The notes below the pieces were generated by a model, which was given only the letters and a program-made list of their open reading frames with translations, had not been told where the DNA came from and did no database searches. This document shows positions 1 to 64,000 of a DNA stretch of 64,000 bases, piece by piece; position 1 is the first letter of the stretch, and every line of letters begins with the position of its first letter. The DNA lies in the NCBI GenBank assembly GCA_029881795.1, contig JAOULX010000003.1, positions 62,001 to 126,000 on the forward strand, in the 5' to 3' direction. Origin of the DNA: Gammaproteobacteria bacterium. GTDB taxonomy: Bacteria; Pseudomonadota; Gammaproteobacteria; SZUA-229. The position numbers were made by a program, and so were the translations under genes.

Positions 1-1101
1 GAAAAGGCAGCCGTTCTTACACCGGAAATCATACTTCTGGATATCGAAATGCCTGGTATGAATGGCTATGAAGTCTGTGAAATACTAAAGGCCTCCGACA
101 GTACAAAACACACACCTATTATCTTCTTATCTTCCCTCAGCAGCCTGACGTCTCGTATGCAAGGCTTTGAGGCTGGTGCTGATGATTACATCGTTAAACC
201 TTTTCAACCTGAAGACCTTAATGCCAAACTACAGGTGGTAGGTCGCTATCGCAGAACTGAAATCTCACTGACTCATCAGGTGGTAGAAGCCCAAAAAACA
301 GCCTATTCCGCTATCGCAGGCAACAGTGATTTAGGCCAGGCCATGAGCTTTATCGAACAATGTCACTGGGTTACTAATTATAACCAGCTAGCCGAAGCAT
401 TCTTCCGGATCAGTTCGTACCTTAATCTGACCTGCACACTTGTTATCACAAACGATAACGAAGAACACTTCTTTTCCAGCACGAATCATGCTGTGCCTCC
501 ATTAGAGTCCGAACTTATCTCAACTTTACGACATGAAGGTCGTTTTTTCGATTTTGGTTGTCGTACACAGATTAATTACCAGAATATCTCCTTACTCATT
601 AAAAACATGCCACTAGACGACATGGAGCGCTACGGCCGTATAAAAGACATCTTTCCCGCTATGCTCAGTACTGCAGATTCAAAAATCAACCAGTTAGAGA
701 CTCTCAAAACCATTAATAATCATTCTGACCAACTTAGCCAATCATTTAAAACAGTGACCACAGCTCTAAATAAAATTAAAACGTCGATAGAAGAAAGTCA
801 AAGGACTGGTATCAATATCTTACGAGACATGCTCAACGAACTGGATAATGAACTACCCAGGATGGGACTGGAGGATGATCAGGAGCAGTACCTTATCAAC
901 ACCATTGATACTGCCATCACTGAATCAGAACAGGCCACCGCCGTTAGCAAGCAGCTGTCGGATTATTTCAGCCTGATTTTAAAGGATCTTGAGCAACAGC
1001 TTGATAAGCAGCAGCAACTACAGACCAGTTTAACGGATCTGATCAGTGAAGACAGTGACAGCGATAACAACGGTTATTCTATGGATATTGAGCTGTTTTA
1101 A
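1..1101 (+). CDS. Response regulator, REC domain plus uncharacterised C-terminal region (5' end missing)
   Basis: The frame is open from base 1, so the gene starts outside the window and roughly the first 40 residues of its receiver domain are missing. The visible part has the phosphoacceptor region LLDIEMPGMNG (Asp codon at bases 40-42), the switch-residue strand PIIFLSSL and the conserved Lys-Pro in IVKPFQPEDL. This is a CheY-like receiver that would be phosphorylated by a histidine kinase. After about 85 residues comes a region of about 130 residues that resembles no output domain I know, then a long heptad-rich helical stretch that is probably coiled coil. There is no DNA-binding helix-turn-helix, GGDEF, EAL or HD-GYP motif. 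The output is therefore probably protein-protein. The partner kinase is not visible. It ends convergent with the next gene. Confidence 0.85.
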   Translation, partial: EKAAVLTPEIILLDIEMPGMNGYEVCEILKASDSTKHTPIIFLSSLSSLTSRMQGFEAGADDYIVKPFQPEDLNAKLQVVGRYRRTEISLTHQVVEAQKTAYSAIAGNSDLGQAMSFIEQCHWVTNYNQLAEAFFRISSYLNLTCTLVITNDNEEHFFSSTNHAVPPLESELISTLRHEGRFFDFGCRTQINYQNISLLIKNMPLDDMERYGRIKDIFPAMLSTADSKINQLETLKTINNHSDQLSQSFKTVTTALNKIKTSIEESQRTGINILRDMLNELDNELPRMGLEDDQEQYLINTIDTAITESEQATAVSKQLSDYFSLILKDLEQQLDKQQQLQTSLTDLISEDSDSDNNGYSMDIELF

Positions 1102-1179
1102 CTCCTGCTATCACAGGCTTCACAAAGATCTGCTATGTTAACCATGCTGAGCAGTTTTAGCCGCTCAACATCTGCCCCA

Positions 1180-2688
1180 TTAAAGCGCATTAAATTTTAT
1201 CACCTTCGGTTTTGCACTTTTATACTGCGGCATCATCATACCCGCTCTGGCATTAATAAACGTCGGATCGGTAACCACATAGGTAGTGCCTTTATATCGA
1301 ACTGAGTCGCCTTTAATATCGGTGCTAAAATGCACGGCAGCAGCGATATGTCCTGGCAAATCAAGCCCAACCACTTCCAGTCCGGTTAAACTGCGTACCA
1401 GCCATGCAAATATAACCGAACGGTCTTCGCAGTCTGAGTACGGGTAATACATTGTTTCTTCAGGAAAAAGGTAATTTTCCTCACCAAACTGTCCCTGATC
1501 TGTTTTGTATTTAAATGCATTTTGTACAAATAACAGCAGAATATTCACCGCTTCTTCTTCGGTTTTTCCTTTAATAATATTTCGTAACTGTGTTAATAAG
1601 GGATTACCTACACTGGCGTTAACACGCGAGCTAAAATACTGATCTATATCCATTTGCGGATAGGTTTGCAGGTAATTGATTGTATTCTTATCATAGCCCA
1701 CATCGATATTGTAACTCTTACGATTATAGATAAAGCTAACTTTTCGGCTTTGCTGATTTGCCCCAGTATTTAGATTCTGACTCATCGACATATCAAGCAC
1801 TTTATCTGCTCTTGGGTATTCCCCATTATAGGTAAAGACCTTACCCGGCTTGGCTTTATTACCATCCATACCCAGTGCGTAATAGCGTTTACCGCCAAAA
1901 GTGAAGTATGTCTGAGAATACAATCTCTGTTGTGTTGGCAGCAGCAAAAAGACTTTATAATTATCGAATGCCAGCCTTGCCTGATAGTTCGCTTTAATCA
2001 GCATAAACCAGGTAAAAAGTGCTTCTTCATTTTTAGAGTTATTGTATATGGTCTTTGCCAGTTCATTGATCAGTAACGCATAGCTCCAGTCACTTAACTG
2101 TAATGGCTGGCGCTGTTTATTTATCTGCTCCAATAAGCCATCATAATCTGATTTACTCAGAGCTGACCAAAATTGGCTAATAGCCTGCTCGTTGATACGA
2201 CCACTGAGTCGGCTTTTCATTTTTGGGTCGTAGTAAAAAGCCAGTGACTGTCCGAAAAAGTTGAAGCTGGCCACTTCCCCTTTGGGCACACTGACCACTA
2301 CCGGTTTTACTATAGGCTTTTGCACAACTTCCGGTGGTTTTTTAACAGCCACGAGTTTTGGCTTAACCACAGGCACCGGCCTAGCTTGCGGCCGTGTGGC
2401 GTCCGGTACAGTTCGTGGTTGTGTTTTTATTACAGGTTTGGCAACCGGTATTCTGGCCGGCTTGGGTGCCGGATCACGTTTAACCCCGGACAATATTTTC
2501 ATCTCTTTCCACTGAGACTGTAGGAAACTGGTAAATTCTTTATCGCGTAAGTCTTTATATTCCTGAAATTCGTTTTGCTGCTGCTGCATCCATTGCTTAA
2601 AATCGTTTTCAGCTACTGAATTAGCCTGTGGCATTACAGTACATAAAATAATGAAAGCGGTTGCATACCTGAAGCTGATAGCACGCAT
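1180..2688 (-). CDS. Periplasmic transglutaminase-like cysteine protein
   Basis: This 502-residue protein starts with a signal peptide ending near residue 25 (PQANSVA). Residues about 28-65 form an acidic/aromatic helical segment (FKQWMQQQQNEF, then EYK and W), similar to the start of the MltC-like protein encoded at 3680. Residues about 73-140 are a Pro/Lys/Val-rich linker, typical of proteins that span or contact peptidoglycan. The C-terminal part carries a transglutaminase-like triad: Cys420 in SDCEDRS, His447 in LPGHIAAAV and Asp474 in VTDPTF. This family includes proteases, amidases and crosslinking enzymes, so the substrate is unknown. A terminator-like hairpin separates it from the LPP20 gene upstream, so it may have its own promoter. 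I infer a cell-envelope role from the signal peptide and neighbours. Confidence 0.7.
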   Translation of the reverse strand: MRAISFRYATAFIILCTVMPQANSVAENDFKQWMQQQQNEFQEYKDLRDKEFTSFLQSQWKEMKILSGVKRDPAPKPARIPVAKPVIKTQPRTVPDATRPQARPVPVVKPKLVAVKKPPEVVQKPIVKPVVVSVPKGEVASFNFFGQSLAFYYDPKMKSRLSGRINEQAISQFWSALSKSDYDGLLEQINKQRQPLQLSDWSYALLINELAKTIYNNSKNEEALFTWFMLIKANYQARLAFDNYKVFLLLPTQQRLYSQTYFTFGGKRYYALGMDGNKAKPGKVFTYNGEYPRADKVLDMSMSQNLNTGANQQSRKVSFIYNRKSYNIDVGYDKNTINYLQTYPQMDIDQYFSSRVNASVGNPLLTQLRNIIKGKTEEEAVNILLLFVQNAFKYKTDQGQFGEENYLFPEETMYYPYSDCEDRSVIFAWLVRSLTGLEVVGLDLPGHIAAAVHFSTDIKGDSVRYKGTTYVVTDPTFINARAGMMMPQYKSAKPKVIKFNAL

Positions 2689-2772
2689 ATTATCACCTGA
2701 GAATGACTACTTTAAGACGATCAATGACTTGATTGGTTCTGGGTTATTCTTAAAGCATGAAAATAATACAAA

Positions 2773-2797
2773 AAAAAGCCGGCTTAGCCGGCTTTTT
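2773..2797. terminator. Bidirectional rho-independent terminator
   Basis: GCCGGC-TTA-GCCGGC hairpin flanked by an A run on the left and a T run on the right. It lies directly after the stop codon of the LPP20 lipoprotein gene on the minus strand. Confidence 0.85.
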
Positions 2798-2808
2798 CAT
2801 TTAGCTAA

Positions 2809-3393
2809 TTACTTAGCTTCCATTTTAGCTATTTCAGCTGCTAGTTCATCCTGGCTCTTCGCCCCTTTAAACTGCTGCCATAAAGCACGTTCATTGTTCA
2901 TGCTTGTTTTAACTGCATTTTCGGCAGCTGTCTTAACAGACGCAGAATCCATACCTAACAGTACATATAATGTACCTTTAGGGCTGATACGTGATTTGAA
3001 GATACGAGTGCCAACCAGTGTCTGTGAAGTAATCTGTTTAGTTACAGATGTATTCACTTTATCAACAGTTTCTGCATCAGCAGCTCCGGTTGTTTCAACG
3101 TATTGTTTAATCATATTTCGTACTTCAACTTTCATATTCTGTGCCAGTTGAACACGAGCATCTGTCGCAGCCATCTGCTTCATAAACGAATTACCGGCAC
3201 CCGATTTCTGTGCAGAACCCACCGCCGAAACAGTAACACCAGCAACTGGTTCATCACAAACCCAGCCTGGAGCTCTGGTATCAGTTGCATCTGGGAACAC
3301 GCAGTCTGGCACATCATCGACTTTCTTGCCCCCACAGGCAGCCAATAAAGAGACCATAGCAACGCTAGTAAGTAATTTTAAACCCATATTCAT
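2809..3393 (-). CDS. LPP20-family lipoprotein
   Basis: The 194-residue product has a lipoprotein signal with lipobox LLAAC, so Cys20 is the lipidated residue. The body has the LPP20 pattern: a PGWVCD segment, VSAVGSAQKS, a run of Ala/Arg/Leu-rich helix (DARVQLAQNMKVEV), a Thr/Ser/Val-rich stretch and a final beta strand (GTLYVLLGMD). LPP20 proteins are outer-membrane lipoproteins, best known from Helicobacter and flagellum-associated loci. Their molecular function is poorly defined. The start is preceded by GGAG at a normal distance. It diverges from the MltC-like gene across 286 bp. A second, shorter LPP20-like lipoprotein follows that gene, so the locus holds a pair. Confidence 0.8.
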   Translation of the reverse strand: MNMGLKLLTSVAMVSLLAACGGKKVDDVPDCVFPDATDTRAPGWVCDEPVAGVTVSAVGSAQKSGAGNSFMKQMAATDARVQLAQNMKVEVRNMIKQYVETTGAADAETVDKVNTSVTKQITSQTLVGTRIFKSRISPKGTLYVLLGMDSASVKTAAENAVKTSMNNERALWQQFKGAKSQDELAAEIAKMEAK

Positions 3394-3535
3394 GATTTTT
3401 TCTCCGTTAATAAACTTTTAATACCTCATTCGCTGAGGCTTATTTTCAAAATTCTTGCTGGTTTACTTAATGTCTGAAAAATAATCCGATTTCAAAATGT
3501 AAACACTAGCCTAAACATAGACGAGAGTCGGTAAA

Positions 3536-3564
3536 TTCGCAATATCTATCATGCTTATTATAAT
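3536..3564 (+). promoter_or_regulatory. Possible sigma-70 promoter for the MltC-like gene
   Basis: TTCGCA, a 17-bp spacer and a perfect TATAAT lie in the divergent region about 115 bp upstream of the transglycosylase start. A second TATACT hexamer nearer the gene, around 3650, is an alternative. Confidence 0.4.
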
Positions 3565-3679
3565 AGCCCCGGCAGCTCCAAAATATATTGAAGTCGTTCA
3601 CAATTCATCCAAAACAATATGCTAACCTTATTATACCGTTAAAATTGCTATACTTTGCTCGCGAACAACAGGATCGACT

Positions 3680-4897
3680 ATGATAAAACTCTTTTTAAAT
3701 ATTCTACTTTTAGCTACCGTCAGTCTGGTTTCAGGCATTAGTAGCGCTGAATCATTCAGTGATTACCTTAAATCACAACAGGATACTACCAGTAGTCAAT
3801 TTCGACAGTACAGTACGGCTGAAAAGGACGAATTTGAAACCTACAAACAGCAACTGCTTACTGCTTTTGATGAGTATAAAAAATCTGTTGCTACTGTCTG
3901 GGGAAACAAACACAATGACATACCCACTAATACGAGGGATGTCAGTTATCAAGATAATATGAACCAACGTAGCATCATCGACTATGAAACCGGGCAAATA
4001 AAGGTTGAACTGGCACTGTCACCTGATGCCGCAAAAAATACCGCTTTAGTACAAAAGCAGATGCAAAAAGCTATCAACTCTGCCCTCAACCGCGGCAGTG
4101 ACACCCGTTCCATCATTGAGATCGCTAAAAATCCATCTAAATCAAAACCCGTTGGCCCTGCGCTGCTGGCAAATCTGGTTAAAACTGGCGGCGACAAGGC
4201 TCTCTCAAACAGCAAAAGAACACAGTTTATTACGCAACAAAGTAAAAAAATCCAAAAAACCAGTACCCGTGGTACCGATAAACAGCCACGCGTCATTGTT
4301 AGCACCAGTTTTCCTATGATTTCTAATCATATGAGAGTAAGAGCAGAAAAATACCTGAAGCCGGTAAAAAAATACTCCGCGAAAATGAAATTACCAACAG
4401 AAATTGTTTTTGCAATCATGGAAACTGAAAGCGCTTTTAACCCGAATGCACGCTCTGGTGTTCCCGCATTTGGGCTGATGCAGCTTGTTCCAACCAGTGG
4501 CGCCCGAGATGCCTATCGCCTGCTTTTTGATAAAGACAAAGTTGTCACTGATCGGTATTTGTACAACCCGGATAACAACATCAAGCTCGGTACGGCCTTT
4601 ATTCACAAACTATACTATTCTTATCTATCCGGTATAAAAAGCGCCGAAGCACGCACCTGGGCGACAATTGCAGCTTATAATACCGGTGCCGGTAATGTTT
4701 TTAACACCTTTGCCGGTAAGTACCGTAAATCCAAATTTGGTAACCGTAGTAACTGGAAAAATCAGGCTTTGTCTTCTATAAATAACAAAACGCCGGAACA
4801 AGTTTATCAATACTTAAAACGTAACCTGCCACATAAAGAAACTCAGCACTACATTCAGAATATTAGAAAAAGAATTCCAAAATATAAATCACTTTGA
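3680..4897 (+). CDS. MltC-like periplasmic lytic transglycosylase
   Basis: This 405-residue protein would cleave the glycan strands of peptidoglycan. It has a signal peptide without a lipobox, so unlike E. coli MltC it should be soluble in the periplasm. Residues about 25-115 resemble the MltC N-terminal domain (DUF3393): FDEYKKSVATVWG followed by RSIIDYETGQIKVEL. Residues about 225-390 are a Slt-type catalytic domain with the ES motif in METESAFNP (Glu250 as the acid/base) and the family signature FGLMQLVPTSGA, then AAYNTGAGNV. The N-terminal helix is Gln/Lys-rich and similar to that of the transglutaminase-like neighbour. AGGA precedes the ATG. The next lipoprotein gene starts 12 bp downstream, so the two are probably cotranscribed. 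Confidence 0.85.
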   Translation: MIKLFLNILLLATVSLVSGISSAESFSDYLKSQQDTTSSQFRQYSTAEKDEFETYKQQLLTAFDEYKKSVATVWGNKHNDIPTNTRDVSYQDNMNQRSIIDYETGQIKVELALSPDAAKNTALVQKQMQKAINSALNRGSDTRSIIEIAKNPSKSKPVGPALLANLVKTGGDKALSNSKRTQFITQQSKKIQKTSTRGTDKQPRVIVSTSFPMISNHMRVRAEKYLKPVKKYSAKMKLPTEIVFAIMETESAFNPNARSGVPAFGLMQLVPTSGARDAYRLLFDKDKVVTDRYLYNPDNNIKLGTAFIHKLYYSYLSGIKSAEARTWATIAAYNTGAGNVFNTFAGKYRKSKFGNRSNWKNQALSSINNKTPEQVYQYLKRNLPHKETQHYIQNIRKRIPKYKSL

Positions 4898-4909
4898 GGT
4901 TTGTCGTAA

Positions 4910-5293
4910 ATGAAGAAAATTTTTATCAGCTTTTTATGCTTATTTGCTATTTCGTGCCAGTTAGGCAATTCAAAATCCGGTGCTCGCCCCGGCTGGATTG
5001 AAAACCCCAAAGATGGTGCTGTAGGCTCCTGTACCACCCATGTTATGGGGCGGCATGAGCAAGAAGAGCTGGCAATATCAAGAGCGCGTGCCAGGCTGGC
5101 AGGACGTTATGGCGTGACTGTTGATCAGGTTAAGAATATCACTGAAGTTGTCAGTAATGAAAGCTATAGCGTTTCAGCAGACACAGTAACTAAACAGGTT
5201 ATTTCGAATAAAGAAGTCAAGGCTCATGTCCGTGAAGTATGGCATGACCGGAAAAAGGATGTGGTCTGGGTATGGGTCTATCCCGTTAAGTAA
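4910..5293 (+). CDS. Short LPP20-like lipoprotein
   Basis: This 127-residue protein has a lipobox (FAISC, lipidated Cys16), then RPGWIENPKDG and an ordered LPP20-like body: SRARARLAGRYGV, a Ser/Val-rich middle (SNESYSVSADTVTKQV) and a C-terminal strand ending VVWVWVYPVK. It lacks the long C-terminal helix of the LPP20 protein at 2809. It starts 12 bp after the transglycosylase gene and is followed by a strong hairpin, so it is the last gene of a two-gene operon. No enzyme motif is present. A structural or chaperone role at the outer membrane is inference. Confidence 0.7.
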   Translation: MKKIFISFLCLFAISCQLGNSKSGARPGWIENPKDGAVGSCTTHVMGRHEQEELAISRARARLAGRYGVTVDQVKNITEVVSNESYSVSADTVTKQVISNKEVKAHVREVWHDRKKDVVWVWVYPVK

Positions 5294-5305
5294 GTACATT
5301 GTCGC

Positions 5306-5344
5306 TATCTGTAGAAAACAAAGTGCTTTTGTTTTCTACAGATA
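5306..5344. terminator. Perfect 17-bp hairpin between convergent genes
   Basis: Left arm 5306-5322 and right arm 5328-5344 are exact reverse complements around the loop GTGCT. The arms are A/T-rich with T-rich inner ends. The hairpin sits between the stops of the lipoprotein gene (plus) and the GGDEF gene (minus), so it probably terminates both. Confidence 0.65.
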
Positions 5345-5347
5345 ACC

Positions 5348-7366
5348 TTAGTCGCTTCTGCAACCCGCAATTACACAACGATTTCTGCCAGACTCTTTAG
5401 CCTGATATAACGCCTTATCGGCACGATCAAAAACATTCGATAATTCATCGCCGGTTCTGAAACCACTGATGCCACATGAAATGGTAATATCCACCGATTC
5501 ATTACTGTAATGAAAAGCACAGTCCGCTACTGCCTGTCGAAGCTCATTTGCCAGCCTCAGAGTCTCCTCTTCAATCGTACCTGGCAGCAACATCACAAAC
5601 TCTTCACCGCCATAGCGCGCCAAAAAGTCAGTTTCTCGGATACGCTTGTTCAGAATCTGTGCAATCGCTTTCAAAACCTTATCACCTGCTTTATGGCCAT
5701 AGGTGTCATTCACCCGTTTGAACTTATCGACATCCCAGATAGCCAGTGATAAAGGGGTATCAAATCGTTTCCAGCGGGCAATATCTTCAATCACTCGTTT
5801 CTCATAAAACAGGCGGTTTGGTATACCCGTGAGTACATCAAACATCGCCTCTTTATTTTTTTCTGCGAGGCTTATTTTCAATTCCGCTGTTTCTTTTTCC
5901 AGCAGATTAATTCTCTTTTGCATATATGACATATTTTCTTTAGCCGATTCAGAGCGCTGCTTTTCCAATGTGCTGTGCTGCTCCATGAATCCACTGATCG
6001 CATCCAGCCGGTGATTAACCACTGTACGCAGATCTACTAAAGTCGCAGCTGATTCCAGACTCTGCCTCATTACAACGACTTCTTGCGTCACCGCATGATT
6101 TAATGCACTGCCCTTTTCGTCACTTTTTTCAATACGACGGCCTTCTGTTTCTAAATATCGCACCATTTCCTGCAAACGGTTGGTAATCTGAAACAAAAAG
6201 TCTTCGTATTCTCCTTCTTGCTGATACTGCTGGAAGCGTACTTCATTAATAAAGTGAACGATTTTTTTAAGGCCTAACCGCCAGTCTTCATCATTACCGC
6301 CTTCCAGATAATGTTTTAACTCTTCAACCTTGCTCATAAGAGAGACTGGCACAACCAGCTGTTCTAGTAACTGAATGAAAATCTCACGCATTCTTGGGTG
6401 ACTGTCCGCAGCACCATCCGTCGGTGACGCCAGATAATCCAGTGGCTGATCTGAACTTAAGTCCAAAAGTTTGGATATTGCCTGAGCCAGCAGTTCAGGC
6501 TCACTGTCCAGATTAGTTTCAGATAATTCTATGCTTTGTAATCTTTCATGCTCAGGCTGGATACTTTTAAGTCTGTGTACAAACTGATTTAGCGACGCTT
6601 GTTTAATTGAGTTTGTATCCTGATCGCTTGTTAATGGTGCGTCTTGATGTGTCGCAGAGTATGTTGCGACTTCCTGCTGCCATTGTTGTGCCAGAGCCAT
6701 AAACTGATTTAGCAGGCTTTCAAACAGCTCCTCACTATCGCAACCGCTGATTGACTGAACCAGTGATTTACTGCTGTTTTGCAGACTCGAAGGCCACGGC
6801 ATCTCAGCGATTGCGTCAGCCATTGCAACCAATATCTCTGACTCAGCCGATGATTTTTTATTCGCAAACAAAGAACTGATAAAGCCTGTAGCTGGCTCCG
6901 AGCTATGCGCTGAAGCCTCTTTGAAAAGCTGCTGAAACTCGTTTATGTAATTTTTGATTTCGGCCGGATTTTTTTTCAGTCCGCTAATCAGTTTGTCTTT
7001 CTTTTTTTGCAGGTTTTTAGGCAGACTGACCGCCTGAAGAATAGTCAGTAAGTCATCCAGAGCAACTGACTCTGATTTTCTTCCTTTGGCGTTTTTATTG
7101 ATGTCAGCTACAAGTTTGAATAACTCGGTTAGTACCGAATCAACCCGGTAATAGCTGAACTTTTCTTTAAGAACCACTCGCAGGGCTTGCAAATGGTTAT
7201 CGATTAACGGGTTTTTACCCTCGGCAATTAGGCTAAGCTTATTCAGAGCAGAGCTGAGCAGTGTTTCTGTTTTTACCCACTCTGTTTCCTGAATGGAAAA
7301 TTTATCACGTAATGTATAGTACTTGCTTTTCCAGTCTGTGACTTCAGGTGTATTTGAATTCGCCAT
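5348..7366 (-). CDS. dgcH: DgcH-like diguanylate cyclase
   Basis: The 672-residue protein makes cyclic-di-GMP from two GTP. The first about 500 residues are helical, without a signal peptide or clear membrane segment, and end in a coiled coil (YMQKRINLLEKETAELK). The GGDEF domain starts near residue 508 (LTGIPNRLFYEKR), has the metal-binding DVDKFKRVNDTYGH and an intact active site GGEEF at 586-590. RETD at 577-580 is the product-inhibition I-site. Length, domain order and position beside dsbA and cytochrome c4 match the Pseudomonas DgcH gene as I recall it. The N-terminal region is probably the input or interaction module. It follows dsbA by 18 bp on the same strand, so cotranscription is likely. 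Confidence 0.85.
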   Translation of the reverse strand: MANSNTPEVTDWKSKYYTLRDKFSIQETEWVKTETLLSSALNKLSLIAEGKNPLIDNHLQALRVVLKEKFSYYRVDSVLTELFKLVADINKNAKGRKSESVALDDLLTILQAVSLPKNLQKKKDKLISGLKKNPAEIKNYINEFQQLFKEASAHSSEPATGFISSLFANKKSSAESEILVAMADAIAEMPWPSSLQNSSKSLVQSISGCDSEELFESLLNQFMALAQQWQQEVATYSATHQDAPLTSDQDTNSIKQASLNQFVHRLKSIQPEHERLQSIELSETNLDSEPELLAQAISKLLDLSSDQPLDYLASPTDGAADSHPRMREIFIQLLEQLVVPVSLMSKVEELKHYLEGGNDEDWRLGLKKIVHFINEVRFQQYQQEGEYEDFLFQITNRLQEMVRYLETEGRRIEKSDEKGSALNHAVTQEVVVMRQSLESAATLVDLRTVVNHRLDAISGFMEQHSTLEKQRSESAKENMSYMQKRINLLEKETAELKISLAEKNKEAMFDVLTGIPNRLFYEKRVIEDIARWKRFDTPLSLAIWDVDKFKRVNDTYGHKAGDKVLKAIAQILNKRIRETDFLARYGGEEFVMLLPGTIEEETLRLANELRQAVADCAFHYSNESVDITISCGISGFRTGDELSNVFDRADKALYQAKESGRNRCVIAGCRSD

Positions 7367-7384
7367 TTATCTTGCTCAGCATCG

Positions 7385-8002
7385 TTATTTTTTGGACTCT
7401 TTAGCAACAAGAAAGTTAACCACATCTATCATCTGCTGATAACCACCAGCCATTCGACCGCTGGTGATATATTTACCATTAACGGCCAGTTGTGGCACAC
7501 CTTTAACCTGATAGTCCTGCATCATTTTTCGGGCTTTATTCAGTTTGCTGCTGACGGCAAACGATTTCAGATTTTTCTGAAATTTTTCACGATCAACACC
7601 CTGCTTAACCAGAAAATCTGTAATTGATTTCTCGTCAAATAAACGCATCTTTTTCATATGTATAGCCTCAAATAACTTTTCATGAAGCTGTTTTTGCATA
7701 CCCATTAATTCTAGCGCATAAAACACTTTAGTGTGAATTTCCCAGCTCTTATTAAGTGGCGCAGGGATCTGAATAAAATCAACATTTGACGGTTTATCTG
7801 CCAGCCAGCGATTAAGCGTCGGCTCGAAATGAAAACAGTGCGGACAGCCATACCAAAAAAACTCGATGACTTCGATCCGGTCTGCACTGGTTGTTGGCTG
7901 CTGGTTAATGCTCGCATATTCAAAGCCGGCTGAATATTTGTTTCCGGCCGCTGCGGCGTTAACCACAAATATGAATAACACAAACGCAAAATATTTTCTC
8001 AT
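7385..8002 (-). CDS. dsbA: Thiol:disulfide interchange protein DsbA
   Basis: This periplasmic oxidoreductase introduces disulfide bonds into exported proteins. The 205-residue product has an N-terminal signal peptide ending near AAAAG, the active site Cys53-Pro-His-Cys56 in the thioredoxin fold (EFFWYGCPHCFHFEP), the helical insertion, and the cis-proline strand GVPQLAVNGKY. Length is typical of DsbA. It lies between ccsA and the diguanylate cyclase gene. Oxidation and reduction of CXXCH cysteines links it to the cytochrome c maturation genes next door. Its partner DsbB is not in the window. Confidence 0.95.
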   Translation of the reverse strand: MRKYFAFVLFIFVVNAAAAGNKYSAGFEYASINQQPTTSADRIEVIEFFWYGCPHCFHFEPTLNRWLADKPSNVDFIQIPAPLNKSWEIHTKVFYALELMGMQKQLHEKLFEAIHMKKMRLFDEKSITDFLVKQGVDREKFQKNLKSFAVSSKLNKARKMMQDYQVKGVPQLAVNGKYITSGRMAGGYQQMIDVVNFLVAKESKK

Positions 8003-8035
8003 GCTACTGACTCCGTCATCTTTAATAACTATTTT

Positions 8036-8056
8036 TAGCCCTGAGATTCAGGGCTA
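8036..8056. other. Small intergenic hairpin between ccsA and dsbA
   Basis: TAGCCCTG and CAGGGCTA pair around AGATT. There is no T run after it in the minus-strand direction of transcription, so it is more likely an RNA-processing or stability element than a terminator. Confidence 0.35.
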
Positions 8057-8073
8057 TATTCTTTGATTAAACC

Positions 8074-9237
8074 TTATAACTCACCGTATGAGTGCAGACC
8101 AGACAAGAACATATTCACGCCCAGAAATGCGAACAGAGTCACGAACAATCCGATCAATGACCACCATGCCATCGGTGCTCCACGCCATCCCTTGGTTAGC
8201 CGCATATGTAGCCAGGCAGCATAATTTAGCCAGACGATCAGAGCCCAGGTTTCTTTCGGATCCCAGCTCCAATAACCGCCCCAGGCTTCTGCTGCCCACA
8301 TCGCACCCAATATTGTAGCTATGGTAAAGAAAGCAAAGCCCAGTGCGATGGCTTTGTACATAATATCATCGATTACCTGTAACTGCGGCAAACGGGCAAT
8401 CACTTTGTTCTGTGAAAATTTATCCTTAAGCAGATAAGCTATGGCCAGCATAGCGCTCATAGCAAAAGCACCGTAACCAACAAAATTTGCCGGTACATGA
8501 ATTTTCATCCAGTAGCTTTGTAACGCTGGAACCAGTGGCTTAATATCGGCGGCTCCACGGCTCTCATACCAAAAGATAAAGCCCACTGCTGCAGAAATGA
8601 CCAGTAAAACAAAACCACCCATATTTTTATTTTTATAACGTTCTTCATAATACAGGTACATCAGTCCGGTAATAATACAGAACATGATAAAGACTTCATA
8701 CAGGTTACTGACCGGGATATGACCGTATTCCGGATTAAACAAATAGCTTTCACGCCAGCGCACCATTAAGCCAACAAAACCAAAACCACTGGCAATCCAG
8801 GTCAGCGCAGACGCTGTTTTCAATGCAAATTCAGAGTTCGCGATCAGACCTATAAAATAGGCTGCCGTCGCGATAAAAAACAAAGCTCCCATCCAGGCAA
8901 ATGCCGACTGGCTGGCGAGTAAGAATTTAAGAAAGAAATTTTGTTCCCCAGCGGCCAGACTATCACCGTATAACCACAAAGAAAACACACTGAATACACC
9001 GACACTAATGGCAAAGCTGACGCTGCTTTTCCAATACCAGCCGACAAATGCCACTAATGCAGCGACACCGATTAATATGCCGACCTCGTAACCATCCATT
9101 AGTGCTGAATATAAAGCCAGAGCAAAGAACAGCGTCACTGTCAGCAGGGCAAACCATGCCCAGTCTCTAACGCCGATCTGCGTCAGCAGACCCGGTTTTT
9201 TTAAATCGTCGAACATCTGGTTTTCAGTAACCGACAT
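8074..9237 (-). CDS. ccsA: System II cytochrome c biogenesis protein CcsA/ResC (heme handling)
   Basis: The 387-residue inner-membrane protein has about eight hydrophobic segments and the tryptophan-rich heme-handling motif WGGYWSWDPKE. Histidines nearby (LHMR, and the motif around HIPVSNLYE) are the usual heme ligands. Together with ResB it forms the System II synthase that exports heme and attaches it to CXXCH motifs in the periplasm. Its ATG overlaps the resB stop by one base (TAATG), which implies translational coupling. Annotation tools often label this protein CcsB, which can be confused with the ResB partner. Confidence 0.92.
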   Translation of the reverse strand: MSVTENQMFDDLKKPGLLTQIGVRDWAWFALLTVTLFFALALYSALMDGYEVGILIGVAALVAFVGWYWKSSVSFAISVGVFSVFSLWLYGDSLAAGEQNFFLKFLLASQSAFAWMGALFFIATAAYFIGLIANSEFALKTASALTWIASGFGFVGLMVRWRESYLFNPEYGHIPVSNLYEVFIMFCIITGLMYLYYEERYKNKNMGGFVLLVISAAVGFIFWYESRGAADIKPLVPALQSYWMKIHVPANFVGYGAFAMSAMLAIAYLLKDKFSQNKVIARLPQLQVIDDIMYKAIALGFAFFTIATILGAMWAAEAWGGYWSWDPKETWALIVWLNYAAWLHMRLTKGWRGAPMAWWSLIGLFVTLFAFLGVNMFLSGLHSYGEL

Positions 9238-11234
9238 TATTCACCTCTTTTTCTGTTGAGTGCTGCTTCAAAATCATCAACAGCTTTATCAAATTGTTTT
9301 TCAAAGTCCTGGGTATGACGGTGACTGACACCGGCCAGCAGGATTCGGGTTTGTGCATTTTGCTGATCCACCCAGAGCCAGTAACGGGTTGGGTTTATAT
9401 AGAACAAAAAGAACACACCGATCATTAATAACACGCAACCAAAGTAGACAATATTCTGACCAGGTGACTTGGTTATCTGGATACCGGCAGCCTGTATATG
9501 CTGATAAGATTTCATTTCAACATAAATTGGCGAGCCGTAATAAGGCAGGGTATTCAATGCCTGCAGCGCTAAATCAAACCACTGCCAGTCCCCTTCTGTT
9601 ATGGTTTTATGACCTTTCTCAGACAGCATAGTTTCATAAACCGTTGCCGCTACACTTTGCAATAACTTGAGATAGGTTTCAATCACTTCCTTTTGCTTGT
9701 CCTCTGGCACACGACCTTTAACATCATTCACCACGGCCTCGTAGCCGCCTGATACAAACAGTGCCACCAGATTCAGCATCGAGCCGCTGATATCGGCGGC
9801 CAGCTTTTGATCCTTGATTAAGGCTTTGCCCATGGTCCTGCTAACGGTCAATATGGCCGCAGTTTCAACCGTCTTTTCATCGGACAATCTTTCCAGAAGT
9901 TGCATAAACTGAGCCACTCCGCCTTCCGCGACCGGTAAATGCAAATACTGGAATGGCTGAGTCGGATCAGATCGAACACCACTAAGATAACTGCTAATCC
10001 CTTCTGATGTCACCGGCAGCATATAGTTAACAAACTCTTTCGCCACACCTGATGCATCCCTTAATTTAAAGCTGATGCTGGGCCCGATATTTGTTTGTTT
10101 GGTTGAGCCATCGTCCTGCATAACCCCATTGATATTAAATAGCCGGAAATCGGTCATTTCTGCACTCAGGGTTTCGCCAGCCGTGCTCAGATTAAAACTA
10201 TCAAAGATCTCGGTTTTCTTATTGATCACACTGCCGGGCTTATCAGACAGCGACCACAAGGCCAGGTCTAGTTTCGTGCCGCCATCGGCAAAGCTTGCCT
10301 GATATAACGCAAAGCCCCGGTAAACCAACGGATGATTGACGGCAATCGTTGCTTCAAGCGGTTTCTGTAACTGATCATCATGAATAATCAGATCACTTTC
10401 GAATGATTTAGGTGCACCTGTTGAATAATGCTCTACCCTAAAGTCCTTAAGTTCAATCGCAAACGGCAGCTCCTGAACCACATAGCCATCACGCACATTG
10501 AGGAAAACAATATTTGCCTTGCCGCCTTCTGGTATCTGTACATTACCCCTGAAAGAAGCATTACCCGGCGCGATACGACTGATATCTGGCACTTCAGATG
10601 CGGAAATATTGCGAGTCTCTGGTTTCAGATTACCAGACCACTCCGCTATCATCATCGGTATCTTGCTATCGAACAGCGCCCCGATACAGATAATAATGAC
10701 GCCAGCATGGGTCAGTATGTATCCCCAGCGATTTATACCGCCTTTCTTTGCCGCTATTAAGCGGTGCTGTTGCGCCACAGTTGAGCGTGACTTTAAACCC
10801 AGATAATTAAAAAACGCCGCACCCATCGACATTACTTCGTCTGCCGGTTTATCAACTTGCCACTGCTTCTGATGTTTAAAGCTTTGCAATGATTTTAACT
10901 GCACATTAGTGCGAAAACGCCGAGCTTCACGCAAGAACACAGGGGCATTTCGATACACGCAAACCGATGTCGATAAAATCAGAAAACCCAGGATTGATAA
11001 AAACCAGATCGCTGCATAAACATCATACAGCGCTATTTTTTCAAAGACTTCAAACCAGAACAGTCCAAATTTCAGCCTATAGTCATTATAACTCTGATTC
11101 TGCTGCAGGATGGTGCCGATAACCGACGCTACCGCCAGCGCCGACAACAGAGTAATCGCCAGCTCCATTGATCCTAAAAACTCAATAAAGCGTTTTGCCT
11201 TTGATTTTTGTGGATTTTTTACAACTTCAGCCAC
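9237..11234 (-). CDS. resB: System II cytochrome c biogenesis protein ResB/CcsB
   Basis: This 665-residue membrane protein is the structural partner of CcsA in heme attachment. Hydrophobic segments occur near residues 20-45, 75-95, 165-190 and 590-610, with a large periplasmic domain between the third and fourth, the usual ResB topology. Family features include the N-terminal FLGSMELAITLLSALAVAS and the C-terminal YFGCVLLMIGVFFLFYINPTRYW. The periplasmic part between about 400 and 570 looks longer than in compact ResB proteins. The gene is first in resB-ccsA and is followed without a gap by ccsA. Cytochrome c4, a likely client, is encoded just upstream. Confidence 0.92.
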   Translation of the reverse strand: MAEVVKNPQKSKAKRFIEFLGSMELAITLLSALAVASVIGTILQQNQSYNDYRLKFGLFWFEVFEKIALYDVYAAIWFLSILGFLILSTSVCVYRNAPVFLREARRFRTNVQLKSLQSFKHQKQWQVDKPADEVMSMGAAFFNYLGLKSRSTVAQQHRLIAAKKGGINRWGYILTHAGVIIICIGALFDSKIPMMIAEWSGNLKPETRNISASEVPDISRIAPGNASFRGNVQIPEGGKANIVFLNVRDGYVVQELPFAIELKDFRVEHYSTGAPKSFESDLIIHDDQLQKPLEATIAVNHPLVYRGFALYQASFADGGTKLDLALWSLSDKPGSVINKKTEIFDSFNLSTAGETLSAEMTDFRLFNINGVMQDDGSTKQTNIGPSISFKLRDASGVAKEFVNYMLPVTSEGISSYLSGVRSDPTQPFQYLHLPVAEGGVAQFMQLLERLSDEKTVETAAILTVSRTMGKALIKDQKLAADISGSMLNLVALFVSGGYEAVVNDVKGRVPEDKQKEVIETYLKLLQSVAATVYETMLSEKGHKTITEGDWQWFDLALQALNTLPYYGSPIYVEMKSYQHIQAAGIQITKSPGQNIVYFGCVLLMIGVFFLFYINPTRYWLWVDQQNAQTRILLAGVSHRHTQDFEKQFDKAVDDFEAALNRKRGE

Positions 11235-11333
11235 GCTGGCAACCCTGTATCAACTAGTAAAGAGGCCGCATTATGCCATACACTGTTGTACTTTATATCC
11301 CTATCGTTTGAATAAAAACCATAAAATCAAGGC

Positions 11334-11365
11334 AAAAAAAAGGGTGACTGTCGTCACCCTTTTTT
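11334..11365. terminator. Rho-independent terminator after cytochrome c4 gene
   Basis: GGGTGAC-TGTC-GTCACCC with an A run on one side and a T run on the other. It is placed 17 bp past the cytochrome c4 stop on the minus strand and separates that gene from resB. Confidence 0.9.
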
Positions 11366-11381
11366 ATTCAGTTACTGCTGT

Positions 11382-11993
11382 TTATTTCAAACCAGCGATA
11401 AACTGAGAAACGGCTTCTATCTCGTCATTGGTCATACGAGCCGCTACATTACGCATCATCTTACCGGCATCATTCTTCCGCTTGCTATCACGGAAATCAC
11501 GTAATTGCTTGGCAGTGTATTTAGCATGCTGGCCTTTTAAAGACGGGAACTTAGCACCCGGGTTACCGGCACCGCTCGGAGAGTGACAACCCATACAGGC
11601 TGGAACACCCGATGACAAATTGCCACCTTGGTATATCGCTTTACCCAGCTCAACCTGCTTCTCGTCAGCCATACCCGGCTTACCTGTCTGCACAGCGTAG
11701 AACGCAGCCAAATCATGCATATCTTTTTCACTCAGTGCAGCAACCATACCTAGCATGGTTGGGTCACTACGATGAGTCGCTGTTTTAAAATCGGCTAATT
11801 GCTTAGCAAGATAGCCCGCGTGCTGGCCAGCTAACTTAGGAAACGCGTCGGCTGGCGCATTACCATCGGCACCGTGACAACCCATACACATAGCCGCTTT
11901 GTTTTTACCAGCAGCAGCATCACCAGCGGCCATAACAGCAGCGTTAGAACCTAAAAGAGCACAAAGTGCAGCAATTAATAATTTAGTTTTCAT
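11382..11993 (-). CDS. Diheme cytochrome c4
   Basis: The 203-residue periplasmic electron carrier has a signal peptide ending near AVMAA and two similar c-type heme domains. The heme sites are CMGCH at residues 36-40 and 133-137, with distal Met ligands probably in DPTMLGM and KMMRNVAARM. Cytochrome c4 passes electrons from the bc1 complex to terminal oxidases. GGGAGAG lies at a good distance before the ATG. It has its own terminator. Its place beside resB-ccsA and dsbA groups a client protein with its maturation machinery. Confidence 0.95.
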   Translation of the reverse strand: MKTKLLIAALCALLGSNAAVMAAGDAAAGKNKAAMCMGCHGADGNAPADAFPKLAGQHAGYLAKQLADFKTATHRSDPTMLGMVAALSEKDMHDLAAFYAVQTGKPGMADEKQVELGKAIYQGGNLSSGVPACMGCHSPSGAGNPGAKFPSLKGQHAKYTAKQLRDFRDSKRKNDAGKMMRNVAARMTNDEIEAVSQFIAGLK

Positions 11994-12157
11994 TCGATCT
12001 CTCCCAGAGGATGGAATTTCACCTTACTTTCTGTAAGGCGCAGAAAAATTTGTGCGGCGAGTTTACACCACCACAGCGCTGGCATCAAAGGTATTTGGTC
12101 TTAAATTAGTATATATTGAATAAGTAATTGATCTTAGCTAAGTCTTTTAAAGCCCGC

Positions 12158-12172
12158 TATAATCAGGCGATG
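12158..12172 (+). promoter_or_regulatory. Consensus -10 hexamer six bases before the engB ATG
   Basis: TATAAT at 12158-12163 is separated from the ATG at 12170 by six bases. A transcript from this hexamer would start at or near the A of the ATG, giving a leaderless mRNA. No good Shine-Dalgarno sequence is present. The -35 match (TTAGCT) is weak. Confidence 0.4.
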
Positions 12173-12814
12173 AATACATACTACAAACGTCTGCGCTTTC
12201 TGATCAGCGCTGCCGCTAAAAAACAGTTCCCCGATACAGAGACCCTTGAAATCGCTTTTGCAGGCCGTTCAAATGCCGGAAAATCGAGTGCTATCAATGC
12301 ATTAGCCGATAATAAAAATATCGCACGCACCAGTAAAACCCCTGGCCGTACACAACTGATTAACTTTTTTTCTCTCGATGAAAGCCGTCTGCTGGTCGAT
12401 TTGCCCGGCTATGGTTTTGCCAAAGTGCCACCCAGAGTCAAAAAACAATGGCTTGACCTGATGGAGAGCTATCTGGCCGATCGTCCCAATATTGTGGGTC
12501 TGGTCATTATTATGGATATTCGTCATCCCCTGAAGGAATTTGACTGGAAAATGCTCGAATGGTGCGCGCACTTTAATATCCCCGCCCATGTTCTGCTGAC
12601 AAAAGCCGATAAACTTAAAAAAGGCCCGGCCAAGGCCACCCTGTTGCAGGTTCAAAAATACATTAAAGAGGAAGGTCTGCAGGCCACTGTACAGATGTTT
12701 TCTGCACTCAAAAAACTCGGTATCAGTGAACTTCATCAACAACTTGATCAGTGGCTGGGGCTACCACTGCCTGAGCAGGCTAAAACCCCAGCCCCGGATA
12801 CTCAGCTATCATAA
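12170..12814 (+). CDS. engB: Ribosome biogenesis GTPase EngB (YihA/YsxC)
   Basis: This is an essential-type GTPase that assists large ribosomal subunit assembly. I chose the ATG at 12170 because MNTYYKRLRFLISA aligns with family N-termini; an upstream start at 12128 would add 14 unrelated residues. GTPase motifs are in order: P-loop GRSNAGKSS, G3 DLPGYGFAKV, G4 TKADK and G5 SALK. The 214-residue length is typical. It is convergent with polA, as in E. coli and Pseudomonas. Its 3' end overlaps the remains of a GGDEF gene on the other strand by about 35 bp. Confidence 0.93.
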   Translation: MNTYYKRLRFLISAAAKKQFPDTETLEIAFAGRSNAGKSSAINALADNKNIARTSKTPGRTQLINFFSLDESRLLVDLPGYGFAKVPPRVKKQWLDLMESYLADRPNIVGLVIIMDIRHPLKEFDWKMLEWCAHFNIPAHVLLTKADKLKKGPAKATLLQVQKYIKEEGLQATVQMFSALKKLGISELHQQLDQWLGLPLPEQAKTPAPDTQLS

Positions 12815-13657
12815 TACAGTTTCTGCCATGCTGTTTACCTTTGTACAGACACTTGTCTGCCTCAGCAATGACTTTTGCAATCTTCTGAGAGCCATCAAAA
12901 ATTGCCATGCCGAACGTCATGGTGATGCTAAACCGATGGCTTTCTTAACTAAAGTCAGACGAAGCAATCTCTTTACGCAGTAATTCGATGACCTTAGATT
13001 TATCGCTACGCTGTAGCCTGATCTGTTCCAGCTCCAGTAATTCATACATTTTTCTGCGGTTATATAATCCGCTTAGCATATCAATACTCGCCAGCTGTTC
13101 CATTTCCCTCTCGGCGCGCATCGATGAGGTCCTTAGACCATCGCCTAACAAAGCTATTGCTAAAAAATTTACCCCAATGTTCATAATTTGCAAAGCTTTG
13201 ATCAGCTCCAAATTATGTTGCAGTAACTCGGTTTCACCACTGCTATAAATTAACAGCCAAAGATCGACACCGAGTACCACAGCCGACTCAAACACGATGA
13301 TTAATAAACTTTGTTTGTGATTGATAAAAATAAATAAGATGAACGGCAAGAAGTAATAATGAAAGCCGCTCTCCCAGCCTAGAAAATAGCTCGCTATAGT
13401 GACATGCAAAACCACTTCAACTGACAGGGCAAACATAGCCTCGATTTGACGGCCATTACGATTTAGGACAAGGCCAGAAGCCAGATAATGACACTAAAGA
13501 TATTAAAATAAGCCAGAAAATCGACGTCAATCATAAAAAATAACGGAATAAAGCTAAGATGAGTCAGGATTCCTAGATAAGAAATAAAATTGATGACGAC
13601 AAAAAGCCTGTAATTCTCTTTTACCACATGATCCGAAGACAGGTTAGATGCTTTCAA
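12780..13657 (-). pseudogene. Decayed membrane GGDEF (diguanylate cyclase) gene
   Basis: Three pieces on the minus strand form one broken gene. Piece 1 (13463-13657) is a membrane N-terminus ending WLLALS-stop. The adjacent frame continues the same protein (GLVLNRNGRQIEAM), so a frameshift lies near 13461-13475. Piece 2 (12945-13436) has more membrane segments and the start of a GGDEF domain (LASIDMLSGLYNRRKMYELL). It jumps from RLQRSDK to SKVIELLRKEI with the metal-binding strand missing, then reaches SSDF and a stop. Piece 3, in the same frame after that stop, is the domain's end: ITMTFGMAIF, then ADKCLYKGKQHGRN, stopping at 12780. The GGEEF active site is absent, so two internal deletions removed the catalytic parts. 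It cannot make cyclic-di-GMP. Confidence 0.85.
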
Positions 13658-14037
13658 TAAACCGTAATTAATCCATTAACTGTTATAAATATATACCAGA
13701 TAACGCCTAATTCATTAAAAACGTTAAATAATTTTAACATTCCATTGAAAATAGTATTGTTTTTTTTATAGCCCTGCAGTAATGTTAGCTCCAGCTCAGG
13801 GAGCAAATTAGAACAGGGGCTACTCTAAACTGGTCAGATAAACCAGAGAATTCCCCCTGATCCTGCCTTCTCCTCTTAGGGGAGAGGGTTATCTTTTTTC
13901 GATATCCTTCCTACTCTCAGTGGGCATTCCAATACCACACAATACCTCTTCTGCACAGCTTATAGCGCAGCCTTTTAGCAGCTGCGAACTTTCTCGACTT
14001 AATGGCTTGCAGGGATAACAAAAAGAATTTGAAACTT
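13658..14037. other. Gene-free stretch between the GGDEF wreck and the small RNA
   Basis: About 380 bp, AT-rich in its first 100 bp (which includes an eight-T run), with no convincing reading frame on either strand. A small inverted repeat, CGCAGC and GCTGCG, lies near 13971-13991. I see no tRNA, terminator or clear promoter. Confidence 0.5.
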
Positions 14038-14071
14038 AAAAAAAAGCCCCGGCCTTTGGGGTTGGCCGGGG
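14038..14071 (-). terminator. Strong rho-independent terminator (3' end of predicted small RNA)
   Basis: On the minus strand CCCCGGCC pairs with GGCCGGGG around the loop AACCCCAAA, followed after one C by eight T. No minus-strand gene ends here: the polA stop is 250 bp upstream, past another hairpin. The terminator therefore most likely belongs to a separate short transcript. Confidence 0.85.
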
Positions 14072-14178
14072 TTAATGGTGGGCCGGTTTGGGGTAACCAG
14101 ACCCAATGTGTCCGCTCAGGGAGGAGAACGGACCGCGCCGGGCTACAGCGCTGCTACATTACTTAAAAATCACTTACT
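14038..14178 (-). ncRNA. Predicted trans-acting small RNA in the Spot 42/ErsA position
   Basis: A short GC-rich non-coding island lies downstream of polA and ends in the terminator above. Read on the minus strand it can form a stem GTCCG/CGGAC (14129-14133 with 14110-14114) around the 14-nt loop UUCUCCUCCCUGAG. A second stem CUGGUU/AACCGG encloses ACCCCA, and the terminator hairpin has loop AACCCCAAA. The first loop is complementary to Shine-Dalgarno sequences (GGGAGGAGAA), and all loops are C-rich, as in small RNAs that block translation starts. In E. coli spf (Spot 42), and in Pseudomonas ErsA, lie between polA and engB in the same orientation. Sequence homology to either cannot be claimed by eye. 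The 5' end is estimated from promoters near 14185-14221. Confidence 0.65.
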
Positions 14179-14184
14179 GAACAG

Positions 14185-14221
14185 ATTAAAGACTATGACA
14201 GAATGAAGTCAAAAGAGTTCC
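14185..14221 (-). promoter_or_regulatory. Overlapping sigma-70-like and sigma-E/AlgU-like promoters for the small RNA
   Basis: On the minus strand, TTGACT (14207-14212), a 16-bp spacer and TTTAAT (14185-14190) resemble a sigma-70 promoter with a start near 14178. GGAACTC (14215-14221), a 16-bp spacer and TCATA (14194-14198) resemble an extracytoplasmic sigma-E/AlgU promoter. Pseudomonas ErsA is known to depend on AlgU, which makes the second reading attractive but unproven. Confidence 0.45.
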
Positions 14222-14223
14222 GA

Positions 14224-14269
14224 TAAATGGTCTCAATCGTTACACTTCTGTAACGATTGAGACCATTTA
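14224..14269. repeat. Perfect 21-bp inverted repeat, 4-nt loop, between polA and the small RNA
   Basis: The arm at 14224-14244 is the exact reverse complement of 14249-14269, around CTTC. The stem is of average GC and no T run follows on the minus strand, so it is not a classical terminator. It lies 52 bp past the polA stop and ends two bases before the GGAACTC box of the small-RNA promoter. It may stop or process the polA transcript, or act as an operator. Confidence 0.8.
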
Positions 14270-14321
14270 GGCCATTTTTATATAAAAAACAGCACTAATT
14301 CCCTGTTTTGTCTCAGGCTAA

Positions 14322-17078
14322 TTAATGCGCTTCATCCCAGTTATTTCCACTATCCACTGAGACAATTAACGGCACCGCTAATTCAGCCGCTGCTTGCATT
14401 TGCTGTGTGACCATTGCCGAAAATTCTGCTAACTGATCGGTCGCTACCTCAAACACCAGTTCATCGTGTACCTGCATCACCATCAAGGCATCAAAGCTAC
14501 TATTTTGCATTTCTTTATCAACAGCAATCATTGCGCGTTTGATAATGTCTGCCGCGCTGCCCTGCATCGGTGCATTGATCGCGGTGCGTTCAGCATACTG
14601 ACGCCGCATTCCATTACGTGAATTGATTTCTGGCAGATACAGGCGACGGCCATATACTGTTTCTACATAGCCATCGTCATGTGCTTGGGCCCGGGTTTGG
14701 TCCATATAGGCTTTGACACCGGGATAACGCTCAAAATACACATCGATATAGTCCTGCGCATCAAAGCGGCTGATATTGAGTTGCTTGGCAAGACCAAAAG
14801 CGGACATGCCATAAATCAAACCAAAGTTGATGGCTTTAGCGGCCCGCCGCTGTTCATTACCCACCTTATCCAGTGCCAACCCAAACACTTCAGCTGCGGT
14901 CGCACTGTGCACATCCAGATCATTTTTAAACGCCGTTAACAGGCCCTGATCGGCTGATAGATGAGCCATAATTCGAAGCTCAATCTGCGAGTAGTCCGCA
15001 GCCATCATGATGCGCCCTGTTTCAGGTATAAAAGCCTGACGAATTCTTCTGCCTTCGGCACTACGAATCGGGATATTCTGAAGATTTGGATCGGTTGATG
15101 AGAGCCGACCGGTCGCAGCGACGGCCTGATGATATGACGTGTGCACCCTGCCGGTAACCGGATCAACCATCTTTGGCAGTTTATCGGTATAAGTCGATTT
15201 CAGTTTTGACAACGAACGACTTTCCAATAGCAGCTTTGGCAATTCGTATTCTTCGGCCAGCTCCTGCAATACATCCTCAGCGGTGGACGGCTGGCCTTTA
15301 GGAGTTTTACGAATCACCGGGATATCCATTTTCTCAAACAAGATATGCTGAATCTGTTTCGGTGATGCCAGATTAAATTCCTCACCCGCCAGCTCATAGG
15401 CTTTGGCTTCAATCGCTTTAATACTGACTTCCAGTTCGGCACTCTGCTGTTGCAACATATCCACATCGACTTTGACACCGATGTGCTCTATTTTCTGCAG
15501 TACATCCAGCAGCGGTAATTCAATCTCTCGATACACGGTTTGCAGGCTTTCCTGCTCAGCGAGTTTTGCCGCTAGGCTCTGGTGCAGCCGAAAGGTAATA
15601 TCCGCGTCTTCAGCCGCATAGGGACCGGCTTGTTCCAGTGTCACTTTATCAAAACTGATTTGTTTGGCACCCTTACCCGCTACATCTTCAAAATGGATGG
15701 TGTTCACACCAAGGTATTTCAGTGCCAGCGTGTCCATATCATGCCGGCTGGTTGAATCCAACACATAAGATTCCAGCATGCTGTCATCGCTGATGCCTTG
15801 CAGCACGATGCCGTGGTTCATCAGTACGTGTTTGTCGTACTTCAGGTTCTGCCCGATCTTGCCTTTGTTCGGGTCTTCCAGCAGCGGTTTTAATGCGCCC
15901 AGTACCTGCGCTTCGCTAAGCTGTTCAGGAGCACCCTCATAACTATGGGCAAATGGCACATAGGCAGCTTTAAAGGCTTCAACAGCAAATGACACACCAA
16001 CCACCTTGGCCTGCATATAATTAAGACTGGTGGTTTCGGTGTCGAACACAAAACTATCGGCGGCTGATAATTGTTTTAGCCAGTTCTCAAACTGAGCCAG
16101 TTCCAGCACAGTCTCGTACTCCAGCTCGGCACTTAGCTCGTTTTTTTGCGGTTTATCGGTGCTTTGACTGTCATCACTGGCTTCGTTTAACTGCCGCAAC
16201 CAGCTGTTAAATTCCAGCTCGCTATAGAGCTCTTTTAATCGCTCTTTATCAGCAGCCTGTAAGTTCAAGTCCTGCAATCCGGCCTCCAGTTGCAGCTCAC
16301 AATCAATCGTTGCCAACTGATATGACAACGGCAAATGGTCAAGGCTGTGCCGAAGATTATCGCCAATTTTGCCTTTAAATTTATCGGCATTGTCGATAAT
16401 CTGCTGTAACGAACCGTACTCTTTTAACCATTTGGCAGCTGTTTTCGGGCCGACTTTAGGAACCCCCGGGATATTATCGACACTGTCGCCAACCAGCGCC
16501 AGATAATCAATAATCTGATCCGCTCGGACATCAAACTTGCTGACAACACCATCGGGGTCCATCAAACTGTTGGTCATGGTATTAATCAGCGTGACATGCT
16601 CGGAAACCAGTTGCGCCATGTCTTTATCGCCGGTTGAAATCAACATCTCGGCACCCGACTCAGTGGCTTTTTTAGCCAGTGTGCCGATCACATCATCGGC
16701 TTCCACACCCTCCACCACCAGCATCGGATAACCCAGTGCCTGAACCAGCTGATGCAATGGCTCGATCTGCTCTCTTAAATCATCCGGCATCGGTGGTCGG
16801 TTGGCTTTATAGTCTTGATAAAGATCATGGCGAAAGGTTTTGCCCTTGGCATCAAAGATCACCGCCATCGATTCAGGCTGATATTCGTCCTGCAGTTTTT
16901 TCAGCATATTGATCACGCCATACACCGCGCCGGTATTCAGGCCCTTACTATTGGTCAGTGGTGGCATCGCATGAAAGGCCCGAAACAGGTAAGAAGAACC
17001 ATCGACCAGAATAATCGGCGCTGACTTTTTAGATTTAGATTTTTTATTGCTGACTTTGCTGCTGGATTTGGGGGCCAT
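14322..17078 (-). CDS. polA: DNA polymerase I
   Basis: This repair and Okazaki-fragment polymerase has all three activities. Residues about 20-290 form the 5'-3' exonuclease (VDGSSYLFRAFHAMP, then STGDKDMAQLV). The 3'-5' proofreading domain keeps the catalytic DTET motif (SFVFDTETTSLNY). The polymerase domain has motif A DYSQIELRIMAHLS, motif B RRAAKAINFGLIYGM and motif C MQVHDELVFEV. I chose the ATG at 17078 (918 residues); the longer frame would begin with TTG. A Ser/Lys-rich tail of about 20 residues precedes the exonuclease domain and is not usual. The gene diverges from the LOG gene and is convergent with engB. Confidence 0.96.
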   Translation of the reverse strand: MAPKSSSKVSNKKSKSKKSAPIILVDGSSYLFRAFHAMPPLTNSKGLNTGAVYGVINMLKKLQDEYQPESMAVIFDAKGKTFRHDLYQDYKANRPPMPDDLREQIEPLHQLVQALGYPMLVVEGVEADDVIGTLAKKATESGAEMLISTGDKDMAQLVSEHVTLINTMTNSLMDPDGVVSKFDVRADQIIDYLALVGDSVDNIPGVPKVGPKTAAKWLKEYGSLQQIIDNADKFKGKIGDNLRHSLDHLPLSYQLATIDCELQLEAGLQDLNLQAADKERLKELYSELEFNSWLRQLNEASDDSQSTDKPQKNELSAELEYETVLELAQFENWLKQLSAADSFVFDTETTSLNYMQAKVVGVSFAVEAFKAAYVPFAHSYEGAPEQLSEAQVLGALKPLLEDPNKGKIGQNLKYDKHVLMNHGIVLQGISDDSMLESYVLDSTSRHDMDTLALKYLGVNTIHFEDVAGKGAKQISFDKVTLEQAGPYAAEDADITFRLHQSLAAKLAEQESLQTVYREIELPLLDVLQKIEHIGVKVDVDMLQQQSAELEVSIKAIEAKAYELAGEEFNLASPKQIQHILFEKMDIPVIRKTPKGQPSTAEDVLQELAEEYELPKLLLESRSLSKLKSTYTDKLPKMVDPVTGRVHTSYHQAVAATGRLSSTDPNLQNIPIRSAEGRRIRQAFIPETGRIMMAADYSQIELRIMAHLSADQGLLTAFKNDLDVHSATAAEVFGLALDKVGNEQRRAAKAINFGLIYGMSAFGLAKQLNISRFDAQDYIDVYFERYPGVKAYMDQTRAQAHDDGYVETVYGRRLYLPEINSRNGMRRQYAERTAINAPMQGSAADIIKRAMIAVDKEMQNSSFDALMVMQVHDELVFEVATDQLAEFSAMVTQQMQAAAELAVPLIVSVDSGNNWDEAH

Positions 17079-17090
17079 GAGTTGTGTATA
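17078..17090 (-). promoter_or_regulatory. -10-like hexamer six bases before the polA ATG
   Basis: On the minus strand TATACA (17085-17090) stands six bases before the ATG, with no Shine-Dalgarno sequence. This repeats the geometry seen at engB and suggests a leaderless transcript. The -35 match is poor. Confidence 0.3.
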
Positions 17091-17149
17091 GTCCAATCAA
17101 GAAGAAGGCGAATTATCTCAGACGTTTTCCCCGATATGAAGGCATTATT

Positions 17150-17875
17150 ATGGCTAACAAGGATTCAGACTCTTTACCTCAATCGGCTAATGCTGCAGAC
17201 GGCGCGCTGGTGCGGGAATCGTGGAAAGTTTTCCAGATAATGGCTGAATTTGTCGAAGGCTTTGAACGACTGGCGACCATCAAACCCTCGGTCAGTGTCT
17301 TTGGTTCTGCCCGAACCAGCCGGGCACATGCCGATTACCTCAATGCCGAAACCGTTTCGCGTTCATTATCCGATGCCGGCTTTGCGATCGTCAGCGGCGG
17401 CGGCCCCGGTATCATGGAAGCGGCGAACAAAGGCGGTAAAGCCGGCAAAGCACCCAGTATCGGGCTCAATATCATGCTGCCAAAAGAACAGACTTCAAAT
17501 GAGTACCAGGATATTGAAATGAATTTCCGACATTTCTTTACCCGCAAGGTCATGTTTGTTAAATACGCCTCGGCTTATGTGATTTTTCCCGGCGGCTTTG
17601 GCACACTCGATGAAATGGCAGAAATACTCACGCTGGTACAAACCGGTAAAAGCCGACACATCCCGATTATTCTGGTAAACCGGGCTTTTTGGAGTGGACT
17701 ACTGGACTGGTTTCAGAACACGCTGGTCAGCAATGGCATGATCAATCAACAAGACCTAAGCCTGATTTCGATTGCTGAGACGGCCGAAGATGTCCTCAAG
17801 ATTATCTTTGATCATTATGAAAACCGCGACTTTGAACCGTCGGTACAGGAACAAGAAATTCTTTTACAGCTTTAA
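17150..17875 (+). CDS. LOG-family protein (putative nucleotide 5'-monophosphate nucleosidase)
   Basis: The 241-residue product has the two LOG signatures, SGGGPGIMEAANKG and the PGG-x-GT-x2-E motif in FPGGFGTLDEMAE. Proteins of this family hydrolyse the N-glycosidic bond of nucleoside monophosphates, in plants to activate cytokinins. Many are mislabelled as lysine decarboxylases. The ATG at 17150 is preceded by GAAGG at a good distance, while the upstream start at 17084 would add a 22-residue basic tail with no support. It is divergent from polA and 71 bp upstream of thrB. Physiological substrate in this organism is unknown. Confidence 0.85.
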   Translation: MANKDSDSLPQSANAADGALVRESWKVFQIMAEFVEGFERLATIKPSVSVFGSARTSRAHADYLNAETVSRSLSDAGFAIVSGGGPGIMEAANKGGKAGKAPSIGLNIMLPKEQTSNEYQDIEMNFRHFFTRKVMFVKYASAYVIFPGGFGTLDEMAEILTLVQTGKSRHIPIILVNRAFWSGLLDWFQNTLVSNGMINQQDLSLISIAETAEDVLKIIFDHYENRDFEPSVQEQEILLQL

Positions 17876-17946
17876 CAAGCACTAACAGGCTGCTAAAATG
17901 CCGCACTCATTTTCTTTAACACCTTGCCAGAGAACCAGTTGTTACT

Positions 17947-18909
17947 ATGTCGGTTTATACCACTATCGAACACGAAGAGCTCGAAACCTTCCTCGGCCGT
18001 TATAACGTCGGCCAACTGGTCTCCTATCAAGGCATCAGTGACGGAATAGAAAATACCAATTACTTTGTCACCACCCAGCAACAGCAGCAGCAGAGCGAAT
18101 TTGTGCTGACAATCTTTGAAGCACACAGCGCCGAAGAAATGCCTTACTTTCTCGATCTGATGGCGCATTTAAACGAACATCAGGTACCCAGCGCCCACCC
18201 GATTGCCGATACCCAGGGGCAGATGCTGCAGACCATCAAAAACAAACCGGCCGCACTGGTACAAAAGCTTAAAGGCCGCAGCATTCTTCAGCCCACGGCC
18301 ATGCATTGCCAGAAGCTCGGTAGCGCGCTTGGCAAGTTACACAGCGCCGGTTTAAGCTTTCCACAACATCAGGGCAACACTCGCGGCCCGCGCTGGTGGC
18401 AGGACACCACCCGTCTGTTAGCTGACAAGCTGTCTGCAGATGATCTCACGGTATTGCATCAGGAGATGCAGTTTCAGGCCTCCCAGTCTCATGCCGATAT
18501 CCCGCGCGGTTTAATTCACGCCGACTTGTTTCGCGATAATGCGCTCTGGTACAAGGATGAGCTAAGCGGCATTATTGACTTTTACTTCGCCAGTACCGAT
18601 GCCCTGTTATACGATGTAGCGGTAACCGTTAATGACTGGTGTAACCTGCCAGATGGGGCGCTTGATTATACAAAAGTCTCGGCCTTTCTCACGGCCTACC
18701 ACCAGCAGCGAGCTCTGAGCCCACCGGAAAAAGACTTGTGGCCTGTGATGTTACGCGCAGGCGCTTTGCGTTTCTGGCTGTCCCGCCTATACGCTATTCA
18801 TTTCCCCAAGCAGGGCGAAATGACCCACCAGAAAGATCCTGACGAATTTAAAAACATTCTGCTTCAACGACGTCAAGACAGCGCTGCCATTCTCGCTCAC
18901 TGGGTATAA
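17947..18909 (+). CDS. thrB: Homoserine kinase, ThrB type II
   Basis: This 320-residue enzyme phosphorylates homoserine in threonine synthesis. It belongs to the protein-kinase-like (APH) fold family used by Pseudomonas and relatives, not the GHMP fold of E. coli ThrB. It shows the conserved N-terminal pattern VSYQGISDGIENTNYFV, the catalytic loop IHADLFRDNALW and the metal-binding Asp in GIIDFYFAS. The TRAP transporter gene dctQ begins 11 bp downstream, so the three genes may share a transcript, which is an unusual combination. hom and thrC are not in the window. Confidence 0.9.
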   Translation: MSVYTTIEHEELETFLGRYNVGQLVSYQGISDGIENTNYFVTTQQQQQQSEFVLTIFEAHSAEEMPYFLDLMAHLNEHQVPSAHPIADTQGQMLQTIKNKPAALVQKLKGRSILQPTAMHCQKLGSALGKLHSAGLSFPQHQGNTRGPRWWQDTTRLLADKLSADDLTVLHQEMQFQASQSHADIPRGLIHADLFRDNALWYKDELSGIIDFYFASTDALLYDVAVTVNDWCNLPDGALDYTKVSAFLTAYHQQRALSPPEKDLWPVMLRAGALRFWLSRLYAIHFPKQGEMTHQKDPDEFKNILLQRRQDSAAILAHWV

Positions 18910-18920
18910 AGATAAACGCC

Positions 18921-19439
18921 ATGTTACAGCGCTGGATAGACCGCATTGAAGCCATCAATATCTACACCGGACTTGCTGTCTCCTGGCTCACGTTGTTGAT
19001 GGTGCTAAGCACTTTTCTGATCGTGGTATTGCGCTACCTGTTCGACTTTGGCCTGATCGCGATGCAGGAAAGCGTGATCTACATGCATGCATTGATTTTT
19101 CTGCTCGGGGCCGCATTTACACTGCAAAAAGATGCCCACGTTCGCGTCGACATTTTTTATCAGCGACTGTCAGCCAGAGCACAGGCTAAAATTAATCTGT
19201 TCGGTCATATTGTTTTCCTCGCTCCGTCGATGCTGTTTATCTTTATCATCAGCTGGCAATACGTCAGTGAAAGCTGGCAGGTGATGGAAACATCACGCGA
19301 GGCCGGTGGCCTGCCCGGTGTCTTTTTATTAAAAACCATGATTCTGCTGATGGCTGCGCTGATGTTATTGCAAGCCATCGCCGGCAGCTTGCGCGCCATT
19401 CAAACCCTGCAACAAAACCACAGCGAGCATCAACGCTGA
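18921..19439 (+). CDS. dctQ: TRAP transporter small membrane subunit DctQ
   Basis: The 172-residue inner-membrane protein has four hydrophobic segments, typical of the DctQ subunit that bridges DctM and the binding protein. The family pattern VVLRYLFDFGLIAMQESVIY followed by QKDAHVRVDIFY is clear. Its stop overlaps the dctM start region with no gap, so the two are translationally coupled. TRAP transporters import carboxylates and related solutes using a sodium gradient. The substrate cannot be told from sequence. Confidence 0.92.
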   Translation: MLQRWIDRIEAINIYTGLAVSWLTLLMVLSTFLIVVLRYLFDFGLIAMQESVIYMHALIFLLGAAFTLQKDAHVRVDIFYQRLSARAQAKINLFGHIVFLAPSMLFIFIISWQYVSESWQVMETSREAGGLPGVFLLKTMILLMAALMLLQAIAGSLRAIQTLQQNHSEHQR

Positions 19440-20815
19440 TGGAATACATGGCACTGCTGTTATTTCTATTCGTCTTTATCTTCCTGTTGCTCGGCTACCC
19501 GGTTGCACTGACGCTGGCTGGCACGGCACTGGCTTTTGCCGCTCTGGGCAACTACGCTGAAAGCTTTGATGCTGCCTTTTTAGAAGCGCTGCCGAACCGA
19601 CTCTACGGCATCATGACCAATCAGACCCTGATTGCAGTACCACTGTTTGTGTTTATGGGAGTGATGCTGGAAAAATCACGGGTGGCAGAAAAGCTACTTG
19701 ACACCATGGCCAGTTTATTTGGCCCATTGCGCGGTGGCATAGGCATTTCCGTGACCTTGGTCGGGATGTTACTGGCGGCCAGCACCGGTATCGTAGGTGC
19801 CACCGTTGTCACCATGGGGCTGCTATCATTACCGACCATGCTGAAACGCGGTTACGACCCTAAAATTGCGACCGGCACAATTTGCGCGACCGGGACACTG
19901 GGCCAAATCATTCCGCCTTCGATCGTACTGGTACTGCTCGGCGACGTGTTATCTTCGGCCTATCAACAAGCCCAGTTAGATCAGGGCATCTTTTCCCCCG
20001 AGCCCCTGTCGGTGGGTGATCTTTTTGTCGGCGCGCTGATTCCGGGGCTGTTACTGGTGGCTTTGTATCTGTTATATCTGATTATGATCAGCATCATAAA
20101 ACCCCAGTCAATGCCAGCGATACCGGCCAGTGAACGCCAACACGACAAACAGCAGCTGATAACCAATATCCTCAACAGCTTACTGCCGCCAGTGGGACTT
20201 ATCGTAGCGGTTCTGGGCTCGATTATCGGCGGTTTTGCAACGCCAACTGAAGCCGCCTCGGTAGGCGCTTTTGGTGCCATGCTCATCGCATTTCAGCAGC
20301 AACAGCTCAAACTCGATATTCTCAAACAAGTGATGCAGGAAACCACACGCGTTACCAGCATGGTATTTTTGATTTTTATCGGCGCCTCAGTGTTCTCACT
20401 GGTGTTTCGAGGCTTTGGTGGCGACGAGCTGGTTGAAGCTTTTTTAACCGAGTTACCGGGCGGAACTTTCACTGCTATCTTTGTCGTGATGCTGGTGATG
20501 TTTTTGCTAGGCTTTGTGCTCGACTTTATAGAAATCACGTTTGTGGTTGTGCCGATAGTCGGGCCGATCTTGCTGGCCATGGACGTCAACCCGATCTGGC
20601 TCGGCATCATGATTGCTATCAATCTACAAACTTCATTTCTGACACCGCCGTTTGGATTTGCGCTGTTTTATTTGCGCGGGGTTGCACCGGCCAGTATATC
20701 GACCATGGATATCTATAAAGGGGTTGCCCCGTTTATAGTCATCCAGTTACTGGCACTGGCCATGATCGCTTACTGGCCAGCCCTCGCCACCTGGCTGCCT
20801 TCCGTCATACTTTAA
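19439..20815 (+). CDS. dctM: TRAP transporter large permease subunit DctM
   Basis: This 458-residue permease has about twelve membrane segments and belongs to the IT superfamily. Characteristic stretches are AASTGIVGATVVTMG, GTLGQIIPPSI and the related second-half motif GFVLDFIEITFVVVPI. The length is near the usual 430-460 residues. It follows dctQ directly. The matching binding protein, dctP, is not in this operon but lies convergent on the opposite strand 54 bp beyond. Confidence 0.93.
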   Translation: MEYMALLLFLFVFIFLLLGYPVALTLAGTALAFAALGNYAESFDAAFLEALPNRLYGIMTNQTLIAVPLFVFMGVMLEKSRVAEKLLDTMASLFGPLRGGIGISVTLVGMLLAASTGIVGATVVTMGLLSLPTMLKRGYDPKIATGTICATGTLGQIIPPSIVLVLLGDVLSSAYQQAQLDQGIFSPEPLSVGDLFVGALIPGLLLVALYLLYLIMISIIKPQSMPAIPASERQHDKQQLITNILNSLLPPVGLIVAVLGSIIGGFATPTEAASVGAFGAMLIAFQQQQLKLDILKQVMQETTRVTSMVFLIFIGASVFSLVFRGFGGDELVEAFLTELPGGTFTAIFVVMLVMFLLGFVLDFIEITFVVVPIVGPILLAMDVNPIWLGIMIAINLQTSFLTPPFGFALFYLRGVAPASISTMDIYKGVAPFIVIQLLALAMIAYWPALATWLPSVIL

Positions 20816-20817
20816 AC

Positions 20818-20884
20818 AGAAGCCGAAAGTGACAATTGCTGGCCTGCCGGATTATAAAATTCGCGCCAGCTAGCTTCGGCTTCT
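20818..20884. terminator. Nested inverted repeats between convergent dctM and dctP
   Basis: Outer arms AGAAGCCGAA (20818-20827) and TTCGGCTTCT (20875-20884) enclose inner arms GCTGGC (20838-20843) and GCCAGC (20865-20870). The right arms cover the last codons of dctP. The structure can form from either strand and probably ends both transcripts, although no long T run is present. Confidence 0.5.
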
Positions 20885-21952
20885 GACGTTATAGTACGCC
20901 TGTTCAGAAATTTTATGCCAGTCAACCACCTGTTTACGGAAGCTGGAAAATGAATCATAAATTTTCTGTGAGCGTTTATCCTTGGCCGCCAGTTCCAGCA
21001 CCACCTCTTCGGATAACTGTCGTAACTTGTCTAATACATCGTCTGGCAGTTTACGCATATCGACTTTATGCTTGTTCAACAGGGTGCCTAAGGCCGCATT
21101 ATTTCGCGCCGTGTATTCCAGCAGCATGTCCTGATTAACTACATTACAAGCATTCATGACGATGGACTGTAAATCCTTTGGCAAGGACTCAAACGCCTCT
21201 TTATTGATCGTGGCTTCGAGCGTAGTGCCGGGCTCATGCCAGCCGGGGTAATAATAATATTTCGCCGCTTTGTAAAAACCAAAGGCCAGATCATTATAAG
21301 GGCCGACCCATTCAGTGGCATCCAGCGCACCGGTTTTCAGCGCGGTAAATAATTCACCACCAGGTAAATTAACCGGTACACCACCGGCTCGCTTAAAGGC
21401 TTCACCGCCAAGCCCCGGTATGCGCATTTTTAAGCCTTTCAAATCATCCAGACTGTTGATTTGTTTATTAAACCAGCCCGCCATTTGCACACCGGTATTA
21501 CCCGCTGCCGCCGGTATCACTCCGAACGGCTCATAAACCTCGTTCCATAATTTCATGCCACCACCATGATGCAGCCATGAGGTCATTTCCTGTCCATTCA
21601 GGCCAAACGGCACGGTCGAAAAAAACTGCGCATCTTCAATTTTTCCTTTCCAGTAATAGGCCGAGCCGTGTCCCATCTGCGCGGTGCCTCTGGAAACAGC
21701 ATCAAACACTTCAAATGCAGGTACCAGCTCACCGGCACCATAAACTTTAACTTGTAACCGACCACCACTCATTTCAGTAATCAGTTGTGCCAGCTTGTTA
21801 GCGCCGGTTCCCAGCCCCGGAAAGTTTTTCGGCCAGGTCGTTACCATTTTCCAGCGGATAGTTTTTTTTGCATGCACAGCCGGTGCTGCCAGTACACTGC
21901 TTGCAGCGACACCGCCTATTGCCAGCTTCTGAATAAAGTCACGTCGTTTCAT
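20870..21952 (-). CDS. dctP: TRAP transporter solute-binding protein DctP (Tat-exported)
   Basis: The 360-residue periplasmic binding protein starts with a twin-arginine signal (KRRDFIQKLAIGG, cleavage near AVHA), so it is exported folded. The mature part has the DctP fold pattern with FEVFDAVSRGTAQMGHGSAYYW, the binding-site loop MRIPGLGGEAFKRAGG, and GALDATEWVGPYNDLAFG. This form is close to binding proteins annotated for mannitol or chloroaromatic compounds, a label that rarely reflects the true ligand. AGGGGA precedes the ATG. It is 8 bp downstream of the large PAS-GGDEF-EAL gene and convergent with dctQM. Confidence 0.92.
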   Translation of the reverse strand: MKRRDFIQKLAIGGVAASSVLAAPAVHAKKTIRWKMVTTWPKNFPGLGTGANKLAQLITEMSGGRLQVKVYGAGELVPAFEVFDAVSRGTAQMGHGSAYYWKGKIEDAQFFSTVPFGLNGQEMTSWLHHGGGMKLWNEVYEPFGVIPAAAGNTGVQMAGWFNKQINSLDDLKGLKMRIPGLGGEAFKRAGGVPVNLPGGELFTALKTGALDATEWVGPYNDLAFGFYKAAKYYYYPGWHEPGTTLEATINKEAFESLPKDLQSIVMNACNVVNQDMLLEYTARNNAALGTLLNKHKVDMRKLPDDVLDKLRQLSEEVVLELAAKDKRSQKIYDSFSSFRKQVVDWHKISEQAYYNVRSRS

Positions 21953-21960
21953 CTGATCCC

Positions 21961-24900
21961 CTATAAACTTTCTAGATAGTTGATTAAGTCTTCAAGGCAC
22001 ATAGCCTCACCAAAATAATGACCCTGTGCAAAATCACATTTCATCTTTTTGAGCTCGGTCACCTGCTCTTTTAGCTCAACACCTTCTGCAATTATTTTAA
22101 AGTCGAGAACATCTGATAATGCCTCAACCATCAGACAGTGGCGCTGTGTTTTTTTATTCTCAACCAGCTGGTGAATCAGCCTCGCATCCATTTTAACACG
22201 ATCAAAATCTATCTCTAATAAACTGGAAATTGAACTCATGCCTTTACCAAAGTCATCAATTTGTAATTTGATACCGGCTTTGCGCAATGCTTCAAGCTGT
22301 TGTATCTGCTCAGCGCCCAACATCAGCATCGCAGACTCAGTCATATCAAGCGTGATCTTGCTGATCGCAACACCCTCACTTTCACACACTTGCAGTAAAA
22401 ATTCGAGAAAGTTCTCGTCTATTTGCAAACCCGATATATTAATAACCAGTTCAGGTATATTGTAGTTTAATGACAATAAGTGCTTTAGATCATAGCAGGC
22501 GCGACGAATAACCCAGTCACCAATGGCGACTATATATCCGGTGTTTTCTGCTTCAACCAACAACTCGGCTGGTTCCAAAATGCCTCGCTCGGGATGATCC
22601 CAGCGTAATAACACCTCGATAGATGACAGCGAGTAATCATTCAGATTATATTGCGGCAAAAAGTACAGTTTAAATTCGTCATTACGCAGTGCATCATGTA
22701 ATCGTCTTTCGTAATCCCACCAGATTTTTGCTTTTTCATTCAACTCGTAGTTGCACAGGTAATAGCTGCTCTTTCTTTCGCGCTTGGCTTCCATCAATGC
22801 CTGCTCAGCTTGTTTAATTAATACATGCGACTGATTGCCGTCCTCAGGGAATAAACTGATGCCAACGGCAAACATCAGCTCGTGGTGTTTATCGTCAATC
22901 TGATATGATTCGGATAAGGTGGATAATACCTTCTGAGCGACAACATTAATTTTATTTAAGTCAGTAAAATCCTCCAGTAACATCGCGAAATTATCGGCAC
23001 CGAAATGACTCACGTAGTCACTTTCTCTGCTCAAAAACTGCAGCCGTTTGCCCACACTGTGAATTAACCGGTCACCGATATCATAGCCCTGCTTTTCATT
23101 AATTTGATAAAACCGCTTGATATCGATCAGTAGCACCGCCAGATATTTTCCGCTTCTGCGGGATTTTTTCAGCGCGTATTCCAGCTTTTCAATAAAGTGT
23201 CGTTTGTCTGCCAGACCTTTAATATTATTTTCCAGCAGTTTGGTGTCATCAGACTCATCTTCGTTGACTGCACTCATCATCATGACATACTGGTACTGTT
23301 CCTGTTGCTGGTGTTTAATCAGCTCGATATGTAGATTAACCAGAAAACGTTCGCCGGTTTTTTTTCTGTTCCAGACACTGCCCTGCCAGACCGTTTTATC
23401 CAACAGTTGCTGTTCAATCTGTTCACTGATAATTTTCTGCTGGCTATCTGCCAGCACAATTTCTGCTGGCTGCGATAACAATTCCGCTTCGTTATATCCC
23501 GTCATCAGAATGGCTGCATTATTGGCAGAAACAATTTGCTGACTGGCGTCGAGCACAATAACCGACTCCGAACTGCTGGCAATCATTCGTTGCGCCAGAT
23601 TAAGCTGATTAACTACGTCTTTTGAGTCGGTGATATCACGCACAATCACAAACGTTAACTGCCGACCATGGACCTCAATAGGCGCTTCATTTATTTCTAC
23701 AAAACGTATCTCGTTATTACCCAGTTTATGCGTTCCCTCATACATCTTGCGTTTAATTGACTGCGACGAATCATCGTTATGATACCTGTCTGTACCGATA
23801 AAAATCTTGTCGTACGAGGAACCAACCAGATCTTCTTTCTTGATCATGTAAAACTTGCAGGCCGCTTCATTGACATCTTCGATAACCCACCTGGCAGTAT
23901 CTAAAACCAGCATGATTGAGCTGTTGTTTTCAAACATTTGCCAGTAGCGCTCTTCACTTTCCCTGAGCGCCCATTCTGCGACCTTGCGTTCGCTGATGTC
24001 GCGCACAACATACTGATAGGCCAGTTTGTTGCCATAGATAACACTGTGCGCACTAATTTCTACTGGAACGATATCTCCCTGCACCGTACACATTTCATGT
24101 TCAAACAGAATGTCTTTATTCTGTGAAAGTTCTGCAATCTTCGCCCTTGTTACCTTTTCTAGCCCGGCCCGATCAATATCAAATATCGAAAGACTGTTAA
24201 GCTCTCCCTCCTCATAGCCCAGCCAGATATAAGCCAGCTGATTAGCATCAACAATCGCCAGTGTTTCAGGGTCGATAATAAAGACGGCATCATTCGCATG
24301 ATTAAATAACGTGTAGTAATTTTTTTCTGACTGAATCAGTGCTTCAGTCGCGCGTTTATTTTCAGTGATATCACGGAAAATACCGTGTAAGTATGTTTTA
24401 TCTTTAATCTGTGTGACCCGAAAATGCGCCTCGACATCATAGCGATCTTTATTTTTGCTGATCAGCTGTATTGTTCTGATACCGCCCTTGTCATCTACCA
24501 GCTGATTAACAAACGCCAGTGTATCTTCTTCTTCATCTGCCATGTACAGACCCAGCCGGGTACGAAAAAATTCACCTCGCTGATAACCCAGCATTTCCAG
24601 TAACGCATCGTTAAATTCTATTGCCAGTGTTGTTTTTATATCTAACATCAGGGTTGGAAATGGCAAATCATCAAACAGACGTTTGTATCGTCCCTTGAGA
24701 TCTTTATTATTTTTTTCCAGCTCATACTGAGCACTTATATCTTGCTGGCAGACAGACAGACCAACCAGTTTATTTTTCTTATTATAGAGCGGCTTTTTTG
24801 TTATTCTTAAACGGACAGAATAGCCCTCTACCAGCTGGTCTTCCTCATGCACCAGAGTTTCGCCGCGAATTAAAACAGCCGTATCTTCTTCAGTGCTCTT

Positions 24901-25314
24901 CATAACCTCAAGCTCATCCATAAAGCTGTCGTCTTTCTTTCCGGCTATATAATTTTGTGTTATGCCGAAAATGTCACAAAAATACTGGTTTACATAAATG
25001 TACTTCGCGTCCTTGTTTTTAATTGCAACTGCGACTTTATCCTGCCTGATAATATCGTGGTAAACCGACTCCACCAGATCGCTGTCCAGTGTAATGACAT
25101 CAAAAATGATCAATAAATCACGTAGCGAACTAAAGACTGCCCGCAATACCAGTGAGAAAATCAGGCCACTCAAAAACCAGTAGAGGTATTCAGGGGCGGA
25201 AGAAAGATGCAGGCTAGCGACAATATCATGTCCAAAAAACATCCATATAAGCCCCAGCAGCAGCTTGAGCCCTGAAAATATTAGTCTGCGTATATAGACA
25301 TTGATAATATCCAA
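21961..25314 (-). CDS. Membrane multi-PAS GGDEF/EAL protein (probable c-di-GMP phosphodiesterase)
   Basis: The 1117-residue protein has two N-terminal membrane helices (residues about 10-70), then about five PAS repeats to residue 690, several followed by PAC-like ends (VVRDISERK, IFRDITENKRA). The GGDEF domain (about 695-860) has the degenerate active site FGADNF in place of GGDEF, so cyclase activity is unlikely. The EAL domain (about 870-1115) keeps most catalytic positions: EVLLRW for EAL, NISGLQ, MTESAM, DDFGKG (usually DDFGTG), KMDARLI and AEGVE. It is probably a sensor phosphodiesterase or c-di-GMP binding protein. dctP follows 8 bp downstream, implying that signal sensing and solute binding are produced together. 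Confidence 0.85.
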   Translation of the reverse strand: MDIINVYIRRLIFSGLKLLLGLIWMFFGHDIVASLHLSSAPEYLYWFLSGLIFSLVLRAVFSSLRDLLIIFDVITLDSDLVESVYHDIIRQDKVAVAIKNKDAKYIYVNQYFCDIFGITQNYIAGKKDDSFMDELEVMKSTEEDTAVLIRGETLVHEEDQLVEGYSVRLRITKKPLYNKKNKLVGLSVCQQDISAQYELEKNNKDLKGRYKRLFDDLPFPTLMLDIKTTLAIEFNDALLEMLGYQRGEFFRTRLGLYMADEEEDTLAFVNQLVDDKGGIRTIQLISKNKDRYDVEAHFRVTQIKDKTYLHGIFRDITENKRATEALIQSEKNYYTLFNHANDAVFIIDPETLAIVDANQLAYIWLGYEEGELNSLSIFDIDRAGLEKVTRAKIAELSQNKDILFEHEMCTVQGDIVPVEISAHSVIYGNKLAYQYVVRDISERKVAEWALRESEERYWQMFENNSSIMLVLDTARWVIEDVNEAACKFYMIKKEDLVGSSYDKIFIGTDRYHNDDSSQSIKRKMYEGTHKLGNNEIRFVEINEAPIEVHGRQLTFVIVRDITDSKDVVNQLNLAQRMIASSSESVIVLDASQQIVSANNAAILMTGYNEAELLSQPAEIVLADSQQKIISEQIEQQLLDKTVWQGSVWNRKKTGERFLVNLHIELIKHQQQEQYQYVMMMSAVNEDESDDTKLLENNIKGLADKRHFIEKLEYALKKSRRSGKYLAVLLIDIKRFYQINEKQGYDIGDRLIHSVGKRLQFLSRESDYVSHFGADNFAMLLEDFTDLNKINVVAQKVLSTLSESYQIDDKHHELMFAVGISLFPEDGNQSHVLIKQAEQALMEAKRERKSSYYLCNYELNEKAKIWWDYERRLHDALRNDEFKLYFLPQYNLNDYSLSSIEVLLRWDHPERGILEPAELLVEAENTGYIVAIGDWVIRRACYDLKHLLSLNYNIPELVINISGLQIDENFLEFLLQVCESEGVAISKITLDMTESAMLMLGAEQIQQLEALRKAGIKLQIDDFGKGMSSISSLLEIDFDRVKMDARLIHQLVENKKTQRHCLMVEALSDVLDFKIIAEGVELKEQVTELKKMKCDFAQGHYFGEAMCLEDLINYLESL

Positions 25315-25345
25315 TCTGATCAGTCCGTTTTTGTTTTTCTTATTA

Positions 25346-27505
25346 TTACAGTGTGCTCAGGTTAGCATACGATACCACTAACCATTTTGTCCCTTCGTAT
25401 TCAAAATTTACCTCGACCCTGGCATGACTGCCAATGCCCTCAAAATTAAGCACCATGCCTTCACCGAATTTTGGGTGAGCAACGCGCTGGCCTATCTGAA
25501 AGGGAGCTGATTCCTGTGGCTGTGAAAAACCACTGCTGAAATCAGGCTCAGTCACTTTGGTCTGCATGCGCACATCGGCCACCAGCTCGGCCGGAATCTC
25601 ACTGATAAAACGTGACGGCCTCGGGTAGGTGTCCCTGCCATACAGTTGCCGGTGTTCTGCATTGGTAATCGTCAGTTGTTCACGCGCTCGGGTGATCCCA
25701 ACATAACAAAGCCTGCGCTCTTCTTCTAGACGTGATGCTTCTTCTATTGATCGCTGATGCGGGAACAGACCTTCTTCCACACCACAGATAAATACCTGTT
25801 TAAACTCCAGCCCTTTAGCACTGTGCATCGTCATCATCTGCACGCAGTCTTCCCATTCTTCTGCCTGACCTTCACCCGATTCCAGCGCCGCATAGGTTAA
25901 AAATGCCGTGATCTTATCCATCTCTTCGGTTTCATCTTCAGATACCGAAAAGTTTTTCGCCGCACCAGTCAGCTCCTCCATGTTTTCGATACGCTGTTCG
26001 GATTTTTCCGACTTGTCTTTTTTGTGGTGATCAATCAGCCCGCTATGATGGATCACATGCTCTACTTTTTCATGCAGTTCAATATCATCAGTTGCCGCCT
26101 GCATTTCATAGATCAGATCAAGAAATGCTTGCAGCGCAGTCGCAGCGCGTGTTGTCAGCGCCTTATCTGCTATTAATCTTTCTGCCGCCTGCCACATTGT
26201 GGTTTCTTTTGTTTTTGCCGCATCACGCAGCAGATCCAGCGTGCGCCCGCCGATACCACGCGCAGGCACATTAACAATGCGCTCAAACGCGGTGTCATCC
26301 AGCAAATTATTCATCAGTCTTAAATAGGCAATGCAGTCTTTGATTTCAGCGCGGTCAAAAAATCGCAAGCCACCGTATATCCGGTAGGGAATCTGTTCGC
26401 TATTGAGCGACTGCTCAAATACTCGAGACTGGGCATTGGATCGATATAATATCGCGACGTCGTCACGTAAGCCGCCATCACTGACCCACTGTTTGATTTT
26501 GTCGATGACAAAACGAGCCTCGTCGAATTCATTATAAGCCTGATAATAAGTAATCGGCTGGCCATCACTACCCGCTGTCCAGAGCTTTTTGCCTAAGCGA
26601 TCACCGTTATTTCCGATCACTGCATTCGCCGCAGACAGGATGGTGGCGGTGGAGCGGTAATTTTGTTCCAGTTTAATAATACGGGTCAGTGGAAAATCTT
26701 TACGGAATTTTTGCAGGTTTTCTACCCGCGCTCCACGCCAGCCATAAATTGCCTGATCATCGTCACCGACCACAAAAATATTATTTTCTTTGCCGACTAA
26801 AAGACGTACCCAGGCATATTGAATAGCATTGGTATCCTGAAACTCGTCAACCAGAATATGCCGGAAACGCTGCTGATAATGCGCCAGCAACTCCTTGTTA
26901 TCACGCAACAACTCCAGTGAACGAAGTAACATTTCAGCGAAATCAATGACCCCGGCTCTTTTACAGGCGGTTTCATAGGCTGCATAAATCCGCACCAGTT
27001 GTCGGCGCACCGGATCGCCATTATCAGCGATGTGCTGAGGCCGGTCACCTTCATCTTTGCAGGCATTAATAAAGCCGCGAACCTGTTTCGGCTGCCACTG
27101 AGTGTCATCCAGTTCCAGTGCATTAATCACGCGTTTGACCAGCCGCAGCTGATCATCCGAATCAAGAATCTGGAAACTCTGCACCAGATCTGCCTGCTGC
27201 CAGTGGCTTCTTAATAAGCGATGAGCCAGGCCATGAAAGGTGCCGACCCAGATACCGGCCATCGGCTGGCTGTGCATTTTTTCGACCCGCTGGCGCATTT
27301 CTGCAGCGGCCTTATTGGTAAAGGTCACCGCTAAAATACTATAGGGTGAGACATTTTCAACCGTACATAACCAGCTTATCCGGTGCACCAATACGCGGGT
27401 TTTGCCACTACCGGCACCGGCCAGCACCAGTAACGAGCGCTCTGGCGCAGAAACGGCCTCACGCTGTACTTCATTTAAATCGTTTAATATATTCGAAACA
27501 TCCAT
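25346..27505 (-). CDS. uvrD: DNA helicase II UvrD
   Basis: This superfamily 1 3'-5' helicase acts in nucleotide excision and mismatch repair. It shows Walker A AGAGSGKTRVLVHR, motif II VDEFQDTNAIQY, motif III GDDDQAIYGWRGA, motif IV EQNYRSTATIL, motif V MTMHSAKGLEF and motif VI YVGITRARE. The C-terminus has the Tudor-like fold (FGEGMVLNFEGIGSHARV). I start it at ATG 27505 because MDVSNILNDLN aligns with UvrD; the longer frame begins with GTG. The 719-residue length fits UvrD. Confidence 0.95.
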   Translation of the reverse strand: MDVSNILNDLNEVQREAVSAPERSLLVLAGAGSGKTRVLVHRISWLCTVENVSPYSILAVTFTNKAAAEMRQRVEKMHSQPMAGIWVGTFHGLAHRLLRSHWQQADLVQSFQILDSDDQLRLVKRVINALELDDTQWQPKQVRGFINACKDEGDRPQHIADNGDPVRRQLVRIYAAYETACKRAGVIDFAEMLLRSLELLRDNKELLAHYQQRFRHILVDEFQDTNAIQYAWVRLLVGKENNIFVVGDDDQAIYGWRGARVENLQKFRKDFPLTRIIKLEQNYRSTATILSAANAVIGNNGDRLGKKLWTAGSDGQPITYYQAYNEFDEARFVIDKIKQWVSDGGLRDDVAILYRSNAQSRVFEQSLNSEQIPYRIYGGLRFFDRAEIKDCIAYLRLMNNLLDDTAFERIVNVPARGIGGRTLDLLRDAAKTKETTMWQAAERLIADKALTTRAATALQAFLDLIYEMQAATDDIELHEKVEHVIHHSGLIDHHKKDKSEKSEQRIENMEELTGAAKNFSVSEDETEEMDKITAFLTYAALESGEGQAEEWEDCVQMMTMHSAKGLEFKQVFICGVEEGLFPHQRSIEEASRLEEERRLCYVGITRAREQLTITNAEHRQLYGRDTYPRPSRFISEIPAELVADVRMQTKVTEPDFSSGFSQPQESAPFQIGQRVAHPKFGEGMVLNFEGIGSHARVEVNFEYEGTKWLVVSYANLSTL

Positions 27506-27607
27506 TACTGATATCACTACCGGACAAATTTTGGACAGTTAGCTGCCATTTAAATTACTAAAAAATCGTTATACACTGGCCAGATAGACCGACTGATCAA
27601 AGCCATC

Positions 27608-27994
27608 ATGACTATAACCACTACGCCAGACCATCAAAGCCGAATTTTACATACGGTAAGCCGCGGCACTGTCACTCTGCAGCAAATTGAACACTATCAA
27701 AACACCGTCTGGTTAGAGCCGTCAATTTATGGCTATAACGAACTCTATGATGTCACCAAATCCGATTATTCTTCGATCAGTTTTAGTGAACTCATCGGCA
27801 TTTCACAAACCGCCTCTCATCTCTATATGATCGATCCCAATTCACGCTTTGCTTTTCTAACCGCTACTCAGAACCATATTGAACTGGCCGAATTTTACAT
27901 GGCCGCCAGATCACTGAGCAAAACCGCGTCAAGAGAAATCCGTTCTTTCCAGTCCCGTTCTGATGCACTTGAGTGGCTTTCGTCCAGGCCTTAG
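27608..27994 (+). CDS. Small STAS/SpoIIAA-like protein (paralogue 1)
   Basis: This 128-residue soluble protein has no signal peptide or catalytic motif. It aligns along its length with the 128-residue protein at 52405-52791. Shared elements include GYNELYDVTKSDYS versus GYNELFDTTQGDWS, IDPNSRFAF versus IDPGSKLAW, and the end ALEWL versus ALGWL. The beta-alpha pattern and size suggest a SpoIIAA/STAS-like fold, used as a protein-interaction module or lipid binder. The function is unknown. It is divergent from uvrD and convergent with ubiB, so it is probably a single-gene unit. Confidence 0.75.
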   Translation: MTITTTPDHQSRILHTVSRGTVTLQQIEHYQNTVWLEPSIYGYNELYDVTKSDYSSISFSELIGISQTASHLYMIDPNSRFAFLTATQNHIELAEFYMAARSLSKTASREIRSFQSRSDALEWLSSRP

Positions 27995-28116
27995 GCAGTA
28001 TACTCGGCAGCGGCGTCAGTCTCAGGCAGCCAGATACGACTCAATACAGTGTCTCTTTTGACCCAGCTGCAAGGCCGCTAACTAATTTTATTATTGCCAG
28101 CACACGCATTACCGGT

Positions 28117-29775
28117 TTATTCCCGGAATGATAAATACATCATTAATACGCCGGTTACCCCGCATAACCATGACATCAGCGGCGCACCCCAGATCAGTCC
28201 ACCGCTGACAGGGTTCAGGCTATAAATAACAAAGGCACTGATTAATAAACTCGAGCCGATAATACTGGAAACGGTATTGCGATTGGCACGCGCTATTTCT
28301 TTTCTCAGCTCACGCATTTCTCGTTGCTGCGCTTCATGGTTTTCACCTTCGGCTGCCCGCGTCAGTGCTGCATAAATCAGATTGGGCATATCCGGTAACT
28401 TTTCCGCTATATACGGCAGATTCTTTTTAAAGCCACGCCACATGGCTTTAGTGCCGATCTGCTCATCCATCCAGTTTTCAAGGAAGGGTTTTGCGGTTTT
28501 CCATAAATCCAGCTCAGGGTTCAACTGCCGCCCCAGACCTTCGATATTTAATAAGGTTTTCTGCAGTAATACCAGTTGTGGCTGTACTTCCATATTGAAA
28601 CGCTGAGCGGTCTGAAACAGACCTAATAACACCAGACCAAATGAAATATCTTTTAACGGTTTTTCAAATATCGGCTCACAAACACTGCGAATTGCCGATT
28701 CAAACTCATCCACCCGGGTGTCGGCAGGTACCCAGCCGGAGTCAACATGCAACTGTGCGACACGCTGATAATCGCGTTTAAAAAACGCTAGAAAATTTTC
28801 AGCCAGATAACGCTGATCATCAACATTCAGGCTGCCGACGATACCAAAGTCCACCGCAATATACTGGGCATTATCCGGATTTTTAAGATCAACAAAAATA
28901 TTGCCCGGGTGCATATCGGCATGGAAGAAATTATGTTTGAAGACCTGAGTAAAAAATATTTCAACCCCGCGCTCTGATAACCGTGGCAGATTCACACCGT
29001 GTTCAAGCAGGGTTTCAGTCTGACCTATCGGAATCCCAGAAATACGCTCCATCACCATCACATCACGGCGCACATAATCCCAGTGCACTTCCGGAATGTA
29101 TAAGGCCGCTGACTGACTAAAGTTACGTCGCAACTGGGATGCATTGGCCGCTTCGCGCTGCAGGTTCAGTTCATCGTGAATGGTCTTTTCATACTCGGCA
29201 ACCACTTCGATTACCCGCAGTCTGCGGCCGATTTGCGAATAGCGCTCGGCCAGTTCGGCGATCACATACATCAGCGCGACATCGCGTTTAATAATTTTAG
29301 CAATGCCGGGGCGCACCACTTTAACGATGACCTCTCTGCCATCTTCTAGCTGTGCACCGTGTACCTGGGCAATCGAAGCCGAGGCAAAGGGTTCGCCATC
29401 AAAACGCTGAAAAGCCTCTTCAACCTTGCATTTTAATGCTTTTTCTATGATGTCTCTGGCCTGCTGCGCCGGAAACGACGGTACATTATCCTGCAGCTGA
29501 GCCAGTTCCTGTGCAATGTCGTCTGCCAGCAAATCACGCCGTGTTGATAGCATCTGACCGAGCTTGATAAACACCGGACCAAGATCTTCAAGTGCCTGTC
29601 TGAGTCGCTCACCGCGTGGCGCACGTTTTCTCGGCAGCCAGTTCCAAGGCATCAAAAATAAGATAAATCGGAACGGCCTGAACAGGTGCACTTCAAACAC
29701 AATGTCATCCAGTCCGTGTTTCATCAGGACATAATTAATGCGTAATAAACGCAGCAGCTGGGAGGGACGAATCAT
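28117..29775 (-). CDS. ubiB: Ubiquinone biosynthesis kinase-like protein UbiB
   Basis: This 552-residue atypical kinase/ATPase of the ABC1/ADCK family is required for ubiquinone synthesis. It has the family signature KLGQMLSTRRDLL, an Ala-rich loop ASIAQVHGA, the catalytic HADMHPGN and the metal site VDFGIVG. Two C-terminal hydrophobic segments anchor it in the inner membrane (SSIIGSSLLISAFVIYSL and the region after it). It overlaps the ubiJ stop by four bases. With ubiJ and ubiE it forms the conserved ubiE-ubiJ-ubiB operon. Confidence 0.96.
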   Translation of the reverse strand: MIRPSQLLRLLRINYVLMKHGLDDIVFEVHLFRPFRFILFLMPWNWLPRKRAPRGERLRQALEDLGPVFIKLGQMLSTRRDLLADDIAQELAQLQDNVPSFPAQQARDIIEKALKCKVEEAFQRFDGEPFASASIAQVHGAQLEDGREVIVKVVRPGIAKIIKRDVALMYVIAELAERYSQIGRRLRVIEVVAEYEKTIHDELNLQREAANASQLRRNFSQSAALYIPEVHWDYVRRDVMVMERISGIPIGQTETLLEHGVNLPRLSERGVEIFFTQVFKHNFFHADMHPGNIFVDLKNPDNAQYIAVDFGIVGSLNVDDQRYLAENFLAFFKRDYQRVAQLHVDSGWVPADTRVDEFESAIRSVCEPIFEKPLKDISFGLVLLGLFQTAQRFNMEVQPQLVLLQKTLLNIEGLGRQLNPELDLWKTAKPFLENWMDEQIGTKAMWRGFKKNLPYIAEKLPDMPNLIYAALTRAAEGENHEAQQREMRELRKEIARANRNTVSSIIGSSLLISAFVIYSLNPVSGGLIWGAPLMSWLCGVTGVLMMYLSFRE

Positions 29776-30416
29776 GCTTTATTGACCTTGCTGTCGGATG
29801 ACTTTTTTAATGCTTGTTGCGCCAGTTTGTTTAAGCGGGCTTTGAATCTGGCAACATCATTGCGTACGGTATCGACATCTTTTATAAATAGATCGGTTTC
29901 ATTACGACTCGGTAGATACTGAATTTCTTCCTGCAAATACTCACCCATGTTCATTTTCATGGCGTCTTTATTGCGCTGCTTTACTGCGCCTATGCTGCGC
30001 GAAAGATTACCGAGTGTGTGTGCCGCCATGTCGCCTGTGAATTTTGAAAGCTGCTCTTCCCAGTCTATATCCAGCGAACCCAGTAGCCGATTGAACTGAC
30101 TGCCGAGTTTTAAATCGCCGCTGATTTTGACGTCGCCTGAAAACATTTCTGCCTGACTGTCCGCTGCCATGCCCAGTCTGGCCAGTGCCAGCGGCGTGCC
30201 ACTGATCGTGGTATCGGCTTCGGCATCAAAGCTATCAAGTATCATCACGTCTTCGGCGCTCGGAAACAGGTAAAGGCGGATGTTGATGGCTTCGAGTTGC
30301 AGACAGATCACCCGTCCTTCCATCGCAGCCAGCTGACCGGCTGCCTCCGGATCGAGTGCCAGAAAACGATTAAACGCTTTTTCTAAGGTAGCTATCAGAA
30401 CTTCAGGTAGTTTCAC
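29772..30416 (-). CDS. ubiJ: Ubiquinone biosynthesis accessory factor UbiJ
   Basis: This 214-residue protein has an N-terminal SCP2-like lipid-binding domain (residues about 15-120, with TTISGTPLALARLG and the GDVKISGDLKLG strand), followed by helical coiled coil. UbiJ binds ubiquinone intermediates and scaffolds the soluble Ubi complex with UbiK and the hydroxylases. It lies between ubiE and ubiB, overlapping ubiB by four bases, which fixes the identity more firmly than sequence alone. Confidence 0.9.
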   Translation of the reverse strand: MKLPEVLIATLEKAFNRFLALDPEAAGQLAAMEGRVICLQLEAINIRLYLFPSAEDVMILDSFDAEADTTISGTPLALARLGMAADSQAEMFSGDVKISGDLKLGSQFNRLLGSLDIDWEEQLSKFTGDMAAHTLGNLSRSIGAVKQRNKDAMKMNMGEYLQEEIQYLPSRNETDLFIKDVDTVRNDVARFKARLNKLAQQALKKSSDSKVNKA

Positions 30417-30466
30417 TGCGCTGCTTTGCTCATTTAACGGCTCTGAACTCTGGCTTCTGCAAGCGT

Positions 30467-31216
30467 TTAGAGTTTAAAGCCTTTATGTAGGGCGACAATG
30501 CCGCCGCTTAAGTTATGATAATCACAACGTTCAAAGCCGGCATCCTGCATCATGCTCTTTAACGTCGCCTGATCCGGGTGCATGCGGATCGATTCTGCCA
30601 GATAGCGGTAACTGTCTTCGTCATTAGCAATGACTTTACCCATCATCGGCAGCAATTTGAACGAATAAAAATCATAAACCGGAGCCAGCCCTGGGGCCAC
30701 AGGCTTCGAAAATTCCAGCACCAGTAAGCGTCCGCCCGGTTTCAAAATCCGATTCATCGAGCGCAGTGCCATGTCTTTATCGGTGACGTTTCGTAACCCA
30801 AAAGCCATGGTAATGCAGTCGAAATAATCATCAGGAAAAGGCAGACATTCTGCATTAGCCTGCACATAACGGATATTGCCGGCCACCCCGTGGTCGGTCA
30901 GACGATCACGTCCGTTCGATAGCATCGAGCCATTTATATCCGACAATACTACCTCGCCGGAAGCCCCAACCATGCGCGACATCTTTAATGCCAGATCACC
31001 GGTACCACCAGCCAGATCAAGCACCCTCTGACCGTTCTTAAGACCGGTCTGTGCCAGGGTAAAGCGCTTCCATAAGCGATGCACTCCAAATGACATCACA
31101 TCGTTCATGACATCGTATTTGTCGGCCACCGAGTGAAAAACTTCGGCTACTTTGCCGGCTTTTTCAGCAGCATCTACCTGCTCAAAACCAAAATGTGTTT
31201 TTTCGTTATTTTTCAT
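30467..31216 (-). CDS. ubiE: Ubiquinone/menaquinone C-methyltransferase UbiE
   Basis: This 249-residue S-adenosylmethionine-dependent enzyme methylates the benzoquinol ring. It shows the family N-terminus [17 protein letters not shown], the cofactor site [16 protein letters not shown], and the signature [12 protein letters not shown] plus [10 protein letters not shown]. Length and start are standard. It is first of ubiE-ubiJ-ubiB, 50 bp before ubiJ. Confidence 0.97.
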
Positions 31217-31257
31217 TTGTTTCCTAAAAGCGGCTGCTGACGCTGTCTGCCCCAGAG

Positions 31258-31623
31258 CTAGTTGCTCGCGGGCTGTTGTCTTTCATGACCGGCCTGTTTC
31301 AGCCGTGCCAGATAATCATCCCACTTTTCCTGATAGCTGTTGCCCAGTTCATATAAATAATCCCATGAATACAGGCCGCTATCGTGATTATCACTAAACA
31401 CCAGCTTAACCGCATAGTGCCCGACCGGTTCTATTTCATCAATATTCACATTTTCCTTATTCAGCTGCAATACTTCCTGACCTGGTCCGTGGCCGGTAAC
31501 TTCGGCTGATGGCGAATAAACACGCAGGTATTCGCATGGCAGCTTAAAACTGGAAGCGTCATCAAACTCTAATTCAAGCAGCCGCGATTTCTTGTGCAGC
31601 ATGATATTTATTGGTTTTGGCAT
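31258..31623 (-). CDS. DUF971 (gamma-butyrobetaine hydroxylase-like N-terminal) protein
   Basis: This 121-residue protein consists of a single DUF971 domain: [27 protein letters not shown], in segments, followed by [26 protein letters not shown]. The domain is known from the N-terminus of gamma-butyrobetaine hydroxylase and as a stand-alone protein near hslUV in many gammaproteobacteria. Its role is not established, though links to iron-sulfur proteins have been suggested. It is between hslU and ubiE on the same strand. Confidence 0.85.
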
Positions 31624-31737
31624 GTCTTTACTCCGATAAGCCGACTGTTATTAACCGGCCTGTCTATAAAAATGAAACTATGTATTCTGCACGCGACTGT
31701 AGCTATCCGATCAGCGTAACGGCGACTGTGCAGTCTC

Positions 31738-33066
31738 TTACAATATGTAACGACTCAGATCCTGATCCTGAGCCAGATCAGCGAGATAGTGATCGACATA
31801 AGCCGCATCAATATCCACCGTGATACCGGGCTTATCAGCAGCCTCATAGGAAATTTCTTCCAATAAGCGTTCCATCACGGTATGTAAGCGCCGGGCACCG
31901 ATGTTTTCAGTTTTTTCATTAACGCTGAAGGCGACCTCTGCAATCCGCGCGACGCCGTCGTCTGTGAAATTGATCGTCACCTGTTCCGTTGCCAGCAGCG
32001 CTTTATACTGCACCGTAAGAGCAGCATCCGGCTCGGTTAATATGCGGATAAAGTCATCTGCCACCAGCGCATCAAGCTCGACCCGAATTGGCAACCGACC
32101 CTGTAGCTCCGGTATCAGATCAGACGGCTTGCTGACATGAAACGCGCCGGATGTAATAAACAGAATATGGTCGGTCTTGACCATGCCGTATTTGGTGGTT
32201 ACCGTGCAGCCTTCGACTAAGGGCAATAAGTCTCGCTGCACACCTTCGCGTGAGACATCGCTGCCACTGGTATCGCTGCGCTGACAAACCTTGTCGATTT
32301 CATCGATGAAAACAATACCATTTTGTTCGGCATTGATAACCGCCTGCTGTTTGAGGTCATCCTCATTAACCAGCTTCGCTGCTTCTTCTTCCAGTAACAG
32401 TTTTTGTGCCTGTTGCACGGTCATTTTACGCAGTTTTTTGCTGTCGCCGGACATATTCTGGAACATGCCCTGTAATTGGCTGGTCATTTCTTCCATGCCC
32501 GGTGGGGCCATGATTTCTACCCCAAGCTGAGCAGCCTGAACTTCAATTTCAATCTCACGCTGATCAAGATCACCGAGCCGTAGCTTGGTTCTGAATTTCT
32601 CACGGGTACGGTTTTCTTGCTCCACCTCGGGATTGCCAAACGAATCACGCGGCGGTGGCAGTAAAGCATTGAGGATGCGTTCTTCGACTTTGTCTTCAGC
32701 CAGCGAGTGGACTTTTTTCATCTCGGTTTCACGCACTTCTTTAACCGACATATCAACCAGATCACGGATGATCGTGTCTACTTCTCGTCCAACATAGCCC
32801 ACTTCGGTGAATTTAGTCGCTTCGACTTTAATAAACGGAGCCTGTGCCAGCTTCGCCAGTCGGCGGGCAATCTCGGTTTTACCGACACCGGTTGGGCCAA
32901 TCATCAAAATATTTTTTGGCGTGATTTCATTACGCAAATGTTCTGCCACCATCTGTCGTCGATAGCGATTACGCAAAGCAATTGCCACAGCGCGTTTAGC
33001 AGAACTCTGGCCAACAATGTGTTTGTCCAGTTCCTGCACAATTTCACGGGGGGTCATAGATGACAT
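31738..33066 (-). CDS. hslU: ATP-dependent protease ATPase subunit HslU
   Basis: This 442-residue AAA+ unfoldase feeds proteins to the HslV peptidase. It has Walker A GPTGVGKT at about residues 57-64, Walker [10 protein letters not shown], the I-domain between them, and the C-terminal DLSRYIL tail that docks into HslV. The N-terminus [17 protein letters not shown] is highly conserved. hslV is 20 bp upstream in the same operon, so the two are made together. Confidence 0.97.
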
Positions 33067-33086
33067 GTTAACAACCTATAAAAATT

Positions 33087-33632
33087 TTATTCACCGTCAA
33101 CCAGTTCTTCTATGGTCAGACTCTGGTTGGTGTAGATGCAGATATCGCCGGCTATATTAAGGCTTTTCTCAACGATTTCACGGGCCGACAACTCGGTATT
33201 ATCAAACAAAGCCCGGGCCGCTGAACGCGCATAATTTGAACCCGATCCTATCGCCAATAAATCATCATCGGTATCGATAACATCACCGTTACCACTAATG
33301 ATTAAAGACGCTTCTTTATCGGCGACAATCAGCATGGCTTCGAGATTACGTAACATTTTGTCGGTTCGCCAGTCTTTTGCCAGCTCAACAGCGGCCCGCA
33401 CCAGCTTGCCGCTATGCTTCTCAAGCTGCGCTTCAAAGCGCTCAAACAGGGTAAATGCATCGGCAGTGGCACCAGCAAAGCCTACCAGCACCTTGTTGTG
33501 GTAGAGACGCCGCACTTTACGGGCATTTCCCTTCATCACTGTATCGCCGAGTGTGACCTGACCATCACCGCCTATAACCACGGAATTACCGCGGCGGATG
33601 GATATAATAGTCGTACCATGAAACGTGGGCAC
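33087..33632 (-). CDS. hslV: ATP-dependent protease peptidase subunit HslV
   Basis: This threonine peptidase forms a double ring with HslU for heat-shock protein degradation. The N-terminal Thr nucleophile is Thr7, exposed after removal of the propeptide MPTFHG (mature start TTIISIRRG). [17 protein letters not shown] and the Gly-rich [14 protein letters not shown] are typical. Length 181 fits. A possible heat-shock promoter lies about 50 bp upstream. Confidence 0.97.
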
Positions 33633-33684
33633 TTGGATCTCCAGAATTATTTTTTACAGGTTGCGAATTGTACACGAAATACAG

Positions 33685-33712
33685 AGATAAGCCCGTATTA
33701 GACCGATTTCAA
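33685..33712 (-). promoter_or_regulatory. hslV: Possible sigma-32 heat-shock promoter of hslVU
   Basis: On the minus strand TTGAAA (33707-33712) is followed, after 14 bp, by GCTTATCT (33685-33692). The sigma-32 consensus is CTTGAAA and CCCCATNT, so the -35 is good and the -10 partial. hslVU is a heat-shock operon in E. coli. A TACAAT hexamer nearer the gene could also serve sigma-70. Confidence 0.4.
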
Positions 33713-33719
33713 CTGCTCT

Positions 33720-34003
33720 GCTTTGCTCAGTTTTCAGACCACGGCTTAATCGCCTCACAGTGAGCTGGCCAGCAGTATTTTCTCACATGTTAATAAACGC
33801 CCGTCACGAGTTTGTTTTCAGCGTCCATTGAGGCTTAACCACGGATAATTGACCTGCGTTTTCTGTCGCATCCACTGATTTCCCTGAAATCATGGCGGCA
33901 CCTTACTGCGCGGTCGATTAGACAGAAAATACCGAGCCTTTTGTGGACATAGATCAGGTTTTAATATGTCAGCCAGCAGAAAGCGACTGTAAAAGCCGAT
34001 CCA
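33720..34003. other. Intergenic region upstream of hslVU, no gene seen
   Basis: About 280 bp between the hslV promoter region and the small zinc-binding protein gene. Neither strand carries a supported reading frame and I recognise no structured RNA. It also separates two operons that point the same way. Confidence 0.5.
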
Positions 34004-34240
34004 TTAAAACAGTTCGATACTGTCATCTTCATCGGTTTTTTTACGCACATTGATCTCGGCTAACACCAGATCGAGCAAGTCCGTTAATTCGCCGTCATTC
34101 AGCGCGCTGATATCCAGCGTCTGAAACGTTCTTTTAAGAGCCTGATCAACCTGAAAACATTTCTGATGAGCCGGGCCTTTTCCCGGCACTGTTATTCCGT
34201 CTGCACCAAACACAGACTGATTGCAAAAAATACATTTCAT
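34004..34240 (-). CDS. Small putative zinc-binding protein
   Basis: This 78-residue protein opens with a probable zinc site, CIFCNQSVFG followed by GKGPAHQKCF (Cys-x2-Cys ... His-x2-Cys), like half a LIM finger. The remainder is an acidic helix (LNDGELTDLLDLVLAEINV). It begins 3 bp after the upstream gene, so the two small genes are cotranscribed. I do not know its function. Similar short Cys-rich proteins occur near this position in some gammaproteobacteria. Confidence 0.65.
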   Translation of the reverse strand: MKCIFCNQSVFGADGITVPGKGPAHQKCFQVDQALKRTFQTLDISALNDGELTDLLDLVLAEINVRKKTDEDDSIELF

Positions 34241-34243
34241 TTA

Positions 34244-34474
34244 TTAATTTAAAAGCCCTGACAAATGCTGCAAATGCTCAGCAGCTACCTGCCCACGCTC
34301 CGTTAAATAGCCGCCATCTTTCTGGCTCACCAGTCCTTTATCAAACAGCCGCGCGGTCGCCGCAATCTTGGCTTCGGTTGCATCTGAGTGCACTTTAATC
34401 CCAGTTTGCAGGTTTGCCAGATCAAAACACGACAACACTTTCATTTCTTCTAACGTTTCCTGATTAAAACTCAT
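34244..34474 (-). CDS. TIGR02647-type small protein
   Basis: This 76-residue protein matches my memory of the TIGR02647 family: FNQETLEEMKVLSCFDL, GIKVHSDATEAKIAATARLFDKG and DGGYLTERGQVAAEH. The pattern resembles a winged-helix fold, so DNA binding is possible but unproven. Its gene follows the GGDEF/EAL gene by 22 bp and precedes the small zinc-binding protein gene by 3 bp, all on the minus strand. Confidence 0.75.
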   Translation of the reverse strand: MSFNQETLEEMKVLSCFDLANLQTGIKVHSDATEAKIAATARLFDKGLVSQKDGGYLTERGQVAAEHLQHLSGLLN

Positions 34475-34496
34475 ACTACCCCCAGTCTTAACTTGT

Positions 34497-36551
34497 TTAA
34501 TTAACTAACCGTTTATCTTCAAAACTCCAGTTCTCAATGTCGTCAACATCAAGCGGCTTACTAAACAGATAGCCCTGAATGATCTTGCCCTGTAATTGCT
34601 TGACTATCGCCAGCTCTTTTGGGGTTTCTACGCCCTCAAAGACATTTTCTATGCCCAGGCTCTGACTCATGGTAACAATAGCACGTACGATATCTTGTAG
34701 GGTCTTGTTCTTGTCGATGCCGGCAACCAGTGAGCGGTCAATTTTAATTACATCTATCGGCAGCTTCGCCAGGTAACTGAACGAGGTATAACCGGTACCA
34801 AAATCATCCAGTGCAATCGTACAGCCCAGCCTGTTTATTTCGGTCAGAAATTTTTCTGTCTTTCTGAAATCATTAATTAACAGCGATTCTGTTACCTCAA
34901 ATTCAATTTGTTTAGGGTTTATCCCACTATCATCGATATGCTGGCGAATTTTTTCACTGAAGCGGCTGACCGCACACTGCAATGCCGATAAATTAATTGA
35001 AACTTTGGTCTGCTTTGCCTTGCCGGACTTGATAAATTTAAAGACGTCCGAAATAACCCATTCACCTACCGGATAAATCATCCCGGTTTCTTCCAACACC
35101 GGAATAAATTTGGCAGGGGACACCATACCCAGCTCAGGACTGTTCCAGCGCAATAGTGCTTCAAAACCACTGGTTTGATTATTCTGCGCGTTAACCTGTG
35201 GCTGATAGACCATGTAAAATTCATTATTTTTTAACGCCTGACGCAGTGCATTCTCCAGCTCAAGCCGGTCACGTATCTGCTGAGACATTTCATTCGAATA
35301 AAATTCAAATTGATTACTGCCTAATGCTTTAGCACAATACATTGCCGTATCAGCCATTTTTAATAATTCCATCTCGTCAACAGAATCCAGCGGATACATT
35401 GATATGCCGATGCTGGCGCCGATATGTACATCATGTCCGGCTATCAAAAAATGCTTACTGAGTTTTTTGATTGTTTTCTCTGCAATATTAAACGCCTGCC
35501 TGACCTGCTTCAGGTTTTCAATCAGGATAACAAATTCATCGCCGCCGTTTCTGGCCACCGTATCACTTTCGCGTAACAGACTTTTTATACGCTGCGCGAC
35601 TTCTTTTATCAGCTGATCGCCAAAGTCATGCCCCAGACTGTCATTAATTGATTTAAAGCGATCGAGATCAACAAACAACAGAGCGAACAGCGAATCATTG
35701 CGTTTTGCTTTCATAGTGGCCTGACGTATCCGCTCTATCAGCAGTGAACGGTTTGGTAAACCAGTTAAAACATCGTAGTAAGCCAGATACTCAAGCTCTT
35801 GTTCTACCTCTCTTCGTCTTTCAATTTGTGCTTCCAGGTCGTCGTTTATGTCCATCAGTTCTTTGGTGCGCTCTTTAACCACATTTTCCAGCTCTAGCTG
35901 ATACTGTTCCAGTGAAAGTTGCGCACTTTTACGGTCCTTTATCTCGATATCCATTTTTTTAATATACTGGCTATTTTGCTCGATTAATAAGCGGCCCTGC
36001 TTAAAGTTTGTATTGGAACTTAGCGCCACCTTGATCATAAAAATACTAAATAACAACAGCGCCAGAGCCGCGTAGATACTGTCATTTAGCACATACATCA
36101 GCATTAATCCGGCTATCAGCGGCAACGTTAGCGCAAGATAGGCTTTCATCCAGACGGCAAGCGAACCCACTGCAGCGGTGATCAGACCGAGGTTAACAAT
36201 GGTCAGAAAAAGCCGTAGTTCATCGTTTTTTAAATCAAAATAATAAACAGTGAGATACGCCCAGTTGATGCCCAGCAACATGGTCACAATCACGTAGTAG
36301 TTGGCGTGTTTTTGAAAGTCTTGTTTCTCTGATGAAAAAAATAGTCTGGCCAGTAACAGACGCAGCCCGATGATTACCACCAGCAGCGAAAAAAACCAGA
36401 CGATGTAGTCGCTCTCGCCTTCATAAAGAAAGGCGACCAGCACTAAAATCCCGGTCGCTAAAATAGCAATATTGGCAGTGTATGCCTGATCGAACAGGAA
36501 ACGTATCTGATCTTTTATTAAAACGCTAATATGACTACTCCCTGATGCCAT
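34497..36551 (-). CDS. Membrane GGDEF-EAL protein (bifunctional c-di-GMP enzyme candidate)
   Basis: This 684-residue protein has five or six membrane helices in residues 15-190, a coiled coil (about 190-250), then GGDEF and EAL domains. The cyclase site is an intact GGDEF in VARNGGDEFVIL, with RESD eight residues before as I-site. The EAL domain (about 430-680) has intact EALLRW, VSINLSALQ, VTESLL, DDFGTGYTSFSYL, KIDRSLV and the late Glu in FEGVET. Both activities are possible, and the membrane part is the probable sensor. Unlike the protein encoded at 21961, its GGDEF domain is not degenerate. It lies 21 bp downstream of xerC, where an HAD phosphatase gene is common in other gammaproteobacteria. 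Confidence 0.88.
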   Translation of the reverse strand: MASGSSHISVLIKDQIRFLFDQAYTANIAILATGILVLVAFLYEGESDYIVWFFSLLVVIIGLRLLLARLFFSSEKQDFQKHANYYVIVTMLLGINWAYLTVYYFDLKNDELRLFLTIVNLGLITAAVGSLAVWMKAYLALTLPLIAGLMLMYVLNDSIYAALALLLFSIFMIKVALSSNTNFKQGRLLIEQNSQYIKKMDIEIKDRKSAQLSLEQYQLELENVVKERTKELMDINDDLEAQIERRREVEQELEYLAYYDVLTGLPNRSLLIERIRQATMKAKRNDSLFALLFVDLDRFKSINDSLGHDFGDQLIKEVAQRIKSLLRESDTVARNGGDEFVILIENLKQVRQAFNIAEKTIKKLSKHFLIAGHDVHIGASIGISMYPLDSVDEMELLKMADTAMYCAKALGSNQFEFYSNEMSQQIRDRLELENALRQALKNNEFYMVYQPQVNAQNNQTSGFEALLRWNSPELGMVSPAKFIPVLEETGMIYPVGEWVISDVFKFIKSGKAKQTKVSINLSALQCAVSRFSEKIRQHIDDSGINPKQIEFEVTESLLINDFRKTEKFLTEINRLGCTIALDDFGTGYTSFSYLAKLPIDVIKIDRSLVAGIDKNKTLQDIVRAIVTMSQSLGIENVFEGVETPKELAIVKQLQGKIIQGYLFSKPLDVDDIENWSFEDKRLVN

Positions 36552-36572
36552 TTTAATACCCGTTTATTCAGC

Positions 36573-37472
36573 TCATTTTTTACTTTTACGAGCCCGCGGA
36601 TGGGCATCATCATAAATTTTTGTCAGATGCTGAAAATCAAGATGGGTATATATTTGTGTGGTACTGAGATTTTCGTGGCCCAGTAACTCCTGTACCGCCC
36701 TGATATCACCGCTGGATTCTAAAATATGTGACGCGAATGAATGCCTCAATTTATGCGGGTACAAATCCGTATCCAACCCCTGTTGTATAGCCCATTTTTT
36801 TAGCCGCTGCTGAACGCTGCTGTGCTTTAAACGACTGCCTCGCTGACTGACAAACACCGCTTTTTCATCACTGTCTGCTAATATCTGGCGCTGTTTCAGC
36901 CAGTCATTGAGAGCCGCCCTGGCTTTTTTTCCAAACGGGATATGTCGCTGTTTATTACCTTTGCCAGTAACATTTAATAATTGCTGCTGCTGATCAATTT
37001 GGTCAAGCTCGAGCGATACCAGCTCACTCAGTCGTAATCCACAAGCGTACATTAATTCCATCATCGCTTTATCTCTGACGCTGAGAATATCATCATCTGG
37101 CATCAGCAGAAGCTGATCTAACTGATCAACCGTTAACAGCTCGGGAAGCTTACGGCCTGCTTTAGGCGCACGCACTCCACTGGCCGGGTTATCTGTTAAC
37201 AAATGCTGTTTGTTTAGATAATGAAACAGACTACGCAATGCCGATAACAGACGCTGTATACTGCGCCCGCCAAGTCCCTGCCGGTGCCGACCAGCAACAA
37301 ACTGTCGAATATGTCCTGCATCCAGCGTATTAAAGTCCGCTATCGACTGCTGTTGACAATAATCCAGAAAGCTCGTGATATCACGTTGATAGTTTTTTAA
37401 TGTGTGTACGGAGTATTGCTTTTCTGCTTCCAGGTATTGATAAAACCGACTGACCTGCTGCTGCAATTCCAT
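36573..37472 (-). CDS. xerC: Tyrosine recombinase XerC
   Basis: With XerD this enzyme resolves chromosome dimers at dif. The 299-residue protein has the N-terminal SAM-like core-binding domain and catalytic residues in order: Arg in ACGLRLSELV, Lys in GKGNKQRHIPF, HKLRHSFASH, the second His in LGHENLSTTQ and the nucleophile Tyr275 in IYTH. It abuts the DUF484 gene (overlap of one base), a pairing seen in many gammaproteobacteria. Confidence 0.96.
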   Translation of the reverse strand: MELQQQVSRFYQYLEAEKQYSVHTLKNYQRDITSFLDYCQQQSIADFNTLDAGHIRQFVAGRHRQGLGGRSIQRLLSALRSLFHYLNKQHLLTDNPASGVRAPKAGRKLPELLTVDQLDQLLLMPDDDILSVRDKAMMELMYACGLRLSELVSLELDQIDQQQQLLNVTGKGNKQRHIPFGKKARAALNDWLKQRQILADSDEKAVFVSQRGSRLKHSSVQQRLKKWAIQQGLDTDLYPHKLRHSFASHILESSGDIRAVQELLGHENLSTTQIYTHLDFQHLTKIYDDAHPRARKSKK

Positions 37473-38173
37473 TAGCTGTGATAGGTACCTATGGCCGCAC
37501 TCACTAATTCCCCTATCTGACTCAGAAAGTTAGTCGCCATCGCCGGATTAAAGCGTTGCGGACTCTGCCCGCCCAAACCGATAAAACCGAGCACCGCGCC
37601 AGACCTTAATGGAATCAGTGCCGCGGACTGGATATCATCATGCTGTTCAGTAAACAGACAGGCTATCTGTTGCCGACTCAGTCGACCACACAGCGGCCGG
37701 CTGTTATCAAGTGCCGGACGGATAGACTCAAAACGTACATCATCGCGATGCAGATACCATTGCGGCATTTGCTCGCACAGCGACTTATCATCGGTAACCA
37801 GATGCACGCTGGCATAATCCACCTGAAATTCATGGCGCATGGCATCAACCACTGAGCTTAACAACGATTCCAGATCATCGCTCCACAACAGGTTGACCAC
37901 TAGCTGCAAAATATTACGGCTGAGCTGTTCATTTTCTCTGGCCAGCGACACCAGCTCATAAAGCTTGCTTTCAAGTCGCTGATTTTTATCGCGCAGCACG
38001 ATCACCTGTCTTTCGATCAGTGAGACGGCATTACCGCTATCGTGATTGATATCCAGCTTACTCAGCAAATCAGCATGCCGGCTGAAAAAATCCAGGTTCT
38101 GCTGAAGGTATTCTGCAACACTCTGTTCGTCGAGTGGCGCCACGTTTTTTTTGTTATTAGATAGCTGGGTCAC
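37472..38173 (-). CDS. DUF484 (GAF-like) protein
   Basis: This 233-residue protein has an N-terminal helical segment ([22 protein letters not shown]), a coiled coil and a GAF-like C-terminal domain ending [21 protein letters not shown]484 proteins are found between dapF and xerC and have no agreed role. No catalytic residues are apparent. Four-base overlap with dapF and one-base overlap with xerC show a tight operon. Confidence 0.88.
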
Positions 38174-38997
38174 TGCGTTATTTGCCCTTCATATACGGTT
38201 GTTGCTGCCCCGGTCATCATCACCGGTCTGTTTTCGCCCTGCCAGAGTATGCTCAGTTTGCCTCCACTTAAGCTTACCTCGACTTCTTCATCAAGCCAAC
38301 CGCGGCGGATACCATAAACCACAGCGGCACAGGCACCGGTGCCGCAGGCCAGCGTCTCGCCTGCGCCGCGCTCATAAACACGCAGCTGAATATGTCGGCG
38401 ATCTGTGATTTGCATAAAACCAACATTAACCCGGTTCGGGAATCGCGGGTGCGCTTCAAGCAAAGGCCCCAGTCGTTCAACTGGTGCCGATTCTATATTC
38501 TCGACCTTCAGCACAGCATGCGGATTGCCCATCGACACTGCACCCAGCTCTATCAGCTCTCCATTTATCTCGAGCTGATAATGCTCAGCCTGTTGCTCGG
38601 CAATAAACGGCAGAGCCTGTGGCCTGAACAGCGGCGCGCCCATGTCCACTTCAACCTGATCCTTATTAACCAGACGCAAATGAATCAGTCCGGATTTTGT
38701 CTGCACCGGTATCTCGGTCGACTGTGTCAGGCCTTTTTCAAACACAAAACGGGCAAAACACCGCGCACCATTACCGCATTGCTCAACTTCACTGCCGTCG
38801 GCATTATAAATCCGGTACAAAAACTCAGCGCTGGCGTCCTCAGGCTTTTCCACCAGTAATAATTGATCGAATCCGATACCAAAATGACGATCGGACCACT
38901 GTTTTATTTTTGCTGCGCTGAGCTTGGGACTTTGATTGATCGCATCGATCACCATAAAGTCATTTCCTAACCCGTGCATTTTTGTAAATTTAAGCAT
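38170..38997 (-). CDS. dapF: Diaminopimelate epimerase
   Basis: This enzyme converts LL- to meso-diaminopimelate for lysine and peptidoglycan. The two catalytic cysteines are Cys74 in [12 protein letters not shown] and the one in [11 protein letters not shown] near residue 217. The N-terminus [16 protein letters not shown] is diagnostic. I place the start at ATG 38997 (275 residues); the longest frame starts at TTG. It leads dapF-DUF484-xerC. lysA, its usual neighbour, is 2.5 kb away across inserted genes. Confidence 0.95.
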
Positions 38998-39072
38998 CAT
39001 CGACAAAATATAACATATAAGATCTTGTTTTTATGACGAAATCTTTTCAGCAGCCAGCCGCTCGTCAGAGCC

Positions 39073-39669
39073 TTAATGTTTGCTCCAGATCAAGATGCGA
39101 TTATTGACTGGCATTTCGATATCTTCTTTAAGGCCGATACCTGCCTGCTCAGCAAACTTGCTTAACTCGCTAAGGTCACGAATACCACTAACAGCATCTC
39201 TTTGTTTCAACCACTGATCAAAACGGGCATTGCTGTCACTGCTAAACTGACCGTTGTGATTAAACGGCCCATAGCAGCAAAATAAGCCGCCCGGCTGCAG
39301 CCAGCGACCCATAGCCTGAAACAGCGCTTCGACATGAACGATCGACATGATATGTAGGGTGTTGGCGGTAAAGACGGCATCGACCGCGGCCAGGTCAGCC
39401 GCCTGCAGGTTCATCACATCCAGCTCGATCGGCGCTTTAATATTGCTCAAGCCAGCTTGCTGACGCCACAATTCAATGCCCGCAAGATTCTCCTGCAGAT
39501 CCGATGGCTGCCATTGCAAATGTGCCATCTGCTGACTAAAAAATACCGCATGCTGACCACTGCCACTGCCAATTTCGAGTACTTGTCGGACCGGTTTGAA
39601 CAAGCTTTGCAGTTGCTGCAATATGACCTGTTTATTCTCTTCACAGGATTCATAAAACGGTTTATTCAT
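39073..39669 (-). CDS. DUF938 SAM-dependent methyltransferase-like protein
   Basis: This 198-residue protein has a class I methyltransferase fold with motif I VLEIGSGSGQHAVFF and post-motif WQPSDLQENLAGI, the DUF938 pattern. The family has been called methylase or oxidase-associated, but its substrate is unknown. The gene starts 11 bp after the hypothetical membrane protein gene upstream, so they are likely one operon. It lies within the insertion between dapF and lysA. Confidence 0.85.
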   Translation of the reverse strand: MNKPFYESCEENKQVILQQLQSLFKPVRQVLEIGSGSGQHAVFFSQQMAHLQWQPSDLQENLAGIELWRQQAGLSNIKAPIELDVMNLQAADLAAVDAVFTANTLHIMSIVHVEALFQAMGRWLQPGGLFCCYGPFNHNGQFSSDSNARFDQWLKQRDAVSGIRDLSELSKFAEQAGIGLKEDIEMPVNNRILIWSKH

Positions 39670-39680
39670 GCTTTCTGCCG

Positions 39681-40985
39681 TCAGCGCTGATAAAGCGAGC
39701 AGAGCAATAAGCGTCTTTCAATCTCGCGTACCAGTCGGGTGTACTCCTCAGAGCCGATACTGCCGTACTCTGTTCGAAACTCAGTCTCTGTCAAACCTTC
39801 TGGTAAATAACTGATATCGCCGATTATCTCGTTTTCCGATGCAATCACGAGCAGTCGCTTTTGCATCAGGCTGGCGGTTTTTTCATGCAGCGCCATATCG
39901 GCCAGTTTGTTACCACTAATGTCCGCCATTAAATCAACAAAACTAAAGCCGCTACCACCATCCGAGTCTTTCAGCTCTTTCTGCAGACCAATTGCCTGCG
40001 ACCAGGCCGCATTGGAAAGCGCATTTATCGCACTGCTGACCAGGAAATGCTGCGCCAAGTCTTTGCGCCCTTTTAGCGTCAATGTGATTTTCTTTAAATC
40101 GTTATGTGCATCAGTGGAGATATAGCGGGTCGGGTTTCTATTCACCACATAAGCCGCCAGCGTCAGCAGGGCAATCTGGTTTTCTGCAACTGGCTGGCTA
40201 TTTTGCCGCGAACGTATTGCTGCAAAACGGAATAAAGGCGACAACAGCTTGATAACCGACTGCTCCCGATTGCCCAACTGATTTAGCAAACGATTCATCT
40301 CGCCATGGTAAGCCAGAATACGCTCACTCAACTCATCATTTATCAGTACTTCAGTGGCCATTTTTTTCAGCCCAGTCAGGTCTGACTTGTCGAGCTGGTA
40401 GTGCAATGTTAAATCTGCACTGGTCACATCAATACGTTTAATGTGATCCCATAAAGCCGTATAACTCGCATAATATTTATTTAGCTGCTGCAGCATATAT
40501 GGCGTTGCCAGATCGAGTAAGAATCGCGGTACAGAAAGACTGCCAAAACTCAGCTTTTCTAGCACCAGATATTTTCCGTACTCTATTTTAATTAACAGCG
40601 ACGCATTAAAATAACGCCCTAAAGGATTTTCTGGCAGCCGGTAGGTCATTTTTAAATACACCCGGTCTTTATCAAAAACACTGCGCGCGTTTAAAGCCGG
40701 CAGATATTTTTGACTACCATAAAGCAAGATATGATTGCTCTGTTCCATACTCAGAAACAATTTTTTATTTTTTGTACTGATCACGCTGGCCGGGTTATTG
40801 GCTTTAAGGATTTGCTGAATTTGAGCTGTCTGTTCCGCTGCCAGACTTTTTGCCGGTGCGACCAGTGCATTGTCATCGACGGCATAAATAACCGCTGTGG
40901 CCACGGCAGCTGCCACTATAAATAGTAAGATTAAAAATAAATAGATGATCCGGTTAAACTTCAACGCTATCTTCCTTAAAAACAC
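39681..40985 (-). CDS. Hypothetical membrane-anchored periplasmic protein
   Basis: This 434-residue protein has one N-terminal membrane helix (residues about 12-38, IIYLFLILLFIVAAAVATAV) and a long polar domain presumably in the periplasm. I do not recognise a family or catalytic motif. The domain has mixed beta strands (DRVYLKMTYRLPENPLGRYF, NASLLIKIEYGKY) followed by helices, ending in a basic tail LVREIERRL. It is cotranscribed with the DUF938 gene. No function is proposed. Confidence 0.75.
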   Translation of the reverse strand: MFLRKIALKFNRIIYLFLILLFIVAAAVATAVIYAVDDNALVAPAKSLAAEQTAQIQQILKANNPASVISTKNKKLFLSMEQSNHILLYGSQKYLPALNARSVFDKDRVYLKMTYRLPENPLGRYFNASLLIKIEYGKYLVLEKLSFGSLSVPRFLLDLATPYMLQQLNKYYASYTALWDHIKRIDVTSADLTLHYQLDKSDLTGLKKMATEVLINDELSERILAYHGEMNRLLNQLGNREQSVIKLLSPLFRFAAIRSRQNSQPVAENQIALLTLAAYVVNRNPTRYISTDAHNDLKKITLTLKGRKDLAQHFLVSSAINALSNAAWSQAIGLQKELKDSDGGSGFSFVDLMADISGNKLADMALHEKTASLMQKRLLVIASENEIIGDISYLPEGLTETEFRTEYGSIGSEEYTRLVREIERRLLLCSLYQR

Positions 40986-41116
40986 CGATTATAAAATATC
41001 TGGTATTATATATACTTTCAACAACTTCGCAGCACCGTCATAACAGGCAGCGACAATCCATTGATGACACTATCTTTTTTATGCCGTGCTGGCACGGTTG
41101 TTAATCTGATCCGACA

Positions 41117-41317
41117 ATGCCGCTGAAGCGCGAAAACATGCCGGATTGGGTTAACTATGTCGCCCAGGATGCTGACGGTCAATGGTGGGGCTATGAAACC
41201 GAGCCGAATCTCAGTCATATCAGTTGGTATGAAAACGAAGTCGGGCGCATTGTTAAACTCGATAAAACAAAAGCACAAAGTCACTGGCAGCAAAGCTTGC
41301 TTAAAGTCACTGACTGA
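41117..41317 (+). CDS. Small conserved-looking aromatic-rich protein
   Basis: This 66-residue frame reads as a real protein: MPDWVNYVAQDADGQWWGYE followed by TEPNLSHISWYENEVGRIVKL. It is rich in Trp/Tyr and acidic residues, has no membrane segment, and codon choice is unlike that of shadow frames. Similar DADG-x-WW proteins occur in proteobacteria, as I recall, without known function. The ATG at 41138 may be the true start, because the first has no visible ribosome site. It stands alone on the plus strand. Confidence 0.55.
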   Translation: MPLKRENMPDWVNYVAQDADGQWWGYETEPNLSHISWYENEVGRIVKLDKTKAQSHWQQSLLKVTD

Positions 41318-41460
41318 TCCGTGCAAAAAATCAGAGCACTTCATTAACATCAGCGTATGACTTTGCGATCATTAAAAGACGGATCGGCAGTCGGCTGGCT
41401 TGCTAAGTTTTAAAACAGCAGTTTTCAGCATTAACTCGCCGCTTTTATAAGCAAGCTCGA

Positions 41461-42711
41461 TTAGTTGTCCGCCAGCAAACTTTCTGAACGAAATAATTGA
41501 TCCGCCTGCTCACGTTCACGCACCACGGTAACCTGGTCTTTATCGACCATCAGTTCAACCGCACGGCCTCGGCTGTTATAGTTTGAACTCATGCTAAACC
41601 CATAAGCCCCGGCAGAACGAACCGCCAGAATATCACCCTGCTGCAAAAACAACTGACGATCTTTACCCAGAAAATCTCCAGTCTCACAGATCGGGCCCAC
41701 CAGATCATAGACTTTTGCTTCACCGGCGTTTTGCTGTGCCGGCACTATCTCCTGCCAAGCGCCATACAAAGTAGGACGCATCAGGTCATTCATCGCGGCA
41801 TCAACAATGGCAAAGTTTTTATGGTCATTATGTTTTAAATACATCACCTCGGTCAGCAAAATACCGGCATTACCTGCAATCGCCCGGCCCGGTTCAATCA
41901 GCACTTTAAGTCCGCGGTCTTTAAGCCGCGCCACTAATGCACTGGCCTGCTCAGCCGGTGTGGGTGGCTGCTCGTCTTTATACTGAATGCCCAAGCCGCC
42001 GCCCAGATCAATATGCGACAATTCGATACCACTGGCCTGTAGTTTATCAATCAGCAGCAGTACTCTGTCCAGTGCATCAATAAACGGCTTAACATCGGTC
42101 AGCTGTGAACCAATGTGGCAATCAACACCGTTAATGGTAATATTCGACATCTCTGCGGCTCGCTTATACACCCGCTCAACATCATTGATATCAATTCCAA
42201 ATTTATTATCTTTCAAGCCGGTGGAGATGTAAGGATGGGTTTTTGCATCGACATCCGGATTGACCCGAATCGAGATACTGGCTTTTTTATCCAGTTCGGC
42301 CGCAACCTCATTCAACAGCTCCAGCTCGGCTTCAGATTCGACATTAAAGCAATAGATTCCCACTTGCAGTGCCCGCTGCATTTCTGCCCGGCTTTTACCA
42401 ACCCCCGAAAAAACAACTTTAGCCGCATCACCACCTGCAGCTAAGACACGCTCTAACTCACCACCTGAAACAATATCAAAGCCCGCACCTAAACGCGCCA
42501 GCAGATTTAGTACTGCAATATTTGAGTTGGCCTTAACCGCATAACAAACCAGATGCGGCAGTTCGGCCAGCGCCTCATCAAAGGCCCGGAAGTGGCGCTC
42601 AAAGGTTGCACGTGAATAGACATAAGCCGGCGTACCATATTTTTTTGCCAGCTCATTTACATCGATGCCTTCGGCAAACAGCTTGCCATCACGGTATTCA
42701 AAAAAATCCAT
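41461..42711 (-). CDS. lysA: Diaminopimelate decarboxylase
   Basis: This PLP enzyme makes lysine from meso-diaminopimelate, the step after DapF. The PLP-binding Lys60 is in VCYAVKANSN. Other family motifs are FDIVSGGELERVLAAGG, DLGGGLGI, EPGRAI and the active-site Cys in GPICETGDFLG. I chose ATG 42711 (416 residues), since the longer start is TTG. It follows lptM by 43 bp in the order lptM-lysA. No lysine riboswitch is seen upstream. Confidence 0.96.
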   Translation of the reverse strand: MDFFEYRDGKLFAEGIDVNELAKKYGTPAYVYSRATFERHFRAFDEALAELPHLVCYAVKANSNIAVLNLLARLGAGFDIVSGGELERVLAAGGDAAKVVFSGVGKSRAEMQRALQVGIYCFNVESEAELELLNEVAAELDKKASISIRVNPDVDAKTHPYISTGLKDNKFGIDINDVERVYKRAAEMSNITINGVDCHIGSQLTDVKPFIDALDRVLLLIDKLQASGIELSHIDLGGGLGIQYKDEQPPTPAEQASALVARLKDRGLKVLIEPGRAIAGNAGILLTEVMYLKHNDHKNFAIVDAAMNDLMRPTLYGAWQEIVPAQQNAGEAKVYDLVGPICETGDFLGKDRQLFLQQGDILAVRSAGAYGFSMSSNYNSRGRAVELMVDKDQVTVVREREQADQLFRSESLLADN

Positions 42712-42754
42712 CAACTATGCCTTAATGATTTAAAGGGGGTGAACAGAAAAATGA

Positions 42755-42898
42755 CTAGTGCTGCTGACTGCTACTGTTTTGCTTTTGCTCGGGCAAATAC
42801 AGTTTACCCGCTTTACCACAGGATGATAAAGCCGCTAACAGGCACAGACTCAAGCAAAAATAGCCACTCAGGCTGACTATCCGATATTTTTTTAACAT
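42755..42898 (-). CDS. lptM: LptM (YifL)-type small lipoprotein
   Basis: This 47-residue gene is easily missed. It encodes a lipoprotein signal with lipobox LSSC (lipidated Cys27) followed by GKAGKLYLPE, matching the CGxKGPLYLP core of LptM, then a short Gln/Ser tail. LptM helps oxidative maturation of the LptD lipopolysaccharide translocon in E. coli. It sits just upstream of lysA, where the family usually lies beside dapF/lysA. The Pro normally before Leu-Tyr is Lys here (GKLYLP for GPLYLP), so identity is strong but not perfect. Confidence 0.85.
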   Translation of the reverse strand: MLKKYRIVSLSGYFCLSLCLLAALSSCGKAGKLYLPEQKQNSSSQQH

Positions 42899-43011
42899 CC
42901 CTGTATTCTACGCAATTCATCGCGATAATACAGCCCTGTGACTTGCCAACACGGCGTACTTCCACCAAAATGCAGCCTCTTTGTCAGCGACCACCTTCAA
43001 CGAGTTATATT

Positions 43012-43683
43012 ATGTCTATCCAGCAATTAGAGTTCATTGAAAAATGCACCGGCGATAACCCTACTCACAGCATTATCTGGCTGCACGGTCTGGGTGCCGA
43101 TGGCCATGATTTTGAAGCCATTGTGCCGGAACTGAATCTACCTGCTAACTCTGCCTTCCGTTTCATATTCCCACATGCACCGTTTCAGCCAATAACCGTT
43201 AATAAAAACCAGGTCATGCGTGGCTGGTACGATATCCGCAGTACCGATATTGACCGTCAGGAAGATTTTGAAGGCATTCACGATTCAACGATTGCGATCA
43301 TGAACCTGATCGAAGCAGAAATCGAGCGCGGCATCGCAGCCGAAAACATCGTCCTTGCCGGTTTCTCTCAGGGCGGTGTGATTGCCCTCAATACCGGACT
43401 TCGCTATCACAGTAAACTGGCTGGCATCATGGCTTTGTCGACTTACCTGCCATCACACGATGCCTTTCCGGAAAATGCCCATGATGAAAACCGGCAGACG
43501 CCAATCTTTATGGCACACGGCAAGCTCGATGAAGTGATCAGTTATCAGATTGCAGAGAAATCACATCAAAAATTAATCAGCATGGGTTACCCGGTACAGT
43601 GGCACGCCTATCATATTGGCCACGGCGTTGGCCCGGAAGAACTCGATGACATCAGCCAGTGGTTACAACAGGTACTGAACTAA
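43012..43683 (+). CDS. Carboxylesterase/phospholipase family alpha/beta hydrolase
   Basis: This 223-residue cytoplasmic serine hydrolase carries the nucleophile Ser119 in AGFSQGG, probable Asp173 in KLDEVI and His204 in HIGHGV, plus the oxyanion segment IIWLHGLGADG. The fold is that of bacterial carboxylesterases and eukaryotic acyl-protein thioesterases. The natural substrate is unknown. I start it at ATG 43012, since the upstream 23 residues of the open frame are unrelated to the family and 223 residues is the usual length. Confidence 0.9.
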   Translation: MSIQQLEFIEKCTGDNPTHSIIWLHGLGADGHDFEAIVPELNLPANSAFRFIFPHAPFQPITVNKNQVMRGWYDIRSTDIDRQEDFEGIHDSTIAIMNLIEAEIERGIAAENIVLAGFSQGGVIALNTGLRYHSKLAGIMALSTYLPSHDAFPENAHDENRQTPIFMAHGKLDEVISYQIAEKSHQKLISMGYPVQWHAYHIGHGVGPEELDDISQWLQQVLN

Positions 43684-43859
43684 CAGTTTGAGGTTTATCT
43701 GCTGCCCGGCAAGCCGTGGTCATATCGTGGCTTAGGTTTGGCCGCATGAGTACCCGGTTTAACCTGAGTCGCTACTAAAAAACCGTCGATAAGCTGGTTA
43801 TTGCGGTCGGTTTTGTTTTATTCTGATGACACCGCTCAACCCACCCGGGGCATAACAGC

Positions 43860-44228
43860 ATGACGAATCAAATACGCTTACAGGCCGGTCAGACACTCAA
43901 AGCCGGCACAAAAGTCGGGCCCGCCGTACCGCTACATGAAATTGTCCCGAGTCGCGATGAAAATGGCAAACCGCTGAGTGATTTCATGATGATCATTCCG
44001 AAACTCAAATACCAGTCTGACGACTATATTCAACAGACCTTAAATCAGCTGGAGAAGGTTCTTAATTACTATAAGGATAAAATCGTTTTTGTTGATCTAA
44101 ATATGAAAATGAATTTGCTATGGGTCACGATCAGACCCATACCCGGGCTGATCATTGAAATATCAGCCGCAATAAAAACCCAGGTGCCCGAAGCCTTACT
44201 GGTTGCTGACCACCAGGCAGAAGCTTAA
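43860..44228 (+). CDS. Conserved hypothetical protein
   Basis: This 122-residue soluble protein shows alternating strands and helices ([20 protein letters not shown], then [20 protein letters not shown]). No motif identifies it. Its stop overlaps the argH stop region by four bases on the opposite strand. About 175 bp separates it from the carboxylesterase gene. Confidence 0.6.
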
Positions 44229-45625
44229 TCCTTTATCAGTAAACGGCCATTGATCACCGCTTTTTTCACCTCGTCAGGTGCGGTACCGCCGATATGGTTT
44301 CGCGCTGCCACCGAACCTTCCAGTGTCAGTACCTCAAACACATCCTCGCTGATCATCTGTGAAAATTGCTGCAACTCAGTCAGTGTCATTTCACTCAGGT
44401 CTTTGGCCGTTGCGACACCCAGAGCAACCGCTTTACCGACCACTTCATGGGCATCACGAAATGGTAAGCCTTTGCGCACCAGATAATCGGCCAGATCGGT
44501 TGCGGTTGAAAAACCTTGCTTCGCAGCTTTGAACATATTGTCTTTTTTACAGGTCACCGCCGGCATCATGTCGGCAAATGCGCGTAATGAACCACGCACC
44601 GTATCAATCGTATCAAATAACGGCTCTTTATCTTCCTGATTGTCTTTATTATAAGCCAGAGGCTGTGACTTCATCAGCGTTAACAGGCTGACCAAATGAC
44701 CATTGACGCGACCGACTTTACCGCGCACCAGTTCAGGCACATCCGGATTTTTCTTTTGCGGCATGATTGATGAGCCGGTGCAAAAACGATCCGGCAAGGC
44801 AATAAAATCGAACTGCGCTGATGACCAGATCACCAGCTCTTCAGAACAACGCGATAAATGCGTCATTAAAATAGCCGAAGCTGAGCAAAACTCTATCGCA
44901 AAATCACGGTCACTGACCGAGTCCAGAGAATTACGCGTTGGCTGATCAAAACCCAGCTGTTGAGCGCTAAACTCTCTATCAATTGGATAACTGGTGCCCG
45001 CCAAAGCGGCTGCACCCAATGGCAGCTGATTCATCCGCTGCTGACAGTCCTGCATACGTGAAGCATCACGCTGCATCATTTCAAACCAGGCCATCATGTG
45101 ATGACCGAACGTTATCGGCTGCGCCACCTGTAAATGGGTAAAACCCGGCATGATGGTATCAAATTCACGCTCAGCCAGATCCAGCAGGCCGCTTTGTAAG
45201 CGCCGAATCTCAACCACTATCAGATCGATTTGTTCACGCAGATACAGCCGGATATCGGTGGCGACCTGATCGTTACGCGATCGCCCGGTATGCAGGCGCT
45301 TACCGGCATCACCAATTTTTGCAGTCAGCGCAGCTTCGATATTCATATGCACATCTTCAAGCCCGACAGACCATTCGAACTGTCCACTGCTGATTTCAGC
45401 CTCAACCTCATTCAGGCCGCGCTGAATATCATCACAGTCTTGCTGGCTGAGTACACCTACTTTTGTCAGCATTCTGGCATGCACGCGGGAACCGGCTATA
45501 TCCTGCAACGCCATGCGCTGGTCAAAAGTTACAGAGGCGGTAAATTTTTCAACAAAGGCATCCGTCGGCTCACTAAAACGGCCGCCCCAGAGTTTATCTT
45601 TGTCCTGATTTGGATCTTGTGACAT
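44225..45625 (-). CDS. argH: Argininosuccinate lyase
   Basis: This 466-residue enzyme releases arginine and fumarate in the last step of arginine synthesis. The fumarase/aspartase-superfamily signature [15 protein letters not shown] is intact, as are [13 protein letters not shown] and the Ser-containing loop. Length is normal. It is divergent from algZ over 205 bp, the same placement as in Pseudomonas. Confidence 0.97.
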
Positions 45626-45830
45626 GATGTTCTATCGCTTTAATAATAATGCAGTGAATTATATCAGAAGTGCAGTAACAGAAGGCATAGCACAAGCGAG
45701 TTTGCATAAAATCATGATCCGTCTCATAAAACTCAGCCTTTTGTACTACATTACTGGTGGCTTGATCAAAAATCCCGTCAATAATAAGAAAATGCTTGGT
45801 AAACTGCTGGTCAGGAAAAAATATTAACTC

Positions 45831-46880
45831 ATGGAAAAAAAGAGCAAACAACCGTCTCAGCCTGCTGAAGTCTATTTACCCAACTTCTGCGATATTCATT
45901 TTATTCTGAGGCTGTTAGTTGTTACCGAATTGATGGCCATTGTACTGAGCTTAAATAGCGCGCCCTTTAACAGTCAGCTATGGGAGCAGCTTTCAATAAC
46001 CTCGCTGTTTATGATCTGGATTGCGTTAACCAGTGCAGCCGTACTTTGTCTGTTTGGCGGGCTGCTTAACCGGCTCTCTAACACCGCAATCTCCATCATC
46101 AGTTATCTGCTGGTTTTATTAATCACCCTGTGTTTTAGTTTTATTACCACATACTTGGCCGATGAATTTGCCCTTAACCAGTTTTATCCGCAGGACTGGG
46201 ATCAGCAATTTATCTTAAAAAACCTCGCGATCAGTTCCATCGTTATCGCGGTGTTGCTGCGCTACTTCTTTATACAGCATCACTGGAAGCTCAATCAGAT
46301 ATCAGAGGCCCGCACCCGATTAAAAGCACTGGAAGCCAGAATCCGGCCGCATTTCTTGTTTAACAGCATGAACACCATTGCCAGTCTGGTACACGATCAG
46401 CCCGATACCGCAGAAACGACTATAATCAATTTAGCGGAACTGTTCCGGGTCAGTTTACGTGAAACAACAGATCATAAGTTATCTGACGAAATTAAGCTGG
46501 TTCGCAGCTATCTGGCAATTGAACAACTACGGCTGGGTTCGCGCTTACGTCCCGAATGGGCCATTGAACGCTTTGATAAAGACATTTTACTGCCGGCTCT
46601 TTCAATCCAGCCACTGGTTGAAAATGCCATTTATCACGGCGTCGAACCGCTACCAGAAGGTGGCGTTATTAAAATTCGCATCTATAAACATAATAGACGT
46701 TTAATAATTTCGGTATCCAACCCGTCTAAAAGAAAAAATGGTAGCACGCATAAAGGCAACCAGATGGCTCAAAATAACATTCGTCAGCGACTAATGCTGG
46801 CGTTCGGCAACACCGCCAGTTTTAGCATAGACGAGGGGCCACCGCTGTATACGGTGACGTTAAATATACCCTTTGAGTAA
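45831..46880 (+). CDS. algZ: AlgZ/FimS-like sensor histidine kinase (LytS family)
   Basis: The 349-residue protein has four membrane helices (residues about 25-150) and a His-kinase domain of the LytS type with the phosphoacceptor His174 in IRPHFLFNSMNTI. The ATP-binding N-box is in QPLVENAIYHGVEPLPEGG. It is the cognate kinase of the AlgR-like regulator encoded 21 bp downstream. In Pseudomonas this pair controls alginate, twitching motility and virulence, but the regulon here cannot be inferred. Confidence 0.9.
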   Translation: MEKKSKQPSQPAEVYLPNFCDIHFILRLLVVTELMAIVLSLNSAPFNSQLWEQLSITSLFMIWIALTSAAVLCLFGGLLNRLSNTAISIISYLLVLLITLCFSFITTYLADEFALNQFYPQDWDQQFILKNLAISSIVIAVLLRYFFIQHHWKLNQISEARTRLKALEARIRPHFLFNSMNTIASLVHDQPDTAETTIINLAELFRVSLRETTDHKLSDEIKLVRSYLAIEQLRLGSRLRPEWAIERFDKDILLPALSIQPLVENAIYHGVEPLPEGGVIKIRIYKHNRRLIISVSNPSKRKNGSTHKGNQMAQNNIRQRLMLAFGNTASFSIDEGPPLYTVTLNIPFE

Positions 46881-46901
46881 TTGAGCAAGGAGTAAGAGGG
46901 A

Positions 46902-47642
46902 ATGTATGTATTAATTGTTGACGATGAGCCTTTAGCACGCAAGCGACTTCGCCAGCTGATGGACAATTTCGATGGCTATAATGTCGTCGCAGAAGCAGAA
47001 AACGGCGAGCAGGCTCTGCATCAAGTGCAGGCGCTGAAACCCGATATCATTCTGCTTGATATTCGTATGCCCGGCATGGACGGTATTGAAACAGCTCACC
47101 ATCTGAGTAAGCTGTCAAAACCACCTGCGGTGATTTTTACCACCGCCTATAGCGATCATGCGCTTGAAGCCTTCAGCACACATGCGGTTGATTATGTCCT
47201 TAAGCCGATCAAACAGGAACGCCTGAAAGAAGCTCTGGACGCAGCCAGAAGACCAACGCGGGCTCAGCTTAAAGAACTGAATGCGGAAGATGATAATGTC
47301 CGCAAACAGATGTGCGTCAAAATTCGCGGCCGGCTCGAACTGATACCGGTAGATGAAATCCGCTATTTTCAGGCCGACCACAAATACGTGACCATGAAAA
47401 CGGATGCCCATGAATATTTAATTGAAGAGTCTTTGAAATCACTTGAAACAGAGTTTGGCGACAGCTTTACCCGGATTCACCGTAATGCGCTGATTGCTGA
47501 CCACTTTATCGTTGGCATGACAAAAACCAACGATGGTCAAAACTGTATTTTACTCGACGGGATTGACGACAAACTGGAAATCAGTCGTCGTCATCTGGCT
47601 CTGGTTCGGAAAAAGCTTAAGATGCTGGCAAGCCAGCGCTGA
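46902..47642 (+). CDS. algR: AlgR-like LytTR response regulator
   Basis: This 246-residue regulator has a receiver domain with acceptor Asp53 in LLDIRMPGMDG, the switch Thr in FTTAYSDHA and YVLKPIKQERL. A LytTR DNA-binding domain follows (residues about 140-240, FTRIHRNALIADHFI). Cytoplasmic, it binds DNA after phosphorylation by AlgZ. Its 3' end overlaps the thioredoxin-like gene on the other strand by 26 bp. Confidence 0.93.
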   Translation: MYVLIVDDEPLARKRLRQLMDNFDGYNVVAEAENGEQALHQVQALKPDIILLDIRMPGMDGIETAHHLSKLSKPPAVIFTTAYSDHALEAFSTHAVDYVLKPIKQERLKEALDAARRPTRAQLKELNAEDDNVRKQMCVKIRGRLELIPVDEIRYFQADHKYVTMKTDAHEYLIEESLKSLETEFGDSFTRIHRNALIADHFIVGMTKTNDGQNCILLDGIDDKLEISRRHLALVRKKLKMLASQR

Positions 47643-48165
47643 TTTTAACAGACTCTGCGGCGGTGGAAATTTTCTGTAAGGCCTGTTCAATCGCCTGATC
47701 CAAATAGGCGGGATAAAAATCAATCGTGCTAACGCCCACCATTTCCAGCCCCATCATGTCGCCATTGCCGTGTAATAACACCAGGGTTGGGGTCACCATG
47801 ATATTATAACGACTGGCTAGTTCTTCATAAGTCACCGGTTTGCCGTTAAAGTCGGTTATCGTGGTGTCTTCATCTATCATCACCTTACGTATCATCACCT
47901 TACTGTCGTAACTTCTGTTAAGTAACATCGGCCGCAGCACTTCTTCCTCAACTATTTCACAAAACGAGCAACCCTGCATACTGAACTCTAACAGCACCGG
48001 TATGCCTTTCTCCTGTGCCAGCGTGCCATCTTTTTGTAAATTGATAGCGGCCTGAATTGAAACGTCTCTGGCATAAACCGGCTTTGTAATTGCCTGAAAA
48101 CCAAGAATTGAAACCAATACAACCGGAAAAAACAGTTTAAAACCTACTTTCTTCAACATTTTCAC
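47617..48165 (-). CDS. Periplasmic thioredoxin-like protein (CSFC)
   Basis: This 182-residue protein has a signal peptide (cleavage near residue 32, VYARD) and a thioredoxin fold with Cys66-Ser-Phe-Cys69 in FSMQGCSFCEIVE, and the cis-Pro strand MVTPTLVLLHG. The CSFC pair is rarer than CPHC or CGPC. It may be a disulfide reductase or isomerase in the periplasm, perhaps near cytochrome c assembly. It diverges from hemC and converges on algR, so it is transcribed alone. Confidence 0.8.
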   Translation of the reverse strand: MKMLKKVGFKLFFPVVLVSILGFQAITKPVYARDVSIQAAINLQKDGTLAQEKGIPVLLEFSMQGCSFCEIVEEEVLRPMLLNRSYDSKVMIRKVMIDEDTTITDFNGKPVTYEELASRYNIMVTPTLVLLHGNGDMMGLEMVGVSTIDFYPAYLDQAIEQALQKISTAAESVKISAGLPAS

Positions 48166-48248
48166 TCTTTCTTAAAACTAAGACTTATAACACAGAGCAA
48201 TTTTACATAAAATAGTTCCTGAATTTCAGCTAATTTGATGAATAACCT

Positions 48249-49187
48249 ATGAGTATAAACACAATCCGTATTGCCACTCGCAAATCACCTCTGGCTTTAT
48301 GGCAAGCCAATGAAGTATCCAGACAACTCAAGCAGCATCACCCTGAGCTACAGATTGAACTGGTCACCATGGTCACTAAAGGCGATAAGATACTCGATGC
48401 TCCGCTGGCAAAAGTCGGTGGTAAAGGTTTATTCGTAAAAGAACTGGAGCAGGGCATGCTCGATGGCGACGCCGATATTGCCGTGCATTCGATGAAAGAC
48501 GTACCAATGGACTTCCCCGAAGGGCTTTATTTATCGGTGATCATGCAACGCGAAAATCCACATGATGCGTTTGTTTCCAATAATTATGAGGGCCTTGAAG
48601 ATCTACCAGCCAATGCGCGAATTGGCACCTCGAGCCTGCGTCGTCAGTTACAAATTAAAGCCATAATGCCCGATGCTGAAATGCTGGACCTGCGCGGTAA
48701 TGTCAATACTCGTCTGGCCAAACTGGATAATGGTGAATACGATGCCATTATTTTGGCTTCGGCCGGGCTGATTCGTCTTGGCTTTGAAGACCGTATAAGG
48801 CACAGCTTAAGTCCCGAACAATCACTGCCTGCGGTCGGCCAGGGCGCAGTAGGGATTGAATGCCGTAGCGGCGACAGCGCAATAGAACAGCTGATTGCGC
48901 CGTTAAACGATGCCGATACGGCAATTCGATTACGCGCAGAACGGGCCTTAAACAAAGGCCTCAATGGTGGTTGTCAGGTACCTATAGCCGGTTATGCGCT
49001 GTTACAGGACAATGAAATTTATCTGCGCGGGCTAGTCGGCAAACCCGATGGCAGTCAGGTCGTTTTTGATGAGATTAGCGGCCCGGCTGAAGGCGCAGAA
49101 GAGCTCGGCAGTGAACTGGCTAAACGCTTATTAGCCGCCGGTGCCGCCGACATTTTAGCCGAGCTGGGAATGCTAAACGTTAACTAA
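48249..49187 (+). CDS. hemC: Porphobilinogen deaminase (hydroxymethylbilane synthase)
   Basis: This 312-residue enzyme links four porphobilinogens to hydroxymethylbilane. The dipyrromethane cofactor Cys242 is in [12 protein letters not shown]-terminal [13 protein letters not shown] and the catalytic Asp loop ([12 protein letters not shown]) are conserved. It leads hemC-hemD-hemX-hemY, with its stop overlapping the hemD ATG by one base. Confidence 0.97.
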
Positions 49188-50008
49188 TGAAGCCGCTAGC
49201 CTCTATAACTACCAGCACCGACAGACCATTAGCTGGCCTGTCGGTGCTGGTAACCCGGCCCCAGCAACAGGCTGACTACCTGATCCAGAATTTACAACAA
49301 CTGGGCGCAGATACACTGCACCAGCCCTGTATTAATATCCAGCCCTATTTTGATCCCGCACAACAGACTGTACTGTCATCGATTAACCACTACGACTTCA
49401 TCATCTTCGTCAGTGCCAATGCGGTTGACTACGGCTTTGAACTGTTGCGCAGACAGCAACTCTCTATCAGCAAGCCCTTGCTTGCTGCCATCGGTAAAGC
49501 CACTGTACAGCGCCTGCAGCACTATTCTGCTAAAAGTGTGATCAGCCCTGAACACGGTTTTGATAGCGAGGCGCTGTTAAACTGTGGGCAATTCTTAGAA
49601 CATCAAATACGCGCAAAGAAGATACTGATAATCAGAGGCGGTGCAGGCCGGGAACACTTAAAAGATGTACTCAAACAACGCCAGGCCAGCGTTGACTATC
49701 TTGATGTTTACCAGCGCAGCGCGTCTGCTATTATCATCACGTCAACTGATTTACAGCAGCTGGATATTTTAACAGTGAGCAGTCAGCAGGGGCTTGAAAA
49801 CCTACTGGCTATGCTCGACAGCTCAGATCGTGCTGCACTACTCAATAAAACACTGATCACGCCCGGCAGTCGCTGTTCAGATCGGGCTCGTGAACTCGGC
49901 TTTAAACGGATCGAAACTGCCGATAATGCCACAGATGATGCTATGCTCAGCACAATCATCAGGCTTGCAGAACAACACCAACCCAACAAACGGGATGTTA
50001 AACAATGA
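49187..50008 (+). CDS. hemD: Uroporphyrinogen-III synthase
   Basis: This 273-residue enzyme closes and inverts the tetrapyrrole ring. The family diverges strongly, but VLVTRPQQQADYLIQNL, the strand IIFVSANAVDYGFELL, ILIIRGGAGREHL and the C-terminal TPGSRCSDRARELGF fit. Genomic position directly after hemC, with overlapping codons, confirms it. The protein is cytoplasmic. Confidence 0.92.
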   Translation: MKPLASITTSTDRPLAGLSVLVTRPQQQADYLIQNLQQLGADTLHQPCINIQPYFDPAQQTVLSSINHYDFIIFVSANAVDYGFELLRRQQLSISKPLLAAIGKATVQRLQHYSAKSVISPEHGFDSEALLNCGQFLEHQIRAKKILIIRGGAGREHLKDVLKQRQASVDYLDVYQRSASAIIITSTDLQQLDILTVSSQQGLENLLAMLDSSDRAALLNKTLITPGSRCSDRARELGFKRIETADNATDDAMLSTIIRLAEQHQPNKRDVKQ

Positions 50009-51186
50009 GTCCAACCGAAACAACGACCAAGCAACCCGTTACTGACAGCAGCGCGACAGATAAAACCGCTAAGCCCGCCGATAAAAAAGCCAGTAAAGCC
50101 AGCCGTTCTAATAGCAACTCGAAAAGCTTCAGCGGTTTTTTATTACTGCTGATATTATTGCTGGGCTTATCAGCAGCCGGCTATTATTTCTGGCTACAGT
50201 TACAGGCAAGGCTTGACCAACTCTCTGTCAGCAACACTATTCAGTCTGCCAATATCTCTGAACTGAATCAGCAGTTAACTGATGCCAGCGCCTTGCTTCA
50301 ACAACAACAGACAAGTTTGCAGGCTTCGGCTGAGTTGTTAACGGAAACACAAAGCCAGCTTAAAGCACTGACTGAAACCCAGCAAACCCTGATCAACACC
50401 AGTCAGAATAGCTACGACATTAGTCACCGCTCACAAACTCAGTGGGTACTGGCTGAAGTCGCTTACCTGTTAGCGCTGGCCAATCAGCGACTGCAGATCT
50501 CAGAGGACATTAAAACCTCAATCATTGCGCTTAAATCTGCCAATCAGCGACTGCAGGAATTATCTGATCCTAGCCTGCTCAAGGTCAGAAAAAAAATCAG
50601 CGAAGAAATTTACCAGCTCACCCTGTTAAAGCAACCGGATATCAACGCCATCGCTTTTAGTCTGGATAATATGATGCAGGCAATACAACAGCTGCCGTTT
50701 AAATCTCTGCATCAGCAGTTACTTGAGCAGCCTTCAAATGATGAAATCATTGAATTAGTCTCGGTTGCTGATGAATCACTGTTCGCCACTTTCTGGTCAC
50801 GTATTAAATCTCTGGTCACCATTAAAAAGCATAACAGAGTACTGCAGTCACCAGTTAATGCATTGGATCAACAACAAATACTTTCACGCCTGCGTACGGC
50901 CCTTGAGTCCTCACGTATAGCAGCCATCAATAAAAATACTGCTCTTTTTCAGCTCGACAGTAATAAAGCGCTCGACAGCCTTTCACAGCACTACGATAAA
51001 AGCGACAACCGGGTTGCTGCCCTTATCAGTGAACTGAGCGCACTGAGTCAGCTGACCTTAATGGCCGAATTACCCGATATTACCGGCTCTTCTGTATTAT
51101 TACAGAACGTCATCGCCTTAAAAGATGCAAACTCCCAACTCGGTCAGCAGCCTGCTAAAAACAACAGAGGTAAAAGCCAACAATGA
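50005..51186 (+). CDS. hemX: HemX-family protein
   Basis: This 393-residue protein has a polar Lys/Ser-rich start, one membrane helix (residues about 43-65) and a long periplasmic coiled coil rich in Gln/Leu (residues about 68-135), then a HemX core (QWVLAEVAYLLALANQRLQ). Despite its old annotation as a methyltransferase, no such motif is present. Its role is thought to be linked to heme synthesis or transport. Four bases overlap hemD and four overlap hemY. Confidence 0.88.
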   Translation: MSPTETTTKQPVTDSSATDKTAKPADKKASKASRSNSNSKSFSGFLLLLILLLGLSAAGYYFWLQLQARLDQLSVSNTIQSANISELNQQLTDASALLQQQQTSLQASAELLTETQSQLKALTETQQTLINTSQNSYDISHRSQTQWVLAEVAYLLALANQRLQISEDIKTSIIALKSANQRLQELSDPSLLKVRKKISEEIYQLTLLKQPDINAIAFSLDNMMQAIQQLPFKSLHQQLLEQPSNDEIIELVSVADESLFATFWSRIKSLVTIKKHNRVLQSPVNALDQQQILSRLRTALESSRIAAINKNTALFQLDSNKALDSLSQHYDKSDNRVAALISELSALSQLTLMAELPDITGSSVLLQNVIALKDANSQLGQQPAKNNRGKSQQ

Positions 51187-52415
51187 AATTAATTAAACGA
51201 CTTTTATTTCTGCTGCTGATATCGGCATCGATTTATCTCGGCTACTTTATTAAACAACAGGGAACCGGGTTGGTTCTGATCCAGTATCAGAGCTTTACTA
51301 TTGAGACCTCGGTCTTCGTTTTTGGCGGCTTTATTATTCTGCTGTTCATCGTTTGCTACGTGTTATTACGTTCACTGCTTAATCTAATCCGAATGCCCGA
51401 GTTTATAAGCCGCTCTTACTCACGTTATCAGAACAATAAATCCTCTTCGGGTCTGATTGCCGGGCTCACCGATTTTTCAGAAGGGCGCTTCAAAAAAGCC
51501 GAAACCAATTTCATTCGTCAGGCTTCCGGCAACAAAAATTCGTTTCTAAACTACCTGCTGGCTGCACGTGCTGCCCAGTTACTGCATGCTGACTCACGCC
51601 GCGACAATTATCTGAAACAGGCTCACGATCTGAACCCGGATGCTGAAATTGCGATCGGTCTAACGCAGGCTGAGTTGCAGCTTTCGCATCAACAAAACGA
51701 AATGGCGCTGGCGACCTTAAACCAGTTAATCGCAACTCATCCGAAACATGAATTCGTCATGCGACTAATGTCACGCGCCTATCTGCAACTGGAAGACTGG
51801 GCGCATTTATGCCCGTTACTAAAAGACATTAAACAAACAAATGCGTTACCGGAAGATGTTTTGCTGAAAACTGAAAAAATCGCCTATGCCGGTTACTTAA
51901 AAGTGACCGGCTTACAACGAGACATTTCAAAGCTGGAAAGCATCTGGCAGGGCATGCCTAAGTACCTGAAAAAGGATACCGCAAATATTCAGCTCTATGC
52001 CAGTCTGCTAATCAATAACAATGAATTAAAGCGTGCCGAATCGGTACTGCGCGATGCCCTGAATAAACAGTGGAATGACGAACTGATTGCTGTTTACGCC
52101 CGATTTGTCAGCGACATAAAAAGCGATAACACCAATGATTATTTCAACGAACTGTTAGCCAGTTGTCAGAAGTGGCTTAAATCAAACCCCCGTCAGGCCA
52201 ACTTACTGTTAGCCGCAGGAAAAATTTGTACGGTATTACATCTCTGGGGTAAGGCTCGAGCGTTCTTCGAATCAAGTCTGGCCTGCCAGCCTCAGGCTGA
52301 TACCTATTTACAACTGGCTTTATTAACGGAGCAGAGTGAAGACAGCTCGAAAGCACAGGCCTATTATCAGCAGGGCCTGAAATTCTGCCAGCAAAAAGAC
52401 AGTGCTATTCTGTAA
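51183..52415 (+). CDS. hemY: HemY-family TPR membrane protein
   Basis: This 410-residue protein has two N-terminal membrane helices (residues about 5-65), then TPR-like repeats in the periplasm or cytoplasm (SFLNYLLAARAAQLLHADS, then RAESVLRDALNKQW). This gammaproteobacterial HemY is not protoporphyrinogen oxidase of the same name. It is last in the hem operon and its 3' end overlaps the small STAS-like gene on the other strand by 11 bp. Confidence 0.88.
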   Translation: MKLIKRLLFLLLISASIYLGYFIKQQGTGLVLIQYQSFTIETSVFVFGGFIILLFIVCYVLLRSLLNLIRMPEFISRSYSRYQNNKSSSGLIAGLTDFSEGRFKKAETNFIRQASGNKNSFLNYLLAARAAQLLHADSRRDNYLKQAHDLNPDAEIAIGLTQAELQLSHQQNEMALATLNQLIATHPKHEFVMRLMSRAYLQLEDWAHLCPLLKDIKQTNALPEDVLLKTEKIAYAGYLKVTGLQRDISKLESIWQGMPKYLKKDTANIQLYASLLINNNELKRAESVLRDALNKQWNDELIAVYARFVSDIKSDNTNDYFNELLASCQKWLKSNPRQANLLLAAGKICTVLHLWGKARAFFESSLACQPQADTYLQLALLTEQSEDSSKAQAYYQQGLKFCQQKDSAIL

Positions 52416-52791
52416 CGCCTAACCAGCCCAGCGCCTGCTGGCGGTTAAAAAAAGCTTGTTGATGACGCACCTGCGTCGTGATCATGGCTTTGGATTGCGC
52501 ATACAACTGGGTTAAGTTTTTGATTTCTTCGTTGCTCACCACCCAGGCCAGCTTTGAGCCCGGATCTATCGCGGTTAACAGGCTGGCTGTTTTCGCAATA
52601 TCAAACAGCTGATCGAAATCAAATTCGCTCCAGTCTCCCTGTGTGGTATCAAATAACTCGTTGTAGCCAAAATGCGATGAAACCGTCCAAATACGCGACA
52701 TATAATCATCAACATCTGTTTTTTTCATAATCCCTGTGCAGTTGGTATAAACACATAACTGCTCATGATCGACCTGATTTTCGATTGCCAT
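52405..52791 (-). CDS. Small STAS/SpoIIAA-like protein (paralogue 2)
   Basis: This 128-residue protein is a paralogue of that at 27608-27994, with FGYNELFDTTQGDWSEFDF and the central TAIDPGSKLAWVV. It has no signal peptide. The two copies lie 25 kb apart, are equal in length, and differ enough to be an old duplication. The flavin-reductase gene is just upstream (14 bp gap) on the same strand, so cotranscription is possible. Confidence 0.75.
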   Translation of the reverse strand: MAIENQVDHEQLCVYTNCTGIMKKTDVDDYMSRIWTVSSHFGYNELFDTTQGDWSEFDFDQLFDIAKTASLLTAIDPGSKLAWVVSNEEIKNLTQLYAQSKAMITTQVRHQQAFFNRQQALGWLGVTE

Positions 52792-52805
52792 AGGGCAAAT
52801 TCCCT

Positions 52806-53837
52806 TTATTTTGCTGCTTCTTGTGCATCCACAGAATATTCAAAAGCATCTGAATACATCTGTTCCGGCTTGGCACCCTGTGCCAAAAATGCCTGTTTTG
52901 CCGCATTCACCATCGGTGGTGGGCCACTCATATAAATATCGAACCCAGACAGGTCAGTAAACTGCTTTATCACCGCCTCGTGTACGAAGCCTGTTTGACC
53001 TTGCCAGTCGTCCGCCTGCTCGGCATCTGACAGCACGACGGTGTATTCCAGATTAGGCAACTTCTGCTGTAATGCCTGTGCCTGCTGTTGCATAAAAATA
53101 TCACGTTTTGCACGCACACCACAAAACAAATGAAACTGATTTTTTAACTGTAGACTGTGCGCATGCTCTAGCATTCCGTTCAATGGCGCATATCCGGTAC
53201 CACCTCCGACCATGATTACCGGGCGCTGGCTCTCTTCATCCAGATAAAAACCACCAAAGGGACCTTCTATCCGTAACAGCGCTTTTTCTTGCATTTCATC
53301 AAATACATGGCCGCTGAAATAGCCACCTGGCACATGCCTGATCTGTAATACGATGACATCATCCTGGTGCGGCGCATTGGCAATCGAGAAGGCCCGACGC
53401 TTGCCACCTTTTAACAATATTTCAATATACTGGCCGGCTAAAAACTGCATCCGCTGACTTTCTGGCAGTTTTAGCTGCAGCTGCATCACATCATGTGATA
53501 GTTTTTCAATGCTGGTAACCCGAGCCGGCATAATTTTGGGTTTTATTTCCGCACTACTGCTAATTTCCTTAATATTGAGCACGACATCAGCTGAGACTCG
53601 AGCCTGGCAACATAAGACCTTGCCTGCAGATTTGTCATCTTCGCTTAAACAGGAGGTATTGCGCTCTGCGTAATCCACCTCACCACTAATCAGTTGAGCG
53701 GCGCAGGCTCCACAGGCACCATTACGACAGCCATAGGGTAACGATAAACCATGGTTTAGAGCCGCATCAAGAATGGACTCATCCTCAGTAATCTCAAACT
53801 GATGGCCACTTGGCTGTAATGAAATCTTAAAACTCAT
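52806..53837 (-). CDS. 2Fe-2S ferredoxin/FAD/NAD(P) reductase
   Basis: This 343-residue protein fuses a plant-type ferredoxin domain (Cys37, Cys42, Cys45 and Cys77 in YGCRNGACGAC and VLCCQAR) to an FAD domain (RAFSIANAP) and an NAD(P) domain (GGGTGYAPLNGML). It transfers electrons from NAD(P)H to a partner oxygenase or hydroxylase. Such proteins are often named CDP-6-deoxy-delta-3,4-glucoseen reductase and lie near ubiD in gammaproteobacteria. The start at ATG 53837 has an AGGG ribosome site; the longer frame begins TTG. Confidence 0.9.
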   Translation of the reverse strand: MSFKISLQPSGHQFEITEDESILDAALNHGLSLPYGCRNGACGACAAQLISGEVDYAERNTSCLSEDDKSAGKVLCCQARVSADVVLNIKEISSSAEIKPKIMPARVTSIEKLSHDVMQLQLKLPESQRMQFLAGQYIEILLKGGKRRAFSIANAPHQDDVIVLQIRHVPGGYFSGHVFDEMQEKALLRIEGPFGGFYLDEESQRPVIMVGGGTGYAPLNGMLEHAHSLQLKNQFHLFCGVRAKRDIFMQQQAQALQQKLPNLEYTVVLSDAEQADDWQGQTGFVHEAVIKQFTDLSGFDIYMSGPPPMVNAAKQAFLAQGAKPEQMYSDAFEYSVDAQEAAK

Positions 53838-53902
53838 GTAATATAACCCTGCTAACCTTTTCAAGCCGGCTATTGTCGCTTATTTACGCTAAAGTTAAAA
53901 CC

Positions 53903-54763
53903 ATGAAACATACTCTAATTGTCGGCTATGGCCAGCTCGGCTCAGCGCTTTGCGAGCAGCTACTCAATCACGGGCAGCAGGTAACGACTATCAGCAGAAA
54001 ACAGCATGCAGTACTTTCAAAACATCATCAGCATTTGCAGATAGATCTGGATAATGAAACAAACCCAATCGAAATCACCGAGCAGCTTGATACGCTTTGC
54101 TATTTTGCACCTCCTTCGGACACAGATCTGACCGATCAGAGACTCACTCAGTTTCTGTTAGCTCTGCAATCACCTGTTGCGCATATTATTTACATCAGCA
54201 CCAGTGGCGTCTATGGAGATTGCGCTGGCCAGTTGATCGACGAACAATACCCGACAAAACCCTCTGCCAGCCGCTCAAAAAGACGGCTTGATGCTGAACA
54301 GCAACTTGTTCAATTCAATAAGTCTACTTCTACAGCTGTTACCATTTTACGTTGTGCTGCGATCTACTCAAGTAATACAGTCAATCGAAAACGAATAGCT
54401 GCAAATACCAGGCCCGTAATTAACCAAAATCAGGCTCCCTATACAAATCGGATTCATCTGGAAGATCTAGTGGAAGTTTGTGTCTGTGCAATAAAAAACA
54501 CAGCCGATGGCATTGAAATTTATAATGTCAGTGATGGTCATGCCAGTACTACGACTGATCATGCATGGCTGCTGTCTGACTTAGCAGGCCTTAAAAGAAT
54601 GCCAGAAATAGCGATAGAAGATGCCGATCAATATTACAGCCCTGCTTACATCAGCTACCTGAATGAATCTAAACGTCTAGATATAACCAAATTAAAGAAA
54701 AACCTAAAACCAGTATTTAAGTTCGCATCGATTAGCGATGGTATTATTTATTGCTTACGTTAG
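53903..54763 (+). CDS. NAD(P)-dependent epimerase/SDR-like protein (YeeZ type)
   Basis: This 286-residue protein has an N-terminal Rossmann motif GYGQLGSALCEQL and the Ser-Gly-x-Tyr catalytic loop ISTSGVYGD, as in extended short-chain dehydrogenases. Substrate is unknown. I place the start at ATG 53903 because MKHTLIVGYG fits the family and the longer frame begins TTG. It is divergent from the reductase gene. Confidence 0.85.
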   Translation: MKHTLIVGYGQLGSALCEQLLNHGQQVTTISRKQHAVLSKHHQHLQIDLDNETNPIEITEQLDTLCYFAPPSDTDLTDQRLTQFLLALQSPVAHIIYISTSGVYGDCAGQLIDEQYPTKPSASRSKRRLDAEQQLVQFNKSTSTAVTILRCAAIYSSNTVNRKRIAANTRPVINQNQAPYTNRIHLEDLVEVCVCAIKNTADGIEIYNVSDGHASTTTDHAWLLSDLAGLKRMPEIAIEDADQYYSPAYISYLNESKRLDITKLKKNLKPVFKFASISDGIIYCLR

Positions 54764-54775
54764 CTGATAACGTAA
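54755..54775. terminator. Small hairpin between convergent SDR and diguanylate cyclase genes
   Basis: TTACGTTA and TAACGTAA pair exactly around GCTGA. The stem is short and AT-rich, so termination would be weak. Confidence 0.35.
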
Positions 54776-54786
54776 TGACAGCAGAT

Positions 54787-55632
54787 TTAATCCACAACCT
54801 TATACTGATTTTTGCCTGCGTCTTTGGCTCTATACAAACCTCGATCTGCTCTCTTTATAATTGAAGCAATATCAGTATCCCCTTCAACTGAGCTCGTCAG
54901 ACCAATACTAATGGTTACTTTTCCAACTACTTCAAATGTGTGTTCAGCAATCAAATCAATTATTTTTTTTGCTAAAGTGCAGCGTCCTTCTTGGTCGGTT
55001 TCCGGCGACAATATAATAAACTCTTCACCTCCCCAGCGGGCAAAGTAATCGTTGTTTCTAATATAATCTCTGATCAGTTGCGCTATTCCTTTAATGACGA
55101 TATCTCCTACATCATGCCCGTAAGTATCATTAATTTTTTTAAAATTATCGATATCTAGCATTAATATTGAAAATGGAGATTGGTGTCTTATAAACCGGTT
55201 CAGTTCATAATCTGCTACTTCTTTAAACTTTCTTCTATTATAAATATTTGTTAGTACATCAATATTTACCAGTTTTTCCAGCTGTTTTGTTTTCTCTTCC
55301 AATAATTGAGTTCTGGTAGAGACCAGCTCTTCCAGTTCATTCTGATATTTGAAAAGCAATTTATTTAATGTCACTGATTTATTAAATGACCTGCTGGCAA
55401 AATAACCACTCATCGTCATAACAAAAACGATTAATAGCCGCATCCAAAGCTCAGTTCCCTCAGCAAAAAACAGACTCGTAATTAGCGTATGCTCTGGCTC
55501 TAGTATAAAAGAGTCGATTACAGCATCGATCAGCCAAATGATACTTCCTGCAAAGAAACCCAGTATTGTAAATATCGCCGGATGTGGAACCGACGAAGAT
55601 ATCAGCAGATTGGTAGCTTCCTTGTCATCCAA
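54787..55632 (-). CDS. Membrane diguanylate cyclase
   Basis: This 281-residue protein has two or three hydrophobic segments in residues 15-90, a coiled coil (ELVSTRTQLLEEKTKQ) and a GGDEF domain (residues about 120-280) with metal site DIDNFKKINDTYGHD, active GGEEF in ARWGGEEF and RNND as I-site. It should make cyclic-di-GMP. The start codon is TTG at 55632, supported by GAGGTG seven bases upstream; there is no in-frame ATG nearby. It follows a small membrane-anchored protein by 13 bp. Confidence 0.9.
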   Translation of the reverse strand: MDDKEATNLLISSSVPHPAIFTILGFFAGSIIWLIDAVIDSFILEPEHTLITSLFFAEGTELWMRLLIVFVMTMSGYFASRSFNKSVTLNKLLFKYQNELEELVSTRTQLLEEKTKQLEKLVNIDVLTNIYNRRKFKEVADYELNRFIRHQSPFSILMLDIDNFKKINDTYGHDVGDIVIKGIAQLIRDYIRNNDYFARWGGEEFIILSPETDQEGRCTLAKKIIDLIAEHTFEVVGKVTISIGLTSSVEGDTDIASIIKRADRGLYRAKDAGKNQYKVVD

Positions 55633-55645
55633 GTGACTTCACCTC

Positions 55646-56020
55646 TTATTTATTACCCGTTTTATTAATAATTTCTTTCAGTATCGCTATATTTTCTTCA
55701 TTATTAAAATCGAATTTTTCAAGATCCAGTCCGTTTTCTTTAAGCTGGTTTTTCATTGAATTAATATCAATATTTTCGAGTTTGATATCCTGCTGTTTGA
55801 TTAAGCTAAACAGCTCATCTTTATTCTCTGCTGCCAACTCAAGTAAAATATCTGTATCAATGTTTTTAACCTGTTTCATCACACTTTCAGAAACTGATTC
55901 AACCGACACATCTTTAACATCATGCAAAGTTTTATTTAACGCTTCTTTATTATCCTGATAAAAATAATAACCGGCTCCGGCTAAAATGATTAAGATGATA
56001 ATATTGATCAGTGTTTTCAT
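55646..56020 (-). CDS. Small single-pass membrane protein of unknown function
   Basis: This 124-residue protein has one N-terminal membrane helix (TLINIIILIILAGAGYYFY) followed by a helical, acidic Asn/Glu/Lys-rich domain (residues about 25-124). I do not recognise a family. The gene is clearly AT-rich compared with ubiD next to it, as is the cyclase gene. Spacing of 13 bp to the cyclase suggests that the two form a unit and that this protein may regulate it. Confidence 0.65.
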   Translation of the reverse strand: MKTLINIIILIILAGAGYYFYQDNKEALNKTLHDVKDVSVESVSESVMKQVKNIDTDILLELAAENKDELFSLIKQQDIKLENIDINSMKNQLKENGLDLEKFDFNNEENIAILKEIINKTGNK

Positions 56021-56062
56021 TAGACTGCCTCTCCGATAATTTTTAACTGGTAAGTCACTAAC

Positions 56063-57532
56063 TTATTCTTCTATTTTTAAACTGTCCCAGATCGCATCCA
56101 CTTTTTCGACCACTGCAGGCTCCATAACAATTGGCTCGCCCCATTCACGATCGGTTTCACCCGGCCACTTATTGGTTGCATCCATTCCCATTTTAGAGCC
56201 CAGGCCGGAAACCGGTGAGGCGAAATCGAGATAGTCGATGGGGGTGTTTTCTATTAGCAGGGTATCCCGTGCCGGATCCATTCGAGTGGTCATCGCCCAG
56301 ATTACGTCCTGCCAGTTACGGGTACTGACATCATCATCAACCACGATAACAAACTTGGTGTACATAAACTGGCGTAAAAAAGACCAGACTCCCATCATCA
56401 CGCGCTTGGCATGACCTGGGTATTGTTTTTTCATGCTGACAATAGCAACCCGGTAAGAACAGCCTTCAGGTGGTAAATAAAAATCCACAATTTCTGGAAA
56501 CTGTTTTTGCAGAATCGGCACAAAGACTTCGTTTAAAGCCTCTCCCAGAATCGCCGGTTCATCCGGTGGTCGACCGGTATAGGTACTGTGATAAATCGGC
56601 TCTTTACGGTGGGTGATTTTTTCTACGGTAAACACGGGAAACTGATCAACTTCATTATAATAGCCAGTGTGATCGCCGAACGGGCCTTCATCGGCAGTTT
56701 CATCGGGATAAATAAATCCTTCCAGCACAAATTCGGCAGATGCCGGGATTTGTAAATCACTTAACAGGCAGTCCGATACTTCGGTTTTTTCACCACGCAA
56801 CAGACCAGCAAAAGCATATTCAGATAATGAGTCGGGTACCGGCGTGACAGCGCCTAAGATAGTGCCGGGATCTGCTCCCAGCGCAACAGCAACCGGAAAC
56901 GGCTGACCCGGATTGGCTTTCTGAAACTCAAGAAAATCCAGTGCCCCGCCACGGTGCGATAGCCAGCGCATAATCACTTTGTTTTTCGCGATGACTTGCT
57001 GCCGATAGATACCGAGGTTTTGTCGCTCCTTTTCCGGGCCTTTAGTCACCACCAAGCCCCAGGTAATCAACGGCCCGGCATCACCAGGCCAACAGGTTTG
57101 GACCGGTAATCTGGACAAATCGACATCGTCTTTTTCAATAACGATTTTTTGGCAAGGCGGGTTCTTAACCAGCTTAGGCGCCATATTCAGCACTTGCTTA
57201 AAGACCGGCAGTTTTTCCCACGCATCACGCATACCTTTTGGTGGCTCTGGTTCTTTTAAGAAGGCCAGTAATTCACCCAGCTCGCGCAAAGCATCAATCG
57301 ATTCTTTACCCATGCCCAGCGCCACCCGGCGCGTAGTACCAAATAAATTTCCTAGCAACGGCACATCAGAGTCTTTAACATTTTCAAACAGCAGAGCAGG
57401 GCCACCGGCTCTTAAGGTGCGGTCACATATTTCGGTTATTTCCAGGTTTGCATCAACTTCCTGAGTAATGCGCTTAAGCTCACCCATTTTTTCGAGCTGG
57501 TCAATAAAGTCTCTGAGATCTTTGTATTTCAT
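56063..57532 (-). CDS. ubiD: UbiD-family 3-octaprenyl-4-hydroxybenzoate decarboxylase
   Basis: This 489-residue enzyme uses prenylated FMN to decarboxylate the ubiquinone precursor. Family features are [20 protein letters not shown] at the start, [30 protein letters not shown] and [16 protein letters not shown]. Length is normal. UbiX, which supplies the cofactor, is not in the window. prlC is 27 bp upstream on the same strand. Confidence 0.96.
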
Positions 57533-57559
57533 ATATTATTTTCTTTTTAAGAAATCTGA

Positions 57560-59599
57560 TTATTTCAAACCGCTGTGACGAAGCAGGGCAGCACTGTCAG
57601 GTTCCCTGCCTCTGAAATTTTTAAACAATAGTGCAGCCGGTTCTGAACCACCTTTTTCTAAAATATTATGCAAAAACTTTTGCCCGGTTTTCTTATCGAA
57701 AATACCGTTTTCTTCAAAGCTGGAAAACGCATCTGCTGATAACACTTCGGCCCATTTGTAGCTGTAATAACCGGCCGCATATCCACCGGCGAAGATATGT
57801 GAAAAACTGTTCTGGAAGCGGTTTTCAGCCACAGCAGGCTGCACACTGACCCGTGCCCGCACCTCATCCAACGTTTGTTGTACATCCTGATAACCCGGTG
57901 TTGCATAGTTCTTATATAATTCAAAATCAAATAATGCAAACTCCAGCTGGCGCACCATGGCAGATGCCGCCCGGTAATTCTTTGCACTGAGCATCTTATT
58001 AAACAGCGCTTCGGGAATTTTTTCACCGCTTTCATAATGCCCGGAAATCAGTTCCAGTGAGTCTTTTTGCCAGCACCAATTTTCCATAAACTGGCTCGGT
58101 AATTCCACTGCGTCCCATTCCACACCGTTAATGCCGGCAACATCAAACTCGTCAACCAAAGTCAGCATGTGATGCAGGCCATGACCAAACTCATGGAACA
58201 GCGTTGTCACCTCATTGTGATCAAACAAGGCTGGCTTATCGCCCACTGGTGGCGTCAGATTACAAACCAGATAAGCCACCGGCGTTTGCAGCTGATCTGC
58301 CACTTTCATACGGCCAACGCAATCATCCATCCAGGCCCCGCCCTGTTTATTGTCTCGCGCATAAAGGTCGAGATAAAACTGACCACGAAGTTGTTTATTG
58401 GCGTCGAATATATCAAAGAACAGGACCTCATCATGCCAGCACTCAACCGTGTTATTCTCTTTAATATCAATATCATAGAGTCGATTAACGATCTCAAACA
58501 AGCCTTTTATCACGGTCGGGGCAGGGAAGTATGGTTTTAAATCCTGCTGACTAAACTGATAGGTTTTATTTTTTAATTTCTCAGCATAATAGCCAATATC
58601 CCAGGCCTGCAAAGTCTCCAAACCATCGCTGTCTTTGGCAAAGCTTGTTAATTGCTGATGCTCTTCAAGCGCTTTAGCGTGTGACTTATCATTTAACTCG
58701 TTTAAAAAATTTAAAACATCGTCACAGGAGTTAGCCATTTTTTTTGCTATTGAAACCTCTGCATAGTTTTTAAAACCTAACAGCTCTGCAATCAACAGCC
58801 GGCCTTCCAGAATATCCTTGATCACTTCTGTGTTATCGAAGCGTTTATTATCTGCATTTTTATCTTTTATTTCTGATGCTCTGGTGACATAGCCTAGATA
58901 GACTTCTTTTCGTAACGAGCGATTATCAGCATAGGTCATCACCGCATTGAAAGATGGAAAATCCAGACCCAATAAGTAGCCCGTTTTTTTCTTCGACGCA
59001 GCATTCTGTGCCAGCATATCCAGGGCATAATCTGGCAAGCCTGTTAACTCAGTTTTATCGGTGATTAATTTTTTCCACTGATTAGTGGCATCCAGAACAT
59101 TCTGCGAGAAGGTGTTGGTGAGCTGAGATAATAATTCCTTTATTTCTTTAAAGCGTTTCTTTTTATCGGCATCTAAGGCCACCCCACCTAATTCAAAGTC
59201 GCGTAAGGCCTGCACAATGCATTGTTTCTGAGCATGACTATAAGTTTCAAAATCAGCCGACTGCTGCAGACACTTATAGGCCTCATAGAGTGCTTTATTT
59301 TGTGATAATTCGGTGTGATAACTGCTCATCATCGATAAGCACTTATCATGTTGTGATCGCCAGCTCTCGCTGTTCATGACCGAGTTCAAATGCCTGACCG
59401 GAGACCAGACCCGGCTTAACCGTGAATCCATCTGTTGTAACGGGGTTATCAGGTTATCCCAGCTGAATACCGCCTGTGTTAACAGTGTTTCCAGTTGTTG
59501 TCTGTTATCTGACAGAACCTGTTCAACTGCAGGCAGAATATTGTCGGCGTGTAAATGTCTGAATGCCGGTAGCGCATCCGTATTAAGCAGGGGGTTCAT
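57560..59599 (-). CDS. prlC: Oligopeptidase A (M3 metallopeptidase)
   Basis: This 679-residue cytoplasmic zinc peptidase degrades short peptides, including released signal peptides. The zinc motif HEFGH is at residues 469-473, with the third ligand probably Glu499 in VELPSQ. The N-terminal helical lid (PAFRHLHADNILPAVEQVL) and LDLYARDNKQGGAW are typical. It stands between gyrB and ubiD, all on the minus strand. Confidence 0.96.
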   Translation of the reverse strand: MNPLLNTDALPAFRHLHADNILPAVEQVLSDNRQQLETLLTQAVFSWDNLITPLQQMDSRLSRVWSPVRHLNSVMNSESWRSQHDKCLSMMSSYHTELSQNKALYEAYKCLQQSADFETYSHAQKQCIVQALRDFELGGVALDADKKKRFKEIKELLSQLTNTFSQNVLDATNQWKKLITDKTELTGLPDYALDMLAQNAASKKKTGYLLGLDFPSFNAVMTYADNRSLRKEVYLGYVTRASEIKDKNADNKRFDNTEVIKDILEGRLLIAELLGFKNYAEVSIAKKMANSCDDVLNFLNELNDKSHAKALEEHQQLTSFAKDSDGLETLQAWDIGYYAEKLKNKTYQFSQQDLKPYFPAPTVIKGLFEIVNRLYDIDIKENNTVECWHDEVLFFDIFDANKQLRGQFYLDLYARDNKQGGAWMDDCVGRMKVADQLQTPVAYLVCNLTPPVGDKPALFDHNEVTTLFHEFGHGLHHMLTLVDEFDVAGINGVEWDAVELPSQFMENWCWQKDSLELISGHYESGEKIPEALFNKMLSAKNYRAASAMVRQLEFALFDFELYKNYATPGYQDVQQTLDEVRARVSVQPAVAENRFQNSFSHIFAGGYAAGYYSYKWAEVLSADAFSSFEENGIFDKKTGQKFLHNILEKGGSEPAALLFKNFRGREPDSAALLRHSGLK

Positions 59600-59674
59600 A
59601 CTGATTGATCCGCTTTGTTATTGCCGTCTGTTTACTGGCTAAGTGCAGCAAGCAGACGACAAACTGTTAATAAA

Positions 59675-62104
<2,430 letters not shown>

Positions 62105-62121
62105 TTATAAAAGTTAAATCA

Positions 62122-63201
62122 TTATGCCTTTTCTGAAACCATTCCATGTTCCACGTGGAACATTTTCTGTTCTGACCATAATGACAAATCGACCGCATTC
62201 TTTTCAATCGATGTAATAAATAATTGAGCTGGTAATTCTGACATCATTTTTAATATTTTTTGACGATGCTGGCTATCTAGCTCAGCGGGTAAATCATCAA
62301 ATAAAATAACACTGTTTTTCTTGGTTGCCTGATGAAATAACAAACCTTGTAACAGCCGTAATAATACCACTAAACTCTTCTGCTGACCTCTTGAAACTGC
62401 GGTTTCTGCATTTAATCCATTAATTTTAAAGCGTAAATCTGCGCGCTGTGGACCTGCTTGTGAAAAGCCTCTTTCCATGTCTGTTTTTAGGGCTTGCTCA
62501 AACACCACGGGTAGATCTGTTTCTCTGTTCCAGCCTCGGTAATAATCAATAACAATGGTTTTGTCATCAAACACCAGCTCTTGAAATTGATTTACCAATA
62601 GCTGTAATTGCTTTACGTAGTTTCGCCGTAAATTATCGATTTTTTCAGCTGCTTCAAAAATCTGTTGATCCCAAACATGGAATGTTTTAGCGGGCTGACG
62701 ACTGCGTAAAGCGGCATTGCGTTGTTTTAAGGCTTTTTGGTAGCGTTGCCAGATACCGTTATAAGATTGTTCCACGTGGAACAATCCCCAATCGATGAAT
62801 TGTCTTCTTTGTTTAGGGCCACCGGATATTAATTGGTGACTTTCAGGGTGTAGTGCAATAACAGGAAGCTGGATAGCCAGTTCAGATAGCCGATTGATTT
62901 TGACACCATTGAGTTTTATTAACAGCTTTTCTCTGTCGTGCAAAATACCCGCTGGAATAATTCGATTTTGTTCATTGACCAGTCTGCTGAAGATGTGCAT
63001 TTGTTGTGAGTGCACATTCATAACATCTTTGATTTTATGGGTAAGAAAGGAACGCCCGTGAGACAGAAAGTAAATGCTTTCAAGCAGGCTGGTTTTACCA
63101 GAAGCATTGGAACCGTAGATCAGATTAACAGTTGGGCTAGGTTCAATACCCAACTGTTGAATATTCCGGAAACCCTGTGCTTCCAGATAGGCCAGACTCA
63201 T
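62122..63201 (-). CDS. recF: Recombination protein RecF
   Basis: This 359-residue SMC-like ATPase loads RecA on gapped DNA. It shows Walker A YGSNASGKTSLLES, the signature SRGQQKSLVVLL and Walker B VILFDDLPAELD. Two ParB-type parS palindromes lie within this gene, so their bases are also coding. It sits between dnaN (38 bp) and gyrB (29 bp), the standard order. Confidence 0.97.
   Translation of the reverse strand: MSLAYLEAQGFRNIQQLGIEPSPTVNLIYGSNASGKTSLLESIYFLSHGRSFLTHKIKDVMNVHSQQMHIFSRLVNEQNRIIPAGILHDREKLLIKLNGVKINRLSELAIQLPVIALHPESHQLISGGPKQRRQFIDWGLFHVEQSYNGIWQRYQKALKQRNAALRSRQPAKTFHVWDQQIFEAAEKIDNLRRNYVKQLQLLVNQFQELVFDDKTIVIDYYRGWNRETDLPVVFEQALKTDMERGFSQAGPQRADLRFKINGLNAETAVSRGQQKSLVVLLRLLQGLLFHQATKKNSVILFDDLPAELDSQHRQKILKMMSELPAQLFITSIEKNAVDLSLWSEQKMFHVEHGMVSEKA
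62147..62162. promoter_or_regulatory. parS: parS centromere site 1 (ParB binding)
   Basis: TGTTCCACGTGGAACA, a perfect 16-bp palindrome (18 bp with flanks) identical to the chromosomal parS sequence of pseudomonads and close to the bacterial consensus TGTTTCACGTGAAACA. It is within the 3' end of recF. ParB binding here would place ori-region segregation loading near oriC. Confidence 0.85.
62768..62783. promoter_or_regulatory. parS: parS centromere site 2 (ParB binding)
   Basis: The same 16-bp palindrome as site 1, here extended to a perfect 22-bp palindrome (62765-62786, GATTGTTC...GAACAATC). It lies in the middle of recF, about 620 bp from site 1. An exact 16-bp palindrome appearing twice in one gene is not expected by chance. 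Confidence 0.88.
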
Positions 63202-63239
63202 ATTGCTAAGTTATTATGAAGATTATAATAATCTGCAAT

Positions 63240-64000
63240 CTATAGTCGCATTGGCATAATGACGTATTTAGAATGTTCATCATCCGGGTACTGTACCAGG
63301 CAACTACTATTAGAATCCTGCAAGCTGATATGCACCAGCTCCGATGAACTGGCATTAAGCACATCCAGCATATAATTCACATTAAAGCCGATTTCGATAT
63401 CATCTCCCTGATAGTCAGCAACTAATTCAACATCGGCTTCTTCGTGATCCGGGTTATGTGATTGCAGTTTGATTACAGCGTTATTTAATAACAGTCGAAT
63501 ACCACGAAACTTTTCGTTAGATAAAATAGAGGCTCTGACCAGAGCTTGTTTAAATTCATTTCTGTCAATAACCAGTAAATTATCGCCTTTTTCAGGAATA
63601 ACACGGGTGTAATCAGGGAAACGGCCATCGATCAGCTTTGAGGTAAAGATAATATTATCGATTTTGACTCGTATATGGTTTTTAGCAATCGCAATCTCAA
63701 CTACATCATCATTATGCTGTAATAAACGACTCAGCTCTAAAATACCTTTACGAGGAACGATCACCTGCATGTTTTCTGTAATATCTAGGCCTGCCAACTG
63801 TTCGCTATAAGACAGTCTGTGTCCATCGGTCGCAATAGAGCGAATACCTTCTGCATTCAGGTCAAATAGTAAGCCATTGAGATAATAACGAACATCTTGC
63901 TGAGCCATTGCAAATGCTGTTTTTTCAATGACCGACTTAAACTGTGTTTGAGTAATACTAAAACTCACTATCGGCGTTAATTCTTCAAGTGAAGGAAAAT
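63240..64000 (-). CDS. dnaN: DNA polymerase III beta sliding clamp (5' end beyond window)
   Basis: The frame stays open to the right edge, and the residues before SFSITQTQFKSVIEKT (FPSLEELTPIV) match the DnaN inter-domain region, so the visible part is the C-terminal two-thirds of the clamp, with the start off the window. It includes AMAQQDVRYYLNGLLF, ATDGHRLSYSEQ and the C-terminal MPMRL, which forms part of the partner-binding pocket. dnaA would be expected upstream, off the window. Confidence 0.96.
   Translation of the reverse strand, partial: FPSLEELTPIVSFSITQTQFKSVIEKTAFAMAQQDVRYYLNGLLFDLNAEGIRSIATDGHRLSYSEQLAGLDITENMQVIVPRKGILELSRLLQHNDDVVEIAIAKNHIRVKIDNIIFTSKLIDGRFPDYTRVIPEKGDNLLVIDRNEFKQALVRASILSNEKFRGIRLLLNNAVIKLQSHNPDHEEADVELVADYQGDDIEIGFNVNYMLDVLNASSSELVHISLQDSNSSCLVQYPDDEHSKYVIMPMRL

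Follow-up and report, generated by a model that had tools for sequence, protein, structure and literature searches.

sX13 is a small RNA (sRNA) that has been reported as confined to the Xanthomonadaceae, where it lies downstream of polA, and whether other bacteria, too, have sRNAs at the polA locus, and ones that act alike, was posed as a question (PMC3771888). It represses hfq without needing Hfq for this repression, and its action depends on the C-rich loops as well as on G-rich motifs at translation starts (PMC3771888). In Xanthomonas it is loop 2 of sX13 (CCCC), not loop 1, through which hfq is repressed. ErsA, the Pseudomon-1 RNA of Rfam (RF01719), occupies the interval between polA and engB and consists of two stem-loops and a single-stranded domain (PMC8575079). 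A further RNA, anti-hemB (RF02837; Burkholderia RNA 7 or ncS04), has no established function that a literature search could bring up.

The window analysed here is a stretch of 64,000 nucleotides from the 2.93-Mb genome of a bacterium in an uncultured gammaproteobacterial family that is not the Xanthomonadaceae; the closest named genome by PolA is MAG 8_1_Jan_SF_Bin65, at 85% identity. On the evidence of its sequence, the island between polA and the convergent engB is an independent sRNA gene (Table 1). A coding reading was dropped, since the longest open reading frame touching the island has 54 amino acids and none spans the length on the sRNA strand. The original prediction had placed an sRNA on the minus strand, in the position of Spot 42 and ErsA, and the flanking genes, promoter, fold and covariation all bear this out.

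Table 1. Features of the polA–engB interval and its surroundings (positions in the window)
Feature	Positions	Strand	Remark
engB, ribosome-biogenesis GTPase	12128-12814	plus	convergent neighbour, facing polA
RNA2	~13793-13899	plus	convergent candidate RNA with conserved terminator, 107 nt, genus-restricted
AGCTCAGGGAGC	13793-13804	plus	part of RNA2 with 10-nt complement of sRNA loop 1
sRNA gene	14038-14178	minus	transcript ~139-141 nt, start inferred from promoter
Intrinsic terminator hairpin, loop AACCCCAAA at 14063-14055, then C and eight U	14038-14071	minus	
Hairpin C, loop ACCCCA at 14094-14089	14079-14105	minus	
Hairpin B, loop UCCUCCCU at 14125-14118	14110-14133	minus	anti-Shine-Dalgarno type loop
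Hairpin A, GCGCU-GUAGCCC-GGCGC	14135-14151	minus	
-10 box TTTAAT, spacer 16	14185-14190	minus	conserved in most family loci
-35 box TTGACT	14207-14212	minus	conserved in several family genera
GGAACTC and GTCATA	14215-14221 and 14199-14194	minus	possible overlapping sigma-E (AlgU)-like half-sites
20-bp perfect inverted repeat	14224-14269	unassigned	between polA and sRNA promoter; T-run on plus-strand side
polA, DNA polymerase I	14322-17096	minus	sRNA neighbour

The predicted fold of the sRNA comprises four hairpins, A, B, C and the terminator, and has an energy of -56.2 kcal/mol; shuffled sequences average -42.1 (z -3.8), and none of 200 folds as well. Three hairpins had been described; they exist, as do the loops ACCCCA and AACCCCAAA, while hairpin A had been overlooked. 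The first loop, taken to be 14 nt long, really has 8 nt (UCCUCCCU), three bases on each side of it being paired. The motif ACCCCAAA does occur twice, as stated, and only the host's own genus has its repeat in the terminator loop. A sigma70-type promoter, TTGACT-N16-TTTAAT at 14212-14185, predicts a start near 14178, in agreement with the transcript end that had been proposed; the automated promoter scan overlooked this promoter, since it accepts a -10 box only with A as the second base. The arrangement TTTTGACWT followed by TTTAAT is kept across several genera of the family, together with an upstream CRYTCRTCGG-like element, and some genera retain GGTCTTTAAT alone of the promoter region. In the window this element lies at about 14220-14226 on the minus strand; standing 5' of the -35 box in several genera, it is a possible activator site. 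Further upstream, about 45-90 nt 5' of the sRNA start, is a perfect inverted repeat whose core GTTACA-N4-TGTAAC is kept in relatives of the genus, and which is a candidate polA terminator or regulator site. The microRNA-type Rfam matches at the repeat reflect its palindrome and were rejected as family members.

Compensatory changes in the stems had been set beforehand as a test of the prediction, and they are present. When the window sequence was aligned with 11 relatives collected by DNA similarity, 12 of the 28 base pairs were found doubly changed with the structure kept. A MAFFT alignment of 28 sequences, fitted to no structure and compared with 500 shuffles, has 93.3% of its cells paired, a share that falls to between 27 and 48% when the partners are slid. 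Double changes affect 19 of the 28 pairs in this alignment (7 of 8 in hairpin B, 7 of 9 in hairpin C), which no shuffle reaches, and the cells with double changes number 77 against 24 in the shuffles, again with 0 of 500 as high. Among the 71 family sequences, CTCCC stands in the hairpin-B loop of 64, and the hairpin-C loop has CCCC in 66 and CCCCAA in 54; CTCCCT is present in 63 and CCCCAA in 58, where dinucleotide shuffles lead one to expect 8 and 9, all of these counts being biased upward because the model used for finding the sequences already holds the motifs. The distinction between changing stems and fixed loops is equally plain in the alignment made from sequence only. Across the family, the loop sequences CCUCCCU and CCCCAA are retained while the stems covary.

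Two covariance models, R1 from 12 family sequences and the broader R2 from 71, were used to follow the RNA through the class. The search across relatives that had been suggested gave R1 matches in 42 of 54 genomes of the host family (21 of 22 among the good ones) and in 124 of 370 genomes of the class; nothing convincing was found with R1 in 148 Pseudomonadaceae-type genomes, and E. coli genomes gave no match. At E 0.001, R2 matches 196 of 370 gammaproteobacterial genomes and 147 of the 274 genera sampled, and its only match in the whole 64-kb window is the sRNA site itself (E 5e-24). The suggestion that the RNA is a lineage-specific regulator is contradicted by this spread, which by model search includes sX13. 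In the 60 loci retrieved, polA lies just upstream on the same strand in 37 and a convergent engB downstream in 41; both are present in 28 and at least one in the expected orientation in 50. Named genomes with the RNA after polA include Thiohalobacter, Halothiobacillus, Thiogranum, Methylococcaceae, Kangiellaceae and Lysobacterales, and several of these are MAGs. Thiohalobacter thiocyanaticus Hrh1 (L178) is a cultured bacterium with the RNA next to polA. Judged by these matches, the sRNA is part of a large, class-wide polA–engB family, most of which has no Rfam match at cutoff; the window RNA has its four hairpins, its fixed CUCCC and CCCC loops, its covarying stems and its two neighbours. A literature search, in which subscription journals were thinly covered, gave no description of such a family.

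The arrangement of the family's genes varies. Some genomes carry two to five tandem copies; in three loci, four or five divergent copies stand between polA and engB (L086 3001-3749, L106 3001-3930 and L101 3001-3737), and several of those in L101 are without the C-rich hairpin-B loop. A few copies lie elsewhere, beside hslV/hslU-like genes or near a HemB-like ORF (L107). In Aquisalimonas and an Ectothiorhodospiraceae MAG, the sRNA is downstream of polA on the opposite strand (L192 6768-6882 and L179 4615-4732, both minus).

No Rfam family matches the window at gathering thresholds. Under relaxed thresholds the best match is anti-hemB, at 34.3 bits (E 3.7e-6; gathering cutoff 49.5, not reached), and the sX13 model (RF02232) scores 19.6 bits on the window RNA (E 0.27; cutoff 50, not reached). 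Spot 42 (spf, RF00021) has only position and orientation in common with it: there is no RF00021 match at gathering or up to E 10, in keeping with the view that the sequence looks unlike Spot 42, and identity with that RNA was rejected. Spot 42 is not known to have C-rich loops of the kind seen here.

Besides its position and a similar length, sX13 shares with the window RNA three stem-loops with C-rich loops (UCCUCCCU, ACCCCA and AACCCCAAA in the window); its CUCCC, CCCCAA and C-rich terminator loop are all present, and hfq is a candidate target common to both, although the first hairpin of the window RNA is unlike that of sX13 in sequence. The three sX13 genomes were left out of R2, and the model still picks up each of their three cutoff-level sX13 loci, at identical coordinates and beside PolA, scoring 32-35 bits (E about 1e-6 to 3e-7); conversely, the sX13 model reaches a member of the host's own family (G007, E 3.3e-5) and other polA-linked members. 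The anti-hemB RNA has a loop, CUCCUCCCUGA, identical over the aligned stretch, and its Rfam model passes the cutoff at four family members (L070, L110, L120 and L124), beside polA or engB. It is shorter than the window RNA and is found near hemB, whereas the window RNA adjoins polA and engB. Because R2 recovers the sX13 loci, the sX13 model reaches the family and anti-hemB passes at family loci, we regard sX13, anti-hemB and the window RNA as homologous; homology with ErsA is possible.

We therefore consider it probable, from sequence and by analogy with sX13, that the island encodes an autonomous trans-acting sRNA, a homologue of sX13 and anti-hemB, whose C-rich loops repress translation and whose likeliest conserved target is hfq. 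The loops UCCUCCCU and ACCCCA, held on rigid stems, would pair with G-rich Shine-Dalgarno or initiation sequences such as GGGAGG and GGGG, and this pairing would block the loading of ribosomes on several mRNAs. The C-rich loops are complementary to ribosome-binding sites, as had been claimed, and since sX13 bears the same C-rich loops, the same mode of repression is predicted; by this analogy we infer multi-target silencing. The host genome encodes Hfq, and its hfq has the ribosome-binding site AGGGAG; as a repressor of this gene, the sRNA would hold the RNA chaperone itself in check.

Among possible targets only hfq was tested, its regulation by sX13 being the reason for the choice. Of 30 family genomes (L245 and L250-L278), which are related and so not independent, 19 have GGGAG and 26 have GGGA in the Shine-Dalgarno sequence of this gene. 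The controls were hflX, directly downstream of hfq, with GGGA-type sites in 0 of 27, and the genes of the window, with GGGAG in 1 of 48 (a cytochrome c4-like gene, 11382-11993) and GGGA in 7 of 48; starts were set by simple rules, crudely for hflX. Loop 1 would form about seven pairs with the hfq site at -10.9 kcal/mol, which 5.8% of shuffled sites match. We take the unusually G-rich hfq Shine-Dalgarno sequence of the family as a lead rather than proof.

An alternative is that the RNA is ErsA-like, that is, induced under envelope stress by a sigma-E/AlgU factor, dependent on Hfq and acting through a linker as well as loops. ErsA shares with the window RNA the polA–engB interval (PMC8575079) and a C-rich terminator loop, the window sRNA has a long U-tail beside an encoded Hfq, and nine ErsA-type loci give weak R2 scores of 18-26 bits, owed in part to the terminator. 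GGAACTC-N16-TCATA, with half-sites that are nearly fixed in the host's genus, would suit such a promoter, but it is found in that genus only; outside it the half-sites are lost and the sigma70-type boxes alone are kept, for which reason sigma-E was rejected as the general driver. ErsA itself, with its sigma22 promoter and Hfq dependence, differs in architecture, having two stem-loops and a single-stranded domain against four hairpins. RF01719 matches Pseudomonas loci at 81-134 bits and the window not at all up to E 10, so that ErsA was rejected as the direct family. We consider an ErsA-like RNA unlikely.

The convergent RNA2 raises another reading, in which the sRNA's main job is with this neighbour as an sRNA–sponge pair. 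RNA2 is single-copy and varies hardly at all among the genus's four genomes; a search of 54 others did not find it, and it has no Rfam match. A proposed promoter, TTGTTT-N17-TAATGT, would set its 5' end at AGCUCAGGGAGC, an exact 10-nt complement of CUCCCUGAGC in hairpin B, as long as is matched by 0.3% of shuffles only. Complement and linkage are kept in all four genus genomes (10 nt, or 9 and a G-U pair in one), and the local duplex of loop 1 with RNA2, at -21.8 kcal/mol, is stronger than the -10.9 computed for hfq. RNA2 is thus a candidate sponge of the sRNA, via the segment GCUCAGGGAG. The total energy of the sRNA/RNA2 duplex, however, is unremarkable (11% of shuffles), whole-length energies being uninformative, and GCUCAGGGAGC is palindromic by itself. 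An RNA of one genus cannot, moreover, account for the wider family, and as the main job of the sRNA the pairing seems very unlikely. At 12945-13657 on the minus strand lies a broken gene, split into two ORFs; its last part is similar to the beginning of a GGDEF domain (ASIDMLSGLYNRR), and it has no Pfam match.

That the island is no trans-acting sRNA at all but the processed 3' end of polA, or else a terminator and spacer structure by which the polA mRNA is protected or ended, is scarcely credible and was rejected as a 3'-UTR reading: the gap is short where polA precedes the sRNA (median 168 nt), but the sRNA has a conserved promoter of its own, C-rich loops conserved though termination needs none, copies that stand in tandem or apart from polA, and an orientation opposite to polA in Aquisalimonas and the Ectothiorhodospiraceae MAG.

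The autonomous, loop-acting sRNA thus remains the preferred reading, and its spread through the class is of more interest than the single RNA of the window. We speculate, as a doubtful extension, that one ancient polA–engB sRNA gene underlies sX13, anti-hemB, ErsA and the window RNA, that its conserved job would be the repression, via two C-rich loops, of hfq and of further mRNAs whose Shine-Dalgarno sequences are G-rich, and that RNA2 would be a dedicated sponge in the host's genus. A covariance model for annotating the gene is now supplied. The first half of the question posed for sX13 is answered, in that roughly half the gammaproteobacterial genera sampled carry a related RNA; the second half, a shared mode of action, has been made testable, with hfq as a conserved candidate target across the host family.
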